This document shows positions 1 to 64,000 of a DNA stretch of 64,000 nucleotides, one piece after another; the stretch's first letter is position 1; each line of letters opens with the position of its first letter. Under the pieces are notes generated by a model. It had not been told where the DNA came from. It was given only the letters and a program-made list of their open reading frames with translations, and made no database searches. The DNA is from Sandaracinus amylolyticus (lineage in GTDB: Bacteria > Myxococcota_A > Polyangia > Polyangiales > Sandaracinaceae), in assembly GCF_021631985.1 (NCBI RefSeq), contig NZ_CP070225.1:7688001-7752000 (forward strand), written 5' to 3'. The position numbers were made by a program, and so were the translations under genes.

Positions 1-144
1 GTCGGCAGCGACGCGTCCACCACCGAGGCACCGTCGAGCAGCGGATGCGGCTGCCGCGTCACGCGACGCGCCGACGGCTCCGCGCCGCTCGCGCTCGCCT
101 CGCTCGCGATCACGACGATCGCGCTGCGGCGTCGCCGGCGCTGA
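1..144 (+). CDS. C-terminal end of a MYXO-CTERM surface protein (partial)
   Basis: The frame is open from base 1 to the TGA at 142-144, so only the last 47 residues are visible. They show a Ser/Thr/Pro-rich linker, a GCGC motif, a hydrophobic helix rich in Ala and Leu, and a run of Arg at the extreme C-terminus. This three-part layout is the MYXO-CTERM sorting tail of myxobacteria, in which the Cys is processed by a myxosortase and the protein stays on the cell surface. The function of the missing N-terminal part cannot be judged. The last 35 bases overlap the end of the convergent DUF1622 gene. Confidence 0.75.
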   Translation, partial: VGSDASTTEAPSSSGCGCRVTRRADGSAPLALASLAITTIALRRRRR

Positions 145-505
145 TCCACTCGCCCGGTCCGCTCCGCTCCGCGTGCTTCTGCCACGGCCATCGCCCTTCG
201 GTCTCGAGCTCCAGCGCCCAGCTCAAGAACGTCCGGATCACGACGAGGATCGCGAGCACGCCGAGGCTCTGGAACGTCGGCTCCAGCGCGACCGTCGCGA
301 CGATGTCGGCGGCGACCAGCAGCTCGAGGCCGAGCAGGAGCGAGCGGCCGAGCGCGCGCCGCAGCTGCCCGTACGAATCGCGGCGATGCGCCACGACGTG
401 CTGCGCGAACTGCGCCCACGCGATCACGATCCCGACCACGATGATCGCGACGCCCGCGACCTCGATCGCGCGGCTCACGACCTCGAAGACAGGGCCCTCG
501 TGCAT
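110..505 (-). CDS. DUF1622 family membrane protein
   Basis: A 131-residue protein with three hydrophobic segments near residues 10-30, 50-70 and 75-95. The middle carries a basic stretch (HVVAHRRDSYGQLRRALGR) followed by LLLGLELLVAADIV and the later IRTFLSWALELE, the typical pattern of DUF1622 inner-membrane proteins, whose role is unknown. The start at 505 (MHEGPVF) is preferred over the longer open frame to 604 because the upstream residues are Arg/Ala-rich and not family-like. It converges with the MYXO-CTERM gene, overlapping it by 35 bases. Confidence 0.8.
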   Translation of the reverse strand: MHEGPVFEVVSRAIEVAGVAIIVVGIVIAWAQFAQHVVAHRRDSYGQLRRALGRSLLLGLELLVAADIVATVALEPTFQSLGVLAILVVIRTFLSWALELETEGRWPWQKHAERSGPGEWISAGDAAARSS

Positions 506-536
506 GCGCGCGCTCGAGTGCACCCCGCGCGCCAGC

Positions 537-728
537 TCAGCGGTCGCGCGGCTCGTCGCGGCGATCGGGCTGCGGGGCGCGCGCGATCGCGCTGGTGGGG
601 ACACAGCCTTGCTCGCCGCTGCAGCACTCCGCCTGGTTCACGCCGCGCATCGGGCACTCGCCGCGCCCGCACGCCGCGTGGCCGTGCACGTAGATCATCT
701 CGGTCCCGCAGAACGCGCAGCGCAACAT
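537..728 (-). CDS. small Cys-rich zinc-ribbon-like protein
   Basis: A 63-residue protein starting MLRCAFCGTEM. It has a CxxC near the N-terminus, then HGHAACGRGEC, a CC pair and a further Cys. The spacing suggests a small zinc ribbon or rubredoxin-like metal knuckle, and the C-terminus is charged and Pro/Arg-rich, probably disordered. I do not recognise a named family. It lies 31 bp upstream of DUF1622 on the same strand, so the two may be cotranscribed. The metal-binding assignment is inference from Cys spacing. Confidence 0.6.
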   Translation of the reverse strand: MLRCAFCGTEMIYVHGHAACGRGECPMRGVNQAECCSGEQGCVPTSAIARAPQPDRRDEPRDR

Positions 729-816
729 CGCGCGAGCGTAGCCGACCGTCGCGATGGACCACGCACCTCGCCGGCCTCGCGATTGCTCGCACCGATCGCG
801 AGAGGAGGCCTTCGCC

Positions 817-1230
817 ATGAGGTTCGGGCTCGGACGACGACATCCCCCGGGACCGCGCGGGTTCCGCCGCTCCGACGAGCGCATCCACGAGGAGGTCTGC
901 ACGCGCCTCACGCTGGACCCGTGGATCGACGCGTCGGAGCTCGAAGTGCGCGTGAACGGCGGCGAAGTGCTCCTCGAGGGCGAGGTCGACACGCGCGAGC
1001 AGCGCTGGCACGCCGAGGACCTCGCGTGGTCGGTGCTCGGCGTGGAGGACGTGCTCACGCGCGTGCGGGTGCGCGGGCTCGTGCCCGGTCGTCCTCCGGC
1101 ACCGCCGCGCGCCCACGACGAGCCGCTGCGCGAGCCGGTGATGACCGAGCCCGCGCACCCCTCGCGCCTCAGCTCGTTCCGCACCGGGCTCGAGTGGGGC
1201 GGCGTCGGACGGCGCCCCCGCGATTGGTGA
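817..1230 (+). CDS. BON-domain protein
   Basis: A 137-residue protein with one BON domain at about residues 18-90: SDERIHEEVCTRL, then DASELEVRVNGGEVLLEG, then the AEDLAWSVLGVEDV segment, all typical of the family. BON domains bind phospholipid or other envelope components and occur in OsmY-like stress proteins. No signal peptide is visible, so the location is uncertain. A strong Shine-Dalgarno (AGAGGAGG at 801-808) fixes the start at 817 rather than at the upstream in-frame Met. The C-terminus is Pro/Arg-rich and not conserved-looking. Confidence 0.85.
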   Translation: MRFGLGRRHPPGPRGFRRSDERIHEEVCTRLTLDPWIDASELEVRVNGGEVLLEGEVDTREQRWHAEDLAWSVLGVEDVLTRVRVRGLVPGRPPAPPRAHDEPLREPVMTEPAHPSRLSSFRTGLEWGGVGRRPRDW

Positions 1231-1293
1231 GAACGTCGGAGCGCACGAACGCGTGTATCGTCGCGCGGTCTTCCTTCACGCAGGAGATCGATC

Positions 1294-2517
1294 GTGCGTA
1301 CGACTTCGCTTCCGATGATCCTCGTGCTCGCCGGGCTCGCGCTGGGTGGGTGCGAGGCCGAGCAGCCACCGCTCTTCGTCGCGTACGTGCCCGACGAAGG
1401 CACGCCCGAGCGCATCGCGTACGACCGCGGGCTCACGCGCTACCTCGGCGCGGCGCGCCCGGTCGAGACGACGAGCGACGGAGACTCGACGACCTTCACC
1501 TTCGATCCCGAGAGCGGCCCGATGTGCATGCGCGGCCGCGAATTCCGCGCCTCGGTGCGCGAGACCGAGAGCGAGGATCTGCTGGTCTTCCTCCAGGGCG
1601 GCGGCGCGTGCTGGAGCGCGTTCTGCCTGGCGGTCACCACCGCGCCCGCGGGCATCCCGCCGACCGATCTGCTGCGCGACGAGGAGCGCAATCCGCTGGC
1701 CGGATGGGACGTGCTCTACGTGCCGTACTGCGATGGATCGCTGTTCGCCGGCGACAACGAGATCGACGAGGACGGAGACGGCGCGGCCGATCGCTTCCAC
1801 CACGGTCTCGCCAATCTCTCGGCGGCGCTGACGATGGGACACCAGCGCTTCCCCTCGCCGCGTCGCGTGGTGCTCGCGGGCAGCTCGGGGGGCGGATACG
1901 GGACGATCCTCGCCGCGTTCCTCGTGCGCTACGTGTATCCCGACGTGCCGATCTTCGTGATCGACGACGCGGGCCTCGGGGTCGCGCGGGCCGGAGACAC
2001 CGAGTTCCTCGACACGCTGATCGACGAGTTCGGTGCGCGCGATTTCCTCCCTCCCGATTGCACCGACTGCACGAGCGACGGGCACATCATCGGGCTCGTC
2101 CGGTATCTGCTCGATCGCGATCCGAACCTGCACGTCGCGGCGATCTCGTCCTGGTACGACTTCGTGATCAGCGAGGTCTTCCTGATGTCGACGCCCGTCG
2201 AATTCAGCGCGGCAGTCGAAGCGGAGACGGGCGCGCTCCACGAGGCGCACCCCGATCGATATCGACGCTTCCTCTACGACGGTCGGGCGCACACCGCGCT
2301 GCTCGGTGATGTGACCGGCATCGTCGGGCGCGACCTCGGATCGGTCGAGCTCCCGGCGGGCGGCGTGAGCCAGCTCGGGCGCATCGAGATCATGAGCATG
2401 CACGACGTGTCGGTGGAGGACGTGGTGCTCGCGGACTGGGTCGGCGCGATGGTCGAAGGCGACTCCGAGCAGTGGAGAGACCTGGTCGCGCCGCGCGGCG
2501 AGCCGCCGACGGAGTAG
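1294..2517 (+). CDS. pectin-acetylesterase-type lipoprotein hydrolase
   Basis: A 407-residue lipoprotein starting at GTG 1294 behind CAGGAG. The signal peptide ends in the lipobox LGGC (Cys20). The body has FLQGGGACW (about residue 100), the oxyanion-hole region of pectin acetylesterase/Notum-type hydrolases, and the nucleophile elbow AGSSGGGYGT (about residue 190). SMHDVSVED near the C-terminus may hold the catalytic His. The family deacetylates polysaccharides or removes acyl groups. The real substrate is unknown, and the Asp-rich acidic loop DEDGDGAAD could bind calcium. It is monocistronic with a GC hairpin just downstream. Confidence 0.8.
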   Translation: MRTTSLPMILVLAGLALGGCEAEQPPLFVAYVPDEGTPERIAYDRGLTRYLGAARPVETTSDGDSTTFTFDPESGPMCMRGREFRASVRETESEDLLVFLQGGGACWSAFCLAVTTAPAGIPPTDLLRDEERNPLAGWDVLYVPYCDGSLFAGDNEIDEDGDGAADRFHHGLANLSAALTMGHQRFPSPRRVVLAGSSGGGYGTILAAFLVRYVYPDVPIFVIDDAGLGVARAGDTEFLDTLIDEFGARDFLPPDCTDCTSDGHIIGLVRYLLDRDPNLHVAAISSWYDFVISEVFLMSTPVEFSAAVEAETGALHEAHPDRYRRFLYDGRAHTALLGDVTGIVGRDLGSVELPAGGVSQLGRIEIMSMHDVSVEDVVLADWVGAMVEGDSEQWRDLVAPRGEPPTE

Positions 2518-2541
2518 CTCGCGCGGCACTCCGAAGGCGCC

Positions 2542-2566
2542 GCGCGGAGCGCGTGTCGCTCCGCGC
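2542..2566. terminator. GC-rich hairpin after the pectin-acetylesterase-like gene
   Basis: A perfect 10-bp stem (GCGCGGAGCG / CGCTCCGCGC) with loop CGTGT starts 25 bp after the stop at 2517. There is no U-tract, so it would be a weak or factor-assisted terminator. The rest of the 196-bp gap to DoxX shows nothing else I can name. Confidence 0.5.
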
Positions 2567-2713
2567 GCGCCCTGGGGGCTCGGGCTCCCCATGCGTGTTT
2601 CTCGGGCATTTCTCGCGATCCGCGCGGGATCACACGGGGCACGAGCGTTGCTCAAGCCGCTCACACGGCACGATGCCGCTGGCGGAGCGAGCTCGTGCCG
2701 CGCTGGAGGCTCT

Positions 2714-3154
2714 ATGCAGATCGGCGATCTGTTCACCGAAACCTCGCCTTGGATGGTCGACACCGCGCTCCTCGTCGGGCGCGTGTTCATCGGCGTGTGC
2801 TTCGTCGTCCACGCGCTCGGGAAGCTCGGCGTCGTCGGCAAGGGCAACATGGAGCAGTTCGCGAGCTGGCTCGCGAGCCTGGGGGTGCCCTTCGCACCGC
2901 TGCAGGCGCGCATCGCGATGCTCTCGGAGCTGATCGGCGGCGCACTGCTCGCAGCCGGCTTCTTGACGCGCGGCGCGTGCGTCGTGCTGTTCTTCACGAT
3001 GGTCGTCGCCGGCGTGCTCGGCCATCGCGGCGCGGGCTACCTGATCACCAACGATCCGCCGGGCGCCGAGTACACGATCAACCTCGCGGTGATCTGCGTG
3101 ATGTTCGCGCTGATCGGACCGGGCTCGTACTCGCTCGACGCGGCGCTCTTCTAG
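2714..3154 (+). CDS. DoxX family membrane protein
   Basis: A 146-residue four-helix membrane protein. Helix 1 carries GRVFIGVCFVVHALGKL, and then come the QARIAMLSELIGGALLAAGF and RGACVVLFFTMVVAGVLGH segments, the usual DoxX pattern of quinol-oxidase-associated or oxidative-stress membrane proteins. The start at 2714 is chosen because TGGAGG lies at 2705-2710 and the sequence upstream of this Met is not membrane-like. The stop is only 6 bp from the convergent lectin-like gene. The biochemical role in this organism is not known. Confidence 0.85.
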   Translation: MQIGDLFTETSPWMVDTALLVGRVFIGVCFVVHALGKLGVVGKGNMEQFASWLASLGVPFAPLQARIAMLSELIGGALLAAGFLTRGACVVLFFTMVVAGVLGHRGAGYLITNDPPGAEYTINLAVICVMFALIGPGSYSLDAALF

Positions 3155-3160
3155 ACGCGA

Positions 3161-3886
3161 TCAGAGCGGCTCGCAGACGTAGGGGACTGCCATCGTGCAG
3201 TCCTCGTCGATCCACACCGAGCTCGAGACGATCATCGCGCAGTTCTCGCGCCGCGCGCCGTTGGGCTCGGCTGCGCCCCAGTGCACGTAGGCGCCGCCGA
3301 TCGGCTGGCCGCCGCCCGTGGCGTCGCGGAAGAAGAGCGTCCCGTCGTTCCACGTCCAGTCGCCCTCGCGCACCTCGTCGGTCGCGCCGATCCACACGCG
3401 GTCCGCGACCCGCAGGACGTCGACGAAGTCCTGCTCCGCCGAGTCGTCGACGCGCACCAGCCGCATGCCGAGATCGGCGCAGCGCATCGCGGCGTCGTTC
3501 CGGGTGCGCAGGTCCTCGCAGTAGAGATACCGGCGCCCGAGGTACCCGCCCGCGAGGCACCCCGGCGGTGCCGGGCCGCCATCGGGACGCGGGCCGGCAT
3601 CGCGACGGCCACCGGCATCGACACCGGCATCGACCCCCGCATCGCGCTCGACCGACGCGGACGCATCGATCGGCGGCATCGCATCGGGATCGGGCGGATC
3701 GGACGCCGCGTCGATCGGAAGCGCCGCGTCGAGACCGCTCGACGACGAGTCGCCACGCCGAGCCGCGTCGACGATCGATGCGTCGAGCTCGTCGAGCGCC
3801 TGCGGGTCGTAGCCGAGACGGCCGCAGCCGAGCACCGCCGACACGAAGGAGAAGAAAAGAATGCTTTCGCGCGCAAGCGATCGCAC
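3161..3886 (-). CDS. C-type lectin-like lipoprotein
   Basis: A 241-residue predicted lipoprotein. The GTG start at 3886 gives a short signal peptide ending VLGC, followed by an acidic DAxxDA/DAG linker of about 90 residues that sets the domain off from the membrane. The C-terminal 125 residues are a C-type lectin fold: YCEDLRTRNDAAMRC, FVDVLRVADRVWIGATD, GDWTWNDG, then WGAAEPNGARRENCAMI and WIDEDC, with four Cys placed for two disulfides. The calcium site looks like EPN followed by END-like residues, but sugar binding is only inferred. There is no clear Shine-Dalgarno, so the start is uncertain. Confidence 0.8.
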   Translation of the reverse strand: MRSLARESILFFSFVSAVLGCGRLGYDPQALDELDASIVDAARRGDSSSSGLDAALPIDAASDPPDPDAMPPIDASASVERDAGVDAGVDAGGRRDAGPRPDGGPAPPGCLAGGYLGRRYLYCEDLRTRNDAAMRCADLGMRLVRVDDSAEQDFVDVLRVADRVWIGATDEVREGDWTWNDGTLFFRDATGGGQPIGGAYVHWGAAEPNGARRENCAMIVSSSVWIDEDCTMAVPYVCEPL

Positions 3887-3993
3887 GCGCGGAGGATACA
3901 GCGGTGTCAAGCGTCCGGTGTCGGGAGGAGCCCAGCTCGAAGACACATCGAGGACGTAGCGTTCGCGCCACGCAGCGTCGGTACGGAGCGCGA

Positions 3994-6021
3994 TCAGCGA
4001 ACCCCGATGCGCTCGCAGGCCTCGGCGTAGCCCGCGGTGCACGCGCGCTGATAGTGCGGTCGCGCACGCGACGCCGACGCGGTGCCGCCGATCAGCCCGC
4101 TCTCGTAGGCACGCCCGAGGTTGAAGCAGCCACGCGGCTCGCGTCCTTCGCAGGCACGACCCCAGAGCTCGACCGCGCGCCGCACGTCGCGCGCGACGCC
4201 GCTGCCGAGCTCGTGCAGCGAGCCGAGGTTGCTGCACGCGAGCATGTGGCCGGCGTCGCAGGCGCGCTGGAAGAGCGCGGCGGCGGCCGCGGGATCGCTG
4301 CTCATCGCGAGCGTGCCGAGGCTGGTGCATCCGTTCGGGATGCCGCCCTCGCATGCGCGCGAGTAGAGCTCGCCGGCGCGCGCGACGTCCGCCGCGATCC
4401 CGAGGCCGCGCTCGAGGAAGTAGCCGAGCGCGTTGCATCCGCGAAGCTCGCCGCCCTCACAGGCGCGCGTGACGAGCTCGAGGGCGCGCGCGTCGTCCTG
4501 CGCGACGCCGGCGCCGGCGCGGAACGCGAGGCCGAGGCGGGTGCACCCGTAGAGCTCACCGCCCTCGCACGCCTGGGTGTAGAGCCCGACCGCGCGCGCG
4601 GGGTCGGCGCTCGCGCCGATGCCCTGCTCGACCAGCGCGCCGAGGCTCGCGCACCCGAGCAGCTCACCGCCCTCGCACGCGCGCGAGTAGAGCTGCGCCG
4701 CGCGCGTCGGGTCCGGCGGCACGCCGCGGCCGCGCTCGTACATCAGCCCGAGGTTCGCGCAGCCGTAGAGATCCTCCTGCTGCTCGCAGGCGCGACGGAA
4801 CAGGCGCAGCGACTCCGCGAGATCGCGGGTGACGCCGCGCCCTTCGTCGAGCAGCCGCGCGAGGTGGATGCACCCGAGCGAGTCCGCCTGGTCGCACGAC
4901 TGTCGGTAGAGCCGCGCCGCTGCCGCGACGTCGCGCGCGATGCCGCGTCCGTCCTCGGTCGCGAGGCCGAGCGACACGCACGAGCCGGGCTCGCCGCCCT
5001 CGCAGCCCTGCCGGAACAAGCGCACGCCGGCCTCGAGATCGACCGCGACGCCGATGCCCTCCTGGTACGCGCGGCCCAGGTTCCCGCACCCGATCGGCTC
5101 TCCGTCCTCGCACGCGCGCCGATAGAATTCCGCGGCGCGCGCCGCGACGCGGCCGCCCTGCTCCTCGAAGATGAGGCCGAGCTCGTTGCACGCCGGGCCG
5201 CGCCCGTCGCGACACGCGCGCTCGAGCAGGCGCTCGGTGCGACGCTGCTCCGCCGCAGCGATGCCGCCATCGCGCAGGATCACGCTCAGGCGCTCGCACG
5301 AGAGCACGTCGTCGGCCGCGCAGCCCGACTCGAAGAGCCGCAGTGCCTGCGTCGTGTCGGCCGCGACCCCGCGCCCGCTCACGTAGCGCTCCGCGAGCGT
5401 GCGGCACGCCTCGGCGATGCCGGCGCGACAGCTGCGATCGAGCAGCGACGTCGCGAGCGCCGCGTCCTCGGGCGCCGCGCTGTCGTTGATCAGCGTCGCG
5501 ACGCGCCAGCACGCCTGCGCGAAGCCGAGCTGGCACGAGCGGTCGTAGCGCTCTCTCGCGCGCGTCGTGTCGACCGGCGTGCCCTCGCCCTGCTCGTGCA
5601 TCTCGGCGTGCTGGAAGCACGCCTCGGCATCGCCCTGATCGCACGCGGTGCGGAAGAGGATCAGCGCTTGATCGGAGTCGCGCGTCACGCCGACGCCGTT
5701 GCGGGTGAGCCCACCGAGGCGGCGACATCCCTCGGCATGTCGCGTCGCGCACGCGCGGTGATAGAGCCCGGCGGCGCGCGTCACGTCGGCGGTCACGCCC
5801 TCGCCGCGCTCGAACGCGAGCCCCGCGACGACGCACTGCGCGGGCTGCGCGGGCACGCAACGCGCGGCCATTCGATCCTCGGCGGAGAGACAACAACCGC
5901 GCGCATCGCGCTCGCGCCGCGGGCACGCGTGCGAGCACTCCTGCGCGCTCGCGAGCGAGCGCATCGACACGAGTGGGAGGAGGAGGACGAGCGAAGCGAA
6001 GACGGCACGAAGCGAGGTCAT
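3994..6021 (-). CDS. Sel1/HCP-type repeat protein, secreted
   Basis: A 675-residue protein with a signal peptide (residues 1-27, ending SLASA). After a Cys-rich head (residues 28-55) come about 17 Sel1-like helix-turn-helix repeats of about 36 residues. A typical unit reads ACEGGELLGCASLGALVEQG, and nearly every unit has a Cys in each helix. This recalls the disulfide-clamped HCP proteins of Helicobacter rather than cytoplasmic Sel1 proteins. Such solenoids bind peptides or other proteins, and the export signal suggests a periplasmic or surface scaffold. It is divergent from the lipoprotein at 6095, 73 bp away. Confidence 0.9.
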   Translation of the reverse strand: MTSLRAVFASLVLLLPLVSMRSLASAQECSHACPRRERDARGCCLSAEDRMAARCVPAQPAQCVVAGLAFERGEGVTADVTRAAGLYHRACATRHAEGCRRLGGLTRNGVGVTRDSDQALILFRTACDQGDAEACFQHAEMHEQGEGTPVDTTRARERYDRSCQLGFAQACWRVATLINDSAAPEDAALATSLLDRSCRAGIAEACRTLAERYVSGRGVAADTTQALRLFESGCAADDVLSCERLSVILRDGGIAAAEQRRTERLLERACRDGRGPACNELGLIFEEQGGRVAARAAEFYRRACEDGEPIGCGNLGRAYQEGIGVAVDLEAGVRLFRQGCEGGEPGSCVSLGLATEDGRGIARDVAAAARLYRQSCDQADSLGCIHLARLLDEGRGVTRDLAESLRLFRRACEQQEDLYGCANLGLMYERGRGVPPDPTRAAQLYSRACEGGELLGCASLGALVEQGIGASADPARAVGLYTQACEGGELYGCTRLGLAFRAGAGVAQDDARALELVTRACEGGELRGCNALGYFLERGLGIAADVARAGELYSRACEGGIPNGCTSLGTLAMSSDPAAAAALFQRACDAGHMLACSNLGSLHELGSGVARDVRRAVELWGRACEGREPRGCFNLGRAYESGLIGGTASASRARPHYQRACTAGYAEACERIGVR

Positions 6022-6094
6022 GAGCAGAGAGCCTACCGCGACATCGGGATCGTCCGCGCCGCCCCGGGCACGCGATCTGCTCCGTCACCGGCCG

Positions 6095-7015
6095 ATGCTC
6101 CGACTGTCGCAATCCGTGCCACTGCTCGCGATCACGAGCGCGCTCGTCTCGGGCTGTTATCTCGACCACGGAGCCGACGGACCGACCCCGCGAGACGCCG
6201 GGACGGTCGACGCGCGGACCACGCCGATCGGGCCCGACGCGTCGTTGCTGTGGGACGCGGGCTCCGCGCCCGACGCCGGCCTGACGTGCGCGCCGACGCG
6301 CGCCGACTTCGTGTGCCTCGAGTCGATCGTCGTGCCCGCGGCGACGCCCTTCACGCTGCCGCTCGCGTTCGACACCTGCGGGTGCTGCGCGCAGACCGAG
6401 TGCGCGGTGGTCGACGTCACGCGCGACAGCCGCACGGTGCGGCTCGTCACGACGCTCTGTCCCGACCCCTGCGACTGCGACGCGTGCAACACGCCGATCG
6501 CGCAGTGCGAGATCCCCGGCCTGCCGGCCGGTGAGTGGCTCGTCGAGGTGAACGGCGCGCCCGCGATGGTCCTGCCGGTCGCTTCGCCACACCACACGAA
6601 CGGGCGGACGTGCGTCGACTTCGCGGAGGACGACGAATGCACGCGCGGCCGCGAGGTGCTCGAAGGACGCCCGATGCGCCCCTCGCGCGCCTGCGTGAGG
6701 CGTGGCTTCGGCGGCGAGTCGCACGACGAGCTCGATCTCGTCGAGGAGTGCGGCACCTGCGATCGCGAGAGCACGTGCGAGGTGCGCGTCGTGCCTCGGC
6801 TCACCGACGATCTGCCGCCCGGCAGCGACCTCCACGTCACCGCGAATCGCTACCTCGGCGCGTGTGACGGTGTCTGTCCGCCGGTGTGCATCGAGAACAC
6901 CCGCACCTGCCCGCTCCCGTCGCTGCCGCCGGGCGACGTGAACCGCGTCTTCGTCGACGGAGAGCCCATTCTCACGTTCACGTCGGGTGAGAGCGAGGTC
7001 GTCTGTAGCGATTGA
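6095..7015 (+). CDS. Cys-rich lipoprotein with internal duplication
   Basis: A 306-residue lipoprotein. Signal peptide MLRLSQSVPLLAITSALVSGC, lipobox VSGC, then a PRDAGTVDAR-type acidic linker. The body seems to be two related Cys-rich domains. The first ends CEIPGLPAGEWLVEVNG and the second ends CPLPSLPPGDVNRVFVDG, each preceded by clustered Cys (CGCC, CDCDAC and CGTC, CDGVCPPVC). This looks like a tandem duplication of a disulfide-rich beta domain. The start at 6095 is preferred to the longer open frame from 6020 because it begins the signal peptide. No family name is recognised. Confidence 0.75.
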   Translation: MLRLSQSVPLLAITSALVSGCYLDHGADGPTPRDAGTVDARTTPIGPDASLLWDAGSAPDAGLTCAPTRADFVCLESIVVPAATPFTLPLAFDTCGCCAQTECAVVDVTRDSRTVRLVTTLCPDPCDCDACNTPIAQCEIPGLPAGEWLVEVNGAPAMVLPVASPHHTNGRTCVDFAEDDECTRGREVLEGRPMRPSRACVRRGFGGESHDELDLVEECGTCDRESTCEVRVVPRLTDDLPPGSDLHVTANRYLGACDGVCPPVCIENTRTCPLPSLPPGDVNRVFVDGEPILTFTSGESEVVCSD

Positions 7016-7108
7016 CCTCCTCGCAGCGTGCCAATCACGACTGGCACCTACGACTCCGACGATTCTCACGTTCTCGCCGAGGTCGATTCTCCCCAGAGAG
7101 CGCTCCGT

Positions 7109-7124
7109 GCTCCGCGCGCGGAGC
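7109..7124. other. perfect 16-bp GC palindrome in intergenic gap
   Basis: GCTCCGCGCGCGGAGC is perfectly self-complementary and sits in the 211-bp gap after the Cys-rich lipoprotein and before the GTG at 7227. It could be a termination hairpin for the upstream gene or an operator. It resembles the GC hairpins at 2542 and 10439 in using GCTCC/GGAGC arms. Nothing else in the gap is recognisable. Confidence 0.4.
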
Positions 7125-7226
7125 GTGCGCCGCTCCGACTCCCGCTATGGAGCAAAAGCACAGCGTTATGCGGGCGGCGCACCGCGTGCACTGCGAGCCA
7201 CGCCCTTTCGGGTGGGAGGTGGACTC

Positions 7227-7658
7227 GTGAGGATTCGAATCGAGACGGTCTTCGGGGCGATGCTGGTGCTCGCGCCGGTCGTCACGCTTCTCGCGTGCTC
7301 GGCCGAGCCTTCGCCGCCGGTATACCGCAGTGCGCTGACGGGAGAGGAGTGCGTGCCCGACCCCGGCACGATGATGCCGCCGGAGCGCGGCTCGGGGCAC
7401 GGACGTGGCGGTCACAACAGTCCGACCGGCATTCCGGGCGACAACATCGACGATCCGCACAGCGGAAAGGTCGACTGCCTGTACGACGGCAACAGCGGTC
7501 AGGGCAACGATCGCGACGGCTGCTTCCCGCGGCCGGGCTGCGACGCCGAGGGCTGCTGCGAAGATCCGGATCCCGATCCGGATCCGGATCCGGATCCCGA
7601 TCCGACGCCCGATGCAGGCGCGCCGGTCGACGAGATCGATGCGGGCGATCTGATCTGA
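7227..7658 (+). CDS. small lipoprotein with Asp-Pro repeat
   Basis: A 143-residue lipoprotein beginning at GTG 7227 with GGGAGG at 7213-7218. The signal peptide ends VTLLAC, and the mature part has a His/Gly-rich patch (GSGHGRGGHNSP), paired Cys around DGCFPRPGCDAEGCC, and then about seven DP dipeptides encoded by a GATCCG-like hexanucleotide run (7563-7604). The tail ends DAGAPVDEIDAGDL. The DP stretch is probably an extended linker or weak calcium-binding region. No function is recognised. Hexamer gain or loss would change the linker length without breaking frame. Confidence 0.7.
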   Translation: MRIRIETVFGAMLVLAPVVTLLACSAEPSPPVYRSALTGEECVPDPGTMMPPERGSGHGRGGHNSPTGIPGDNIDDPHSGKVDCLYDGNSGQGNDRDGCFPRPGCDAEGCCEDPDPDPDPDPDPDPTPDAGAPVDEIDAGDLI

Positions 7659-7714
7659 CGTGGAGGGACGCGCCGCGAAGGGAGCCGCGGCGCGTCCTTC
7701 TCGTCCTCATGTCG

Positions 7715-7802
7715 AAATCGGCTCGCCCGCCGGGCCCTACCGTCCGCGCGCCTTTCGCGCGCTCCCTTCCGGGACCGGCGGGACGAGCACTCCGGCAGCG
7801 AC
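7715..7802 (-). repeat. 85-bp palindromic 3'-end element, copy A
   Basis: One of four related elements in this window (others at 12368, 13569 and 53873). It directly abuts the slyD stop. Read in the slyD direction it begins GGAGTGCTCGTCCCGC, forms a GGTCCC/GGGCCC-type stem around GCGCGC-GAAAG-GCGCGC, and closes with GCGGGCGAGC before CGATTTC. The outer arms pair with one bulge. A terminator or REP-like role is inferred. Confidence 0.75.
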
Positions 7803-8294
7803 TCAGTGCTCGTGATGTCCGCCCGGTCCGTGGGCGTGACCGTGCGCCTTCTCTTCCTCGGTCGCGTCGCGCACCTCGCGGATCGTCACGTCGAACACGA
7901 GCGTGACGCCGGCGAGCGGATGCTCCGAGGTCACGTAGATCGTGCGGCCCTGCACCTTCGTCACCCAGATCGGCGTCGGGCGACCGTTGGGCCCCTCCGC
8001 GACGAACTGCGCGCCCTTCACGACGTTCGCCTCGGCGGGGAAACGCGAGCGCAGGACCTCCTGCGGCTTCACGTTGCGCTTCGGGCCGTAGCCCTTGTCC
8101 GGCGGGACACGCGCCTCGACGCGATCACCCACCGACTTGCCTGCGAGCGCCTCCTCGAGCCCGAGCACGATGCCGCGCGCACCGTGCAGGTACACGAGCG
8201 GCGCGCCTTCGCTCGAGCGATCGAGCTCCTTGCCGGTCTCGTCGCGAAGGACGTAGTCGATGCTCACCACCTTGCCGTCGTCCACGATGCTCAC
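7803..8294 (-). CDS. slyD: FKBP-type peptidyl-prolyl isomerase, SlyD-like
   Basis: A 163-residue protein starting at GTG 8294 behind GGAGGAG. An FKBP domain (KVVSIDYVLRDETGKELD, then PLVYLHG, then GLEEALAGKSVGDRVEARVPPDKGYG) is interrupted by the insert-in-flap region from VLRSRFPAEANVVKG to HPLAGVTLVFDVTI, the SlyD arrangement. The His-rich tail (HGHAHGPGGHHEH) would bind Ni or other metals. It is expected to be a cytoplasmic prolyl isomerase and chaperone, also used in metal-centre assembly. It is transcribed after the lactonase-like gene with 62 bp between, and ends at palindrome copy A. Confidence 0.9.
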   Translation of the reverse strand: MSIVDDGKVVSIDYVLRDETGKELDRSSEGAPLVYLHGARGIVLGLEEALAGKSVGDRVEARVPPDKGYGPKRNVKPQEVLRSRFPAEANVVKGAQFVAEGPNGRPTPIWVTKVQGRTIYVTSEHPLAGVTLVFDVTIREVRDATEEEKAHGHAHGPGGHHEH

Positions 8295-8356
8295 GGTGCG
8301 ATTCTCCTCCGAAGAGCGCGGATGGTAGCGAGCGGCTGGCGCCTGTCGATCGATCG

Positions 8357-9547
8357 TCACTCGGTCGGAATCGCGAAGGCGCCCACGTACCAAGCGTTCG
8401 CGTCGGTCGTGATCCCGTCCCGGTGGGTGAGCTCGCCGCTCGTCGCGTCCACCGCGAACACCTGCACGTCGCGCGAGTCCTGGTTCGCGACGATCAGGAG
8501 CTGCGCGTCGGGCGTGAGCGTCACGCTGCGCGGCGTGCGACCGCGGGTGCTCTCGTGGCCCTCGAGCGTGAGCCGCCCGTCGCTCTCGATGCGGAAGCGC
8601 ACCACGTCGTCGTCGCCACGGTTCGATCCGTAGAGGAAGCGCCCGCTCGGGTGCACGAGGATCTCGGCGGTCGTGTTGCCGCCGCTCGCGCCCTCCGCGC
8701 GCGTCGAGACGCGCTGCAGCTCGGGGCCGAGCGTCGCGTCGGCGGCGCGCGCGTGCACCGTGATCGTCGAGTCGAGCTCGTGGATGACGTAGGCGAAGCG
8801 CTCGTCGGGCGAGAGCGCGAGATGACGCGAGCCCGCGCCCGGTCGCATCGCGCGGCTCGGCGGCGTGAGCGGCGCGAGCCCGCTCGCCGAGACCGCGTAC
8901 TGCGCGACCAACGCGTCTTCTTTGCTCACAGCATATAGATGCGTGCTGCTGGCATCGAACACGACCTGGTGCGCCTGACCACCGGGGCGCTCGAGATCGA
9001 GACGATCACCGATCATCCCTCCGGCCTCGATCGGGAAGATCGGCACCGAGCCGCCGCCGTAGTTCGCGGTCGCGACGAAGCGTCCGTCGGGGCTCACCGC
9101 GACGTGCGTCGGCCCGCCGCCCTCGGTGGCCGCGCGATCGATCACCGCCACCGCGCCGGTGCCGGGGGTGACCGCGAGCGCGGCGAGCTCGGCCGCGCCT
9201 TCGTGCACCACGTAGAGGAAGCGTCCGTCGGGCGAGGGCGCGAGGAACGACGGGAAGTCGCCGGTGCGGGTGCGGCTGAGCTCGGTGAGCACGCCGCTCG
9301 ATGCATCGAGCGTGTACACGACGAGATCACCGCTGGTGAGCCCGACGTAGACGAAGATCTCACGCATCGGGCCTCCCGCGTCGGGCATGCCCGAGTCGCT
9401 CGGTGACGCACCGTCCTCGCGCACGGCCGCGTCGATCGTCGGATCGCTCGCGTCGATGCCCGGTGTGCTCGCGTCGCCTGGATCGCTCGTGTCGTCGTCT
9501 CCGCCGCACGCCGCGCACATGAGCGCGACGAGCAGCGGCCCCAACAC
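8357..9547 (-). CDS. lactonase-family seven-bladed propeller lipoprotein
   Basis: A 396-residue lipoprotein. GTG 9547 gives the signal peptide VLGPLLVALMCAAC, then a DAS/DPT-rich linker to about residue 65. The rest is a propeller of the lactonase (YbhE/6-phosphogluconolactonase-like) type: repeated SPDGRFLYVV, SPDGRFVATANYGGGSV, SPDERFAYVIHELDSTIT and HPSGRFLYGSNRGDD motifs. Export makes a sugar-phosphate role unlikely, and a scaffold or extracellular lactonase is possible. The gene starts 5 bp after the CAP-protein stop, which shows an operon with that gene. Confidence 0.85.
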   Translation of the reverse strand: MLGPLLVALMCAACGGDDDTSDPGDASTPGIDASDPTIDAAVREDGASPSDSGMPDAGGPMREIFVYVGLTSGDLVVYTLDASSGVLTELSRTRTGDFPSFLAPSPDGRFLYVVHEGAAELAALAVTPGTGAVAVIDRAATEGGGPTHVAVSPDGRFVATANYGGGSVPIFPIEAGGMIGDRLDLERPGGQAHQVVFDASSTHLYAVSKEDALVAQYAVSASGLAPLTPPSRAMRPGAGSRHLALSPDERFAYVIHELDSTITVHARAADATLGPELQRVSTRAEGASGGNTTAEILVHPSGRFLYGSNRGDDDVVRFRIESDGRLTLEGHESTRGRTPRSVTLTPDAQLLIVANQDSRDVQVFAVDATSGELTHRDGITTDANAWYVGAFAIPTE

Positions 9548-9552
9548 GCGTG

Positions 9553-10350
9553 TCAGTTCGCGAAGTCCTGCGTCCAGTACGGCCTGCCGCCGCACTCCAC
9601 GTACCCGATCCCGATGCGCCCGAACGCGCCGTTCAGGATGTTCCGTCGATGCCCGTCGCTGTTCATCCATCCCGTGTGCACCGCCTCCGGCGTGGTGTAG
9701 CCATGCGCGATGTTCTCGCCGACGGTCCTCCACGAGACGCTCTGTTCGTTGATGCGATCCACGAACGAGCGACCGTCGAGCGAGTCGTGCATGAAGTAGT
9801 TCTGATTGCACATGTCCTGCGAGTGCAGGCGTGCGGCGCGTGCGAGCCCTTCGTCGCACGTCAGATCGGAGAGCCCCGCCTCGCGTCGCGCGGCGTTGGT
9901 GAGCGCGAGCTCTTCCGCCTCGATCGCGCTCGCGCATCCGGTGGGCGGAGGCGGAGGAGGAGGCAGACATCGATTGCGTCCTTCGACGACGCCGCAGCCA
10001 TCGCTGCACGCCTGCTCGCGGATTGCGCCGCCCTCGCACCACCGTGCGGTCTCGCCGTCGCAGCGGCCCTCGAGCGTGAGCCCCTCGCAGGGATCGCTCG
10101 GGCCCGCGTCGGTCTCGGGCGGAGGCATCGGCGTGCTCGCGTCGATCGCGGGCGGAGGCATCGGCGTGCTCGCGTCGGTCGCGGAAGGAGGCGGCATCGG
10201 CGCGCCACCGTCGCTCGGATCGGGTGGCAGCTCGCGCCCTCCATCGTGATGGGACGCCGCCGGTGTGCCTCGCTCGTCGAGCACGCCGACGCAGCCGGTC
10301 GCGAGCCACGACACGCAGAGTGTGATCGCGATCGCGGCGCGTGAGGTCAC
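9553..10350 (-). CDS. CAP/SCP-domain lipoprotein
   Basis: A 265-residue lipoprotein with GTG start at 10350 and lipobox ATGC. A long low-complexity linker (residues 25-90) has three near-identical units of the form DASTPMPPP, followed by a Cys-rich module ending in a polyproline run. Residues 140-265 are a CAP domain: LTNAARREAGLSDLTCD, SQDMCNQNYFMHD, RTVGENIAHG, GWMNSDGHRRNILN and the final GIGYVECGGRPYWTQDF. CAP domains of bacteria are extracellular lipid- or protein-binding modules. It is the first gene of a pair with the lactonase-like propeller. Confidence 0.9.
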   Translation of the reverse strand: MTSRAAIAITLCVSWLATGCVGVLDERGTPAASHHDGGRELPPDPSDGGAPMPPPSATDASTPMPPPAIDASTPMPPPETDAGPSDPCEGLTLEGRCDGETARWCEGGAIREQACSDGCGVVEGRNRCLPPPPPPPTGCASAIEAEELALTNAARREAGLSDLTCDEGLARAARLHSQDMCNQNYFMHDSLDGRSFVDRINEQSVSWRTVGENIAHGYTTPEAVHTGWMNSDGHRRNILNGAFGRIGIGYVECGGRPYWTQDFAN

Positions 10351-10502
10351 GAGACCCGCCGTCGCACGGCGCGTACCGCTCCCGAAAGCTCAACGATCTC
10401 GCGCGAAGCACGGAGCATCGAGCGCGCCTCGCGGCGCTCGGAGCGCTCCGCGCTCCGCGTGACGTGCGTGGAGGTGCCACCGCGGGCGCAGGTGTCTCCG
10501 GC

Positions 10503-10871
10503 TCACGTCGAGCGCCCTTGCACGAGCGCGCGCAGCACCTCGACGTCGATTGGCTTCTCGAGCACGCGCACCCCGGGCAGCGCGAGCGCGCGGCGCACCA
10601 GCGGATGCGATCGCGCGTGGCCCGTGAGGAACACGATCTCGCCCGCGAAGTGCTGCTGCCTCAGCCACTCGTACGCGTCGACACCGCTCGGCGCCGCGGG
10701 CCCGAGGTTCACGTCGAGGATCGCGATGTCGCACGAGAGCGCGTCGCGCGCGATCGCGCGCAGCTGCTCGAGCGAGGCCGCGGTCGCGCAGCGCTCCGCG
10801 CCCACGCTCTCCGCGAACGCACAGAGCAGCTCGCGCAGGTCGTCATCGTCGTCGAGCACGAGGACGCGCAC
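10503..10871 (-). CDS. single-domain response regulator
   Basis: A 122-residue receiver domain with no output domain. The acidic pocket is DDDDD near residues 8-12, the phospho-acceptor Asp is in AILDVNLG (about residue 52), the switch Thr is in FLTGHAR, and the conserved Lys is in LEKPI. The GTG at 10871 is chosen because it starts the first beta strand directly. It probably passes a phosphoryl signal from an unlinked kinase, as is common in myxobacteria. No histidine kinase lies nearby. It is divergent from the GH19-like gene, with 67 bp between. The 152-bp gap after the CAP gene start (10351-10502) holds a 12-bp palindrome CGGAGCGCTCCG at 10439-10450. Confidence 0.9.
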   Translation of the reverse strand: MRVLVLDDDDDLRELLCAFAESVGAERCATAASLEQLRAIARDALSCDIAILDVNLGPAAPSGVDAYEWLRQQHFAGEIVFLTGHARSHPLVRRALALPGVRVLEKPIDVEVLRALVQGRST

Positions 10872-10938
10872 TGCACCCGATGTAGACCCGTGACCCGATT
10901 CCGGCACGCCGCGGCACTCGAATGCGCGGAGGTCTCGG

Positions 10939-12357
10939 ATGAGCGTGTCCCGACTCGTGATGATCGTTCCGGCGCTGCTGCTCGCGCTCCAAGCCTGCTC
11001 TGCGGTGTCGCCCGACGATCCGAGCGGAGACGGAGGCAGCGCACGACGCGACGGATCGACTCCGATCGACGAGATCGACGGTGGAGGCGGGCCGATCGGC
11101 GGCGACGGCGGAGGCGTCGTGCCCGGGAGCGACGGAGGCCCTCCGATCACGAGCGACGGAGGCGCCCCGCCCGCGAGCTGCGAGCCCGCGTGCGGGAGCG
11201 GGAGGGTCTGCATCGACGGTTCGTGCGTCGAGCGCGTGAGCGGCGTGCCGGGGATCGACTCGGTGCTGCTCGGCGATCCGACGCGCTTCGACAACGAAGT
11301 GCTGATCTCGCAGAACCCCGACCTCAGCTGGCGCCCGTCGCGCATCTACAAGTGGCGCGACTTCGTGCAGGCGGTGACGACGATGCACACGCGCGGCATC
11401 GGCGACATGCGGCTCTGGCTCGGCGAGCCCGGCGATCCCGAGACCGCGCGCACTCGCTATGCGCTGGTCAATCTCGCGGCGTTCCTCGCGCAGAGCATGA
11501 AGGAGACGATTCGCTACGACGCGTGCGACGAGAACAACTGGGACATGACCAACGGATATGCGATCTCGAACGCATGTGGTCAGTTGGGACAGGACTACGC
11601 GGGACCGGGATACGACTGCGAGATGGCCTGTCCGCGCGATCCGTCGATGCGGATGACGGCAGTCACGCACGCGTCGTGGTACGGCGCGCCGGGCCCGCTC
11701 TTCTGCGCGCCGAACGCGACGATCGCGTCGGTCAGCGGGCGCAGCGACGGACGCACCGGGCGCTGGAACTACGGGTTCGACTGTTATCCGTACCCCGCGT
11801 CGCAGCCGGGCTTCGTCGCGCCGGGCGGTGACGCGTGGACGCGCCCGCAGTGCGAGGTCTACGAGGGTCAGCGCGCCGGGCGGTACGAGTGGGACGGCTC
11901 GGGCGGCTCGGTGGAGGGCTGTTGCTGGTGGGGCCGCGGCGTCATCCAGACGACCGGTCGCTGCAACTTCGGGATGCTCAACCACTACCTCGGCGCGGGC
12001 CATCTCGACCCCACGCGCTTCCCGCGGCCCGCGGGCGCGCTCTATCCCGACGTGAACTTCTGTCGCGACCCCGAGGCGATCTGCGCGAGCACGGAGCACC
12101 CCGAGCTGAAGTGGATCGCGGGCCTGTTCTATTGGATGAGCTCGGTCGAGCCGTACTCGCGAGACGGATGGGTCTACAAGGAGCGGCTGCGCGCGTTCGT
12201 CGACGGCGGGATGACCGACGGCGCGTTCATCGACGGCGTCTCGGGCATCGTGAACCGCGGCTGCCACAACCCGCCGTGCGGCACCGGACCGCTCGACGGA
12301 GCGGCCGATCGGCGCGCGAACTTCGAGCTCGTGCTGCGCACGATGGGCCTCCGTTGA
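10939..12357 (+). CDS. GH19 chitinase-like lipoprotein
   Basis: A 472-residue lipoprotein (signal peptide ending LQAC), with a Gly/Asp-rich linker to residue 75 and a small Cys motif CEPACGSGRVCIDGSC. From about residue 100 it resembles GH19 chitinases and lysozymes. FLAQSMKETIRYD places a candidate acid Glu at residue 189, and the motif CCWWGRGVIQTTGRCNFG (about 326-343) matches the GRGPIQLT substrate-cleft signature. It may attack chitin or peptidoglycan, which suits a predatory lifestyle. The second catalytic Glu is not certain. Palindrome copy C starts 10 bp after its stop. Confidence 0.8.
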   Translation: MSVSRLVMIVPALLLALQACSAVSPDDPSGDGGSARRDGSTPIDEIDGGGGPIGGDGGGVVPGSDGGPPITSDGGAPPASCEPACGSGRVCIDGSCVERVSGVPGIDSVLLGDPTRFDNEVLISQNPDLSWRPSRIYKWRDFVQAVTTMHTRGIGDMRLWLGEPGDPETARTRYALVNLAAFLAQSMKETIRYDACDENNWDMTNGYAISNACGQLGQDYAGPGYDCEMACPRDPSMRMTAVTHASWYGAPGPLFCAPNATIASVSGRSDGRTGRWNYGFDCYPYPASQPGFVAPGGDAWTRPQCEVYEGQRAGRYEWDGSGGSVEGCCWWGRGVIQTTGRCNFGMLNHYLGAGHLDPTRFPRPAGALYPDVNFCRDPEAICASTEHPELKWIAGLFYWMSSVEPYSRDGWVYKERLRAFVDGGMTDGAFIDGVSGIVNRGCHNPPCGTGPLDGAADRRANFELVLRTMGLR

Positions 12358-12367
12358 TCGACTGTAC

Positions 12368-12453
12368 AAATCGGCTCGGCCACCGCGAATCCTTCCGTCC
12401 GCGTGCTCCGCACGCTCCCGTGCGGGCCCTCGGCGGCCGAGCACTCCACCTGG
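12368..12453 (+). repeat. 85-bp palindromic 3'-end element, copy C (most diverged)
   Basis: It starts 11 bp after the GH19-like stop with AAATCGGCTCGG, has CCGTCCGCGTGC-TCC-GCACGC at the centre and ends GGCCGAGCACTCC. Its inner sequence differs from the other copies, but the outer arms still pair as CGGCTCGGCC/GGCCGAGC, a sign that structure is kept while sequence changes. Its orientation relative to the upstream gene is opposite to the other copies. The rest of the 186-bp gap to the next gene has no other clear signal. Confidence 0.65.
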
Positions 12454-12543
12454 TCTGATCGCGCCGGGTGCCGCGATGTAGGCCCGATTTCTTCGCGGAA
12501 TTCGTACTTGCGTATCACGAGAGATGCTCTAAATCGGCGCCCG

Positions 12544-13566
12544 ATGTTTTCTCGTGAACGAGCCCACCGGGCGGGATCTCTTCTTCTCTCGCTCGCCGTG
12601 CTGGGGAGCACGGCGAGCGCGAGCGCGCTGACCTACGAGGATCCCGACGACGCCCCTTACGACCTCGGCACCCCGCCGAGCGAGCTGGAGATCGAGTGGC
12701 CCGCGCCGCCCGAGATCGAGCGCGAGGTGACCGCGCGCACGATCGCGGAGGCGAACGCGGGAGCCGCGACGGCCGGCACGCGGGTGCACGTCACCGGCGC
12801 GCTCGAAGGTGACCTGAAGGTCACCGCGTCGGACGTCGAGATCGAGTTCGCGCCGAACGCGAGCGCGGGCTCGGTGCAGATCGGCAAGGGCCTCGAGCGC
12901 ATCGCGGTGCGCGGCGGCGACGTCGATCACGTCGAGATGGAGCTGCCCGCGGTCTACGACGGTGAGCTGAAGTACAGCGAAGAGCTGATGACCACCGACG
13001 TGCTGCTCGACGCGGTCGAGGCGAACGCCGAGGACACTGCGTTCCTCATGCGCGCGGGCAAGCGCATCGCGATCACCAACAGCCACGGGACCGCCGGGCG
13101 ATATTCGGTGTGGTTCGGCGACTCCGGTGATTTCGAGAGCGAGGACGTGATCCTCGCGGGCAACGAGTTCAGCTCGGAGGGCCCCGAAGCGACGGTGCGT
13201 CTGGTGCACGTGGTGCGCAGCGCGACGGTCGACAATCGGCTCGAGAATGGTGCGAAGCACAACTATCGCACGCACGGGCGCGCCGACCTGAACTGGGCGT
13301 CGGGCAACGTGCTGATCAACTCCGGCATCATGCTCGGGACGATGGCGGACGACTCGATCGGCAAGCAGTGGTTCGAGAACAACACGTTCTATCACCGCAT
13401 GCCGAGCCTCATCGAGATCCACCTCGACGAGTCGCCGAGCGTCACCCTGCGTCGCAATACGATCTACAGCGACGTGTGGACCTGCTTCTTGTGCCGCGAG
13501 GCCCCGTCGGGCTGGGTCGATCAGGGGAATCAGATGTTCCCCTATCGCGCGCCGCCCGCGAAGTGA
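12544..13566 (+). CDS. secreted right-handed beta-helix-like protein
   Basis: A 340-residue exported protein with a signal peptide cleaved near ASASA (about residue 28). The body has short hydrophobic strands alternating with Asn and Gly turns: VHVTGALEGDLKVTASDVEIEF, IAVRGGDVDHVEMEL, RIAITNSHG, VILAGNEFSS, NVLINSGIMLG, WFENNTFYHR, VTLRRNTIYS. This ladder with Asn at turn positions fits a parallel beta-helix of the pectate-lyase/NosD type. No catalytic residues are obvious, so carbohydrate binding or lyase activity is only a guess. The start at 12544 begins the signal peptide; no good Shine-Dalgarno is seen. Confidence 0.75.
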   Translation: MFSRERAHRAGSLLLSLAVLGSTASASALTYEDPDDAPYDLGTPPSELEIEWPAPPEIEREVTARTIAEANAGAATAGTRVHVTGALEGDLKVTASDVEIEFAPNASAGSVQIGKGLERIAVRGGDVDHVEMELPAVYDGELKYSEELMTTDVLLDAVEANAEDTAFLMRAGKRIAITNSHGTAGRYSVWFGDSGDFESEDVILAGNEFSSEGPEATVRLVHVVRSATVDNRLENGAKHNYRTHGRADLNWASGNVLINSGIMLGTMADDSIGKQWFENNTFYHRMPSLIEIHLDESPSVTLRRNTIYSDVWTCFLCREAPSGWVDQGNQMFPYRAPPAK

Positions 13567-13568
13567 CC

Positions 13569-13649
13569 ACCGGAGTGCTCGTCCCGCAGGTCCCGCACGG
13601 GAGCACGCGAAGCGCGCGGACGGGAGGGACCGGCGGGCGAGCCGATTGG
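13569..13649 (+). repeat. 85-bp palindromic 3'-end element, copy B
   Basis: It begins 3 bp after the beta-helix gene stop with CCGGAGTGCTCGTCCCGC, runs through GGTCCC, a GAA loop flanked by GCACGC/GCGCGC, GGGACC and GGCGGGCGAGCC, and ends GATTGG. Same orientation relative to its upstream gene as copies A and D. It is followed 12 bp later by a strong hairpin terminator. Confidence 0.75.
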
Positions 13650-13661
13650 TGACGGAATGAA

Positions 13662-13698
13662 AAAGAGCGTCCGATCCGCACAGGATCGGACGCTCTTT
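13662..13698. terminator. perfect 16-bp stem terminator
   Basis: AAAGAGCGTCCGATCC at 13662-13677 pairs perfectly with 13683-13698 around the loop GCACA. The stem begins with A and ends with T runs, so it can end transcription from either direction. It would terminate the beta-helix gene. Confidence 0.85.
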
Positions 13699-13779
13699 GC
13701 GCATCGAGCACGCGCAAGCGGGCTGGGGCCCGCGCGCAGCGTTCGGGGAGGGGGCCCCGATCCGGCTTTGCCGGTCGGG

Positions 13780-13805
13780 GGGAGGGGTCTTCCAAGACCC
13801 CTCCC
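13780..13805. terminator. hairpin terminator for the minus-strand propeller gene
   Basis: GGGAGGGGTCTT pairs perfectly with AAGACCCCTCCC across a 2-base loop, ending 6 bp before the stop codon of the minus-strand gene at 13812. A further hairpin-prone stretch with CCGGC-TTT-GCCGG lies at 13762-13774. It probably ends the 13812-14744 transcript. Confidence 0.75.
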
Positions 13806-13811
13806 GCAAAC

Positions 13812-14744
13812 TCAGATCAGATCGGTGGGAGCGCAGGTCGAGACACCGGCGCCGACGATGCGATAGCCGATGTCGGTGCGCACCGTCTCGACGTTCGTGC
13901 TGCCCGGCGTGACTCGATAGATGCCAGTCGAGTCGTCGAATGCGCCCTGATAGAAGATGTAATAACGGCCACCCCAGAACGCGAACGCCCACGCCGCCGG
14001 CGTCGGGATGATCGAGGGGTCGATCGTCGAGACGTCGATCTCGGTGATGGTCGAGGCGGTGGTCTTGTCGAGCTGGCGCACCGCCATCGGGTCGCCGTCG
14101 GGGAAGAAGCCCCAGAGCTCTGCAGTGCCGGTGCCGGTGAGCTCGGGCGACCCGTCGACGTTGCCGATGCGCGAGACGGTCCACGAGCCGACGTCGATGC
14201 GGCCGAGCACCGAGCGGCCGCTGCCGATGCCCTCCTCGGGGCCGCCCGAGATGAACAGCGTCTCGTTGGTGCTGCCCGACGCGTCGGCGACGAAGCCCAT
14301 GCCGAAGAGCTCGAAGCCCATCTGATCGGGCGCGAACGTCGTCGCGGTGCACGACGCGTCGGTGGTGCTGACGCGGTAGATGCGGTGATCGTTGTGGAGC
14401 ACGTACGCCGTCGCGTTGCGATCGACCGCCATCGAGAACGGCGTGCCGGTCGAGGGGCACGCGAGCGTGCCGATCGACGTGAGCGCGCCGCTGTCGGGCT
14501 CGTAGCGCAGCAGCGCGTTGTTGCTGTCGACCAGGTAGATCCACCGCGCCTGCGCGACGCACGACGACGAGGTGCTGCCGTCGGGGCGCGGCGGCGGGAC
14601 CGTGCCGCCGCCGTCGGTGCCACCGCCGCCGTCGGTGAGCGTGCCTGGGACGAAGGGATCGCCGGTGCGCTCGGAGCACGCGAATTGAGCGAGCGCGAGC
14701 GCGGTGATCGCGACCAGGAGAGCCGTGCGACGTGCGGTGGGCAT
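13812..14744 (-). CDS. propeller-like lipoprotein
   Basis: A 310-residue lipoprotein: signal peptide ending LAQFAC, a GGGGTDGGGT linker, then a propeller-like body. Repeats include ARWIYLVDSNNALLRYEPDSG, STGTPFSMAVDRNATAYVLHNDHRIYRVSTTD, LFISGGPEEG, LGRIDVG and FAFWGGRYYIFYQG. The pattern of short strands with polar turns fits a five- or six-bladed propeller. No enzyme motif is seen, and a surface binding role is likely. It is divergent from the regulator at 14811, with 66 bp between, so the two may share control. Confidence 0.75.
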   Translation of the reverse strand: MPTARRTALLVAITALALAQFACSERTGDPFVPGTLTDGGGGTDGGGTVPPPRPDGSTSSSCVAQARWIYLVDSNNALLRYEPDSGALTSIGTLACPSTGTPFSMAVDRNATAYVLHNDHRIYRVSTTDASCTATTFAPDQMGFELFGMGFVADASGSTNETLFISGGPEEGIGSGRSVLGRIDVGSWTVSRIGNVDGSPELTGTGTAELWGFFPDGDPMAVRQLDKTTASTITEIDVSTIDPSIIPTPAAWAFAFWGGRYYIFYQGAFDDSTGIYRVTPGSTNVETVRTDIGYRIVGAGVSTCAPTDLI

Positions 14745-14810
14745 GTCGGGGAGCGTAGTCGATCGCAGACCAGGTGGCCCTTGCGAGTGACAAACAATCC
14801 CCGCGAGCGG

Positions 14811-16043
14811 ATGCTCGCCGCGATGAGCGAGGTCTCGGACGCGCTGCTCGAGGGTGCACGCGCGCTCGCCCGCGGCGATGCGCTGCGTGCCCTCGGGGTC
14901 GCGGGGCGCGACGAGAGCGCGCTCGGGCTCACGCTGCGCGGCATCGCGTATGCGCAGCTCGGCGATCTCGCGCTCGCGCGTGAAGCGCTGGCGCGAGCGA
15001 CGGAGCGCGCGCCCGATCCCCACACCCTCGCGCGGGCTCGCGCGGCGATGGTCGAGGTCGCGCTCGCCGCCGGCGATCCGAAGCGGGCCGCGGACGAAGC
15101 GATCGCGTGCGCGAGCGCGCTCGAGCAGCTCGGCGATCGGCGCAACGCGGCGATGCAGCGGCTCGTGCTCGCGCGCGCCGAGGTGCTGCGCGGTCGACTG
15201 AACGAAGCGCGCGGCGTCGTCGAGGACGTGCTCTCGCGAGAGCAGCCCGCGGATCTGCGCGCCGTCGCGTGGCTCGCGCGGGCGGAGATCGCGATGCGCG
15301 CGCTCGCAGCGTCGGAGTCGCGCGATGCGCTGGAGCACGCCCGCAGCGCGCTCGAGATCGCGCCGCACGAGCTGCTCTCGCGTGCGCTGGTGTCGCTCGA
15401 GCGCGAGCTCTCGGCGCCGGTCGCGCGCGTGGTGCGCGGCGGGGTCGGGTCGGACGCCGACCTCTTCGCGATCGAGGCGCTCTCGGGCGGCGAGGTGCTG
15501 CTCGTCGACGCGTGCCGTCGCGTGGTGATCGGCGCGCGATTGATCGTGCGGCTCGGACGACGGCCGGTGCTCTTCGCGCTCCTCGCCGCGCTGGCGCGCG
15601 CGTGGCCCGATCCGATCGCGCGCGACGAGCTCGCATCGAGCGCGTTCGAGGTGCGGCGCGTGAACCCGTCGCATCGCGCGCGGCTGCGCGTCGAGATCGG
15701 AAGGCTGCGCAAGGCGATGCACGGGCTCGCGGCCGAGCCGATCGCGACGAAGGAGGGTTACGTGCTCTCGTCGCAGCGCGAGGTCGTGGTGCTCTCGCCG
15801 CCGGGCGACGACGACGAGGGCGCGCGCATCGCGCTGGTGCTCGGCGACGGCGCGTCGTGGTCGGCGCGCGAGCTCGCGACGCACACGGGGCTCTCGATCC
15901 GCACCGTGCAGCGCGCGCTCGCGTCGCTCGTCGAGAGCGGGCGCGCGGTGCGCAGCGGGCGCGGCGCGCGCGTTCGCTACACGCGGCCCGGGACGCCCAT
16001 CGCGTCGCGGATGTTACTCCTCGGTCTGCTGCCCGCGTCGTAG
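14811..16043 (+). CDS. TPR plus double winged-helix transcriptional regulator
   Basis: A 410-residue protein without a signal peptide. Residues 1-200 are Ala/Leu/Arg helices in TPR-like pairs. Around residues 240-330, LFALLAALARAWPDPIARDELA and RLRVEIGRLRKAMHGLA suggest an OmpR/SARP-type winged helix. The C-terminal ARELATHTGLSIRTVQRALASL, followed by a charged wing, is a second helix-turn-helix. It may read a protein or metabolite signal through the TPR part. ATG 14811 is chosen, though GTG 14787 and ATG 14823 are also possible. The next gene follows by 25 bp with a strong Shine-Dalgarno, so the pair is an operon. Confidence 0.75.
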   Translation: MLAAMSEVSDALLEGARALARGDALRALGVAGRDESALGLTLRGIAYAQLGDLALAREALARATERAPDPHTLARARAAMVEVALAAGDPKRAADEAIACASALEQLGDRRNAAMQRLVLARAEVLRGRLNEARGVVEDVLSREQPADLRAVAWLARAEIAMRALAASESRDALEHARSALEIAPHELLSRALVSLERELSAPVARVVRGGVGSDADLFAIEALSGGEVLLVDACRRVVIGARLIVRLGRRPVLFALLAALARAWPDPIARDELASSAFEVRRVNPSHRARLRVEIGRLRKAMHGLAAEPIATKEGYVLSSQREVVVLSPPGDDDEGARIALVLGDGASWSARELATHTGLSIRTVQRALASLVESGRAVRSGRGARVRYTRPGTPIASRMLLLGLLPAS

Positions 16044-16068
16044 ATCGCTCTCATCAGGAGGTGACGAG

Positions 16069-16701
16069 ATGATGCAGAGCGAAGCAGAGGTGGTGCGCGA
16101 GGTGGTGCCGCTCGACGAAGGGCGCCTGCACGGCCTGACGATCGGCGGCGGGCTCGTGTGGTTCGCGCGCGACGGCGAGCTGGTCGGGTTCGATCCCGAG
16201 CGCGACGAGGTGGTGCGTCGTCACGCGGTGGCCTCGGCCGACGCGGGCACCGCGTTCGACGGAGAGCACCTGTACCAGCTCGCGAAGGGCACGATCGTCG
16301 TGGTCGATCCGCGTGATGGTCGGGTGCTGCGCACCATGCCCGCGCCGGGCAAGGGCGAGGACACCGGCATGGCGTGGGCCGACGGGCACCTGTGGATCGG
16401 ACAGGGCCGCGGCGCGCGCATCCACAAGGTGGACGCGAAGACCGGCGAGGTGGTGCGCACGCTGACGTCCGATCGCTTCGTGACCGGCGTGTCGGTGATC
16501 GACGGAGCGCTGTGGCACGGCGCGGTGAAGGACGGAGAGCCGTGCGAGCTGCGGCGGCTCGGCGAGGACGGCACGGTGGAGGAGACGCTGCGTGTGCCGG
16601 TGCCGCGGATCGCCGGCATCGAAGGGACGCGCGACGGGAGCTTCTGGTGCGCGGGCGAGGAGGGACGGCTGCGCCTCGTGCGCCGCAAGAAGACGCGCTG
16701 A
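16069..16701 (+). CDS. small propeller-like protein (Vgb/PQQ-like repeats)
   Basis: A 210-residue cytoplasmic protein with no signal peptide. It has repeated units such as GLTIGGGLVWFARDGELVGFD, GTAFDGEHLYQLAKGTIVVVD, GMAWADGHLWIGQG and GVSVIDGALWHGAV, each a strand-turn-strand with W or Y at a fixed place, as in virginiamycin-B-lyase-like or glutamine-cyclotransferase-like propellers. Its size allows five blades at most. The AGGAGGTGA just before the ATG predicts strong translation. It probably works with the regulator encoded 25 bp upstream, but the ligand is unknown. Confidence 0.7.
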   Translation: MMQSEAEVVREVVPLDEGRLHGLTIGGGLVWFARDGELVGFDPERDEVVRRHAVASADAGTAFDGEHLYQLAKGTIVVVDPRDGRVLRTMPAPGKGEDTGMAWADGHLWIGQGRGARIHKVDAKTGEVVRTLTSDRFVTGVSVIDGALWHGAVKDGEPCELRRLGEDGTVEETLRVPVPRIAGIEGTRDGSFWCAGEEGRLRLVRRKKTR

Positions 16702-16757
16702 CGATCGCAACTTTCGCCAAGACGCGACGCACCCGCAGGAGCAGCTAGGATCGCGCG

Positions 16758-17591
16758 ATGGCGGCGCGGAAGCTGATCGAGTGCGCGATGCTCTCGGTGA
16801 TCGACTACCGATGCACCGTCGGGCTCGGCAGCGTGCCGTTCCCCGAGCAGCATCGCGTGCACACGCTCGCGTACGTCCGGAAGGGCACGTTCGGATATCG
16901 CACGCGCGGGGTGCGCCACGAGCTGGTCGCGGGATCGGTGCTCGTCGGGCGACCGGGCGACGAGTACGTGTGCAGCCACGAGCACGCGTGCGGGGACGAG
17001 TGCCTCTCGTTCCAGCTCTCGCCCGAGCTCGCCGCGTCGATCGGCGATCCCTTCGCGCGCGTCGCGGCGCTGCCGCCCCTGCCCGAGATCGTCGTGCTCG
17101 GCGAGCTCGCGCAGGCGGCGGCGTCGGGCGCGAGCGACGTCGGGCTCGACGAGATCGGGCTCGCGCTCGCGCATCGGTTCTTCGCGCTGGCGCTCGGTCG
17201 TGCGGCCGAGCCGACCCGGGCAGGCGCGCGCGATCGACGGCGCGCGATCGACGCGGCGCTCTTCCTCGACGCGTGCTCGCACGAGCCGATCGATCTCGAG
17301 CGCACGGCGCGCGAGGTCGATCTGAGCCCGTTCCACTTCCTGCGCGTGTTCTCGAGCGTGGTGGGGATCACGCCGCACCAGTACCTCGTGCGCGCGCGCA
17401 TCCGTCGCGCCGCGCTCGCGCTCTCGGAGAGCGATCGTGCGATCGCGGAGATCGCGTTCGACGTGGGCTTCGGCGATCTCAGCAACTTCGTGCGCACGTT
17501 CCGGCGCGCCGCCGGGCTCACGCCGCGCGACTATCGCGACGTCGCGCGCGGGCGCCGCAAGATCTCCCAAGAGGCGCGCACCGCGATCTGA
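16758..17591 (+). CDS. AraC-family transcriptional regulator
   Basis: A 277-residue protein with an N-terminal cupin-like sensor part ([37 protein letters not shown]) and a C-terminal AraC double helix-turn-helix. [39 protein letters not shown] and the final [18 protein letters not shown] are the family signature. It would bind DNA as a one-component regulator responding to a small molecule. The VOC-domain gene follows at 36 bp and may be its target or the enzyme for its ligand. Confidence 0.92.
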
Positions 17592-17626
17592 CACACGAGC
17601 CCTCTCTCGAACGACGGAGGGCTCTC

Positions 17627-17989
17627 GTGATCGATCACGTCGGACTCAAGGTGAAGGATCTGGATCGCAGCGTGCGCTTCTACGAAGCGGCGCTCGCGCC
17701 GCTCGGATACGTGCTCTGCGCACGCGATGCGAGCAGCGCGGGCTTCGGGCCGAAGGACGCGCCCGCGCTCTGGCTCTACGCGAGCGACGAAGCGGTGAAG
17801 ACGGCGTCGCACCTCGCGCTGCGCGCGAACGATCGCCGCGCAGTCGATCGCTTCCACGCAGGCGGGCTCGAGTCGGGCGCGCGCGATCACGGCGCGCCCG
17901 GCGTGCGCGCCGACTACGCGCCGAACTACTACGCGGCGTTCCTGCTCGACCCCGACGGCCACAACGTCGAGGCCGTCTGCACGAGGTGA
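17627..17989 (+). CDS. VOC/glyoxalase-family protein
   Basis: A 120-residue protein with the start DHVGLKVKDLDRSVRFYEAAL and the end AAFLLDPDGHNVEAV, both classical for the vicinal oxygen chelate fold. The metal ligands would be the His in DHVGL and the Glu in NVEAV. GTG 17627 is supported by CGGAGGG at 17615-17621. Such small single-module proteins are lyases, dioxygenases or resistance proteins. It sits in an operon with the AraC regulator, suggesting a regulated detoxification step, but the substrate is unknown. Confidence 0.9.
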   Translation: MIDHVGLKVKDLDRSVRFYEAALAPLGYVLCARDASSAGFGPKDAPALWLYASDEAVKTASHLALRANDRRAVDRFHAGGLESGARDHGAPGVRADYAPNYYAAFLLDPDGHNVEAVCTR

Positions 17990-18012
17990 GCGCACGGCGC
18001 CGCGATGAGGCG

Positions 18013-18408
18013 TCACGCGCTCTCGAGCGTGCGCTTCATCGCGGCGCTGCCCTGATCCATCATCGCGGCGATCGGGGCGGCCATCTCGTTCGGCAGGACG
18101 TCGGCGACCCAGATCACGCGGGTGCGGGCCTCGCCCTCGGCGATCACTTCGAACGAGGCGTGGTGGTGCACGATGCGATCGGCGCGCGCCGAGTACGCGA
18201 GGCGGCGGTGCGCGTCGTCGACGTCGACGAGAAGCTCGCGCGCCACGAAGCCGTTCGCGAACGTGACCACGCGCGCGCCGTCCTCGAGCCGGCAATCGGT
18301 GACGAAGCCCTTGGCGAGCTTCGTGTGCACCGCGCCCACGTCACGGTACGCGCTCCACACGCGGTCGGCGGGCGCGTCGATCGAGATCTCTCGTCGGATG
18401 GATGCCAT
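18013..18408 (-). CDS. SRPBCC (START-like) family protein
   Basis: A 131-residue protein. MASIRREISIDAPADRVWSAYRDVG opens the fold with the usual AP.d.VW motif, followed by TFANGFVARELLVDVDDAHRRLAYS and RTRVIWVADVLPNEM, then the long C-terminal helix. The helix-grip fold binds hydrophobic ligands and serves as cyclase or lipid carrier. It converges with the VOC gene (23 bp between stops). The 115-bp region upstream holds the palindromic repeat at 18470-18509. Confidence 0.88.
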   Translation of the reverse strand: MASIRREISIDAPADRVWSAYRDVGAVHTKLAKGFVTDCRLEDGARVVTFANGFVARELLVDVDDAHRRLAYSARADRIVHHHASFEVIAEGEARTRVIWVADVLPNEMAAPIAAMMDQGSAAMKRTLESA

Positions 18409-18469
18409 CCGTTCGAGCTATCGCGCGCCCCGGGCCGGCACCAGGAGGATCTTGCTGCGGCCGAACGCC

Positions 18470-18509
18470 GTTCACGTCGCCGTCGCCGACCACGACCACG
18501 TGGTCGTGG
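18470..18509 (+). repeat. 31-nt dispersed repeat ending in a perfect 20-bp palindrome
   Basis: The 31 bases starting GTTCACGTCGCC at 18470-18500 match the reverse complement of 48171-48201 with one difference. The last part overlaps the perfect palindrome CCACGACCACGTGGTCGTGG at 18490-18509. The copy lies between the SRPBCC start and the stop of the SGNH-like gene (16 bp away). Role unknown. Confidence 0.6.
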
Positions 18510-18524
18510 ACGATGAAGCCCGCC

Positions 18525-19784
18525 TCAGGGCGCCGCGAACCAGCGCGATGCGTCGGTGGCGGGATCGTGGTGGAACGGACCTTCCACGTTGCCGTCGGCG
18601 AAGGTGCGGCGGCAGTTCTCGACGCCGTCGGTGCGGCGCGTGTACGCGCCGTACTGCGCGCAGAACGAGTCGCGCATCAGCGCGCGACACTGCGCGGGCG
18701 AGCGCGGCGTGCGCGCGGCGTGGGCGCGAGCCGCCTCCCAGGCGACCTGCTGCAGCGACGCGGCGAGCGCGGGCTCGATGCCCGGATGCGCCGGCGCGCC
18801 GACCGGCGAGCGCTCGAGCACCACCGCCGACGTGACGAGCGCGACGAAGTACACGCCCACCGGGGTCATGTGCACGTCGTCGTGGAAGATACGCTGGGTG
18901 ACCGCGCGCGCGTTCGCGCCGCGCAGGCCCTCGACGCGCCCCGCGACCGCACGCTCGACGAGCAGCGCGAGCGCGGCGTTGGTCGGGATCGAGCGCACGT
19001 GCGAAGGGCGTCGCTCGTCGCGCAGCGAGAGCTCGACGCGATCCGCGACGCAATCCCAGATCGGCTGCGCGGCGCGCTCGTACGCGATCCAGTCGCGCGG
19101 ATCGGAGAGGTCGTGCACCCCGAGCCACGACTCGTAGAAATAGGTCGTCGCCTGGGGGTTCCCCGCGGTCAGTCGATCGTGGAAGTGGCGCAGGTGACGC
19201 ACCGTGTTCTCCCACATCACCACGTCCACGAGGTCGTGGCGCTCGGTGATGATCAGCGCGTCGTAGCGCCCGTCGATCGTGCGCGGCGCGCGCAGCTCCG
19301 CGATGACGTCGAGCCCCTCGCTGCCGCCGCGGTTCTTGCCGGTGCGATAGCCCGCCCAGAGCCCGGGGCGATCGTCCATGCCGCGGGTGCGCAGGCGGAT
19401 CGGCGAGCCGATGCCGATCTGCTCGTTGTACTGCGCGCTCACGCCGAGGCCGCGCGCGATGTCGACGATGCGATCGGCGAGCGGGTCGTCGGTGAGGCTG
19501 TGGCCGCTGACGAAGAACGCGAGGCGATCACGCGAGGGCGGCGGCGTGGTCGTCTGCACCGGCGTGGGCTCGGGCGTCGGCTCGGGCTCGGGAGTCGCGA
19601 CCGGCTCGGGATCGGGCGCGACCGCGACGGGCTCGTCATCGGGGGCCACCAGCGGCTCGGTGGTGTGCGACGACGTCGTCGTCGACGCGCCGCGCTCGCT
19701 CGGCGACTGGCTCGTGCCGCTGCCGCACGCGCCCACGAGCGCACCGATCGCGATCACACACGCCACCCACCGCAGTCGCTTCAT
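18525..19784 (-). CDS. SGNH-hydrolase-like lipoprotein
   Basis: A 419-residue lipoprotein: ATG 19784 behind GGAGGAC, signal peptide ending GACG, then a long Thr/Ser/Pro/Glu linker with repeated PEPTPEPT elements. The catalytic-like part starts at FFVSGHSLTDDPLADRI, where the Ser of GHSLTD occupies the GDSL position. HDDVHMTPVGVYFVAL near residue 320 supplies the DxxH at the other end of the fold. This supports an SGNH esterase or acetylhydrolase. Four Cys in the C-terminal region (CRALMRDSFC and others) may form disulfides. The substrate is unknown. Confidence 0.8.
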   Translation of the reverse strand: MKRLRWVACVIAIGALVGACGSGTSQSPSERGASTTTSSHTTEPLVAPDDEPVAVAPDPEPVATPEPEPTPEPTPVQTTTPPPSRDRLAFFVSGHSLTDDPLADRIVDIARGLGVSAQYNEQIGIGSPIRLRTRGMDDRPGLWAGYRTGKNRGGSEGLDVIAELRAPRTIDGRYDALIITERHDLVDVVMWENTVRHLRHFHDRLTAGNPQATTYFYESWLGVHDLSDPRDWIAYERAAQPIWDCVADRVELSLRDERRPSHVRSIPTNAALALLVERAVAGRVEGLRGANARAVTQRIFHDDVHMTPVGVYFVALVTSAVVLERSPVGAPAHPGIEPALAASLQQVAWEAARAHAARTPRSPAQCRALMRDSFCAQYGAYTRRTDGVENCRRTFADGNVEGPFHHDPATDASRWFAAP

Positions 19785-19861
19785 CGCCGTCCTCCGCGCG
19801 CGCATCGAGCAGCACGCGCCCGACAGCGTAGGCGCGGACGCGCCGGGGGCCAGGCGAGCGA

Positions 19862-21238
19862 TCACGGGGTCGGCAGTCCGTCCTCCAGCGCGGCCCGCAG
19901 CGAGGTCGCGTCGTGGGTCGTCCCGTAGACCGCGTTCACCGCGCCTGCGAGGAGCTCTGCGCCCGGGACGAACGCTCCGCGATCGAGGTCGAACGCCTGC
20001 ACCCGCGGCGCGGCGAGCTCGCGCAACCGCGGTAGCGCCTCGACGGGATCACCGCCCGCGAGCTGCTCGTCGCGCAGCGTGCCGAGGAACGCCTGGAGCC
20101 CTGCGCTCGCGCCGATCGTCAACACCAGCGGCGCGCTCTCGCCCGCGAGCTCGGTCGCGAGCCACGTGATCGAGAACGTCGACCAGCTCGCGAACCCGGG
20201 CTCACGCGTCAGCGGGCCGTGATCGAGGCCCACGCTCGCGTAATCGATCGTCGCGCCCTGCCGGTGCCACACGAGCGGCTCGATGCGATCACCACACGTG
20301 GCCTCGAGCGTCTCGGTCTGCGCGAACGGCACGAGCACGTCCCACTCGTCGTGCGGCGCCAGCGCGCGGCCGCGCAGCCCGGCGCACAGCGCGGCGGCGC
20401 GATAGGGCGTGAAGTCGCCCTCGTTCGGCGCGCCCTCGGTCGCGGCGGCGATGCGGCGGCGATAGGGCGAGAAGAACGCGCGCGCCGCGTCGGGCTGCGG
20501 GAACACGCTCGGCAGCGTGTCGGTGTACGCCCAGAGATCGGCGAAGTCGCTCGGCGGCGCGAGCGCGACCACCGCGATCGGCGCCGCGCCCTCGGGCGCG
20601 CGCGACGCGCCGTAGAGCGCCATCATCCCACCCCACGATCCGCCGAACGCGCCGATGCGCGCGACGTCGAAGTCACCGTCGCCGGCGCGCGCGAGCGCGA
20701 AGTGGTAGGGCGCGGCCGAGTCGAGCACGTCGTCCTCGAGCGAGCCGCCCGCGTAGAAGCGCGCGTACGCGTGCACGACCGCGAAGCCGTTCGCGAGCCA
20801 CGCGATCGATCCGTCGACCGCCTGCTGGACGGTCTGCTCCTGGTACGCGGTGACGTCGTCGCCGTCGTAGCCGGGCGCGTCGACATCGGGATGCAGACCC
20901 TCGCCGAGCGCGGCCCAGCGCGCGTCGACGTCCTCACCGGTCCAGCGGATCCCGGCGTAGGGCTCGGTCATCACGACGAGCGGCGCACCGGGCATCGCAG
21001 CGGGCACGTAGAGCAGGTAGCTCGCTGCGCCGTCGGGCCGCGTCGCGCGCACGAGCTCGACCTCGCGCGTCACCTCGGCCGCGGTGATGGTGCGCGTCTC
21101 GATCGTCTCGAACGACCACGCACGCGCGATCGGCGCATCGGGCATCGGCGTCGCGGCGTCGATCGGATCGCTCGGCGCGCCGTCGTCACACGCCGAGAGA
21201 GCGAGCAGCAGACCGAGGAGAGCCGAGGCGCGCGCCAT
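19862..21238 (-). CDS. alpha/beta-hydrolase-fold lipoprotein
   Basis: A 458-residue lipoprotein with signal peptide ending LALSAC and a short DAATPMPDAP linker. RIGAFGGSWGGMMALYG is the nucleophile elbow (GGSWGG, Ser near residue 190), YLLYVPAAMPGAPLVVMTEPYAG is the first strand region, and the GLDHGPLTREPG region may hold the catalytic His. The layout suits an exported esterase or peptidase. It lies 77 bp upstream of the SGNH-like gene on the same strand, so a joint transcript of two exported hydrolases is possible. Confidence 0.8.
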   Translation of the reverse strand: MARASALLGLLLALSACDDGAPSDPIDAATPMPDAPIARAWSFETIETRTITAAEVTREVELVRATRPDGAASYLLYVPAAMPGAPLVVMTEPYAGIRWTGEDVDARWAALGEGLHPDVDAPGYDGDDVTAYQEQTVQQAVDGSIAWLANGFAVVHAYARFYAGGSLEDDVLDSAAPYHFALARAGDGDFDVARIGAFGGSWGGMMALYGASRAPEGAAPIAVVALAPPSDFADLWAYTDTLPSVFPQPDAARAFFSPYRRRIAAATEGAPNEGDFTPYRAAALCAGLRGRALAPHDEWDVLVPFAQTETLEATCGDRIEPLVWHRQGATIDYASVGLDHGPLTREPGFASWSTFSITWLATELAGESAPLVLTIGASAGLQAFLGTLRDEQLAGGDPVEALPRLRELAAPRVQAFDLDRGAFVPGAELLAGAVNAVYGTTHDATSLRAALEDGLPTP

Positions 21239-21299
21239 CGCGCGAGCATACCCGGACACGGCGTTCTCCTCGGTGTTTCCCCGGCGCGCGACGACGATG

Positions 21300-21585
21300 C
21301 GGGGTGCACGGTGACCGGACTTGCCGAGCTCCGGCGCGGCGCGGAGTCGAGGCGCGAGATCACGCCTCGCGCACCGCGCGATGCGGCTGGCGCGCGGGTC
21401 TACGATCTCAGCGGCCACGTCGCGGAGTGGACCGAACGTCGCGCCGACGGCGTGAACCCGCTGCGCGGTGACTCGAGCACGAGCCCAGCGGCGGCACCAC
21501 GTGCCAGTTCGACTTCGTGGTCGCGGGCGACGCGTACGCGACTCCAGGCGTCGGGTTCCGGTGCTGCCGCGCCAGCGCGCCGTGA
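21300..21585 (+). pseudogene. decayed formylglycine-generating-enzyme (FGE-sulfatase) domain remnant
   Basis: In one frame VYDLSGHVAEWTERRADG followed by LRGD (from 21398) matches the VYDLSGNVAEW...RGGS core of FGE-sulfatase/SUMF1 domains. The expected end of the domain, TTCQFDFVV followed by VGFRCC, appears in a different frame and stops at 21583-21585. The two parts are joined by a frameshift and probably a deletion near 21465-21495. The N-terminal half of the domain is missing. The frame change inside a domain, the missing start and the short length all point to a pseudogene. Confidence 0.75.
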
Positions 21586-21597
21586 GCGCTCACGTGC

Positions 21598-22194
21598 TCA
21601 CGCGTCCGAGTCGTCGAGCAGCTCCCAATCGCCCGTCCAGAGCAGCAGATCTTCCGAGAGGACGGGGCCGGAGCGCTGCTCGATCTCATCGGCGACGATC
21701 GCCGCGAGCGCCTCGACCGTGTCCGTGCTCTCGACCGAGCACGCGAGGACGTGATCGCGATCGATGAGCGCCACGACGACGTCCGCCTCGAGCTCGTCGC
21801 GGAGGTGATCCCAGAATTCGTCGACCACGAGCGTGCTCGCCTCCAGGTGATGGCCGACGCGCACCTCGAAGAGCGGTCCCGCCTGCACGCAGTACACGCC
21901 GCCGCCGAGCATGCGGAGGAGGTTCTCCGTCGCGACGTCGCGCAGCTCCGGCTTCGCGATGCGGAGCCGCTCGAGATCGCGCAGCGCGACGCCTTGGTAG
22001 CGGCCAGGAAGGTCGAACCCGTAGCCGATGACGAGCTCGCCCACGAGCGGCTCGAAGATCACCACGTCGCGCTCGTGCTCCAGCACGCCCACCAGCTCGT
22101 CGACGACGCGCGCGTTGCAGATGCGTGGGACGATCACGTCGCGCGGCGGCTCGGCGATCGATGACGCGCTCTTCCCGCGGAGCCAGGACCACAT
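21598..22194 (-). CDS. DUF1444 family protein
   Basis: A 198-residue protein. VIVPRICNARVVDELVGVL, VIFEPLVGELVIGYGFDLPG, ELRDVATENLLRML, then GPLFEVRVGHHLEASTLVVDEFWDHL and ALIDRDHVLACSV resemble the DUF1444 (YtpQ-like) proteins, whose role is not known. ATG 22194 is preferred. GTG 22236 is an alternative that would start 6 bp after the end of the HEAT protein gene. The spacing suggests cotranscription with that gene. Confidence 0.8.
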   Translation of the reverse strand: MWSWLRGKSASSIAEPPRDVIVPRICNARVVDELVGVLEHERDVVIFEPLVGELVIGYGFDLPGRYQGVALRDLERLRIAKPELRDVATENLLRMLGGGVYCVQAGPLFEVRVGHHLEASTLVVDEFWDHLRDELEADVVVALIDRDHVLACSVESTDTVEALAAIVADEIEQRSGPVLSEDLLLWTGDWELLDDSDA

Positions 22195-22242
22195 GCGCCG
22201 CCGATGCTGCACGCGCGGCGCACGGAGCACCAGCACGGCCGC

Positions 22243-25200
22243 TCACGATCGTTCGGTGAGGGCCTGCGCGACCACGGCCTCGGTCTCGGGCCGCGCGATC
22301 GCGAGGGCACGGAGCGCGGCGGTCGCACGCGCACCGCCGAACAGCGCGAGCGTGGTCGCGAGGAACGACGCGTCGCCGACGGCGTCGAGCTCGGCCATCC
22401 ACAGGTCGATCAGCGCGTCGCCCGCGAGCACGAGGAGCTGCGCGTCGGGCGCCGAGCGCGGCGTGCCGGGATCGAGGATCGCGGCGCGCGCCCGCGCGAC
22501 GTCGTCGATCGCGTGGGCCCAGTCGGCCTGGCTGCGGGCGCTGCGCGCCGCGCCGCTCGCGCCGTGCAGCACGAGATCGAGGGCCCGCCCCACGTCGTTC
22601 GGCCCACCGACCCGACCGATCGACGCGAGCCGCGCGCGCGCCCACGCGACGTCGTGCTCCGCGCCCGATCGCGGCATGCGGCGGAGCACGAAGCCGAGCT
22701 CGCGCACGGCGGCAGCGAGCGCCGGGCGATCGCGCTCCCACTCGCCGAGCGCGGCGAGCCCCTCGACGATGCCGTCGATCACCGCGGCCGGACCGACCAG
22801 CGCCTCCGCGAGCAGCACGACCTCCGCCGCTGCGTGCACCGCGACGCGCTCGCTGCGCGCGACGAACCCGCGCATGCACGCGCGCGCCTCCGCAGGATGG
22901 ATCGGACGCTCGTCCTCCAGCGCACGGACGATCCCGAGATCGTTGGAGCTCCAACGATCTTCCACCGCGCCCGCCGCGCGCACCAGCATCGTCGCCGCGC
23001 CCCGCGGCCAGTGCACGCGCAGCACCGGGCCCGCGGCGTCGATCACGTGGGCCGCGGTCGCGCGCGGTCCGCCCGGCGCGTGGTGCGCGGGGTCGTGCAG
23101 CAGCTGCACGCCGTGCGGCCACCCGCGCTCGAGCAGCAGGCTCGCGTGCGGCGTGACCCCGGGGCCGCGCTCGATCGGAGCGCGATCGATCGGGTCCTCA
23201 CCGGCCGGCCAGGCGTCGCTCCCCGCGAACGCGCGGAGGTCCGCGGCGGCCGCGATCCACGTCGCCGCGCCTCCGGTCGGCGGCCCGGGGAGGCGGCGGA
23301 TCGCGCGCCGCGTGCGCAGCGCCTCGCAGATCGCGACGAGGTCGAGCGAGGTGCTCGCGGGCTCTCCCGCCGCGGGCCAGCGCACGTCGTCGAACGCGAA
23401 GAGACGCCGCGCGCCGCGCGGCACCCCCGCGGTCTCGCGCAGCTTCGCGTCGCTCGCGAAGAGCAGCGGGCGATGGTGCTCGCAGAGCTGCAGCAGGATG
23501 CCCTCGTGCGGCGTGACCCGGGTCAGCGCCGCGCGCTCCTCGGGATCGGTGATCGCGGTGGCGAACCCTCGCGGCAGGCGATTCGTGACGTGCACGTCGG
23601 TGCCGTCGACCGCGACCACGTAGTGCTCGGGCGGCATCGGGATCGGGACCACGCGCCGCACCCACTGCGCGCCCTCGACCGGCGCGCCCGACTCGTCGCG
23701 CTCGCCCCCGAGCACCAGCATGTTCGACGCGCCGTCGACGCTGGTCCCGCGATCGAGCTCGATCGGGTAGAGGTCCGCCGTCGGCACGAGCACGTGGCTC
23801 ACCAGCCGCGCGCCGCGCGCGCCCGCGCCGAACGCGCTGGTCGATCGCGCGACCCACTCGCCCGCACCGGGCCAGCACACGATGCTCTCGATCACCAGCG
23901 CGTCGCCTTCGGGCGAGGCGTAGCCGGTCACGCGCATCGCACCGGTCGTGTAGTTCGCGTTGTCCCAGAGCGGCAGATCGAAGCGCGCCGCCGCCTCGTC
24001 GAGCGTCGCGATGCTGAACACCGGGCCGCGCGCGATCGGCTCGGGCGCGACCTCGGCGAGCACCGCCTCGACCGGCGCGGGCAGGCGCGTGTCGGGCAGC
24101 CCGAGCCGGCGCACCAGCGCGAGCGCATCGGTCGCGCCGAGCGCGGACTCGACCGCCTCGCGCACCGCCGGTCCGATGCGCGACCACTCCTCGCGCAGCA
24201 GCGCCTCGGCGCGGCGGTTGCCCGAGGCCGCGAGGAACGCGAGCGTCGCGTAGCCCTCGCGCTGCGCCGCGATCCACGCCCGCGCGAGCGCGAACGGAGC
24301 CGGACGCGGCGCGCGCCCTTCTCGCTCCGAGAGCCGCTGATCGACCACCTCGGCACGCAGCGCGATCTCGAGGGCGCGGGGCCGTGCGATCGCGAGCAGA
24401 CACGGCACCACGCACCACGGCACGTCGCGCATCACCCCACCCTCGAGGCGGCTCTCGAGCCAGGGCAGGATGCCGTCGCCGTAGCGCTCGACCAGCGCGG
24501 TGTTGCCGCGGCCGCGCACGTGGAACCGGAACTCGATGCGCTTCGCGGTGCGCACGAATTCCTCGGCGCTCTCCAGCGAGAGCAGCGCGGCCCAGAGCCG
24601 ATCGCTGCGCAGCACCGACTTGCCGTCGATCATCTCGCCGTCGCCGCGCTCGTAGACGCTGGCGCCCTCGAGCAGCGCCCGCGCCTCGCCGAGCGGCATC
24701 AGCCCGCGCTCGTCGAGCGACGAGACCGCTGCGTCGCGCAGCGCGCACGCGACCTGCGAGCGCGAGGGAAGCAGCACGAGCGCGCGCTCGAACACGTCGC
24801 GCCGCGGCAGTGATCGATCGCCGATCGCGCGCGAGAGCACCGGCGCGATCGCGTGCCCGAGCGCCGCGAGCCCCTCGGCGTGACGATCGATCTCCGCGTC
24901 GAGATCGTCCTTCCGCCACCTGCTCTGCTCGTCGATCGACGCCGCGATGCGCGGGACGACCGCCGCGAGCAGCGAGGCCGCCCGCGGACCGCGCAGGTGC
25001 GGCATCACGTCGAGCGGCGCGATCGACGCGACGTACGCCGCGAGCTGCGCGGGCTCGAGCCACCCCAGCGCGCGCGCGAGCAGCAGATCGCGCGGCGCGT
25101 GGGGAAAGTCGTAGCCGCGCCAGCCGAGGCGCCATCCGCGCTCCGCGTGCGCGAGCAGGAAGCGCTGCCGCCGCTCGGCGGGCACGACGTCGAGGTACGC

Positions 25201-26871
25201 GATCAGCTCGGGCCAGAACGCGTCGCTGGGGATCGCGGCGCGCGCGATCACGTCGAGCTCGAGGGGCGGCTCCTGCGCGAGGATCGTCGCGGCGTGGCGC
25301 GCGGTCGCGAGCACCACCACGAGCGCGGGGAACCCGATCTGCGTGCCCTGTCGGGTCGTGCGTCGCGGCGGGCCGAGCTCGGCGTGACGCTCCGCGAGCA
25401 CTCTCGCCTCTTCGAGCGCGCCCGCGGGATCGTGGGGCACCGCGCGATCGACGAGCGCGCGCAGCGGCGCGAAGGGAACGCCCTCCTCGGCGGCGAGCGC
25501 GAACGCGATCGGGATGGCGCGCGCCCCCAGCGCGGCGAGCGCGTCGATCGCCGCATCGCGCGCCCGAGCGTCCTCGGCCGACGACGCCGCGCCGGGCCCG
25601 GGCGTCATCGAGACCTTCATCGCGCCGAACCCGCCGAGCAACGTGGTCGCGCCACCGCCGCCCGTCAGCACCTTCGCGAGCGCGCGCGCCGGCGTCACGA
25701 CGCCGCCGACCGTCACCTCCACGTCGAGCGCTCCGCTCGAGCGCGGGATGCCGAGCCGCTCGCGCAGCGCGTCGAGCTCGCCGGGGAGCCCGTCACCCGG
25801 CAGCGCATCGAAGAGCGCGGGCTCGGCGAGGAACGGACGCCTCACGATCGCGGTCGCGAAGCGGCGCAGGCGCGGCGGGATCGTGCTCGTGGTCCATCCG
25901 CCCTCCGGCGGCGCGTGATCGGTGACCATCCAGTAGAGCGGCCGCAGCGCGCGACGCGCGAGCGACGTCGCGGTCTCGTCCGAGAGCTCGTCCTTCGGTC
26001 GCTCGACGATCGCGAAGAGCGCCTCTTCCACTCGGCGATCGCGCCCGCCCTTCGCGGCGTCGAGCGCGTCGATCGCGAGCACGCCGAGGTCCCCGCTGCG
26101 CCACGGCAGGCCCTGCCACGGGCGCATGTCGAGGCCACGCGCGACGATCGCGGCGACGCGCTCGATCGCCGCGATCGCGCTCGCGCCGTCGTCGTAGTGA
26201 GCGAGCCGTGCGTGCGCCGCGATCAGCGCGAGCCGATCGTCGCTCGACGCGATCGCGGCATCGAGGTGGGGCAGGCACGCGCGCTCGCCGACATACCGAT
26301 CCTGGAGCGCGGCGCACTCGAGCACGCTGGCGCGCACCGCCGCGTCCTGCTCGCGGGTGAGCGCGGCGAGGCACATCTCGCGCACCGCCCGCGCGCGCGG
26401 CGCGAACCACGCGATCGCATAGGGCACCGCGGCGCGCACCGCGGGATCGTCGTCGTCGAGCAGCGCGAGCAGCGCCGGCACCTCGCGCTCCACCGCGTCG
26501 TAGGCCGCGCGGAAGATCGCGCCCTCGTCGCCGTCGAAGTAGCTCGCCCATCGCGGCGAGGTCACGTCGAAGCCGGTCGCGATCCAGGAGTCGGGATCGC
26601 TCACCGCGAGGCGCGGGAGATAGGTGACGATCCACGCGCGATCGGGGGTCGAGCGATCGCGCGCCAGCCGCGCGACGAAGGGCACGGCCGGCGCGGTCGC
26701 GGAGTAGAGCGTGCCCTGGTGGACGATCGTGCCGCCGAGCCAGTAGCGGGCGCGGTCGCGGGTGGCTGGATCGTCGCTGCGGAGGTCGAGGAGCAGCTTC
26801 GGGACGTCGTCGGCGCGTCCGTACGCATGCTCCAGCGCGGCCCAGTCGATCGCGTCCAGCTCGTCCCGCAT
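22243..26871 (-). CDS. giant HEAT-repeat-like protein
   Basis: A 1542-residue protein without a signal peptide or membrane segment. ATG 26871 (MRDELDAIDWAALEHAYG) follows AAGGAG; the longer frame to 26988 is not needed. Residues 30-450 are Ala/Leu-rich helical pairs typical of HEAT repeats: DDPATRDRARYWLGG, LLALLDDDDPAVRAAVPYAI, ALIAAHARLAHYDD. The middle part, with ARFDLPLWDNANYTTGAM and ASPEGDALVIESIVCWPGAGEW, is not HEAT-like and recalls the unknown large proteins found beside signalling genes. The last 500 residues are again helical. It may be a large scaffold; no enzymatic motif is recognised. Confidence 0.75.
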   Translation of the reverse strand: MRDELDAIDWAALEHAYGRADDVPKLLLDLRSDDPATRDRARYWLGGTIVHQGTLYSATAPAVPFVARLARDRSTPDRAWIVTYLPRLAVSDPDSWIATGFDVTSPRWASYFDGDEGAIFRAAYDAVEREVPALLALLDDDDPAVRAAVPYAIAWFAPRARAVREMCLAALTREQDAAVRASVLECAALQDRYVGERACLPHLDAAIASSDDRLALIAAHARLAHYDDGASAIAAIERVAAIVARGLDMRPWQGLPWRSGDLGVLAIDALDAAKGGRDRRVEEALFAIVERPKDELSDETATSLARRALRPLYWMVTDHAPPEGGWTTSTIPPRLRRFATAIVRRPFLAEPALFDALPGDGLPGELDALRERLGIPRSSGALDVEVTVGGVVTPARALAKVLTGGGGATTLLGGFGAMKVSMTPGPGAASSAEDARARDAAIDALAALGARAIPIAFALAAEEGVPFAPLRALVDRAVPHDPAGALEEARVLAERHAELGPPRRTTRQGTQIGFPALVVVLATARHAATILAQEPPLELDVIARAAIPSDAFWPELIAYLDVVPAERRQRFLLAHAERGWRLGWRGYDFPHAPRDLLLARALGWLEPAQLAAYVASIAPLDVMPHLRGPRAASLLAAVVPRIAASIDEQSRWRKDDLDAEIDRHAEGLAALGHAIAPVLSRAIGDRSLPRRDVFERALVLLPSRSQVACALRDAAVSSLDERGLMPLGEARALLEGASVYERGDGEMIDGKSVLRSDRLWAALLSLESAEEFVRTAKRIEFRFHVRGRGNTALVERYGDGILPWLESRLEGGVMRDVPWCVVPCLLAIARPRALEIALRAEVVDQRLSEREGRAPRPAPFALARAWIAAQREGYATLAFLAASGNRRAEALLREEWSRIGPAVREAVESALGATDALALVRRLGLPDTRLPAPVEAVLAEVAPEPIARGPVFSIATLDEAAARFDLPLWDNANYTTGAMRVTGYASPEGDALVIESIVCWPGAGEWVARSTSAFGAGARGARLVSHVLVPTADLYPIELDRGTSVDGASNMLVLGGERDESGAPVEGAQWVRRVVPIPMPPEHYVVAVDGTDVHVTNRLPRGFATAITDPEERAALTRVTPHEGILLQLCEHHRPLLFASDAKLRETAGVPRGARRLFAFDDVRWPAAGEPASTSLDLVAICEALRTRRAIRRLPGPPTGGAATWIAAAADLRAFAGSDAWPAGEDPIDRAPIERGPGVTPHASLLLERGWPHGVQLLHDPAHHAPGGPRATAAHVIDAAGPVLRVHWPRGAATMLVRAAGAVEDRWSSNDLGIVRALEDERPIHPAEARACMRGFVARSERVAVHAAAEVVLLAEALVGPAAVIDGIVEGLAALGEWERDRPALAAAVRELGFVLRRMPRSGAEHDVAWARARLASIGRVGGPNDVGRALDLVLHGASGAARSARSQADWAHAIDDVARARAAILDPGTPRSAPDAQLLVLAGDALIDLWMAELDAVGDASFLATTLALFGGARATAALRALAIARPETEAVVAQALTERS

Positions 26872-27751
26872 CTCGATCGCTCCTTCGAGGCGGGGCCGGT
26901 GCTGCAAGCTGCGTGACCGGGCCGGAAACGCAGAGTTCACGAGGGAATTCGCAAGATCGCCGGCGGGCATCGACGCACGCCCGCGCAACCCTTGCTCAAA
27001 CCCTCACCGCGCGCGGCGGATCGAGAACGGGAAGCGCGGGAGCGCGTCGCTCTTGGCGCGCGTCGCAGGCTTCAGGCGGGTCTGGGTGGTACGCGACGGC
27101 GGCGCGCTCGAGGGCGCGAGCAGGCGATGGATCAGCGAGTCGCCTTCGGGCGCAGCAGTCGGCCGGGCAGCACGGAGGTCTGGACGTCGTTCCATGTCGG
27201 CGAGACCGCATAGCAGGCGTCGCGCCACGCGGATTTTCGCCGGTTCTTGCGGCACCGGAGACGAACGAGCGTGACGTTCCGCGACATCCTCGGTGCGCGG
27301 CGCCACGCCCACGCGCATCGTCGCCTCGATCGCGCCGGGCTGTCGCGCCCTCGGGCAGAGGCGTCGCCTCTGCGTCGTCACGATCGCGGCGCGCCTCCGC
27401 GGGGTCGCGCGCGGCTCGCGTCCCCGACCGGCATCAGGCCGGCCCGATCATCGCGGCGCCGCGCACACGTTCGTGGCGAGCCGCGACGACCGACCGCCAT
27501 GCGAGCCCGCGCCGGCATCGCGGGAACGCATCCTGCTGAGGCATCGGAGCGAGCCCGGCGAGTCGAGCAACTCCCCGCCGCGTGCGCGCCCTCGGGTGCG
27601 CCGGCTCGCCTTCTCCGCGCGTCACCGCTCGCGGCGTCGTACGCGGGCAGCGCGCCGCCGCCCACGTCCACGTCGCGCCCGAACGAGCCGCCGACGTGGA
27701 GCATGCGGGTACGCGACGCCAGCTGCGGAATTTCTTCGGCCTCCTGCGCGC
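26872..27751. other. 880-bp stretch without a confident gene
   Basis: Open frames here (for example 27004-27381 minus and 26913-27539 plus) give Arg/Ala/Ser-rich translations with no domain, no signal peptide and no Shine-Dalgarno. The sequence shows a 19-bp palindrome GCAGAGGCGTCGCCTCTGC around 27356-27374 and little else. It probably contains the HEAT gene promoter next to 26871 and decayed sequence. Confidence 0.45.
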
Positions 27752-28906
27752 TCACGGGCACACGAGCGCGCCGCGCGGACGCGTCTCGCCCGCGGGCTCG
27801 AGCGCGGAGATCACGGTCGCGAGCGGGATCGTCTCCTCGCTGCCGTCCTCCCAGCGCACCTGCAGCGAGCCGCCCTCGAGCGCGACGACCGTCGCGACGT
27901 AGTCGCCCGATCCCCGCCACGTCGCGTCGATCGTGTCGCCCGGCGCGAGCGCGAGCGTCGTCAGCTCGGTGCGCGCGCGGCGCTCGTGCGCTCCCTCGGG
28001 CAACGCGAGCGTCGCGTGCGTCTCGTCGCACGACTCGATCACCCCCGCGACGCGGGTGCGCCCGACGTGCACCAGGACCGGCGCGGCGCGCGCGCTGCAC
28101 ACCGCGGGACGACGCGCGCGTCCGCTCGAGGGCGATGCCTCGCGAAGCACGCGGCGCACGTCGCTCGCGGGCATCCACGCGTCGCTGCCGTCCTCCCAGC
28201 GCAGGTGAACCACCTCGCCGCGCGTCTCGATCACGATCGCGCGGTACGACGTGCCCTGCCACGGCGCCCACACCCGATCGCCGGCATCGATCACGAGCGG
28301 CGCGATGCGATCGAACGAGACGACGAGGGGCTCGGCGCGATCGGCGGTGATCAGCGTGGCGTCGCTCGCGCTGCACGCGGCGAGGCGCGCGACGAGCCAC
28401 ACCTCGGGCCCGTCGTAGGCGACCACCCGCGCGGGATCGATCGGCGGCGGCGGCTCGGTCGCGACCTCGTCGGTGTCGTCGTCGTCCTCGGCCGGCGCAT
28501 CGACCACGTCGCTGCGCCGCAGCACCGCGATCAGATCCCCGATCGACACCAGCGTCGGCGTCTCCCCGCCCGCGATCCACGCCATGCGATCGACGCGCTC
28601 GACGAGCGTCGTCACCGCGAGCGCGCCCTCGCGCCGCACCACCACGCGCGCGCCCGCCGGCAGGTCGAGATCGCGCACCCGCCACTCCTCGACCCACGCC
28701 CGCGCACCATCGTGGAACGCGACCTCGACCACCGTGCGCGACGGATCGCGCGCCTGCTCGATCCCGATCGCGTCGGACTTCTCGCCGACCACCATGACGA
28801 GCCGCTCGGGGCGCGTCGGCACCTCGGGGCGCGGCGCGCTCGAGGCACACCCGGCGAGGGAGACGGCGAGCATCACGAGAGCGCGTGGCATCCCCATGAC
28901 GCGCAT
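27752..28906 (-). CDS. lipoprotein with Tudor/SH3-like repeats
   Basis: A 384-residue lipoprotein (lipobox SLAGC). At least two clear copies of a beta-barrel-type repeat occur: YRAIVIETRGEVVHLRWEDG with DAWMPASDV, and YVATVVALEGGSLQVRWEDG with EETIPLATV. The pattern Y.A.V followed by VRWEDGS and a final IP..V is that of Tudor-like or Agenet-like modules. Two weaker units lie before (VVEVAFHDGARAWV and LPAGARVVVRREG). Such modules are usually read as intracellular chromatin readers, so an exported lipoprotein with them is odd. It is the last gene in a minus-strand cluster of three. Confidence 0.75.
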   Translation of the reverse strand: MRVMGMPRALVMLAVSLAGCASSAPRPEVPTRPERLVMVVGEKSDAIGIEQARDPSRTVVEVAFHDGARAWVEEWRVRDLDLPAGARVVVRREGALAVTTLVERVDRMAWIAGGETPTLVSIGDLIAVLRRSDVVDAPAEDDDDTDEVATEPPPPIDPARVVAYDGPEVWLVARLAACSASDATLITADRAEPLVVSFDRIAPLVIDAGDRVWAPWQGTSYRAIVIETRGEVVHLRWEDGSDAWMPASDVRRVLREASPSSGRARRPAVCSARAAPVLVHVGRTRVAGVIESCDETHATLALPEGAHERRARTELTTLALAPGDTIDATWRGSGDYVATVVALEGGSLQVRWEDGSEETIPLATVISALEPAGETRPRGALVCP

Positions 28907-28929
28907 CGTGCATCGCCCGCGCGAGATCG

Positions 28930-29874
28930 TCACCGCGCGCGCACGAGCACGTGACCGCCCTCTTCGATCAGCACGTGGCGCGACGTCGCGCAGATGCTGC
29001 CGTACCCGTGACCGAACCCGCTGCGATGCGAGTCGTCGAGCACCGGGACCCAGCGCTCGCCCGACCAGCGCAGCACACGATCGATCGTCGACACGTAGAC
29101 GTGATCCGGCGATGCGCCGCCGAGATGCGCGGTGCGCCCCCGCACCCGCCGCGGGAGCATCGACGGATCGAGCCCTTCGGCGGCGCGGGTCCAGGTCGCG
29201 CCGTCGAAGTGCGCGGCGCCCGCGACCCCGAGGGCCCACACGTCATTCGGCGCGCTCGCGAGCAGATCGAAGACCTCGCCCTCGAGCTGCGTCGCCTCGG
29301 TGCTCCACGCGCGCCCGTCCCAGCGCAGCACGCCCGCCGCGCTCGCGACGAGCACACGATCGCTCGCGAGGACCACGACGTCGGAGAGCGGGTACCACGC
29401 GCCCGCCACGTCGAAGGGACGCACCGTGCCCTCGACCGGCACGCCGATCGCGCCGCGCCCCAGCACCCAGGGCACGCTGCGCCCACCGATCGCGTCGAGG
29501 TCGAGCCCGCCGCGCTGCCCGCGGAACCACGGGTCCACCGCGATCGTCTCCCACGCGCGGCCGTCCCACCGCGCGAGCGACTCGTTCGCGTCGATCACCA
29601 CCGCGCCGTCGGCCCCGACCCAGATCGCCTGGCCTCGCGCCTCGCTCGGAGGATCGGGCAGCGCGCTCCACGTCGCGCCGTCCCACTGCATCACGTGCCC
29701 CTGCCAGTCGCGCACGTACGCGCGCTCCGCGCTGCACACGAGCGCGGTGGTCTGGAAGAGCGGCGCGGGACGGATCATCACGCGCGTGAAGCCCTCGGGC
29801 AGCGGCGCGTCCTGCGCGCTCGCGGGCGCGACCATCGCGGCGCCGGCGAGCGCGATCCCGACGAGGCGCTTCAT
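28930..29874 (-). CDS. secreted propeller with WDGxxW repeats
   Basis: A 314-residue exported protein. The signal peptide (residues 1-20, ending APASA) is followed by repeats built on WDGATW, WDGRAW, RWDGRAW, FDGATW and RWSGERW, one per blade, plus HVYVSTIDRV and ICATSRHVLIEEGG. This fits a six- or seven-bladed propeller. Its ATG overlaps the stop of the MYXO-CTERM gene (ATGA at 29871-29874), which implies translational coupling. It sits 23 bp upstream of the Tudor-like lipoprotein, so the three genes form an envelope operon. Confidence 0.8.
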   Translation of the reverse strand: MKRLVGIALAGAAMVAPASAQDAPLPEGFTRVMIRPAPLFQTTALVCSAERAYVRDWQGHVMQWDGATWSALPDPPSEARGQAIWVGADGAVVIDANESLARWDGRAWETIAVDPWFRGQRGGLDLDAIGGRSVPWVLGRGAIGVPVEGTVRPFDVAGAWYPLSDVVVLASDRVLVASAAGVLRWDGRAWSTEATQLEGEVFDLLASAPNDVWALGVAGAAHFDGATWTRAAEGLDPSMLPRRVRGRTAHLGGASPDHVYVSTIDRVLRWSGERWVPVLDDSHRSGFGHGYGSICATSRHVLIEEGGHVLVRAR

Positions 29875-30509
29875 CGCGACCTCCGCCGCACCACGATCAC
29901 CGCGATCAGCATCGCGAGCACCGCGGGCCCGGCCTCCGATCGATCCTGCACCCGGCACGCGCATCCCCGCGCCGGCGGCGCGCTCGGCGCGGTCGCAGGC
30001 GCAGTCGGCGGAGGCGGCGGCGGGCTCGTCGCGGGCGGAGGAGGCGGCACCGCGGCGGGCGTCGGATCGATCGTCGACACGTCGCTCGGCAACGACGGCA
30101 GCGGCGGCCTCACGCACGCGTGCATCACGCGGCAGTGCACCTCGTCGATCGCACGCCCCGCGGTCGGCGGGCGCGGCAGCTCGTCTCCGGTGCACGACTG
30201 CGACGGATCGCACGACCCCACGACCTGCTCCTCGCGCGACGGCGGCGGCGGCGGATCGCGGAACGCACCGCGCCCGCCGGGCGGCACTTCGTAGGTCTGC
30301 GTGCACACCCGCCAGGGCCGGCACACCAGGCCCTGCTCGCACTGCGCGTCGCTCTCGCACGACCACGGCTGACAGCGCGGCCCCGAGTGCGACGTGCGCT
30401 CGCGCGCGCCCCATGGACAGCGCTCGGTCCACACCACGTCGGCGCGCGTCGGGCTCGCGCTCAGCACCAGCGACGCGACGACCAGCGCGGCGATCGATCC
30501 GGTCCGCAT
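29871..30509 (-). CDS. MYXO-CTERM Cys/Pro-rich surface protein
   Basis: A 212-residue protein. It has a signal peptide (ending SPTRA, about residue 24), a Cys-rich middle (CPWGARER, CQPWSCESDAQCEQGLVC, CDPSQSC) with EGF-like CESDAQC spacing, then a long polyproline linker and a C-terminal tail of GCACRV, one hydrophobic helix and RRRSR. That tail is the MYXO-CTERM signal, with the Cys as the processing site. The start at 30509 begins the signal peptide. The stop overlaps the next gene's start by four bases. Confidence 0.85.
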   Translation of the reverse strand: MRTGSIAALVVASLVLSASPTRADVVWTERCPWGARERTSHSGPRCQPWSCESDAQCEQGLVCRPWRVCTQTYEVPPGGRGAFRDPPPPPSREEQVVGSCDPSQSCTGDELPRPPTAGRAIDEVHCRVMHACVRPPLPSLPSDVSTIDPTPAAVPPPPPATSPPPPPPTAPATAPSAPPARGCACRVQDRSEAGPAVLAMLIAVIVVRRRSR

Positions 30510-30608
30510 GCGCGCGAGGGTGCCACGAGGCGGACGTGCCGGTCGTGTGACGCACGCATCGAGACCGTGCCCGTCGTCGCTCGACGAGGCTTCCCGCACG
30601 GAGACGAC

Positions 30609-30626
30609 GTTAATCGGCGGGTTAAC
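30609..30626. promoter_or_regulatory. inverted repeat GTTAA-n8-TTAAC in a divergent intergenic region
   Basis: Within the 179-bp gap between the operon starting at 30509 (minus) and the lipoprotein at 30689 (plus), GTTAA and TTAAC are separated by eight GC-rich bases. It is the only notably AT-rich segment of the gap and lies about 63 bp before the plus-strand GTG, where promoter or operator sequences are expected. Regulation by it is inferred only. Confidence 0.4.
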
Positions 30627-30688
30627 TCTTCGCGAGAATCGTCGCACCCATCTGGATCCGACGCACCGCGTCGAAGATACTTGCGCGC

Positions 30689-31678
30689 GTGAAGCTTGTC
30701 AGTGCAACGATCGGGTCGGTCGCGCTCCTCCTCGCAGTGGCGCTTCCAGGGTGCGCAGCTTCGAATGGCGGCTCGTCGCGAGACGGATCGCGGAGCGACG
30801 GCGGCGCGAACGACGAGGTCGACGCGGGCACGACCGAGGAGGTCGACGCCGCGCGCACGGTGCGGTGCGGCGATCTCTTCTGCGATCGCCCCGCCGAGAC
30901 CTGCGAGACGTGCCCGCTCGACTGCAACGAGTGCCCCACCTGCGACATGGCGCCGACGTGCACCGGCGCGCTCGCGGTGCCGACCTCGACCGAGCCACTC
31001 GCGGTCTGCGACAACACGCTCGAGGGCACCGCGCGCACCAACTACGCGTGCGGCGAAGAGCTCGGCGTCGCGCCCAACGAGACCACCTGCGCCGATCCCC
31101 AGCTGCGCATCCGCATCCGCGAGATCGTGATCGAGCGCGGCTTCTTCGACGTGCAGCGCAACCTCTTCTGCGTGATCAGCGCGGAGGACGGCGCGCACTC
31201 CGAGCTCCTGCTCACGACCCCGCGCCCGGTCGCGGGCAATCGCAACGTCACGACGCTCAACCTGCGTCCGGGCGAGGGCACGCTCTGGGGCCAGGGCGAT
31301 CTCTATCGCTCGATCTCGAACCTCACGATCACGTACGCGTGCTTCCTCACCTCGGACACCGAGAGCGCGCAGGGCATCCTCGATGCGATCGCGGATCGCG
31401 CGGCCGAGGCGAGCGAGCACGCGGGCGAGTACGGCTACGTGTTCGGCGCGGTCGCGGTGCTCGGCACGATCATCGGCAGCTCGCTGGGCGCGGTCTCGGA
31501 CGATCAGATCCTCGACGTGCAGCAGACGATCGACGCGGGCGCGCTGCTCGAGATGACGAACGGGCGCACCTGGGAGATCCGCCAGCAGATCGGCAACCTC
31601 TCGCTCTCGGGCGCGTCGGATCTGCGCCTCGTCGTCGAGAGCTGGGGCTGCGCCGAGCCCCGCGCGATCTTCGAGTGA
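30689..31678 (+). CDS. Cys-motif lipoprotein
   Basis: A 329-residue lipoprotein from GTG 30689. Signal peptide ends LPGC, then a Ser/Asp-rich linker (GGSSRDGSRSDGG). A short Cys knot CGDLFCDRPAETCETC-PLDCNEC, common in myxobacterial lipoproteins, follows near residues 60-83. The rest has no recognised domain but shows regular strands (LRIRIREIVIERGFFD, LTITYACFLTSD) and a hydrophobic Gly/Ala segment near residue 250. It is divergent from the three-gene surface operon and may be regulated with it. Confidence 0.75.
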   Translation: MKLVSATIGSVALLLAVALPGCAASNGGSSRDGSRSDGGANDEVDAGTTEEVDAARTVRCGDLFCDRPAETCETCPLDCNECPTCDMAPTCTGALAVPTSTEPLAVCDNTLEGTARTNYACGEELGVAPNETTCADPQLRIRIREIVIERGFFDVQRNLFCVISAEDGAHSELLLTTPRPVAGNRNVTTLNLRPGEGTLWGQGDLYRSISNLTITYACFLTSDTESAQGILDAIADRAAEASEHAGEYGYVFGAVAVLGTIIGSSLGAVSDDQILDVQQTIDAGALLEMTNGRTWEIRQQIGNLSLSGASDLRLVVESWGCAEPRAIFE

Positions 31679-31728
31679 GGCGGCCGCGGCGATGCGGACT
31701 GGAGGGCGATCTCCAGTCGCATCCGCGT

Positions 31729-32202
31729 CTAGAGCCCGAGCTCCGAGAGGCCGGGGTGCTCGGCGGGGCGCGGGCCAGAGCGATCCCAGAAGAACTTCCG
31801 CTCGCCTTCCTGGATCGGCTGCTCGTTGATGCACGCGTAGCGCTTGCGCATCAGGCCGTGCTCGTCGAACTCCCAGTTCTCGTTCCCGTGCGCCCGGAAC
31901 CAGTTGCCCGAGTCGTCGCGGTACTCGTAGGCGAAGCGTACGGCGATCCGGGTCTCGTCGTGGGCCCAGAGCTCCTTGATCAGGCGGTACTCCAGCTCCC
32001 TCGTCCACTTGCGCGTCAAGAACGCGACGATCGCCTCTCGACCCTCGATGAACTCCGCACGATTGCGCCAGTGGCTGTCGACCGTGTAGGCGCGCGACAC
32101 GCGCTCGGGGTCACAGCTGTTCCACCCGTCTTCCGCAGCGCGGATCTTCTGGATGGCGCTCGCCCGGGTGAAGGGAGGCACGGGAGGACGCGATTCCGAC
32201 AT
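31729..32202 (-). CDS. DUF1348 / SnoaL-like protein
   Basis: A 157-residue cytoplasmic protein. [61 protein letters not shown] and ACINEQPI are typical of DUF1348, an NTF2/SnoaL-fold family of unknown function. ATG 32202 lies behind GAAGGAGA. It is 141 bp downstream of the esterase-like gene on the same strand and 50 bp from the lipoprotein stop at 31678, with convergent transcription. Confidence 0.9.
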
Positions 32203-32342
32203 TTCGAGATCTCCTTCGCGCGCGTCATTCGCCTGACCGAGTCGCCCGAGAGGGCGTGCGCTCGACCCGATCGACGCGCGTCCGGAGATCTTGCGAAGCG
32301 AGACCCCGCGCGCGTTGGATGACGTTGCGGTACGCGTGCGCG

Positions 32343-33308
32343 CTAACGCATGGGGTGATCGGCGAAGAAGCGCCAGATCGCCTCGCTCGCATGGAACGTC
32401 GTGCTCTGCGCGCCGTCGCCCGGGCACTCGACGACGTCGGGGGCCGGCGCGCCGCCGGGCCAGCTGTGGCCGCCGCCTTCGATGGTACACAGCGCGACCT
32501 CGGCGCCGGTGCAGTCGGCGCTGCGCTCGCAGTGGCCGTCGCCCTCCTCGAAGAAGCGAGTGAGCGACGCGCCGCATCCGTCGCGCGACTGCCAGCGCGC
32601 GATCGTCTCGGGCACCGAGGTGAAGGGCACGCCCGCGGGCCCGCAGCCCATGCCGCCGTCCCACGGCACGTGCCCGTCGGCGCTGCCGTGCACCTGCATC
32701 ACCGCGACCGGTCGCGAGGGCGTGCACGCGGTCGTCATGTCGGTGCCGGCGACCGGCGCGATCGCGGCGAGGCGATCCGCGAGCTCGCACGCGAGGCGAT
32801 GCGACATGATCCCGCCGTTCGACATGCCCGTCGCGTAGACGCGCGCCGGGTCCACGCAGAGCGAGCCCTCGAGGTGATCGAGCAGCGCCGCGAAGAAGCC
32901 CACGTCGTCGACGCTCTCGCTCACCGCGCTGCCGCAGCAGCCGCCGCCGTTCCAGGTGCGGATGCGACCGGTGCCGTCGGGATACACCGCGATGAAGCCC
33001 TCGCGATCGGCGATCGCGCTCATGCCCGAGCCGTTCTCGATCTGGCGCCCGCTGCCCCCGCCGCCATGCAGCACCAGCACGAGCGGGAGCGGTGCCGTGC
33101 CGTCGTGCGCAGCGGGCACGTGCACGCGGAAGGCGCGCGTGATGCCGTCGTGCATCAGCGAGCCCTCGGTCGTCGCGTTCGATGGATAGAGCCCCGTGCC
33201 GCATGCGGTCGTCGTCGCGTCGACGGATGGAGCAGCATCGGCCTCATGACTCTCGGTCGAGCATGCTGCGGCGAGGAGCACGAAGAGCGCGCGGGTGGTG
33301 ACGTTCAT
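32343..33308 (-). CDS. PHB-depolymerase/LpqC-like esterase lipoprotein
   Basis: A 321-residue exported protein with a short lipobox-type signal peptide ([10 protein letters not shown]). [20 protein letters not shown] and [11 protein letters not shown] lead to the nucleophile elbow [17 protein letters not shown] (Ser in GMSNGG). [20 protein letters not shown] holds the Asp region, and [12 protein letters not shown] has the His. This is the LpqC / polyhydroxybutyrate depolymerase-type esterase arrangement, also found in feruloyl and acetylxylan esterases. Substrate is unknown. It is divergent from the barrel gene, 57 bp apart. Confidence 0.88.
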
Positions 33309-33365
33309 GGGCAGACGAGCGTAATGGGCTCATCTTGAGCAAATCTTACGGACGGAGGAACGCAG

Positions 33366-34049
33366 ATGGACGGATCCCGGATCTCGAAGTCGGCCGCGCT
33401 GTTCGCGATGATTTTCGCCGCGATGCCAGAGCGCGCCGCGGCGCAGTACGAGGAGTACGACACGATGGCGCCGCGCATCTACGCGCTGGGCCAGGTCGCG
33501 TTCATCGGCGACCTCCACGTCCAGGTCGAAGACGGCGACGAGGCCACCGACGGCATGCAGGTCTCGGGCGGCGGCGCGCTCGGCTTCGAGCTGCCGGTGG
33601 TCGAGCTCTTCTCGATCGGCGGCGAGATCTCGGCGCTGGTGTGGAACAACGACGACGCGGCGGATCAGGAGATCGGACCGAACGTGCTCGGTGAGCTCTC
33701 GGTGGTGCCCCGCTTCCGCATTCCGTGGGCGAGCTCGAGCCGCGGGGGCGCCCACGGCGCGTTCACGCTCGGCGGGGTCTTCGGCCTGACGCTCAACTTC
33801 CCGAACGAAGAGTGGTCGGACGCGGTCGGCGCGCTCGGCGGTGATCTCGACATCGGCGTCGGCGCGCACGCCGGCGGACTCGTCGGCGCGCAGTTCTTCT
33901 TCACCCACAGCTTCGGCGTGATCGTCGAGGGCGGCTACGTGCACCACTTCGCGTGGCACCGCTTGTCGTTCCCGGTCATCGGCGAGCGCGAGCTCGCGCT
34001 CGACTTCGGTCAGATCACGATCCGCGCCGGTCTCGCGCTCGCGTTCTGA
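33366..34049 (+). CDS. outer-membrane beta-barrel protein
   Basis: A 227-residue protein with a signal peptide ending ERAAAQ (about residue 26). Alternating strands follow (FIGDLHVQVED, ELFSIGGEISALVWN, VVPRFRIPW, AHGAFTLGGVFGLTLNF, QFFFTHSFGVIVEGGYVHHF), and the last strand ends in Phe (ITIRAGLALAF), the usual signature of an outer-membrane barrel assembled by Bam. Eight strands are plausible. It converges with the PD40 lipoprotein gene across the inverted repeat at 34061-34231. Confidence 0.8.
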   Translation: MDGSRISKSAALFAMIFAAMPERAAAQYEEYDTMAPRIYALGQVAFIGDLHVQVEDGDEATDGMQVSGGGALGFELPVVELFSIGGEISALVWNNDDAADQEIGPNVLGELSVVPRFRIPWASSSRGGAHGAFTLGGVFGLTLNFPNEEWSDAVGALGGDLDIGVGAHAGGLVGAQFFFTHSFGVIVEGGYVHHFAWHRLSFPVIGERELALDFGQITIRAGLALAF

Positions 34050-34060
34050 GAAGTCGGAGC

Positions 34061-34231
34061 CTCTGAGGAGAGCAGGAGGGATAGGAAGACCACGTCACGG
34101 CGTCTTCCTGCCGACTCACCGCGCGCCGATTTCCTCGAACGAAAATTCTTCGGTCGAGCACTGCACGCGGAGTCACGCGGCACCACGGACCCAGCTCCGT
34201 GGTGTTCCTGGTCCTCCTGCTCTCCTAAGAG
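34061..34231. repeat. 171-bp inverted-repeat element (MITE-like or bidirectional terminator)
   Basis: The ends 34061-34094 and 34198-34231 are imperfect inverted repeats. 34067-34079 (GGAGAGCAGGAGG) and 34213-34225 are perfect complements, and pairing extends both outward (CTCT/AGAG) and inward (AGGAA, ACCACG). Inside are two local hairpins: AGGAAGAC/GTCTTCCT (34083-34109) and CACCACGGA/TCCGTGGTG (34181-34204). It fills the gap between convergent genes (12 bp after one stop, 10 bp before the other), so a two-way terminator is as likely as a transposon-derived element. The 171 bp is too short to code for a transposase. Confidence 0.7.
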
Positions 34232-34241
34232 ATTCTCCCCC

Positions 34242-36131
34242 TCAGATCAGCGGGGGGACCGAATAACAGCGCCCGTCGACGCAGAACTCACCACCACAGT
34301 CGGTGTCGTCGTCACACGTCAATCGCTCGACGGTCGTGACCCATTGACCGATGTGATTGGCACTCTCGAGGTCCTGGAAGGGCAGTCGGAACGCGGGATA
34401 CGAGCCGTCGCGCCCTTCCGCCTGGGCCTCGGGATCGAACGCCGCCATCCACAGCTGCGAGCGCGCGTTCTCCTCGAGACGCAGCCCGAACGCGCGGCGG
34501 CTCGTCCACGTGAGCCAGAAGAGCGGCCGACCACGATCGCGATAGCGGATCGGATCCCACTTCGCCCACGAGTCCGCGAGACCGGCCAAGCGCGACAGAC
34601 GCATCGCCGTGCCGGTGCCGCTGCTGGGCACGATCCACAACGTCGCGTCGAGCGTCGGCGAGGGATTCATCGCGTCTCCCATGCCCGCAGAGTTGCTGTT
34701 CGACTCCGAGCGATTGAAGACGATCCACTCGCCGTCGGGCGAATAGGCAGGGTAGTAGTTGTTCCCGCCGCCCGCGACGAGCGTCGGTCCCACCGTCCAG
34801 CCGCTGCCGCTGCGATCGAGCCGCACGATCTCGCCGCTGGTCACGCCGTTCACGTCGACCAGCGCGAACCCCGGGATCGACGGCGGCGCGGGATAGCGCA
34901 CGAACGCGATGTGGTTCCCGTCGGGCGACCAGTCGGGCATCGATGCTGCGCCGCCGCCGAGCTCCTCCGCGATCACGTCGCCGGTGGTGCCGTCGAGGAT
35001 GCCGAGGCCCGCGATCGCGCTCGTGGCGATCTGGAGGTGATCGGGGGAGAACGACGCGAAGTTGGGCTGCGACGGCATCACGCCCAGGCCGCCGCCCGCG
35101 CCGCGCGAGAAGATGCGATTGCGGGTCGCGACGTCGAACACCTGGAGCGTCGTGGTCGGCATGTCGGTGCCCACCGCGATGCGCTGACCGTCGCGCGACA
35201 CGGTGTGGCAGCCCACGCAGAACGTCGCCTCGGTGCGCTGGCGATCGATGAAGGGCTCCGCCTGCGCGCCGCGCACGCCGAACTCGAAACGATCGACGCG
35301 CCCCGCGCCCGCGTTCCAGTAGTAGATGCCGCCGGTGATCGGCTCTTCGGAGACGGTGATCGTGCGCTCCGCGGTCTCGCCGAGCCGACCCGCGTCGTCC
35401 ACGCCGCGCAGGCGATAGGTGATCGGGCCCTGCCCTGCGGCCGCGGTCGCGATCGACTCCCACACGTCGCGATCGGGCGTGTAGATGCATCCATCACCGA
35501 CGCTCTCCGGGCACCCGAAGTAGACGCGCAGATCGAGCACGCCCGCCTGCACGTGCAGCTCGAAGAGCGTCGAGCCCGCGGTGCGGTAGTGGAACTCGAG
35601 CTCGCCGAGGTTCGACGGAACCATCGTCGCGTCGTCGGGATAGACGAGCTCGGGCGCGCGCGAGGGATCGGCGGTGCCGCCGAAGCGCGTGGGCGCGTCG
35701 GCGGGCGTGCCCTCGGTGATCACGATGCGCTCGAGCGAGATCGTCAGCGACGTGAGCGCCTCGATCGAGCCCATCGTCGCGCGGATGTCGGTGCGCCCGC
35801 CGCGGTCGCGCATCGACGTGAATCGCGCGCCCGAGAAGCTGCCGAGCGTGGGCACCGTCGCGAGCCACGTGACCTCGCTCGTGACCTCGCGCTCGGTGCC
35901 GTCGGTCTCCCGGAGGAACGCACGGTAGTCGACGTTCGCCGACGCGCCGCTGGTGATCGCGACCCGATGATCCGCGGGCTCGATGCGCAGCGGGCTGTTC
36001 GTCACCGCGGCGTCGCGAGGGCCGCCGTCTCCGCCTCCGCCCGGCGGGCGTGTGCCGCCCTCGGTGCACCCCGAGAAGCCGAACGCCATCGCGAGCGCCG
36101 CGACGCAGAAGGAAGTCGCACGAGACTGCAT
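34242..36131 (-). CDS. PD40 propeller lipoprotein with CxxCH haem motif (copy 1)
   Basis: A 629-residue lipoprotein (lipobox GFSGC, Gly/Asp-rich linker). It has a head domain of about 250 residues, then TolB-type PD40 repeats such as FASFSPDHLQIA, MPDWSPDGNHIAFVRY and YYPAYSPDGEWIVFN. CVGCH at about residue 305 (bases 35205-35219), just before SRDGQRIAVG, is a CxxCH haem c attachment motif inside the propeller. The C-terminus CDDDTDCGGEFCVDGRC is a small Cys-knot. Start ATG 36131 follows GAGGTG. Homologous to the next minus-strand gene upstream (36806-38377). Confidence 0.8.
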   Translation of the reverse strand: MQSRATSFCVAALAMAFGFSGCTEGGTRPPGGGGDGGPRDAAVTNSPLRIEPADHRVAITSGASANVDYRAFLRETDGTEREVTSEVTWLATVPTLGSFSGARFTSMRDRGGRTDIRATMGSIEALTSLTISLERIVITEGTPADAPTRFGGTADPSRAPELVYPDDATMVPSNLGELEFHYRTAGSTLFELHVQAGVLDLRVYFGCPESVGDGCIYTPDRDVWESIATAAAGQGPITYRLRGVDDAGRLGETAERTITVSEEPITGGIYYWNAGAGRVDRFEFGVRGAQAEPFIDRQRTEATFCVGCHTVSRDGQRIAVGTDMPTTTLQVFDVATRNRIFSRGAGGGLGVMPSQPNFASFSPDHLQIATSAIAGLGILDGTTGDVIAEELGGGAASMPDWSPDGNHIAFVRYPAPPSIPGFALVDVNGVTSGEIVRLDRSGSGWTVGPTLVAGGGNNYYPAYSPDGEWIVFNRSESNSNSAGMGDAMNPSPTLDATLWIVPSSGTGTAMRLSRLAGLADSWAKWDPIRYRDRGRPLFWLTWTSRRAFGLRLEENARSQLWMAAFDPEAQAEGRDGSYPAFRLPFQDLESANHIGQWVTTVERLTCDDDTDCGGEFCVDGRCYSVPPLI

Positions 36132-36805
36132 GGACACCTCGAACGCGAGAAAGCACGACCCAGCCCGCGCGAGCTCCCGACGCGCGAGCGACCCCAATCC
36201 TTCGGCGACGCTATCAAACGCATCGAGGCGCGCTCGGCGCACACCGTGCGGTCCTTCACACGCGGCCGATCCGGACGGCGCCCCGGCCGATCGAGACATG
36301 GTTGCAGACGCAACCGTCACGGTTGCGTACGCAACCGTGCGCGCGTCACGAGACGAGCTCGATCAACACCGGTCGCCCCGTCGTCGAGGACGACGAGATC
36401 GGCGCGAGCATCACGAGCTCCGAGCTCGACGCGAGCCCCACCCTCTTGCGACGATCGCGCTGCTCCACGAAGACGCGAGTCCTCGCGCGAAGCGCGCACA
36501 CGCGCGCAGCGCGGTGCTACGCGCGAGCGTCCGAGGCGCGCGAACAGCGCGACTCGGTCGCGAGCCACCTCACCCCATCCAAGCGAGACGGCAGAACCGC
36601 GGTACCGGGCGCGTGGTGGAGGGTCCGGCGGGCCCACGCAGCGACGCTCGCAGACACCTCGTCGAGACTGTCCAGGTCGCTTCGCGGCACAGCACGAAGT
36701 GCGCGCCGCGAACGACCCTCCGCCTCCCGACGCTCACTGCCTCGTGAACGGCAATCGCGAGTACCGGCCCGCCGGACCCTCCGCCACGCGCCGCTCGCCG
36801 AGGCG
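36132..36805. other. 674-bp gap between the two PD40 lipoprotein genes
   Basis: Open frames here (for example 36317-36637 minus) give Arg-rich, motif-free translations and I do not regard them as genes. The only clear signal is the pair of GGTTGC/GCAACC inverted repeats at 36300-36336. The region should hold the promoter for the minus-strand gene at 36131. Confidence 0.5.
36300..36336. promoter_or_regulatory. tandem GGTTGC-GCAACC palindromes
   Basis: GGTTGC-AGAC-GCAACC (36300-36315) is followed 5 bp later by the perfect 16-bp palindrome GGTTGCGTACGCAACC (36321-36336). Centre-to-centre distance is 21 bp, or two helical turns, as for cooperative operator pairs. They lie 169 bp upstream of the ATG at 36131. 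A repressor or activator site is inferred; no regulator gene is adjacent. Confidence 0.55.
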
Positions 36806-38377
36806 CTAGATGATCTCCGGCACGCAGATCCCCCCCGTGCACATCTCGCCCCGCCGGCAGTCGCCGTCGTCGTCGCAGGGCATGCGCTCCACGCGGGTCG
36901 TCCACTGCGGGATGAAGTTCGAGCCGGTCGTCGGCTGGAACGGCAGGCGGAACGCGGGGAACGAGGGATCGCCGTCCTCCGCGCCGGGATCGAACGCCGC
37001 CATCCAGATCGTGCGGCGACGATCGCCGGGCTCGACGCCGAACGGCATGTTGCTGGTGAACGTGACCCAGAAGAGCCGGCGGCCGTGATGCAGGAAGATC
37101 GACGGGTTCCACCGCGGCATCGAGTCGAGCGACCCGCTCGAGACGCGCACGAGCTGCTGCTCGATCGCATCGCCGTCGCGGCGCACGACGTACACGTGCG
37201 ACTCGATCCCGCCCGGCAGGTGGCTCGGGGTCACGCGCGAGAACGCGATCCACTCCGAGTCCGGCGCGAACGATCCGAACTCGTCGCGCGCACCGGTGCG
37301 TGCGAGCGGCGCGGTGCGCGTCGTCCACACGCCCGCGTCGTCGCGCTCGGTGATCCGCAGCGCCTCGGCAGGATCGGTGAACACGATCGCGCGCCCGTCG
37401 GGCGACCAGTCGGGCGCTGCGCCTTCACCGAGCACCAGCGGCTCACCGGTGCCATCGACGCGCACGATCTGCAGCGGGCGCACGTCGGAGCCCGGGATGC
37501 CACCGGTGACGAGCTCGGTGCCGTCGGGCGAGAACGACGACATCTCCGCGGCGAGCTGCCGCGACTCGGCACGCGTCGCGACGTCGATCAGCGCGATCGG
37601 CCCGGTTGTGCCGTAGCCGATCGCGATCGTCTCGCCGTCGCGCGAGAGCGCGTGGCAGCCGACGCAGTGACCGCCCGAGTCGCCCGAGTCGAAGAAGAGC
37701 TCCGACGTGCGGTGGCCGCGATCGAAGTCGTATCGATGGATCGCCGCAGGATCGGTCGACCAGAAGTAGAGCCCGCCGGTCACCGGCTCGGTCGCGAGCT
37801 CGATCGTGATCGGCTCGGACTCGCCGATGTTCGTGCCCTCCGCGCCGATGCCGCGCACCTGCACCTCGTAGGTGCCGCGCGCGCGATCGTCGGCGAGCAC
37901 CTCCCACATCAGATCGCCGAGCTCGAGCGCGCATCCTTCACCGCGCACGGTGCACGGCGCGTAGACCTGGAGGACGGTGTCCTCGCCCTGATCGAAGCGC
38001 AGCTCGAAGAGCGTGTGCCCGTTGGGCTCCCAGTGGATCTCGAGGCCGCTGAGGTTCGGCGGCAGCATCGTGCCGTCGACCGGATAACGCACCACCGGGA
38101 GCTGCGCGGTGCGCCCGTCTCCTCCGAACCGATCGGGCGCGTCGCTCGGCGCGCCCGAGGCGATGAAGACCACGGGCTCGCGTGGCACCGGCGCATCGAG
38201 CGCGGCGTCCGAGCCGGCGTCGACGACGACGGTGTTCGCGTCGATGTCGAAGATGCTCGGGCCCGAGTCGGCACCGTCGCCTGGAGAGCGCTCGGTGCAC
38301 GCGGTGACGAGCCCCATGGCCGGGGCGAGGAGCGCGAGGAGGATCGCGACGCGGTCGCGAGACGGGCTCGTGGTCAC
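36806..38377 (-). CDS. PD40 propeller lipoprotein with CxxCH haem motif (copy 2)
   Basis: A 523-residue lipoprotein from GTG 38377 (lipobox LVTAC, linker rich in D and A). Head domain to about residue 225, CVGCH at residues 238-242 (bases 37652-37666) followed by SRDGETIAIG, then PD40 repeats such as AAEMSSFSPDGTELV and APDWSPDGRAIVFTD. The final segment CDDDGDCRRGEMCTGGIC is again Cys-rich. The shared motif FRLPFQ.T..SN.I.QW.T.VER in both genes shows recent common origin. The haem motif predicts a covalently bound haem c if the Ccm system is present. Confidence 0.8.
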   Translation of the reverse strand: MTTSPSRDRVAILLALLAPAMGLVTACTERSPGDGADSGPSIFDIDANTVVVDAGSDAALDAPVPREPVVFIASGAPSDAPDRFGGDGRTAQLPVVRYPVDGTMLPPNLSGLEIHWEPNGHTLFELRFDQGEDTVLQVYAPCTVRGEGCALELGDLMWEVLADDRARGTYEVQVRGIGAEGTNIGESEPITIELATEPVTGGLYFWSTDPAAIHRYDFDRGHRTSELFFDSGDSGGHCVGCHALSRDGETIAIGYGTTGPIALIDVATRAESRQLAAEMSSFSPDGTELVTGGIPGSDVRPLQIVRVDGTGEPLVLGEGAAPDWSPDGRAIVFTDPAEALRITERDDAGVWTTRTAPLARTGARDEFGSFAPDSEWIAFSRVTPSHLPGGIESHVYVVRRDGDAIEQQLVRVSSGSLDSMPRWNPSIFLHHGRRLFWVTFTSNMPFGVEPGDRRRTIWMAAFDPGAEDGDPSFPAFRLPFQPTTGSNFIPQWTTRVERMPCDDDGDCRRGEMCTGGICVPEII

Positions 38378-38434
38378 GAGATCGGTATTGGCCGAACGCA
38401 GGTCCGCCCGTCACGAGCGCGATGGTCTTTCCGT

Positions 38435-38446
38435 ATACCGCGGTAT
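38435..38446. promoter_or_regulatory. 12-bp perfect palindrome in a divergent gap
   Basis: ATACCGCGGTAT lies between the start of the PD40 lipoprotein (38377) and the membrane protein start (38475). The location between divergent genes makes it a candidate operator for one or both. A match of this length could also occur by chance, so this is tentative. Confidence 0.35.
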
Positions 38447-38474
38447 TCGCGTGCTACATGGCTGCGCGGTGTCG

Positions 38475-39227
38475 ATGCTGCTCCTCGCGAAGCTCACGAT
38501 CGCGCCCGCGTTCGTCGCCGCGGTGAGCTTGATCGGGCGGCGTTTCGGCCCGGCGGTCGCGGGGTTCCTCGCGGCGCTGCCGGTGGTCGGCGGTCCGATC
38601 CTCGCGCTGCTGATCGCCGAGCAGGGCCTCGAGTTCGGCGCCCGCGCTGCGTTCGCCTGCGCGATCGGCGCCGCGCCCACGATGATCTTCGCGCTCGCGT
38701 ACTCGCTCGTCGCGCCGCGCGTGCGCTGGGGACGGGCGATCACGCTCGGCTACGCCACGTACTTCGTCGCGGCCGCGGTGCTGCTCGCCGTACCGCCGTC
38801 GCTCACGACCGCGACGATCGTGCCGCTCGCGACGTGGTGGCTCGTGCTCCGGGTGTTCCCGCGTGCGAGCGCCGAGGCATTCCCGCGCGCCCCGTCGCGC
38901 TGGGATCTCCCGGTGCGCATCGTCGCGACGATGACGCTCGTGCTGCTGATCACGACGCTCGCGAGCGTGATCGGCCCCGAGCGCAGCGGGCTCTTCACAC
39001 CGTTCCCGATCGCGACCGCGGTGCTCGCGGTGTTCGCCCACCGCGACGCGGGCGGCGCGTCGGCGTCGGTGCTCCTGCGCGCGCTGGTCCGCGGTCTCGT
39101 CAGCTTCGTCGCGTTCTTCGTCGTGGTGGGCGCGACGCTCGACGCGGTGGGCGCGATCGCGAGCTTCGTGACGGGCGGCCTCGTCGCGCTCGGCGTGCAC
39201 GCGATCGTGTCGAAGCTCGCGCGCTGA
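38475..39227 (+). CDS. polytopic inner-membrane protein, unknown
   Basis: A 250-residue protein with about eight hydrophobic segments: LTIAPAFVAAVSLIG, FLAALPVVGGPILALLIAEQG, FACAIGAAPTMIFALAYSLV, ITLGYATYFVAAAVLL, IVPLATWWLVLRV, ATMTLVLLITTLASVIG, PIATAVLAVF and VSFVAFFVVVGATL. Charged loops separate them. I do not recognise a transporter family. ATG 38475 is preferred; GTG 38469 is 6 bp upstream. Its stop is directly adjacent to the convergent stop of the lipase-like gene (no spacer). Confidence 0.75.
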   Translation: MLLLAKLTIAPAFVAAVSLIGRRFGPAVAGFLAALPVVGGPILALLIAEQGLEFGARAAFACAIGAAPTMIFALAYSLVAPRVRWGRAITLGYATYFVAAAVLLAVPPSLTTATIVPLATWWLVLRVFPRASAEAFPRAPSRWDLPVRIVATMTLVLLITTLASVIGPERSGLFTPFPIATAVLAVFAHRDAGGASASVLLRALVRGLVSFVAFFVVVGATLDAVGAIASFVTGGLVALGVHAIVSKLAR

Positions 39228-40478
39228 TCACTCCGGGACGCACTCGGGGAGCGCTTCGTTCGCGCATGCCGGCGCGGCGTCGCCGCGCAGCGCGGCTTCG
39301 GCGATCGCGATCGCGTGGCCCACGCCGCGCGGGACGATCGACAGGTGATCCGCGTCCATCACGCACACCCGCGGCTCGATCGCGCTCGCGCGCAGGTGGT
39401 CGACGATGCAGCGGGTGCGCGACGGCGTGGTGATGCCGTCGTGATCGCCCTGCAGCACGTGGATCGGCGCGCCCTCGGGATCGCCGCGCATCACGTTGGC
39501 GCGCGACCACTCGAGGATCGCTCGCGCGCGCTCGTCGCACTCACCCGCGTCGGTGCACGCGATCAGCGCGCGGCGCAGCTCGTCGTCGACCAGCTCGCCG
39601 AGCGTCGGCGCGAGGCGCGGGATCGTCGTGAGGAGCGAGCCGACGCAGCCGCGCTCGAGCGCGTGCACCAGGTCGTCGCGGCGCGCGCTCGGAAAGCCCT
39701 CGCCGGCACGCGCTTCACCGTAGGCGCGTGCATGCCACGAATAGAGGAACATCGCGCCGACGACCGCGCTCAGCTCGTCGCCTCCGCGCAGTCGGCGCGC
39801 GGGATCGCGCAGCGTCTCCAGCCGATCGCGCACCGGCCATCCGGGCGCGATCGCGATCACCGCCGCGATCGTCGCGTCGTCGCCGACGTAACGCCGCGCG
39901 ATCGACTGCGCCGAGAGCACCGCGCCGCCGCCCTGGCTGTGCCCCACGAGCACGATCGGTGCGCGCTGTGCGCTGGAGGAAGAGCCCACCAACGTCGCGA
40001 GCGCGCGCGCCGCGTCGAGCACCGAGCGCGCGGTGTCGTCGTTGTCGCCGTAGCCCTGCACGCCCGCGCTGCCGAGACCGGCGTAGTCCGGCGCGATCAC
40101 CGGCCATCCTCGCGCGACGAACGCGCGCACCAGCTCGTCGGGCGGCGCGAGCGAAGGTGCGCACGCATCCGCGAGACCCACCGTGCCGTGCGCCACCACC
40201 ACGTGCGGCGCGCCCTCGAGCGCGCTCGCAGGCATCACCACGCGCGCGGTCGCGATCGCCGCAGCGTCACCCGCGCGTGTGGTGCGGTACGCGATCCTCA
40301 GCCCGTGCACGTCGCGCGCGCACCGCACGATCGTCCCGGGCGTCGACGGCGCGTGTGGGTCGTCCTCGCACGAGATCGCGAGCGCGCGTCGCGAGGGCGC
40401 GATCGGAGGCGCGCTCGCACATCCGCCGAGCGTGAGGAGCAGCGCCAGCGCCGTCGTCGCACCTCGCATCACCGCCAT
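39228..40478 (-). CDS. secretory-lipase-like alpha/beta hydrolase lipoprotein
   Basis: A 416-residue lipoprotein (LTLGGC, start at 40478 or 40469). VVVAHGTVGLADACAPS, then WPVIAPDYAGLGSAG, and the elbow VLVGHSQGGGAVLSAQ (Ser in GHSQGG) fit LIP-type secreted lipases. HVLQGDHDGITTPSRTRC holds the acidic residue and MDADHLSIV the catalytic His. Extra Cys pairs suggest disulfides. The two genes 39227/39228 are convergent with zero spacing, which leaves no room for a separate terminator. It is divergent from the kinase at 40525 by 46 bp. Confidence 0.85.
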   Translation of the reverse strand: MAVMRGATTALALLLTLGGCASAPPIAPSRRALAISCEDDPHAPSTPGTIVRCARDVHGLRIAYRTTRAGDAAAIATARVVMPASALEGAPHVVVAHGTVGLADACAPSLAPPDELVRAFVARGWPVIAPDYAGLGSAGVQGYGDNDDTARSVLDAARALATLVGSSSSAQRAPIVLVGHSQGGGAVLSAQSIARRYVGDDATIAAVIAIAPGWPVRDRLETLRDPARRLRGGDELSAVVGAMFLYSWHARAYGEARAGEGFPSARRDDLVHALERGCVGSLLTTIPRLAPTLGELVDDELRRALIACTDAGECDERARAILEWSRANVMRGDPEGAPIHVLQGDHDGITTPSRTRCIVDHLRASAIEPRVCVMDADHLSIVPRGVGHAIAIAEAALRGDAAPACANEALPECVPE

Positions 40479-40524
40479 CGTACTCGGAGCCCATCTGCAC
40501 GGACGGATCGATCGCGCGAGCCGG

Positions 40525-42180
40525 ATGGAGCATGCTCCGACTGTCGTGACGTCACGGGGCACCCACGGGAGCACCAGCACCGGCGGCTCCAGCACCGGCG
40601 ACGTGCATGGTGCGGTCACGACGTGGGAGCACCTCGGCAATCTCCGTCGCGCGAAGGCGCCGCTCCTCTTCGGGCTCTTCGTGTGGCCGCTCTTCGCGCT
40701 GATGGACGTCGCGTTCATCGCGACCGGCGGCGACGGCGACGTCGCGACGCTGGTCGCGCTCCGCGCGCTCCCGCTGCCGTGGTTCGCGATCACGACGATG
40801 CGGGTCTCGCGTCGCCCGCCGATCACGCGCCGCGAGTTCTACTTCCTCGTCTACGGCGCCATCTACGTGATGATGGGCGCGATCACGCTGCAGTCCGCGA
40901 TGACCGGCGGCTTCCGCAGCCTCTACGCGGAGGCCGGCCTCGCGGTGCTCGCCGCGACCACCGTCGTCCCACGTCCGTGGCGCGAGCACGCCGCGCCGAT
41001 GTCGGGCGCGGCGCTCGTCTATCCGATCGGCATGCTCGTCGGCGAGATGTTCTTCCCGCGCATGCAGGGTCAGATCGCGGACCCGCAGGCCGTGAACTCG
41101 CTCGGCGTGCACGTCGTGATGCTGTGGACGACCGCGCTGATCGTCGTCATCGCGTCGCATCGCCTGTGGTCGCTGCGCAAAGAGGTCTACGAGGCGCGCA
41201 GCATCGGCAAGTACGAGCTGCGCCGGCGCATCGGCAAGGGCGGCATGGGCGAGGTGTGGGCCGCGTGGCACCGCGGGCTCGAGCGCGAGGTCGCGCTGAA
41301 GATCCTCAAGATGGTCGAGGAGGACGAAGAGGGCGCGATGCTGCGCTTCGAGCGCGAGGTGCGCCTCTCGTCCGGGCTCACGCACCCGCACACCGTGCGC
41401 GTGTTCGACTACGGCACGACCGAGGACGGGCTCCTCTACTACGCGATGGAGCTGCTGAGCGGCGTGAGCCTCGCCGAGCTCGTGAAGCGCGACGGCGCGC
41501 TGCCCGCGCCGCGCGCGGTGCACCTCGTGACGCAGGCCGCGCGCGCGCTCGCGGAGGCGCACGATCGCGGGATCGTCCATCGCGACGTGAAGCCCGAGAA
41601 CCTCTTCGTCACCGCCGCGGGCGGCGAGAACGACTTCGTGAAGGTGCTCGACTTCGGCATCGCGCGGATCGAGGCCGACGGAGGACAGCTCACGCGCACC
41701 GGCGCCGTCGCGGGCACTCCGTCGACGATGAGCCCCGAGGTGATCACCGGCGATCGCGCCACGTCGGCGAGCGACGTCTACGGGCTCGGCGCGGTGCTCT
41801 ACTACGCGCTCACCGGTCGTCCGCCGTTCGTGGGCGAGGTCGCGGCGAGCACGTTGATCGCGCACCTGCACGAGCCCGTCGTGCCGCCGAGCACGCGCTC
41901 TCCGCACGAGGTGCCGGGCGACGTCGAGACGATCGTCCTGCGCTGCCTCGAGAAGAAGCCCTCCGATCGATTCCCCGACGGTCGCGCGCTCGCCGAGGCG
42001 CTCGCGAAGTGCAGCGTCGCCGGCGTCTGGGTGCCGGCGCCCGCACCTCCTTCGATCGCGCCGCCGCCGCCGAGCAGCCCTTCGATCGCGCAGCTCGCGA
42101 CGACGCAGGACGCGCTCGACCTGCCGTCGAGCGTCAACGAGCAGCCGACGTCGATCGCGGTCCCGCGACGCAGCGGATGA
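40525..42180 (+). CDS. membrane-sensor Ser/Thr protein kinase
   Basis: A 551-residue protein. Residues 1-30 are Ser/Thr/Gly-rich. Residues 40-215 form about six membrane segments (PLLFGLFVWPLFALMDVAFI, FYFLVYGAIYVMMGAITL and others). The kinase domain is about 228-490: GKGGMGEV, VALKIL, HRDVKPEN, DFGIARI and GTPSTMSPE in place of the usual GTPxYMAPE. The C-terminal tail is Pro-rich. The membrane domain is N-terminal, unlike the usual PknB arrangement, and may act as a sensor. Its gene is 46 bp from the divergent lipase-like gene. Confidence 0.9.
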   Translation: MEHAPTVVTSRGTHGSTSTGGSSTGDVHGAVTTWEHLGNLRRAKAPLLFGLFVWPLFALMDVAFIATGGDGDVATLVALRALPLPWFAITTMRVSRRPPITRREFYFLVYGAIYVMMGAITLQSAMTGGFRSLYAEAGLAVLAATTVVPRPWREHAAPMSGAALVYPIGMLVGEMFFPRMQGQIADPQAVNSLGVHVVMLWTTALIVVIASHRLWSLRKEVYEARSIGKYELRRRIGKGGMGEVWAAWHRGLEREVALKILKMVEEDEEGAMLRFEREVRLSSGLTHPHTVRVFDYGTTEDGLLYYAMELLSGVSLAELVKRDGALPAPRAVHLVTQAARALAEAHDRGIVHRDVKPENLFVTAAGGENDFVKVLDFGIARIEADGGQLTRTGAVAGTPSTMSPEVITGDRATSASDVYGLGAVLYYALTGRPPFVGEVAASTLIAHLHEPVVPPSTRSPHEVPGDVETIVLRCLEKKPSDRFPDGRALAEALAKCSVAGVWVPAPAPPSIAPPPPSSPSIAQLATTQDALDLPSSVNEQPTSIAVPRRSG

Positions 42181-42221
42181 GGCGAGGCGAGCACCCGCGT
42201 GCTCGCCTCGCTCGCGATCGA

Positions 42222-43181
42222 TCAGAACCGCGCGCCGAGCGCGAGCTGGAGCCGCACGTCCTGCAGCGAGTTCGTGGTGGGCTGCGCGCCTCCGTCGCCG
42301 AACCGGATCTCGGCCGTCGTCACCGTGGGCGGCGTGGTCGTGAAGTCGGTGACGTAGTTGTTGAAGACCCGGGTCTCGCCCGAGTTCTCGGTCTCGAACA
42401 GGCGCGCCTTGATGTTGAACGACGAGTAGAACACGTCGCCGATGGGCAGCACGTAGCCGAAGAGCGCGGTACCGCCGACGCCCACGCTGTAGTGGTCGAT
42501 GCGCGAGCCTCGCTCGCCGATCAGCTGCGCGAGCGGGCCGGTGTACTGCACCTCGACGACGGTCTCGTAGGGCAGGAGCGCGCCCGCGGTGACCTCGGCC
42601 TGGAACGCGCCGTAGGGCAGCGGAAAGTAGAACCGCACGCCGCCGGTGAGGGTGTGGGCCTCGACGCTGCCCTGGACCGACTCCACCGCGCCGTCGATCT
42701 CGCCGTGGCGCGACTCGGCGCGTGAGAACTCGTAGCTCGCGACCAGCGCGATGCCGGGCACCAGCGTGATGCCGGCGGTGCCGCCGAAGGCGTAGCCGAA
42801 CACCATCGGGTGCATCCAATCACCGGGCGCGCCCGCAGGCAGGTAGTCGGTCCTGCCGAAGTTGAGGCCGTACCCGCCGGTGGCCTCGACGAAGCCGATG
42901 CTCGGCCGCGCGTCGGCAGCCGGATCGACCGGCTGCTCGTCCACGTCGATCGGCTCCGCGACCTCGGTGCGCGTGACCATCACGTCCTCGCCGGCACCGG
43001 TCTCGGTGACGGTCACGTCGGCCTCCTCGGCGCCGGTCCGCACCACGACGTCCTCGTCGCCGGTGACGACGACGTCGGTGTCCTCGTCCACGACGACCTC
43101 CTGCGCGCTCGCGCTCGCCGCGCCCGAGAGCGCGAAGACGCATGCGAGCCAACCCACCATCCACCGCTGTCTCGTCTGCAT
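42222..43181 (-). CDS. outer-membrane beta-barrel protein with acidic linker
   Basis: A 319-residue exported protein. The signal peptide ends ASASAQ (about residue 27), then a Val/Asp/Glu repeat-rich stretch (DTDVVVTGDEDVVVRTG). From residue 90 alternating strands occur (GYGLNFGRTDYLPAG, VFGYAFGGTAGITLVPGIALVASYEFS, VRFYFPLPYGAFQAEVTAG), and the chain ends in LQLALGARF, with terminal Phe. The start at 43181 is set by the signal peptide. It is convergent with the kinase gene (41 bp) and divergent from the TPR gene (232 bp), a gap with no clear signal. Confidence 0.78.
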   Translation of the reverse strand: MQTRQRWMVGWLACVFALSGAASASAQEVVVDEDTDVVVTGDEDVVVRTGAEEADVTVTETGAGEDVMVTRTEVAEPIDVDEQPVDPAADARPSIGFVEATGGYGLNFGRTDYLPAGAPGDWMHPMVFGYAFGGTAGITLVPGIALVASYEFSRAESRHGEIDGAVESVQGSVEAHTLTGGVRFYFPLPYGAFQAEVTAGALLPYETVVEVQYTGPLAQLIGERGSRIDHYSVGVGGTALFGYVLPIGDVFYSSFNIKARLFETENSGETRVFNNYVTDFTTTPPTVTTAEIRFGDGGAQPTTNSLQDVRLQLALGARF

Positions 43182-43413
43182 GGAGGGCACGCGGTGCATC
43201 CAGAGTGCCGCGCCGGAGCTGCGCGTTTCGACGCAGCGCGTCGCGAGGGACCTGTGCGGGTCCGGATCTGCGAGCGATCTCGCGAGGGATCCCCCGTCGT
43301 GACGCGCGCGTTTCCGAGGTCCACGGCGTGTGCCCACCGAAGGCGAATCGTCACGCGGGCCCGGATCCCACGCGGCAGAACGCGCCGCGCGCCGGCGCGT
43401 GTAGAGTCGACAC

Positions 43414-45219
43414 GTGGCCTCGGTCAGGCACGAGATCGCCCTCGCTCGGCGCGCGCTGGAGCAGGGCGACCCCCAGCACGCGGCGCATCATGCCGCAGCC
43501 GCGATCGCGCTCGACCCGCTCGATCCCGGCGCGCTCGCGCTCGTCGATCACCTCAACGCGCTGCCGGCGCCCGGGCTCGGCGCGGCGATCGCGCGCTTCT
43601 TCGGCAAGCGCGACGGCGATCCCGCGCCGCTCTTCGCGAAGGACGGATTCGCCGGTGACGTCGCGGCGCGCGCCCGCGCGTCGTGGGTGAGCGGCGATCT
43701 CGCGGGCGCGTTCCCGCGCGCGGTCGATCTCGCGGCGCAGGTGCCCGATCGACCCTTCGTCGCGTGGGCGATCGAGATCGCGCGCGCCGCCGCGCAGCGA
43801 CGCATCGCGCTCGACGTCGCGCCGTACTTCAGCGCGTACGCCGATCTCGGCGCGAGCACGATGGGCCTGCTCCATCTGCGCCCGACCGAGCGGCGCTTCT
43901 TCGCGCCGTGGGGCGAGCTCGGCGAGATCCTGATCGCGTGCCAGTCGCCGGACGACGACCGCACCGCGCTGCTGCGCATGGCGACGAGCGCGCTGCTGCG
44001 CCGCGCCGGTGAGTACGAGCGCGCGCTCGCGGTGATGGCGCCGGTGAGCGCGGAGACGAGCGCGCACCTGCTCACCGCGCGCGGGTTCGCGCTGCGCGCG
44101 CTCGGGCGCTGGGACGAGGCGGCGCGCGTGTTCGAGGCGTCGATGCGCGCGCCGGGCGGACGCGTCGAGAACGCGTACGAGGTCGGACGCACGTGGTGGG
44201 ACGCGGGGCGCCCCGACGATGCGCGTGCGTGGTTCGAGCGCGCGGCGAGCCCGACGCGCGAAGAGGCGATCGCGCTCGAGGTGCTCGCCGAGCGGATCGA
44301 TCCCTCGGCGCCGCGTCGATGGTCGAAGGTCCTCGGCGAGCGCACGAGCTACGACGCGGTGCGCCGGCTCGCGCTCGGTCACGCGCTCGCCGCGCCGATG
44401 GGCGATGCGTCGACGAACGTGCTCGCGAGCCTGCGCGAGGCCCCACCGATGACGCTCAAGACGACGACGACGTGTGTCGAGGCGCCGAGCGCGATCCTGA
44501 CGCTCGCGCTGCGCGCCCTCGGCACCGCCGACGCGCGCGGGCTCGCGTACTCCGCGAGCCGCGTGCCCACGCCGCATCCCTTCGAGCCGCTCGATCGCAC
44601 GCTCGGTGCGTCGCTCTGGAGCGCCGAGGGCGTTCGACCGATCCAGGCGCTCGGCGCGCCGAGCGCCGCGATCTCCGCGATGATCGACGGCGCGGTGCGC
44701 GCGCTCTGGGCGCGGATGCGAGACGACGCGCCTCCGCTGCTCGGGATCGGCGAGGCGTGGCGCGTCGCGCTGGGCACCCCCGACCTCGATGGCATCGAGC
44801 CGAGCGAGCTGATCGCCGCGATGATCCACCCGACCGCGCCGGCCTCGTGGTCCGACGTGGTGCCCTGGGTCTTCGATCGCCAGGTCGTCGCCGCGCTGAT
44901 GCTCGGCGCGCAGGATCGCCATCGCCCCTGGCTCGCATCACGACGCCGCGAGAGCCTTCGCGCGCTCGTGCTCGGCCCCGCGGACTGGACGCGCGCGGCC
45001 GCGCTGGTCGCGCTGCGCGAGGTGCTGCTCGACGAGCCCGACGCGCTCGAGGACGCGCGCGGGTGGTGCGAGCGGCTGCTCGAGTCGCAGCCCGATCACG
45101 GCCACGTCGCGTGGGCCGAGGCCTTGCGTTCGCTCCTCCTGGTGCCCGGCATGCCCGCGCGCGACGTCGCGCGCATCGTGGGTCTGCCCGGCGACGACCA
45201 GGACGAGCGCGAGCGATGA
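43414..45219 (+). CDS. TPR-repeat protein
   Basis: A 601-residue protein (GTG 43414) without a signal peptide. ALARRALEQGDPQHAAHHAAAAIALDP, LLTARGFALRALGRWDEAARVFEAS and AYEVGRTWWDAGRPDDARAWFERA are clear TPR motifs, with further helices in between. The region 380-520 is less regular. Its last base pairs overlap the GST start (ATGA at 45216-45219), implying coupling. TPR arrays mediate protein-protein contacts; its partner is unknown. Confidence 0.8.
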   Translation: MASVRHEIALARRALEQGDPQHAAHHAAAAIALDPLDPGALALVDHLNALPAPGLGAAIARFFGKRDGDPAPLFAKDGFAGDVAARARASWVSGDLAGAFPRAVDLAAQVPDRPFVAWAIEIARAAAQRRIALDVAPYFSAYADLGASTMGLLHLRPTERRFFAPWGELGEILIACQSPDDDRTALLRMATSALLRRAGEYERALAVMAPVSAETSAHLLTARGFALRALGRWDEAARVFEASMRAPGGRVENAYEVGRTWWDAGRPDDARAWFERAASPTREEAIALEVLAERIDPSAPRRWSKVLGERTSYDAVRRLALGHALAAPMGDASTNVLASLREAPPMTLKTTTTCVEAPSAILTLALRALGTADARGLAYSASRVPTPHPFEPLDRTLGASLWSAEGVRPIQALGAPSAAISAMIDGAVRALWARMRDDAPPLLGIGEAWRVALGTPDLDGIEPSELIAAMIHPTAPASWSDVVPWVFDRQVVAALMLGAQDRHRPWLASRRRESLRALVLGPADWTRAAALVALREVLLDEPDALEDARGWCERLLESQPDHGHVAWAEALRSLLLVPGMPARDVARIVGLPGDDQDERER

Positions 45220-45956
45220 CCTACCGGCTCTACTACTGGCCCGAGATCCCGGGGCGCGGTGAATTCGTGCGGCTCGCGCTCGAAGAGGCGGGCGCGGAGT
45301 ACGTCGACGTCGCGCGCACCCCGGCGAAGAAGGGCGGCGGCGTCCCCGCGATCCTGCGCGTGCTCGAGGGCGAGCTCGGCGGCCTGCTGCCCTTCGCGCC
45401 GCCGGTGCTGATCGATCCCGAGGGCGAGCTCGTGATCGCGCAGACCGCGTGCATCCTCGATCACCTCGCGTCGCGCCATCGCGCGCTCGCCGGCGGCGGC
45501 GATCACCCGCGGCGGGTCGCCGCGCTGCAGCTCCAGCTGACGATCGCGGACCTCGTGACCGAGACCCACGACACCCATCATCCGATCGCGGTCGAGCGCC
45601 ACTACGAAGAGCAGAAGGCGGAAGCGGCGCGCCGGACCGCGTCGTTCGTGCGGCAGCGCGCGCCGAAGTTCCTCGGGTACTTCGAGGACGTGCTCGCGCG
45701 CGGGGGCGGCGAGCACCTCGTCGGTGATCGCTTCAGCTACGTCGAGCTCTCGCTCGCGCACGTGCTCGACGGCCTCGCCTACGCGTTCCCGCGCGCGTTC
45801 GTGTCGTGGCGCGCGTCGATCCCCGGGCTGCTCGCGCTGCGCGATCGCGCCTGGGCGAGACCGCGCATCGCGGAGTACCTCGCGTCGCCGCGACGGATCG
45901 CGTTCTCGGAGATGGGCATCTTCCGCCACTACCCCGAGCTCGATCGCGTCGCCTAG
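45216..45956 (+). CDS. glutathione S-transferase family protein
   Basis: A 246-residue protein. The N-terminus RLYYWPEIPGRGEFVRLALEEAGAEYVDV is a thioredoxin-fold GST domain, and PPVLIDPEGELVIAQTACILDHLA has the conserved Pro and the E/Q..I site for glutathione. The C-terminal helical domain includes FSYVELSLAHVLDGL, which resembles the DxxL motif region. It is coupled to the TPR gene by ATGA overlap, an unusual partnership. A conjugation or reductase role is inferred from the family; the substrate is unknown. Confidence 0.9.
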   Translation: MTYRLYYWPEIPGRGEFVRLALEEAGAEYVDVARTPAKKGGGVPAILRVLEGELGGLLPFAPPVLIDPEGELVIAQTACILDHLASRHRALAGGGDHPRRVAALQLQLTIADLVTETHDTHHPIAVERHYEEQKAEAARRTASFVRQRAPKFLGYFEDVLARGGGEHLVGDRFSYVELSLAHVLDGLAYAFPRAFVSWRASIPGLLALRDRAWARPRIAEYLASPRRIAFSEMGIFRHYPELDRVA

Positions 45957-45960
45957 TACA

Positions 45961-46215
45961 TCAGGGACTGGGATCGAGCGGGAACGCGCCGACGCCCGCG
46001 TCGGGCATCGGGATCACGACGCCGGCGTCGAGGCTGAACGGCTGCTTCGCGCCTTCCTGCGCGGAGTCGTCGTCGCCGGTCGACGCCGCGACGTAGGGCG
46101 CCGACGAGCTCGTCGACGCACGCGCGCCGCATCCCGCCGCGACGCCGCTCACGAGCGCGACGACGCTCACCACACCACCGAGCGCGATCACGATCGCAGG
46201 GAGAGAGATCTTCAT
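45961..46215 (-). CDS. small lipoprotein
   Basis: An 84-residue exported protein: hydrophobic signal region to residue 28 ending in the lipobox VAAGC, then a short Ser/Asp/Ala-rich tail with DAGVVIPMPDAGVG. It looks like a small lipoprotein with a disordered tail. No family is recognised. It converges with the GST gene (stop-to-stop spacing 4 bp) and is divergent from the Ddl-like ligase. Confidence 0.65.
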   Translation of the reverse strand: MKISLPAIVIALGGVVSVVALVSGVAAGCGARASTSSSAPYVAASTGDDDSAQEGAKQPFSLDAGVVIPMPDAGVGAFPLDPSP

Positions 46216-46258
46216 GATTTCCTAGGCCTCCGCCGGGGAAATAGCGATCGACGTGCCA

Positions 46259-46274
46259 CGTGGTGGTCACCACG
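46259..46274. promoter_or_regulatory. CGTGGTG-GT-CACCACG inverted repeat between divergent genes
   Basis: Two 7-bp arms separated by GT lie in the 183-bp gap between the small lipoprotein (start 46215) and the Ddl-like gene (46399). A smaller CCACGTGG palindrome overlaps its left side. It is a candidate operator, 44 bp from one start and 125 bp from the other. No regulator is known. Confidence 0.4.
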
Positions 46275-46398
46275 CGCGCGCCTCACGATCGCCGCGCGCC
46301 GCCACAGCCGTGGCCATCACGCACGACTCGCGGCGCACGAAGCCGTCGTTCCGGCGAGATGCGACACGGGCATCGGCGTTGCAGCCGCGCCCGGCGAC

Positions 46399-47400
46399 AT
46401 GCGCGTCACGATCCTCACCTACGTCGAGACCACGGGCGACGCGCCCGACGTCGTCGTGCCGCAGGTCGAAGCCGCGCTGCGCGCGAAGGGCCACGAGGTC
46501 TCGGTGCTGCCGGTGCACGACGAGCTCGAGCGCTTCATCGGCGAGCTGCGCGATCACCGCCCAGACCTCGTCTTTAACCTGCTCGAGATGTTCGCCGACG
46601 ACCTCTTGCTCGAGGTGCCCGCGGCGGGCGTCTACGATCTGCTGCGGGTGCCGCACACCGGCGGAGGCCCCGGCGAGTTCTATCTCGCCCAGGACAAGGC
46701 GCTGGCGAAGAAGCTGCTCGCGTACGAGCAGATCCTCTACCCGCGCTTCGCGGTGTTCCCGAAGGAAGCGGGGCTCGAGACCGGCGGCAACCTGCGCATG
46801 CCGCTCTTCGTGAAGCCGCTCTGCGCCGACGCGTCGATCGGCATCGACGCGCACGCGCTGGTGCACGACGCGAACGAGCTGATGCGGCGGGTGCTGAAGA
46901 TCCACGACGAGGTGAACGACGCCGCGCTCGCCGAGGAGTACATCGAGGGGCGCGAGCTCTACGTCGGTGTGCTCGGCAACGCCGAGCCGATCGCGCTGCC
47001 GCCGATCGAGGTGGACTTCTCGGGCATGCCGGCGGGCGCGCTGCACGTGCTCGATCGCGCGGCGAAGTGGGAGACCGAGAGCGCGGTCTACAAGGGCACG
47101 AAGTCGGTGATCGCGAAGCTCGAGCCCGAGCTCGAGGCGCGCGTGAAGAAGGTCGCGGTGGACGCGTACCGCGCGCTGCGGGTGCGCGACTACGGGCGCG
47201 TCGATCTGCGGCTCGCGCCGACCGGCGAGATCTACGTGATCGAGGTGAACCCGAGCTGCTACCTCGAGCGCTCGAGCGAGCTCGCGATGGCCGCGGGCGC
47301 CGCGGGGATCGAGTACGAGGACCTCGTGCAGAAGATCGTGGACCTCGCGATCGAGCGCTTCCATCCCCGCGCCAAGGCCAGGCGCCGCACCGGGAAGTGA
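46399..47400 (+). CDS. D-alanine-D-alanine ligase-like ATP-grasp protein
   Basis: A 333-residue protein with an ATP-grasp layout. VTILTYVETTGDAPDVVVPQVEAAL and DLVFNLLEMFADDLLLEVPA fit the N-terminal Ddl region; HTGGGPGEFYLAQDKALAKKLL is the central binding loop; MPLFVKPLCADASIGI holds the nucleotide region, and EVNPSCYLE followed by AGIEYEDLVQKIV is the conserved C-terminal Mg site. It could ligate D-Ala-D-Ala or another dipeptide. Substrate residues cannot be assigned by eye. It is monocistronic, with an inverted repeat at 47471 downstream. Confidence 0.85.
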   Translation: MRVTILTYVETTGDAPDVVVPQVEAALRAKGHEVSVLPVHDELERFIGELRDHRPDLVFNLLEMFADDLLLEVPAAGVYDLLRVPHTGGGPGEFYLAQDKALAKKLLAYEQILYPRFAVFPKEAGLETGGNLRMPLFVKPLCADASIGIDAHALVHDANELMRRVLKIHDEVNDAALAEEYIEGRELYVGVLGNAEPIALPPIEVDFSGMPAGALHVLDRAAKWETESAVYKGTKSVIAKLEPELEARVKKVAVDAYRALRVRDYGRVDLRLAPTGEIYVIEVNPSCYLERSSELAMAAGAAGIEYEDLVQKIVDLAIERFHPRAKARRRTGK

Positions 47401-47470
47401 TCGCGACCGCCGGAGCGAGGGCGCGATGCCGCTCGATCGCGACCGCGGACCGGCGGGGCTCGAAGGGGCG

Positions 47471-47522
47471 ACCGTTCGAGCGGTCGGGGTCGGCCGCTCG
47501 AACGGTCACTGGTGACCGTTCG
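47471..47522. promoter_or_regulatory. 13-bp-arm inverted repeat plus third half-site, upstream of Lys-rich gene
   Basis: ACCGTTCGAGCGG (47471-47483) pairs perfectly with CCGCTCGAACGGT (47494-47506). It overlaps the 14-bp palindrome GGTCACTGGTGACC (47504-47517), and a third CCGTTCG follows at 47516-47522. The block lies 71-197 bp after the Ddl-like stop and 76 bp before the ATG at 47598. It could be a terminator hairpin or an operator. Confidence 0.5.
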
Positions 47523-47597
47523 CGAAAACGGGCCAGATCTCCTTGAGAAATGCGGGATCGCGCGACTAGGATCGCGCCTCGGGAGGGCAATTCCGTC

Positions 47598-48053
47598 ATG
47601 GCGACCCGCAAGAAGGCCTCGAAGTCGAACAAGAAGACCGCGAAGAAGCCGGCGAAGAAGACCGCCGCGAAGAAGCGCGAGCCGATGGTGCTCTCGGCGG
47701 ACGAGCGACAGCGGGTCCCGAAGCCGCGCGAGGGCTGGCAGGACGTGCTCGATCGCGCGCTCGACACCTGGGAGGCGACACCGAAGCTCAAGGTGCCGGG
47801 GCTCACGCTCGCCAAGCTCACGCGGCTCGGTGCCCAGGCCGAGAAGGCGGCGGAGCGCGAGCGCGAGCTCGTCGCGAAGCAGTCGCGCGCGCTGCGTCCG
47901 CTCTCCGATGCGCGCCTCGTCAAGCAGGGCGAGGCGTGGAGCGCGATGCTCGAGCTGCACGCGGCGGTGAAGTACCACGCACGTCAGGATCCCGCGCTGC
48001 TCGATCAGTTCGCGTTCCTCGGCGACGTGCTGAAGAACGAGCGGGAGTCGTAG
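47598..48053 (+). CDS. Lys-rich-tailed helical protein (histone H1-like tail)
   Basis: A 151-residue protein. The N-terminus is MATRKKASKSNKKTAKKPAK followed by KTAAKKRE, a Lys/Ala-rich tail like those of histone-H1-type or HU-like tailed proteins. The rest is helical with charged residues (LAKLTRLGAQAEKAAERERELVAK). ATG 47598 follows GGGAGGG. DNA or RNA binding through the tail is inferred; no fold family is recognised for the C-terminal part. Confidence 0.7.
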   Translation: MATRKKASKSNKKTAKKPAKKTAAKKREPMVLSADERQRVPKPREGWQDVLDRALDTWEATPKLKVPGLTLAKLTRLGAQAEKAAERERELVAKQSRALRPLSDARLVKQGEAWSAMLELHAAVKYHARQDPALLDQFAFLGDVLKNERES

Positions 48054-48264
48054 GGAACAGCCGTCGCCGTCGCCGTCGCCGTTCACGATCACGTCGACGT
48101 CGACGACGACGTGTGCCGACGACGCCGGGGCCGTCGTGATCGTCGACCTGATCGTGGTCGTTGACGTGGTCGTGGTCGTGGTCGGCGACGGCGCCGTGAA
48201 CGACGACGCGTCGTTCATCCGGCACGAGTGGCCCGCCGCGTATCGGTGTGCACCTGACGCGGGC
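48054..48264. repeat. low-complexity region of GTCGCC and GTCGTG-type repeats
   Basis: The 211 bp between the Lys-rich gene and the serine hydrolase hold GTCGCC tandem units at 48064-48080, GTCGAC/GACGAC runs and GTGGTC units at 48160-48183. Bases 48171-48201 match, on the reverse strand, 18470-18500 with one difference. Frames through it (such as VVVDVDVIVNGD on minus) look like artefacts of the repeat. No gene is supported here. Confidence 0.65.
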
Positions 48265-49467
48265 ATGGAACGATTCGCGATCCAGGGCGGGGTGAGCGCG
48301 GGCTTCGAGCCCGTTCACGCGGCGTTCGTCGAGAGCTTCGCGCGACGCGGGGAGATCGGCGCCGGGTGCTGCGTGTACCAGCACGGCGAGAAGGTCGTGG
48401 ATCTCTGGGGCGGCGTGCGCGATCGCGAGAGCGGCGAGCCGTGGCGCGAAGACACGATGGTCATCGTCTACTCCGCCACCAAGGGAATGGCGGCGATGGT
48501 GATGGCGCTCGCCCACTCGCGCGGCTGGCTCGACTACGACGAGCGCGTCTGCGCGTACTGGCCCGAGTTCGCGAGCGCAGGAAAGGAGTCGATCACGGTG
48601 CGCCAGCTCCTCGCGCACCAAGCCGGTCTCTTCGGGTTCGACGAGCCGGTCGATCGCGAGGTCGTCGCGGACCTCGATCGGCTCGCCGCGGTGATGGCGC
48701 GCCAGCGTGCCGCGTGGCCGCCGGGGGAGCGGCAGGCCTATCACGCGATCAGCCTCGGCTTCTACGAGGGCGAGCTGCTGCGCCGGATCGATCCCGCGCG
48801 CCGCACGCTCGGTCGGTTCTTCGCCGAGGAGATCGCGACCCCGCTCGGCCTCGACTTCCACCTGCGCGTGCCCGAGTCGCTCCCCGACTCGCGCATCGCA
48901 CCGCTCGAGCCACCGGCCGCCTGGCGGGTGTGGACCGGCATGCCGCTCTCGTTCCTGCTCGCGGGGATGCGCCCGCGCTCGGTGCTCCATCGCTCGCTGA
49001 TCGCGAACCCCGGGACCAGCTTCTATCTCGATCCGCAGCGCGTCGTGGTGCGCGAGCTCGAGGTGCCCTCGGGGCTCGGCGTGGGCACCGCGCGCGCGAT
49101 GGCGAAGGCGTACGGCGTCTTCGCGAACGGCGGGCGCGAGCTCGGCCTGCGCGCCGAGACGCTCGAGGCGCTGAGGGCCCCGGCGCGCCCCGCGCGCCAC
49201 GGGTTCCACGACGAGTGCTTCGGAGGCCCGGTGAAGTTCTCGCTCGGGTTCATGAAGTCGAACGAGAGCTTCCCGTTCGGCAGCGAGAGCGCGTTCGGCG
49301 CGCCGGGCGCGGGCGGCGCGATGGGCTACGCCGACCCCGCGACCGGCATCGGCTACGGCTACGTCACGAACAAGATGGGCACCTCGCTCGCGGGCGATCC
49401 CCGCGACGTCGCGCTCCGTGCCGCGCTCGACGAGGTGATCGGCGCGACGCGCGCACGCGCTCAATGA
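48265..49467 (+). CDS. class C beta-lactamase-like serine hydrolase
   Basis: A 400-residue protein. SATKG at about residue 72 is the SxxK motif (Ser nucleophile, Lys base), preceded by MVIVY. ISLGFYEGELL holds the YxN-like region (the third residue is not Asn), and the final GGAMGYADPATGIGYGYVTNKM fits the KTG-equivalent end. It resembles EstB-type esterases and D-aminopeptidases of the beta-lactamase fold. ATG 48265 is chosen because the upstream frame is low-complexity. No signal peptide is visible, so it is cytoplasmic. Its stop overlaps the convergent glycosyltransferase gene by 7 bp. Confidence 0.9.
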   Translation: MERFAIQGGVSAGFEPVHAAFVESFARRGEIGAGCCVYQHGEKVVDLWGGVRDRESGEPWREDTMVIVYSATKGMAAMVMALAHSRGWLDYDERVCAYWPEFASAGKESITVRQLLAHQAGLFGFDEPVDREVVADLDRLAAVMARQRAAWPPGERQAYHAISLGFYEGELLRRIDPARRTLGRFFAEEIATPLGLDFHLRVPESLPDSRIAPLEPPAAWRVWTGMPLSFLLAGMRPRSVLHRSLIANPGTSFYLDPQRVVVRELEVPSGLGVGTARAMAKAYGVFANGGRELGLRAETLEALRAPARPARHGFHDECFGGPVKFSLGFMKSNESFPFGSESAFGAPGAGGAMGYADPATGIGYGYVTNKMGTSLAGDPRDVALRAALDEVIGATRARAQ

Positions 49468-50915
49468 AAATCCATGTGCTGCTTGGTCAACCAGGCGAGC
49501 AGCACCTGGGCGCCGATCACCACTGCCGGCACGAGGAGCGCGGGACGCGTGCGGGTCCCGAGCACGCGCGCGCCACGCACGAGCGCGTCGGCGGCGATCA
49601 TGCAGAGCGGCGGGAACAGGAAGAGCCAGAGGCGCGCGACCTCGGCCTTCGTCTTCCCGAAGCGCGCCAGCGCGACCAGCACGATCACCATCGCGATCGT
49701 CATCGCGCCGATCGGCTTGGGCACCGCGGCCCAGAGCGACGCGACGTGCCGCGGCGTCGCCGCCAGGACGAGCACGAACGCCGGCGCGCCGATCCAGTAC
49801 GCGAGCTCCGTCGTGTCGAGGAACGCGAAGTAGAGCACCGAGTCGGTGAGATCGTCCCACTGCTTCCAGCGCGCGTGACGCTCGGCCGCGAGGACGTAGT
49901 CCTCCATCGCGTCGAACCCCAAGCCGAGATCGAGGATCGCGTACACGCTCACCAGCGCGACGGCGATCCCGAGCGCGAGGCGGAGCGCGCGCGCCCACGC
50001 CGGGCGCGTCGAGATCGAGGGTGCCGCCGCGGTCGCGACGAGCAGAGGCCCCGCCGCGGCGAGGCCGAACGAGCAGAGCACCGCGAGCGAGAACGCGAGC
50101 CCCGCGACGACCGCGAGGCGCACGTCGTCGCGCTGCGCCGCGATCGTCGCGAGCCAGAGCGCGGTCGTGACGAAGAGCGGGAAGAACACCTGGTCGGTGT
50201 GCATCTGCACCAGCAGCACCGAGGGCGCGGTCACGTAGAGCGCGACGGCGCCGAGCGCGAGCGCGGGATCGCGGGTCAGCCGCCGCGCCGTCGCGGCGAG
50301 CGGGATCACCGTGAGCATCGCGATCGCGGGCCACACCCAGACCACGACGTCCGCGAAGGCCTCGATGCGCGCGCCGGTGCCGTCGCCGTGTGCGAGCCCG
50401 CGGGTGAGGCGCTCGGTCCACACGTAGAGCAAGAGCTGCCCCGGTGGCTTCGTCGGCGCGTAGGCGCCGAGCTCGCCGGCCCTCGCGAGCGACACGTAGC
50501 GCTCGATCAGATCGGGACGATCGCCGTGCGCGATCGCAGCACGCAGGAAGTGCACGTGCCCGCTGCGGAGCAGGTGATGGCGGAGCGCCTCCATGCCGCG
50601 CCCCTCGGTCGCCGCGAGCAAGAGCTGCAGCGCGTAGCCGGCGCTGCCGAGGGCCACGACCGCAGGCCAGAAGCGCTCGCGGGCGCGCGTCGTCGTGAGC
50701 GCGACGATCGCCAGCGTCACCGCGACGATCGCCGCGAGGACGAGCGGCGCGCCGCTCGGCTTGTCGGTCTCGAACCAGAACCAGAACTCGAGATCGCGCA
50801 GCCACGGGCGGCCGGTCACGAGCATGTAGGTCGCGGCGCCGGTGATCGCGGCGACGACGATCAACAGGAGCGAGGCGCGAAAGCGTGGGAGTCGGCGCTC
50901 GTGATCGCGTCGCAT
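49461..50915 (-). CDS. polytopic membrane glycosyltransferase-like protein (GT-C type)
   Basis: A 484-residue protein with about ten hydrophobic segments. LRDLEFWFWFETDKPSGAP near residue 40 and YVSLARAGELGAYAPTKPPGQLLLYVW lie in the outer loops typical of PMT/ArnT-type transferases, though the first-loop Asp-Glu pair is not exact. Substrates would be polyprenyl-phosphate sugars. The gene is 39 bp downstream of the symporter gene on the same strand, so an operon is possible but the roles do not obviously match. Confidence 0.7.
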   Translation of the reverse strand: MRRDHERRLPRFRASLLLIVVAAITGAATYMLVTGRPWLRDLEFWFWFETDKPSGAPLVLAAIVAVTLAIVALTTTRARERFWPAVVALGSAGYALQLLLAATEGRGMEALRHHLLRSGHVHFLRAAIAHGDRPDLIERYVSLARAGELGAYAPTKPPGQLLLYVWTERLTRGLAHGDGTGARIEAFADVVVWVWPAIAMLTVIPLAATARRLTRDPALALGAVALYVTAPSVLLVQMHTDQVFFPLFVTTALWLATIAAQRDDVRLAVVAGLAFSLAVLCSFGLAAAGPLLVATAAAPSISTRPAWARALRLALGIAVALVSVYAILDLGLGFDAMEDYVLAAERHARWKQWDDLTDSVLYFAFLDTTELAYWIGAPAFVLVLAATPRHVASLWAAVPKPIGAMTIAMVIVLVALARFGKTKAEVARLWLFLFPPLCMIAADALVRGARVLGTRTRPALLVPAVVIGAQVLLAWLTKQHMDFH

Positions 50916-50954
50916 GGCGGCGCGAGTGTAGCCGCCACGCGAGCGGACGCTCGG

Positions 50955-52199
50955 TCATCCGTCGTCGGTCGCCGGCTCTCCTCGCGCGACCACGACCGCG
51001 GCGACGAGGTCGCCGGTGACGTTCAGCGTGGTCCGGCACATGTCGAGCAATCGATCGACGCCGAGCACGATCCCGACGCCCTCGGCGGGCACGCCGATCA
51101 TGCCGGCGAGCATCACGATCACGGGGAGCGAGCCCGCGGGCACGCCCGCGGTGCCGATGCCGCCGAGGATGCACACCAGCACCACGATCACCTGCTGCCC
51201 GAGGCTCAGCTCGACGTCGTAGAGCTGCGCCAGGAAGAGCACCGTGATGCCCTCGAAGAGCGCGGTCCCGTTCTGGTTCGCGGTGGCGCCCACGGTGAGC
51301 ACGAAGCGGCTCACGTGCGGCGGCAGCGCGAGCTCGCGCTCCGCGACCAGCAGCGAGGTGGGCAGCGTCGCGCTGCTCGACGCGGTGGCGAACGCGGTGA
51401 GCATCGCGTCGCGCGCCCCGCGGAAGAAGCGGAGCGGGCTCATCCCCCCGATCCCTCGGAGCACCAGCGGATAGACGACGAGCTGCTGGATCGCGAGCGC
51501 GCCGAGCACGACGCCGACGTAGCTCGCGAGCTGTCCGAGCAGTGACCAGCCGAGCTGCGCGGTCTTCGTGAAGAGCAGACACGCGACCCCGAGCGGCGCG
51601 ACGCGGATGACGAGCTGCAGGAGCCGGAGCAGCACGTCGTTGAGGCCGCGCAGCACCTCCTCGAAGCGCCGCGCGTCGGGCGTGCGGGTGAGCACCAGGC
51701 CCACGCCGAGCAGCGCCGCGAACACGATGAGCGGCAGCATGTCGCCCGCCGCCATCGCCGCGAACACGTTCGACGGCACCAGCTCGACGAAGAGCTCGAT
51801 CGCCGATCGTTCGGCCGGCGCCGCGACCGGCGGGATCGCCGTCGCGCCCGCGAGATCGATCGCGAGCCCCTCGCCGGGACGGATCGTGTTGACCATCACG
51901 ATGCCGAGCAGCACCGCGATCGCCGAGACCACGACCGTGAAGGCCAGCGTGCGCAGCCCGATGCGCCCCAGCGCGCGCAGATCGCGGAGGCCCGCGATGC
52001 CGATCGCGAGCGACGACATCACCACCGGGACCACCAGCATGAAGAGCAGCCGCAGGAAGACGTCGCCCAGCGGCTCGGTCACGTAGTGGACGAACGCGTC
52101 GAGCCAGGGATGACCGCCGAGCCACGCGTGCGCGACCACGCCGAGGCCCGCGCCGACGACGAGCCCGACGAGCATCCCGATCGCGTGTCGATCTCGCAT
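50955..52199 (-). CDS. dicarboxylate/amino acid:cation symporter (DAACS)
   Basis: A 414-residue membrane protein of the GltP/DctA family. Diagnostic motifs are FATASSSATLPTS (the serine-rich HP1 region), NQNGTALFEG (TM7, equivalent to NMDGT) and DRLLDMCRTTLNVTGDLVA (TM8 Asp/Arg and the final TM). It would import glutamate, aspartate or C4-dicarboxylates with sodium or protons. ATG 52199 gives MRDRHAIGMLVGLVVG. It is 22 bp downstream of the metallopeptidase gene, so they are probably cotranscribed. Confidence 0.93.
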   Translation of the reverse strand: MRDRHAIGMLVGLVVGAGLGVVAHAWLGGHPWLDAFVHYVTEPLGDVFLRLLFMLVVPVVMSSLAIGIAGLRDLRALGRIGLRTLAFTVVVSAIAVLLGIVMVNTIRPGEGLAIDLAGATAIPPVAAPAERSAIELFVELVPSNVFAAMAAGDMLPLIVFAALLGVGLVLTRTPDARRFEEVLRGLNDVLLRLLQLVIRVAPLGVACLLFTKTAQLGWSLLGQLASYVGVVLGALAIQQLVVYPLVLRGIGGMSPLRFFRGARDAMLTAFATASSSATLPTSLLVAERELALPPHVSRFVLTVGATANQNGTALFEGITVLFLAQLYDVELSLGQQVIVVLVCILGGIGTAGVPAGSLPVIVMLAGMIGVPAEGVGIVLGVDRLLDMCRTTLNVTGDLVAAVVVARGEPATDDG

Positions 52200-52221
52200 G
52201 CGGTGCGCCGCGCGCGCGCGA

Positions 52222-53220
52222 TCAGGGCAGGTAGCTGCCGTTGCGCACCCAGCTCTCGGCGAGCGCGGTGACGAGCGCGGTGAGCGCGATGGTGCAGCGC
52301 GCCTCGTCGCCCGACCGGACCCGCAGATCGAGGTGCTGCGCGATGCGCTCCATCGCGAGGAGCAGCGCGTGCGTGCGCTCCGGGAAGTGCCCGGTCCACC
52401 GGTACACCTCCGCGGGCAGGTGCCGCTCGAGCGCCCGGATGAACATCGCCGCGCTCTGTCCGCCGGGCGGCGCTTGGGAGTCGTTGCCGAGCTCGTCGAA
52501 CACGGTCCGGAGCGCGCCCTCGATGCCGGGCGGGAGCGACTCGTGATCGAGCGGCCGATAGACCTCGTCGATCGTCGCCTCGACCTCGCTCACCGGCAGA
52601 TCGAGCGCGTCCTCGAGCACCGCCGGCGGGCGCCCGCGCAGCCCGCGCATCGTGCGATCGCAGTGCTCGAGCTTCGCGAGCGCGGTGGGCCATCCCGCGT
52701 ACTCGCGACGCCAGTCGAGGCCCGGCGTCATCCACACCGCGAACGTCTCGGACCAGTCCTCGTCGGGATGTTTCTGCGCGTACCAACCCGGCAGGTGACG
52801 CACGAACGCGCGGCTGAACGGCTCGGGGCGGTAGTCGTCGACGTAGGGACGCGTGATCGATCCGAAGCGCTCGACGAAGTCCTCGCGCTCGTAGAGCCGG
52901 TACGCGTAGCTCACGACGTGCCCCATCTCGTGGCGCAGATAGCGGAGCACGTCGTACTCGGCGTAGCCCTCGACGTGACCGAAACGCTCGAGCTGCAGGC
53001 GCGCGAGCTCGGGATGCGCGAGGTAGAACGGGATCGCGATCGCGATCGTGCCGAACGGGACGCCCCACTCCGTCGACAGATAGAGCCGTGGCCGGAAGGG
53101 GAGCCCCAGCGCGTCGCACTCCGCGAGGAAACGCGCGCACACCGGCTCGAGAGGCGTGCCCTCGATCGTCAGCCCGAGATCGCGGATCCGAGTCGCTCCG
53201 TGAGGCGCGCCCGCAGACAT
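52222..53220 (-). CDS. zinc metallopeptidase (Peptidase_Mx-like, HEMGH)
   Basis: A 332-residue protein without a signal peptide. YDVLRYLRHEMGHVVSYAYRL supplies the HExxH zinc motif at about residue 97, and WSETFAVWM further on has a Glu that may be the third ligand. FGTIAIAIPFYLAHPEL comes before it. This order fits the putative zinc-binding metallopeptidase family (PF15887-like). It could trim secreted or cytoplasmic peptides, and the adjacent symporter could take up the released amino acids; that link is only inferred. Confidence 0.8.
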   Translation of the reverse strand: MSAGAPHGATRIRDLGLTIEGTPLEPVCARFLAECDALGLPFRPRLYLSTEWGVPFGTIAIAIPFYLAHPELARLQLERFGHVEGYAEYDVLRYLRHEMGHVVSYAYRLYEREDFVERFGSITRPYVDDYRPEPFSRAFVRHLPGWYAQKHPDEDWSETFAVWMTPGLDWRREYAGWPTALAKLEHCDRTMRGLRGRPPAVLEDALDLPVSEVEATIDEVYRPLDHESLPPGIEGALRTVFDELGNDSQAPPGGQSAAMFIRALERHLPAEVYRWTGHFPERTHALLLAMERIAQHLDLRVRSGDEARCTIALTALVTALAESWVRNGSYLP

Positions 53221-53260
53221 CCGAGATCCAGATGGTCCCCGCGGCGGCGGGCGTCATCCG

Positions 53261-53854
53261 TCAGCGCGCGCGCACGTTCTTCGCGGCCGAGGTCGCGGTC
53301 TCCTCGATGCGTGCGGCGCGGGTCTCGGGCTTCTTCGCGGTGCGGACCCACTCGAGGATCATGCGCTTGGTCGACTTGGGGAACGCCTCGAAATTCGCGC
53401 GTGCGTCGGGCAGTGCGTCGAGGCGCGCCGCGAGATCGTCGGGGACCTTGAGCGCGTCGCTGTCGTTCAGCGCGTCCCAGGTGCCGGTCCTCTTCGCGAG
53501 CTCGATCATCTCGAGCCCGCGCGCCTCGATCAGGCCTGCCGCGAGGAGCCGCGCGACGCGCTCCTTGTTCGGCTTGGACCACACGCTCTTCGGCTTGCGT
53601 GGCGTGTAGAGCAGCATCGTGCGCTCGTCGTCGAGCTTCGACGCCTTGCTGTCGATCCATCCGAAGCAGAGCGCCTCTTCGATCGCCTGCTCGTAGTCGA
53701 ACGTGCGCTTGCCGCTCGACTTCTTGAAGGTGACGAGCCACACGCCGCGCGAGCTCCGGTGGTGCTTCGCGAGCCACGCGCGCCACGCCGCACGATCCTC
53801 GGGCTGCAGGCGCTCCAGCTCGTCGAGCGCGCTCGGGTTCTTCTTGGTCGTCAC
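53261..53854 (-). CDS. YdeI/OmpD-associated family protein
   Basis: A 197-residue protein. WRAWLAKHHRSSRGVWLVTFKK, FDYEQAIEEALCFGWIDSK, LLYTPRKPKSVWSKPNKERV and GLIEARGLEMIELAKRTGTWD are all features of the YdeI/OmpD-associated family, reported in enteric bacteria to protect against bacteriocins or polymyxin. GTG 53854 is the likely start, and no strong Shine-Dalgarno is seen. It lies 40 bp upstream of the metallopeptidase gene, and copy D of the palindrome separates it from the kinase gene. Confidence 0.85.
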   Translation of the reverse strand: MTTKKNPSALDELERLQPEDRAAWRAWLAKHHRSSRGVWLVTFKKSSGKRTFDYEQAIEEALCFGWIDSKASKLDDERTMLLYTPRKPKSVWSKPNKERVARLLAAGLIEARGLEMIELAKRTGTWDALNDSDALKVPDDLAARLDALPDARANFEAFPKSTKRMILEWVRTAKKPETRAARIEETATSAAKNVRAR

Positions 53855-53872
53855 GATTCGAAGACTGTCGAA

Positions 53873-53958
53873 AAATCGGCTCGCCCGCCCGTCCCTACCG
53901 TCCGCGCGCTTCGCGCGCTCCCGTCCGGGACCTGCGGGACGAGCACTCCGGCAGGGAC
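53873..53958 (-). repeat. 85-bp palindromic 3'-end element, copy D
   Basis: It abuts the kinase stop codon (53959-53961). In the kinase direction it reads GAGTCCCTGCCGGAGTGCTC, then GTCCCGC, GGTCCC, a GCGCGC-GAA-GCGCGC hairpin and GGGCGGGCGAGC before CGATTTT. It is almost identical to copy A, with the same placement next to the stop codon. It may end the kinase transcript before the YdeI-like gene. Confidence 0.75.
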
Positions 53959-55821
<1,863 letters not shown>

Positions 55822-55858
55822 CTCGGAGCGCGACGTTAGTCGGTTTCGACCGAGCGCG

Positions 55859-56665
55859 TCAGCCACCCGCGCTGCGCGCGCGGGCGACCAGGGCGACCAT
55901 CGCCTTGCGCACGTCGTTCGACGTGGTGACCGGCGCGTCGAACCCGATGCGCGCCGCCTTCGGGCCCGCGGGCGTGATCGCGGCGAGCTCGAAGCCGTAG
56001 CGATCGACCGCGGTCATCGTCGCCGCGCTCGCCTCGGCGATCCCCGCGAGGGCGCGCGCGTAGGCGAGCACCGCGTCGGCGTGATCGTCGTTCATGTGCT
56101 CGAGGATGCCCGCGGCTGCGTCGGCGAGCGGATCGGGCTGGGCCGCGGCGTAGTCCTCCGCGCCGACCCACGACATGCGGCCGAACCCGCCGACGTAGCG
56201 CAGCGCGATCGGCTCGAGCCGGTAGAACGCGAAGTCGCCGAAGTCGACGTACGACGACGCCTCGGGCTGGGTCGCGAGGAACACCGCGCGCGCCTCGGCG
56301 CGCTCCGCCTCGGGCACCACGCGGCACGGTCCGAGCAACGTCACGCGACCGAGCGCGAGCCGCTGGGCATGACGATCCGCCGGCTCGCTCAAGAGGATCG
56401 ACGCGTCGGCGCGCGCCTCGAGGTTCTGCGTGTGCTCGGCGAGCCTCGAGAGCAGCAGGAGCGGTCGCCCGAGTCCGTCGATCGCGACCGCGACCAGCGA
56501 TCCGTACGGGTAGCCCTCGGGGTCGCGCGCGATCGTGCCGAGCGTGCCCGAGCGCACCTGCGCGGCGAGGGTGCGGCAGCGCTCGGCGTGGCTCGGCGCG
56601 GGTGCGCCGCCCGTGCGTGGTGTCGTGCTCGCGGGGGGCTTGGGACCGGCGTGATCGCTCGACAT
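55859..56665 (-). CDS. HugZ-like FMN-binding split-barrel protein with DUF2470
   Basis: A 268-residue protein. GTIARDPEGYPYGSLVAVAID and RPLLLLSRLAEHTQNLEARADASIL are the pyridoxamine-5'-phosphate-oxidase-like split barrel. GILEHMNDDHADAVLAYARAL is the DUF2470 start, as in HugZ-type haem-degrading proteins. ATG 56665 is preferred over the longer frame to 56737. It could degrade haem or reduce flavin. The kinase gene follows with only 37 bp between, on the same strand. Confidence 0.85.
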   Translation of the reverse strand: MSSDHAGPKPPASTTPRTGGAPAPSHAERCRTLAAQVRSGTLGTIARDPEGYPYGSLVAVAIDGLGRPLLLLSRLAEHTQNLEARADASILLSEPADRHAQRLALGRVTLLGPCRVVPEAERAEARAVFLATQPEASSYVDFGDFAFYRLEPIALRYVGGFGRMSWVGAEDYAAAQPDPLADAAAGILEHMNDDHADAVLAYARALAGIAEASAATMTAVDRYGFELAAITPAGPKAARIGFDAPVTTSNDVRKAMVALVARARSAGG

Positions 56666-56720
56666 ACGATCCCAGTAGCACGGACGAGCGGGACTCGATC
56701 GTGCACGACTCCGAGGCCCG

Positions 56721-57833
56721 ATGCCGAGCGACACCACGACGATCTTCCTCGGCGGCGACGTGATGACGGGGCGTGGCGTCGATCAGATCCTGCGCTCGCC
56801 CGCGTCACCCGAGCTCCACGAGGAGTGGGTGCGCGACGCGCGCGACTACGTGCTCCTCGCCGAGAACGCGAGCGGAGCGATCCCGCGCCCCGCCGACGAC
56901 GGATACGTGTGGGGAGAGCTCGCGGACGAGCTCGGGCGCATCGCACCGGCGGCGCGCATCGTGAACCTCGAGACGAGCATCACCGCGCGCGGCGAGCCCT
57001 GGCCCGGCAAGCCCGTCTGCTACCGCATGAGCCCGTCGAACGTGGGCTGTCTGACCGCGGCGCGCCTCGACGTGTGCACCCTCGCGAACAACCACGTGCT
57101 CGACTACGGCGCGGTGGGGCTCGAGGACACGCTCGAGACGCTCGCGCGCGCCGGCATCGCGCTCGCCGGCGCGGGCACCGACGAGCTGGGCGCGCAGAGG
57201 CCGGCGCGCATTCCCCGCGCGGGCGGCGGCGACGTCGTCGTGCTCGCGATCGGCTGCGAGGACTCGGGGATCCCGACCGAGTGGGCGGCACGCGCGGAGC
57301 GCGGGGGCGTCGATCTGCTCCCCGATCTCACGTCGCGATCGATCGCGCAGCTCTGCGATCGGGTGCGCGCGATCGATCGTGCGGGCGATCTCGTCGTGGT
57401 CTCGATCCACTGGGGCGGGAACTGGGGCGACCACGTGCCGAGCTCCCACGTGGAGCTCGCGCATCGGGTGATCGACGCGGGGTGCGACGTGGTGCACGGG
57501 CACTCGTCGCACCATCCGCGCGCGATCGAGGTGCACGGCGGGCGGCCGATCTTCTACGGCTGCGGCGACCTGCTGAACGACTACGAAGGGATCCGCGGCC
57601 ACGAGGCGTACCGGCCCGATCTCGCGCTCGCGTACTTCGCCGAGCTCGATCGCGCGAGCGGCGCGCTGGTGTCGCTCGTCATGCAGCCGCTCCGCATCCA
57701 CAAGCTGCGGCTCGAGCGCGCGAGCCACGACGACGCGGAGTGGCTCGCCGATCGTCTCGATCGTGTGTGCGAGCGGTTCGGCACCCGCATCGTGCTCAGG
57801 GACGACGCTCGTCTCGCGCTGCGCTGGTCCTGA
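56721..57833 (+). CDS. CapA-family poly-gamma-glutamate synthesis-type protein
   Basis: A 370-residue protein with the calcineurin-like CapA motifs: IFLGGDVMTGRGVD, IVNLETSIT, LANNHVLDYG, VSIHWGGNWG and HGHSSHHPRAIEV. The family is tied to capsule synthesis or metal-dependent phosphoesterase activity. No signal peptide is visible. Its end overlaps the ABM-like gene by 38 bp with convergent transcription. Confidence 0.9.
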   Translation: MPSDTTTIFLGGDVMTGRGVDQILRSPASPELHEEWVRDARDYVLLAENASGAIPRPADDGYVWGELADELGRIAPAARIVNLETSITARGEPWPGKPVCYRMSPSNVGCLTAARLDVCTLANNHVLDYGAVGLEDTLETLARAGIALAGAGTDELGAQRPARIPRAGGGDVVVLAIGCEDSGIPTEWAARAERGGVDLLPDLTSRSIAQLCDRVRAIDRAGDLVVVSIHWGGNWGDHVPSSHVELAHRVIDAGCDVVHGHSSHHPRAIEVHGGRPIFYGCGDLLNDYEGIRGHEAYRPDLALAYFAELDRASGALVSLVMQPLRIHKLRLERASHDDAEWLADRLDRVCERFGTRIVLRDDARLALRWS

Positions 57834-58140
57834 GCTCGGCGCGGCTCGGGAGCTGCGCGTGCGCGAGCACGTCGCCTTCGATCACCTCCGGCTTCTCCGG
57901 GAGGAACGCGGTCAGCTGCTGCTCGACGAACCTGGCGGCGGCGCGAACCGACGCCTCGGCACCCTCGGCATCGCGATAGACGTTGACCGACATCAGCGAG
58001 CCATCCTCGGCGAAGAAGCAGTAGTAGGCGACGAAGCCGTCGATCTGGGAGATCAGCGGAACGAAGCCGCGCTGGATGCGCGCCATCAGCTCCTTCTCGT
58101 CACCTTCCACCTTCCGGTACTTGCGGATGGCCAGATACAT
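57796..58140 (-). CDS. ABM-like dimeric alpha/beta-barrel protein
   Basis: A 114-residue protein. MYLAIRKYRKVEGDEKELMARI, FVPLISQIDGFVAYYCFFAEDG and SLMSVNVYRDAEGAEASVRAA match the antibiotic-biosynthesis-monooxygenase (ABM) or related dimeric ferredoxin-like fold. This fold binds haem, quinones or other small molecules. It overlaps the end of the CapA gene, with opposite orientation. The exact role is unknown. Confidence 0.75.
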   Translation of the reverse strand: MYLAIRKYRKVEGDEKELMARIQRGFVPLISQIDGFVAYYCFFAEDGSLMSVNVYRDAEGAEASVRAAARFVEQQLTAFLPEKPEVIEGDVLAHAQLPSRAELRTSAARDERRP

Positions 58141-58264
58141 GGCGTGGCTCCTCTCGCCCGCGGTGGAAGCATCTGCCGAGCCGCGCGAGCCCGCAGCATC
58201 ACCAACGCGACGGGCCGCGCTCCGGTGAGGAACGCGGCCCGTCGTCGGTCGTTGCGCGATCCGC

Positions 58265-61200
58265 TCAGGCGCGGCGGCGGCGCATCACGATCACCATCGC
58301 GAGCGCCGCGAGCGCCGCGAGCGCGCCCGTGCTCGAGCCGCTCGCGCTGCGGCCGAGCACGACGCAGCCACAGCCCGAGCCCGAGGCCTCGACCATCGTG
58401 CCTGCGTCGGTGCCCACGCCCGCATCGCCGTTGCCCGTGCCCGCGTCGCCCATCGGCATGCCGCCGTCGGGCGTGCTCGGCTCGTCGTCGTCGTCGCAAG
58501 CAGCGCCGATGCCGTCGCCGTCGGCGTCGAGCTGGTCCGGGTTCGCGACGAGCGCGCAGTTGTCGTCGCCGTCGTCGACTCCGTCCGCGTCGTCGTCACC
58601 GTCGCACACGTCTCCGACGTCGTCCGAGTCGGTGTCGAGCTGATCGGCGTTGGCGATCATCGGGCAGTTGTCGTCGCCGTCGTCGACTCCGTCGCCGTCC
58701 TGGTCGCCGTCGCACGCGTCGCCCTGGCCGTCCGAGTCGGTGTCGGTCTGCGCGGCGTTGTCGACGAGACGGCAGTTGTCCTCACCGTCGTCCACGCCGT
58801 CGGCGTCGGAGTCCTCGTCGAGGTAGTCCGGCGTCTCGTCCTCGTCGGTGTCGACCGGCTCGGTCGCGGGATCGTCGTCGCCGACCTCGACCGCGTCGTC
58901 GATTCCGTCGCCGTCGCTGTCGTCGTCGAGCGCGTCGATGATCTCGTCGCCGTCGGTGTCGAGCGGCGCGCTCGGATCGTCGCCGACCTCGATCGCGTCG
59001 CCGATGGAGTCGCCGTCGCTGTCGACGTCGAGCGGGTCGGTGCCGATCGTCTCCTCGTCCTCGTCCGAGAGGCCGTCGTCGTCGTCGTCGGCGTCGCACG
59101 CGTCGCCCGCGTCGTCGCCGTCGGTGTCGAGCTGGTCGGCGTTCGCGACGAGCGCGCAGTTGTCCACGCCGTCGAGCACCGAGTCGCCGTCGTCGTCGGT
59201 GTCGCACGCGTCGCCCGCGTCGTCGCCGTCGGTGTCGAGCTGATCGGTGTTCGCGATCGCCGGGCAGTTGTCGGCGTCGTCGGCGACCGAGTCGCCGTCG
59301 AGGTCGCCGTCGCACGCGTCGCCGATCGTGTCGCCGTCGGCGTCGGCCTGGTCGGCGTTCGCGACCAGCGCGCAGTTGTCGGCCCCATCGAGCAGGCCGT
59401 CGTCGTCGTCGTCGGTGTCGCACGCGTTGCCGCCGTCGGACGCGCCGTCGGCGTTGGCCTGATCGGCGTTCGCGGTCAGCGGGCAATTGTCGCTCGCGTC
59501 GTCGACGCTGTCGCCGTCGTCGTCCGCGTCGCACGCGTCGCCTTCCGCGTCGCCGTCGTTGTTCGACTGCGACGTGTTCGCGATCAGCACGCAGTTGTCG
59601 CTCGTGTCGGCGACCGTGTCGTCGTCGTCGTCGCTGTCGCACGCGTCGCCTTCGGCGTCGCCGTCGTTGTTGGCCTGCGACGTGTTCGCGATCAGCACGC
59701 AATTGTCGGTCGTGTCGGCGACGCCGTCGTTGTCGTCGTCGGCGTCACACGCGTCGCCTTCGGCGTCGCCGTCGTTGTTGGCCTGCGACGTGTTCGCGAT
59801 CAGCACGCAGTTGTCGCTGGTGTCGGCGACGCCGTCGTTGTCGTCGTCGGCGTCGCACGCGTCACCTTCGGCGTCACCGTCGTTGTTCGCCTGCGACGCG
59901 TTCGCGATCAGCGCGCAGTTGTCGCTGGTATCGGCGACGCCGTCGTTGTCGTCGTCGGCGTCGCACGCGTCGCCCTCCGCGTCGCCGTCGTTGTTCGCCT
60001 GCGACGTGTTCGCGATCAGCGCGCAGTTGTCGCCCGTGTCGGCGATGGTGTCGTTGTCGTCGTCCAGGTCGCAGGCGTCGCCCTCCGCGTCGCCGTCGTT
60101 GTTCGCCTGCGACGTGTTCGCGATCCGCGCGCAGTTGTCGCTCGTGTCGGCGACCGTGTCGTCGTCGTCATCGGTGTCGCAGGCGTCGCCTTCCGCGTCG
60201 CCGTCGTTGTTCTGCTGACCAGCGTTGGCGATCAGCGCGCAGTTGTCGGTCGCGTCGGCGACCGTGTCGTTGTCGTCGTCGGCGTCGCAGGCGTCGCCTT
60301 CCATGTCGCCGTCGGTGTTGGTCTGCGACGTGTTCGCGATCAGCGCGCAGTTGTCGCTCGTGTCGGCGACCGTGTCGTCGTCGTCGTCCAGGTCGCACGC
60401 GTCGCCCTCGGCGTCGCCGTCGTTGTTCGCCTGCGACGTGTTCGCGACGAGCGCGCAGTTGTCGCTCGTGTCGGCGACGGTGTCGTCGTCGTCGTCCAGG
60501 TCGCACGCGTCGCCGTCCGCGTCGCCGTCGTTGTTCTCCTGGCCCGCGTTCGCGATCAGCGCGCAGTTGTCGGTCGTGTCGTCGACCGCGTCGTCGTCGT
60601 CGTCGAGGTCGCACGCGTCGCCCGCGGCGTCCCCGTCGTTGTTCTCCTGCGCCGAGTTCGCGACCAGCGCGCAGTTGTCGAGCACGTCGACCACCGCGTC
60701 GCCGTCATCGTCGAGGTCGCACGCGTCGCCCATCGGGTCGAGGTCGGTGTTCAGCTGATCGGTGTTCGCGACGAACGCGCAGTTGTCGTCCACGTCGGCG
60801 ACCAGGTCGTCGTCGTCGTCCCCGTCGCAGACGTCGCCCTGCGAGTCCCCGTCGTTGTCGTCCTGCGTCGAGTTCGCGAGCAGCACGCAGTTGTCGAGCA
60901 CGTCGACGACCGCGTCGTCGTCGTCGTCGGGATCGCACGCGTCGCCCATCGGGTCGCCGTCCGTGTTCACCTGGTCGGCGTTCGCGAGGAGCGGGCAGTT
61001 GTCGCTCGCATCGGCGATCGCATCGCCGTCGTCGTCGGCGTCGCACGCGTCGAACACTCCGTCGCCGTCGCCGTCGTTCCCCGAGGGATCGAAGCAGTAG
61101 TCGACGCGCACCGCGCTCATCGCGGGCGTGCCCGCGCCCGACGAGCCCATGTCGAAGCGGTAGAAGAACGTCGATCCACGCCACGAGAGCGCCGCCAGCG

Positions 61201-62767
61201 AGAGCGTGCCCGTGCTCGCGCTCAGCACGTCGTGCCCGCCCGAGGTGCCCGCGCTGCTGAACCACGCCGCGCCGTCGCGGCTGAACTGCACCCGCGCCGT
61301 CGTCCCCGCGGGCAGCGCCGAGAGGTCGTACCCGAACTGATCGATCGAGCCGACGAACGTCGCGCTCCCGAGGAGATTGACCGACTGCACGCGACCGCTC
61401 GCCGCGTACGCCGCCGTCGACGCGTCGGCGCCCGGCGCGGTCGTGCCGACCAGCGCGCTCGTCGAGTCCACGTGGATGCGGCCGTTGCCGCCCGCGCCGC
61501 CGCTGTTCTCGGGGCGCAGCAGGCAGGTGCCCGCCGCACCGCCGGTCGCGGTGACCCGCGTCGCGCCGACGTTCGCGCTCTCGCTCTGGAGGAGGATCGA
61601 TCCGCCCGCGCCGCCCGCGCCACCGCCGGTCTCGCTGGGCCCATCGCTGCCCGCCGCACCGTTCGCCGTGATCGCGCCCGCGACGCTGATCGTGCGTCCC
61701 GCGATCCACACGATGCCGCCGCCATTGCCGCCCGCGCCGCCGCCGTCGGGGTTGTCGCCGTCCTGACCGCCCGCGCCGCCGCCGGGGCCCATGAACAACG
61801 TCGACAGGTTCGCCGCGCCGAACGCGGCGCCGCCCTGCCCGAGCGTGCGCCCGCCGAGCCATCCGCTGCCGCATTGGTGGAACGCGCCGAGCCCGTTCGC
61901 GCCGGCGGTGCCGTAGCCGCCACCACCGCCGCCCTGGCCCGAGTGGCACTGCTCCGCGTCGCCACCACCACCGCCGCCGAAGAGCTGCGCCGTCGTGCGC
62001 GTCGCGTCGTTGCGGGTCGGGCTCTCGCCCGCGATGCCGATGTTGAACGCCGCGACCGGCGATCCGCCGCCGCGGAAGCCGCGACCGGCCATCGAGATCG
62101 TGCCGTTCACCGTCACCGCGCCGGTCGCGCGCAGCGCGAGCACGCCGCCGCGCGTTCCGTTCCACGCGGCCGCGGTGAGCGTCGCGCCCGCTGCGACGGT
62201 GACCGTCGTGTAGCTCGGGATCCGCTGCACCACGACGCGGCGCGTCCCGCCCACCGTGAACCCGGTCGCGACCGGCGCGGAGAGCGTCAGCGACGTGCCC
62301 GAGATCGCGGTGATCGTGAAGGCCTGGTAGCGCCCGGTCTCGGTGCCGGCGCCGCCGGCCTCCTGCAGCGCGATCACGACGACGTCGTCGCCCACCGCGA
62401 GCCCGGCCGCCGAGCCCACCGTGATCGTCGTCGCGCCCGCGCTCGCCGTCGCGTTCAGCGTCGTCGAGATCGCGTCGGCCGTCGCGCGGCCCGAGCACGA
62501 CTGGACGGAGAGATCGATGGTGCCCGACGCGACGTTGCACGCGCCGTCGGCGCCATCGCCGAACGAGACCGCCGCCAAGGCGAGCCGCACGCGACCGCCG
62601 CTCAGGTCGTACGCGAACGACGATCCCGCATCGACGCGGGTCGCGTCGTCGTAGGAGTCCGACACCGAGCCCAGGTCCGCCAGCGCGACCTGGGTTGGGG
62701 CGAGCATCGCGAGCATCAGCAGCGCGACGCGTGGCGCGCTCAGGAACCGTCTGCGTGTCTTCGTCAC
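58265..62767 (-). CDS. MYXO-CTERM protein with thrombospondin type 3 repeats
   Basis: A 1500-residue protein. GTG 62767 follows GGAGGG, and the signal peptide ends QVALA. Residues about 30-560 are a Gly-rich beta-structured domain with WIAGRTISVAGAITANGAA-like strands. Then about 21 thrombospondin type 3 repeats follow, most 36 residues long with a DNC...NNDGDAEGDACD pattern, which bind calcium through DxDxDG loops. A 90-residue acidic insert separates the last three units. The tail has GCGC, a hydrophobic helix and RRRR: a MYXO-CTERM surface anchor. It would form a long, calcium-stiffened stalk. Confidence 0.92.
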   Translation of the reverse strand: MTKTRRRFLSAPRVALLMLAMLAPTQVALADLGSVSDSYDDATRVDAGSSFAYDLSGGRVRLALAAVSFGDGADGACNVASGTIDLSVQSCSGRATADAISTTLNATASAGATTITVGSAAGLAVGDDVVVIALQEAGGAGTETGRYQAFTITAISGTSLTLSAPVATGFTVGGTRRVVVQRIPSYTTVTVAAGATLTAAAWNGTRGGVLALRATGAVTVNGTISMAGRGFRGGGSPVAAFNIGIAGESPTRNDATRTTAQLFGGGGGGDAEQCHSGQGGGGGGYGTAGANGLGAFHQCGSGWLGGRTLGQGGAAFGAANLSTLFMGPGGGAGGQDGDNPDGGGAGGNGGGIVWIAGRTISVAGAITANGAAGSDGPSETGGGAGGAGGSILLQSESANVGATRVTATGGAAGTCLLRPENSGGAGGNGRIHVDSTSALVGTTAPGADASTAAYAASGRVQSVNLLGSATFVGSIDQFGYDLSALPAGTTARVQFSRDGAAWFSSAGTSGGHDVLSASTGTLSLAALSWRGSTFFYRFDMGSSGAGTPAMSAVRVDYCFDPSGNDGDGDGVFDACDADDDGDAIADASDNCPLLANADQVNTDGDPMGDACDPDDDDDAVVDVLDNCVLLANSTQDDNDGDSQGDVCDGDDDDDLVADVDDNCAFVANTDQLNTDLDPMGDACDLDDDGDAVVDVLDNCALVANSAQENNDGDAAGDACDLDDDDDAVDDTTDNCALIANAGQENNDGDADGDACDLDDDDDTVADTSDNCALVANTSQANNDGDAEGDACDLDDDDDTVADTSDNCALIANTSQTNTDGDMEGDACDADDDNDTVADATDNCALIANAGQQNNDGDAEGDACDTDDDDDTVADTSDNCARIANTSQANNDGDAEGDACDLDDDNDTIADTGDNCALIANTSQANNDGDAEGDACDADDDNDGVADTSDNCALIANASQANNDGDAEGDACDADDDNDGVADTSDNCVLIANTSQANNDGDAEGDACDADDDNDGVADTTDNCVLIANTSQANNDGDAEGDACDSDDDDDTVADTSDNCVLIANTSQSNNDGDAEGDACDADDDGDSVDDASDNCPLTANADQANADGASDGGNACDTDDDDDGLLDGADNCALVANADQADADGDTIGDACDGDLDGDSVADDADNCPAIANTDQLDTDGDDAGDACDTDDDGDSVLDGVDNCALVANADQLDTDGDDAGDACDADDDDDGLSDEDEETIGTDPLDVDSDGDSIGDAIEVGDDPSAPLDTDGDEIIDALDDDSDGDGIDDAVEVGDDDPATEPVDTDEDETPDYLDEDSDADGVDDGEDNCRLVDNAAQTDTDSDGQGDACDGDQDGDGVDDGDDNCPMIANADQLDTDSDDVGDVCDGDDDADGVDDGDDNCALVANPDQLDADGDGIGAACDDDDEPSTPDGGMPMGDAGTGNGDAGVGTDAGTMVEASGSGCGCVVLGRSASGSSTGALAALAALAMVIVMRRRRA
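59080..61020 (-). repeat. 108-bp tandem repeat array encoding thrombospondin type 3 units
   Basis: Eighteen units of 108 bp (36 codons) run without a break. For example, ATCAGCACGC recurs at 59583 and 59691, exactly 108 apart. Central units (about 10-14) are almost identical, whereas outer ones have diverged, as expected if the array grew from the middle. The array is unlikely to be a CRISPR, since there are no spacers and each unit codes for protein. Confidence 0.9.
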
Positions 62768-62843
62768 CGAGGCCCTCCGTCGGCGACGAGAATACAGTCT
62801 TAGGAGAGCGATTCACCAAGCACAGAATTTCTTCCGCGCAATG

Positions 62844-62859
62844 TGTCGGATTTCCGACA
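62844..62859. promoter_or_regulatory. TGTCGGA-TT-TCCGACA palindrome upstream of the TSP3 gene
   Basis: Two perfect 7-bp arms with a TT spacer lie 77 bp upstream of the GTG at 62767 and 16 bp from the stop of the wax-ester-synthase-like gene. Around it the DNA is AT-rich compared with the average, in line with a promoter. It may be an operator for the surface-protein gene. Confidence 0.45.
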
Positions 62860-62874
62860 AAATCTGCATGCGCG

Positions 62875-64000
62875 TCAGCCGTGAGCGTCCAAGCTCGGGG
62901 GCGCGACCGCGCGCTCCCGAGCCACTCCGCGCTCCCGCGCCATGCGATCGAGCTCACCCTCGAAGAGCGCCACCAGGCGCTCCGGCTGCGGCACCACCGC
63001 CGAGTCGGCGCGCACGCCGACGTGCACCTGTCCCGCGTAGCTCACGAGGCTCACGCCGAGCGAGAGCCTCGGGTGCGGCACCCAGAACACGATCTCGCGC
63101 AGGGGTGCGCCCGCGATCGAGATGCGCTCGCGCGGGCCGGGCACGTTCGTGACCACGAGCGACGCCTTGCGCACGAAGATCTCCTCGAGCAGGCGCGCGA
63201 CGCGGAGCGGCACACGCCCCATCACCTCGAGCACGCCGAGCGAGACCAGGGCGTCGAGGCTGCGCTTGGCGCGGGCGATGGTGACGCGCAGCGCGCGGTC
63301 GCGCTGGTCGTGGTCCATCACGTCGATCGGCAGGTCGACGTACACCAGGCCGAACCAATTGCCGTGCTCGAGATCGATCGGCGCGTCGGGCGGGCGCAGG
63401 TTCACCGGCACGAACGCGCGCACCGGCGGGCAGCGCTCGCCGCGCTCCTGCAGGTAGAGCCGGATCGCGCCGGTGATCGCGCCGAGGAGCACGTCGTTCA
63501 CGGTGCCGCCCCGGCGGTGCGCGATCTCGCGGATGCGCTCGAGCGAGAGCCCGCGGGACCAGCTCGCGACGCGGTGCCCGGTCGCGTGACGTCGCAGCGC
63601 GCTCGGCGGATCGAACGAGAGCCGCGAGAGCCGCGAGAGCGAGCCCGCGCCGCCGAGCACGAGACGCGGGACGTCGCGGGCGCGGGGTGTGGTGGGGAAC
63701 GGCCATGCGGTGGCGCGCGGGCGCGCGATGGGATCGTCGGCGAGCGAGAGGAGGATCTCCATCAGCGCGAAGCCGTCGCCCATGCAGTGGTGCACCTGCA
63801 CGACGAGCGCGGTGCCCGCGGCGAGCCCTTCGACGATCACGACGCGCCACGGCGAGCGCGACCAGTCGAAGGGATCGCTCATCAGTCCGCCCACCAGCGC
63901 CTCGAGCTCGGCGCGGCCGGCAGGCGCTTGCAAGCGAGTGCGCGAGATGTGGCGCGCGATCGAGAAGTCGGGCTCGTCCTCCCAGCGCGGCGCGCCGTCG
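62875..64000 (-). CDS. wax ester synthase/diacylglycerol acyltransferase (partial)
   Basis: The frame is open to the window edge; the N-terminus is outside. The visible 374 residues begin DGAPRWEDEPDFSIARHISR, and HHCMGDGFALME (about residue 90 of the visible part) has the HHxxxDG active-site motif of WS/DGAT enzymes, which make wax esters and triacylglycerol. FDWSRSPWRVVI and NVPGPRERISIAGAPL are further conserved sections. The stop is at 62875. Myxobacteria store lipid for development, which fits. It is 108 bp upstream of the TSP3 gene on the same strand. Confidence 0.88.
   Translation of the reverse strand, partial: DGAPRWEDEPDFSIARHISRTRLQAPAGRAELEALVGGLMSDPFDWSRSPWRVVIVEGLAAGTALVVQVHHCMGDGFALMEILLSLADDPIARPRATAWPFPTTPRARDVPRLVLGGAGSLSRLSRLSFDPPSALRRHATGHRVASWSRGLSLERIREIAHRRGGTVNDVLLGAITGAIRLYLQERGERCPPVRAFVPVNLRPPDAPIDLEHGNWFGLVYVDLPIDVMDHDQRDRALRVTIARAKRSLDALVSLGVLEVMGRVPLRVARLLEEIFVRKASLVVTNVPGPRERISIAGAPLREIVFWVPHPRLSLGVSLVSYAGQVHVGVRADSAVVPQPERLVALFEGELDRMARERGVARERAVAPPSLDAHG

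Follow-up and report, generated by a model that had tools for sequence, protein, structure and literature searches.

A family of TolB-like propeller lipoproteins with a conserved CxxCH motif in Sandaracinus amylolyticus and other Myxococcota: candidate c-type haem proteins

TolB of the Tol-Pal system is an envelope protein built on a propeller of PD40 repeats. A propeller and haem c can also share one polypeptide: the alpha subunit of hydrazine synthase from anammox bacteria combines a six-blade propeller with haem c, and its haems occupy separate middle and C-terminal domains (PMC12758564). The non-canonical cytochrome c TfcP of Myxococcus xanthus is described as needing its haem for protein stability and as supporting PilY1.1 rather than electron transport (PMC8833165). 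The bacterial synthase CcsBA is reported to require both thiols and the histidine of CXXCH, but not the helix behind the motif (PMC8112865). A window of 64,000 nucleotides from Sandaracinus amylolyticus (contig NZ_CP070225.1, positions 7,688,001 to 7,752,000) holds two adjacent genes, here called A and B, in which a CxxCH motif lies within a TolB-like propeller itself.

The two genes lie on the minus strand, separated by 674 bases, and the earlier description of them as adjacent PD40-propeller lipoproteins with CxxCH holds at the level of the open reading frames, the Pfam matches and the structural models. Gene A (34242–36131) encodes a 629-residue lipoprotein. Its open reading frame can be extended to a GTG at 36320, but the ATG at 36131 is the more plausible start, as it would give a signal peptide ending in GFSGC. 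Signal peptide and lipobox were judged by eye from the sequence for both proteins; in A they occupy 36066–36131 and end in Cys22, which we take to be the lipobox cysteine from the usual lipobox pattern and which is a cysteine in 89% of 139 relatives. By their sequences, both proteins are predicted to be exported to the periplasm or beyond. The mature part of A is predicted to begin with a bacterial Ig-like domain (about residues 44–138, 35718–36002), supported by modelled strands and by profile matches to repeats in the solved structure of one teneurin-like protein and to the Ig-like domains of LigA and LigB. A second β-rich domain follows with a YP...PSN signature (about residues 150–262, 35346–35684), in which Tyr164 and Pro165 are invariant in all 81 rows of a smaller alignment. 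The TolB-like propeller (about residues 266–601, 34329–35336), identified by model and structural match, carries CVGCH at residues 305–309 (35205–35219), where it opens the blade 1 strand 306–311. Gene B (36806–38377) encodes a 523-residue lipoprotein of similar architecture without the Ig-like domain. Its YP...PPN domain (about residues 84–195, 37793–38128) and propeller (about residues 199–493, 36899–37783) were placed by alignment to A and by its model, and its CVGCH (residues 238–242, 37652–37666) opens strand 239–244. The proteins are 36% identical across 515 aligned columns with CVGCH in register, which agrees with the matching places given in the earlier note. The same note had put the motif directly before SRDG; the two are close in both proteins, but two residues intervene, TV in A and AL in B. 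The cysteine-rich C termini that it reported are tails with four cysteines each, C606, C612, C617 and C622 in A (34266–34316) and C501, C507, C513 and C518 in B (36824–36877). Besides the lipid-bearing cysteine, the mature proteins contain a cysteine pair and a group of four.

The AlphaFold2 models are confident, with a mean pLDDT of 90.0 and a pTM of 0.88 for A (81-row alignment) and 87.6 and 0.85 for B (43-row alignment). When the model of A, the one used for the pair, was compared with solved structures, the best match was TolB (2hqs_B; Z 27.1, rmsd 3.0, 270 aligned residues, model range 164–601). In both models CVGCH sits at the start of a strand and is followed by the SRDG turn, the counterpart of SPDG in PD40 repeats. 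From sequence and secondary structure, the motif strand is probably strand A, the innermost of blade 1, and residue 398 of A would occupy the position on blade 3 equivalent to Cys308. Pfam recognizes PD40 alone above cut-off in A and B. NCBIfam gives weak TolB-type and lasso-peptidase matches far under cut-off, and the scores against the TolB equivalog TIGR02800 (18.8 and 23.7 bits against a cut-off of 343.15) place neither protein in that family; A and B further differ from TolB in being lipoproteins, in their N-terminal domains, in the CxxCH of the first blade and in the cysteine tail. Hydrazine synthase alpha has a model in Pfam, and that family is absent from the matches of A and B up to E 1; its absence from the list of structural matches carries no weight as evidence. 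No cytochrome family matches either protein in Pfam (up to E 1) or NCBIfam, and the models, which contain no haem, are nearly all β, with VGCHTV itself modelled as a strand; a recognizable class I cytochrome c domain is therefore absent. Haem c motifs are, as a rule, helical or turn-like. The placement of such a motif in a propeller had been called unusual. Searches of family libraries, which recognize only PD40 here, and of solved structures brought up no curated family or structure with this motif, and in the full-text literature searched, which leaves most subscription papers outside, no study of a CxxCH within PD40 repeats or TolB-like propellers appeared and no paper mentions both PD40 and CXXCH. 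The claim stands to that extent, yet A and B are two of ten paralogues in this genome and belong to a phylum-wide family.

Lack of conservation in orthologues had been set beforehand as an outcome that would speak against the haem reading. Among 139 distinct relatives from Myxococcota, 138 have an aligned CxxCH, as do all five Bacteroidota homologues found. The 139 proteins were drawn from 140 loci (eight from a protein search of this genome, two further members of this genome, 30 returned by a profile search and 100 from a list of best matches); they represent the stronger profile matches, with weaker and some listed ones left out, and they are interrelated, several paralogues coming from one genome, so that the rows are not independent. 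His309 is the sole invariant column of 629 in this set and is also histidine in all 81 rows of the smaller alignment. Cys305 and Cys308 are each present in 138 of 139, tied for second place with Pro165, whereas the two residues between them occur in 21 forms and SRDG follows the motif in only 61 relatives. Twenty loci that were re-read have CxxCH in every case and SRDG in none. A caveat is that the family profile was built from eight proteins, seven of them with CxxCH. Of a set of 110 open reading frames 82 carry the motif; the 28 set aside comprise 24 generic PD40 proteins with scores below 160, three fragments truncated where their loci end and one paralogue from this genome (L013). CxxCH occurs in 67 of 68 family genes and in 4 of 569 neighbouring non-family genes. 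This enrichment, together with the retention among relatives, indicates that the motif in A and B is not a chance occurrence. By profile and alignment, A and B are members of a large propeller family spread across the phylum: by hand count, 118 of 282 sampled Myxococcota genomes match it strongly, with a best E value under 1e-50, in a search that scored four candidates per genome and may have missed some members. Nine of the ten family members in this genome carry CxxCH. The single loss is L013, a tandem neighbour of another family member, in which both cysteines are gone and the histidine is retained; its gene is open and scores well.

The family extends beyond the phylum. When 198 Bacteroidota genomes were scanned with a 90-column model covering the motif region, 37 of them matched at E 0.05, and among the loci read there were homologues at two places in one genome (G455) and at one place in another (G491); six other loci contained other cytochromes or no propeller that bears the motif. 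The first homologue aligned to the family profile over 386 positions, including the PPN domain, with E 3e-39. Onward searches with the two homologue types brought the total to five proteins in 4 of the 198 genomes (L259/L271, L272, L301, L306 and L307), with E values of 4e-38 to 4e-19 against the family profile. All five have CxxCH at the aligned place, and two of them, L306 and L307, came from searches that did not use the motif model. Like A and B, they are PD40 proteins with a PPN or PPD domain, CxxCH at the first blade and the propeller, in that order; unlike A and B, L259 has a TPR tail according to Pfam, as do L272 and L301 by alignment into that tail, and the candidate histidine lies on blade 5 rather than blade 3. 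Two of the homologues were scanned; PD40 and TPR models alone exceeded cut-off, the solved structures matched were TolB or TPR chains only, and the proteins are uncurated. The same 90-column model gave weak matches in 10 of 14 genomes from other groups (best E 0.019), and the ten alignments examined showed chance matches, cytochromes of other kinds and a single generic PD40 protein. A DNA pattern based on a motif of Bacteroides proteins occurred in 0 of 99, and searches of a plasmid collection and of PHROGs returned no family matches.

The residues conserved in the family, both thiols and the histidine, are the set that CcsBA requires (PMC8112865). Haem-maturation genes elsewhere in the genome, the presence of which had been proposed as a check, are there: the cytochrome c maturation family PF01578, by which alone maturation was judged, is found three times above cut-off. 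The haem proposal is thus well supported by motif conservation and by maturation genes, and from these we infer the attachment itself. PF01578 occurs in 275 of the 282 sampled Myxococcota genomes; by hand count these are 117 of the 118 that match the family strongly and 158 of the other 164. Because nearly all sampled Myxococcota have PF01578, this co-occurrence is consistent with haem and barely informative. When only PF01578 matches with E below 1e-15 are counted, the family is found in 1 of 14 genomes without PF01578 and in 117 of 268 with it (Fisher p 0.0097), a contrast that weakly favours a link, eight of the 14 negative genomes being from a single genome family. The one family-positive genome without PF01578 (G223) is 76% complete.

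We consider it likely that haem is covalently attached to the members of this family. The reading that best accommodates the observations is that A and B are exported, single-haem c-type proteins on a TolB-like propeller, and the family is probably a kind of haem protein that has gone unrecognized. In such a scheme, the cytochrome c maturation machinery would link one haem through thioether bonds to both cysteines of CVGCH, the adjacent histidine would serve as the proximal ligand, and the haem would sit at the mouth of the central channel of the propeller. In most Myxococcota members, a histidine or methionine at position 398 of A, which lies on the corresponding strand of blade 3, could provide the sixth ligand, whereas B and its two nearest paralogues, which lack a ligand at this position, might be five-coordinate or degenerate.

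In A, the candidate sixth ligands are Met398 (34938–34940), a position with histidine or methionine in 90 of 139 relatives (His 73, Met 17, six gaps), and His593 (34353–34355), where histidine occurs in 87 and methionine in 13. Neither residue is found at either position in 22 of 139, including B and its nearest paralogues, and in the alignments no universal sixth ligand exists in the family. The counts at 398 were made on the profile-retrieved set of 139 because an earlier set of 81 rows (47 Met, 21 His) was biased by the presence of MPDWSPDG among the retrieval peptides. Histidine at this column (73 of 133) is far more frequent than at the residue before PxWSPDG in generic PD40 repeats (3 of 92; Fisher p 3e-18, uncorrected for kinship); methionine at the latter position, 18 of 92, is likewise overcounted through this retrieval peptide. 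In the five Bacteroidota proteins neither residue occurs at 398, and they instead share a histidine at the position of A-523 on blade 5, where 116 of 139 Myxococcota proteins have proline, a hint that a blade 5 histidine may be the alternative ligand there. In a 43-row tree B groups with the pair L012 and L013 (support 100/99), so that the one loss of CxxCH falls in a group that also lacks ligands at 398 and 593. These patterns could reflect an ancient class in which haem c is anchored in a propeller, on the strand of blade 1 that lines the channel, and caps or plugs that channel. The blade that supplies the sixth ligand would then vary with the phylum, a His or Met of blade 3 serving in Myxococcota and a His of blade 5 in Bacteroidota, or the ligand would be missing, with correspondingly varied redox or gas-binding behaviour. 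We put forward this wider scheme only tentatively, and somewhat doubt it.

That the motif is a leftover without function, arisen by chance or inherited within a clade, is very improbable. It has been lost once in this genome, but it is retained in 138 of 139 relatives while the two spacer residues vary freely, and it is retained in a second phylum despite weak overall similarity. A second alternative is a non-haem site. CxxCH could form a CxxC disulfide or a Cys2-His site for zinc, copper or iron, stabilizing the first blade or acting as a thiol switch, and the placement of the motif on a strand in the AlphaFold2 models, the absence of any recognized cytochrome domain and the lack of a universal sixth ligand would all agree with this. 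A disulfide, however, has no need of the adjacent histidine, which is invariant in 81 of 81 and 139 of 139 rows, and at the level of sequence the motif was not seen to have another invariant residue beside it (Cys, His, Asp or Glu) that could complete a metal site. Moreover, because the bacterial synthase recognizes little beyond CxxCH (PMC8112865), an envelope protein with this motif in a host with maturation genes is a likely substrate. We therefore regard a non-haem site as unlikely.

A different question is what an attached haem would do. It could serve only to fold or stabilize a binding scaffold, for which the role reported for TfcP is a precedent from a myxobacterium (PMC8833165). Like A and B, TfcP is a myxobacterial envelope protein with CxxCH and a proposed non-respiratory role; unlike them, it is described as a small cytochrome c with a cysteine as sixth ligand (PMC8833165). 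The combination of Ig-like domain, propeller and cysteine tail resembles a binding scaffold, no redox genes recur in the neighbourhood, and two members in the genome of a congeneric relative adjoin IgGFc-binding and Rax2-type propeller proteins. To our knowledge, TfcP itself has no propeller. L013, however, remains an open, well-scoring gene without either cysteine, which implies that the fold can survive loss of the motif, and we see a purely structural haem as a possibility of some substance, though one that may well prove wrong.

The neighbourhood of the family was scanned with one gene per side (120–1300 aa); of 106 neighbours found, 100 were scanned after four near-duplicate or cut loci had been dropped, and no Pfam family occurs in more than 4 of the 100, the genes having been called by a custom GC3 rule that may miss small ones. 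In the genome of the same genus, the two members mentioned above lie in a duplicated cluster with the IgGFc-binding and Rax2-type proteins, and near 5.54 Mb the present genome has a layout that resembles this cluster. Such clusters fit a surface role. Since no redox gene travels with the family, A and B may most plausibly be free-standing redox or ligand-binding proteins of the envelope rather than members of a respiratory chain, a role to which the present data lend weak support. The earlier note had suggested electron transfer or redox sensing at the surface; neither a recurring redox neighbour nor a universal sixth ligand was seen that would speak for these directly, and electron transfer, redox or ligand sensing and a structural role are all candidate functions.

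If the preferred reading, a covalently attached haem, is right, these proteins would be cytochromes c whose haem site is built into the propeller rather than housed in a cytochrome domain. A large set of proteins would then join the c-type haem inventory of Myxococcota and of some Bacteroidota, and the family, which has expanded to ten paralogues here, is widespread in Myxococcota and is found in some Bacteroidota, would be a test case for how little maturation needs beyond CxxCH. L013, without either cysteine, provides a natural control.

Many of the family matches were flagged for a TGA or TAG inside them, as might be seen with selenocysteine. In each of 20 re-read loci (19 flagged, one not) a stop follows shortly after the final blade, which is the natural end of the gene, and in some the other stops lie upstream of the start; selenocysteine was rejected on these grounds. 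One locus, L172, has an extra TAG within the propeller.

A tandem pair of relatives of A and B, the two adjacent PD40 propeller lipoproteins, lies elsewhere in the S. amylolyticus genome (324–329 kb) and has kept CVGCH, the putative haem c motif, in one copy, whereas the other has lost both cysteines of the motif and retains the histidine. This pair provides a natural control. Another relative (L172) has an in-frame TAG inside the part encoding the propeller; this gene copy may be broken, or the assembly may be wrong at that point.

In a genome of the same genus, two family members lie in a duplicated cluster (L145:3004–16104) that also encodes proteins with an IgGFc-binding domain (PF17517) and propeller proteins of the Rax2/DUF5122 type, and a locus of S. 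amylolyticus itself (L141, ~5.54 Mb) resembles it in layout. Five Bacteroidota PD40 proteins (L259, L272, L301, L306, and L307) carry CxxCH at the place matching that of the family, some with TPR tails; the libraries searched contained no curated family specific to them.

Of the three neighbors of A and B in the window (32343–33308, 33366–34049, and 38225–39227), one is a PHB-depolymerase-type esterase (PF10503) and two have no Pfam match at E 0.001. A serine/threonine protein kinase (PF00069) is found at 40183–42180. Long antisense or overlapping ORFs are numerous between 28000 and 44000 (longest, 1136 aa), as expected because of the high G+C content, and the majority are probably not genes.
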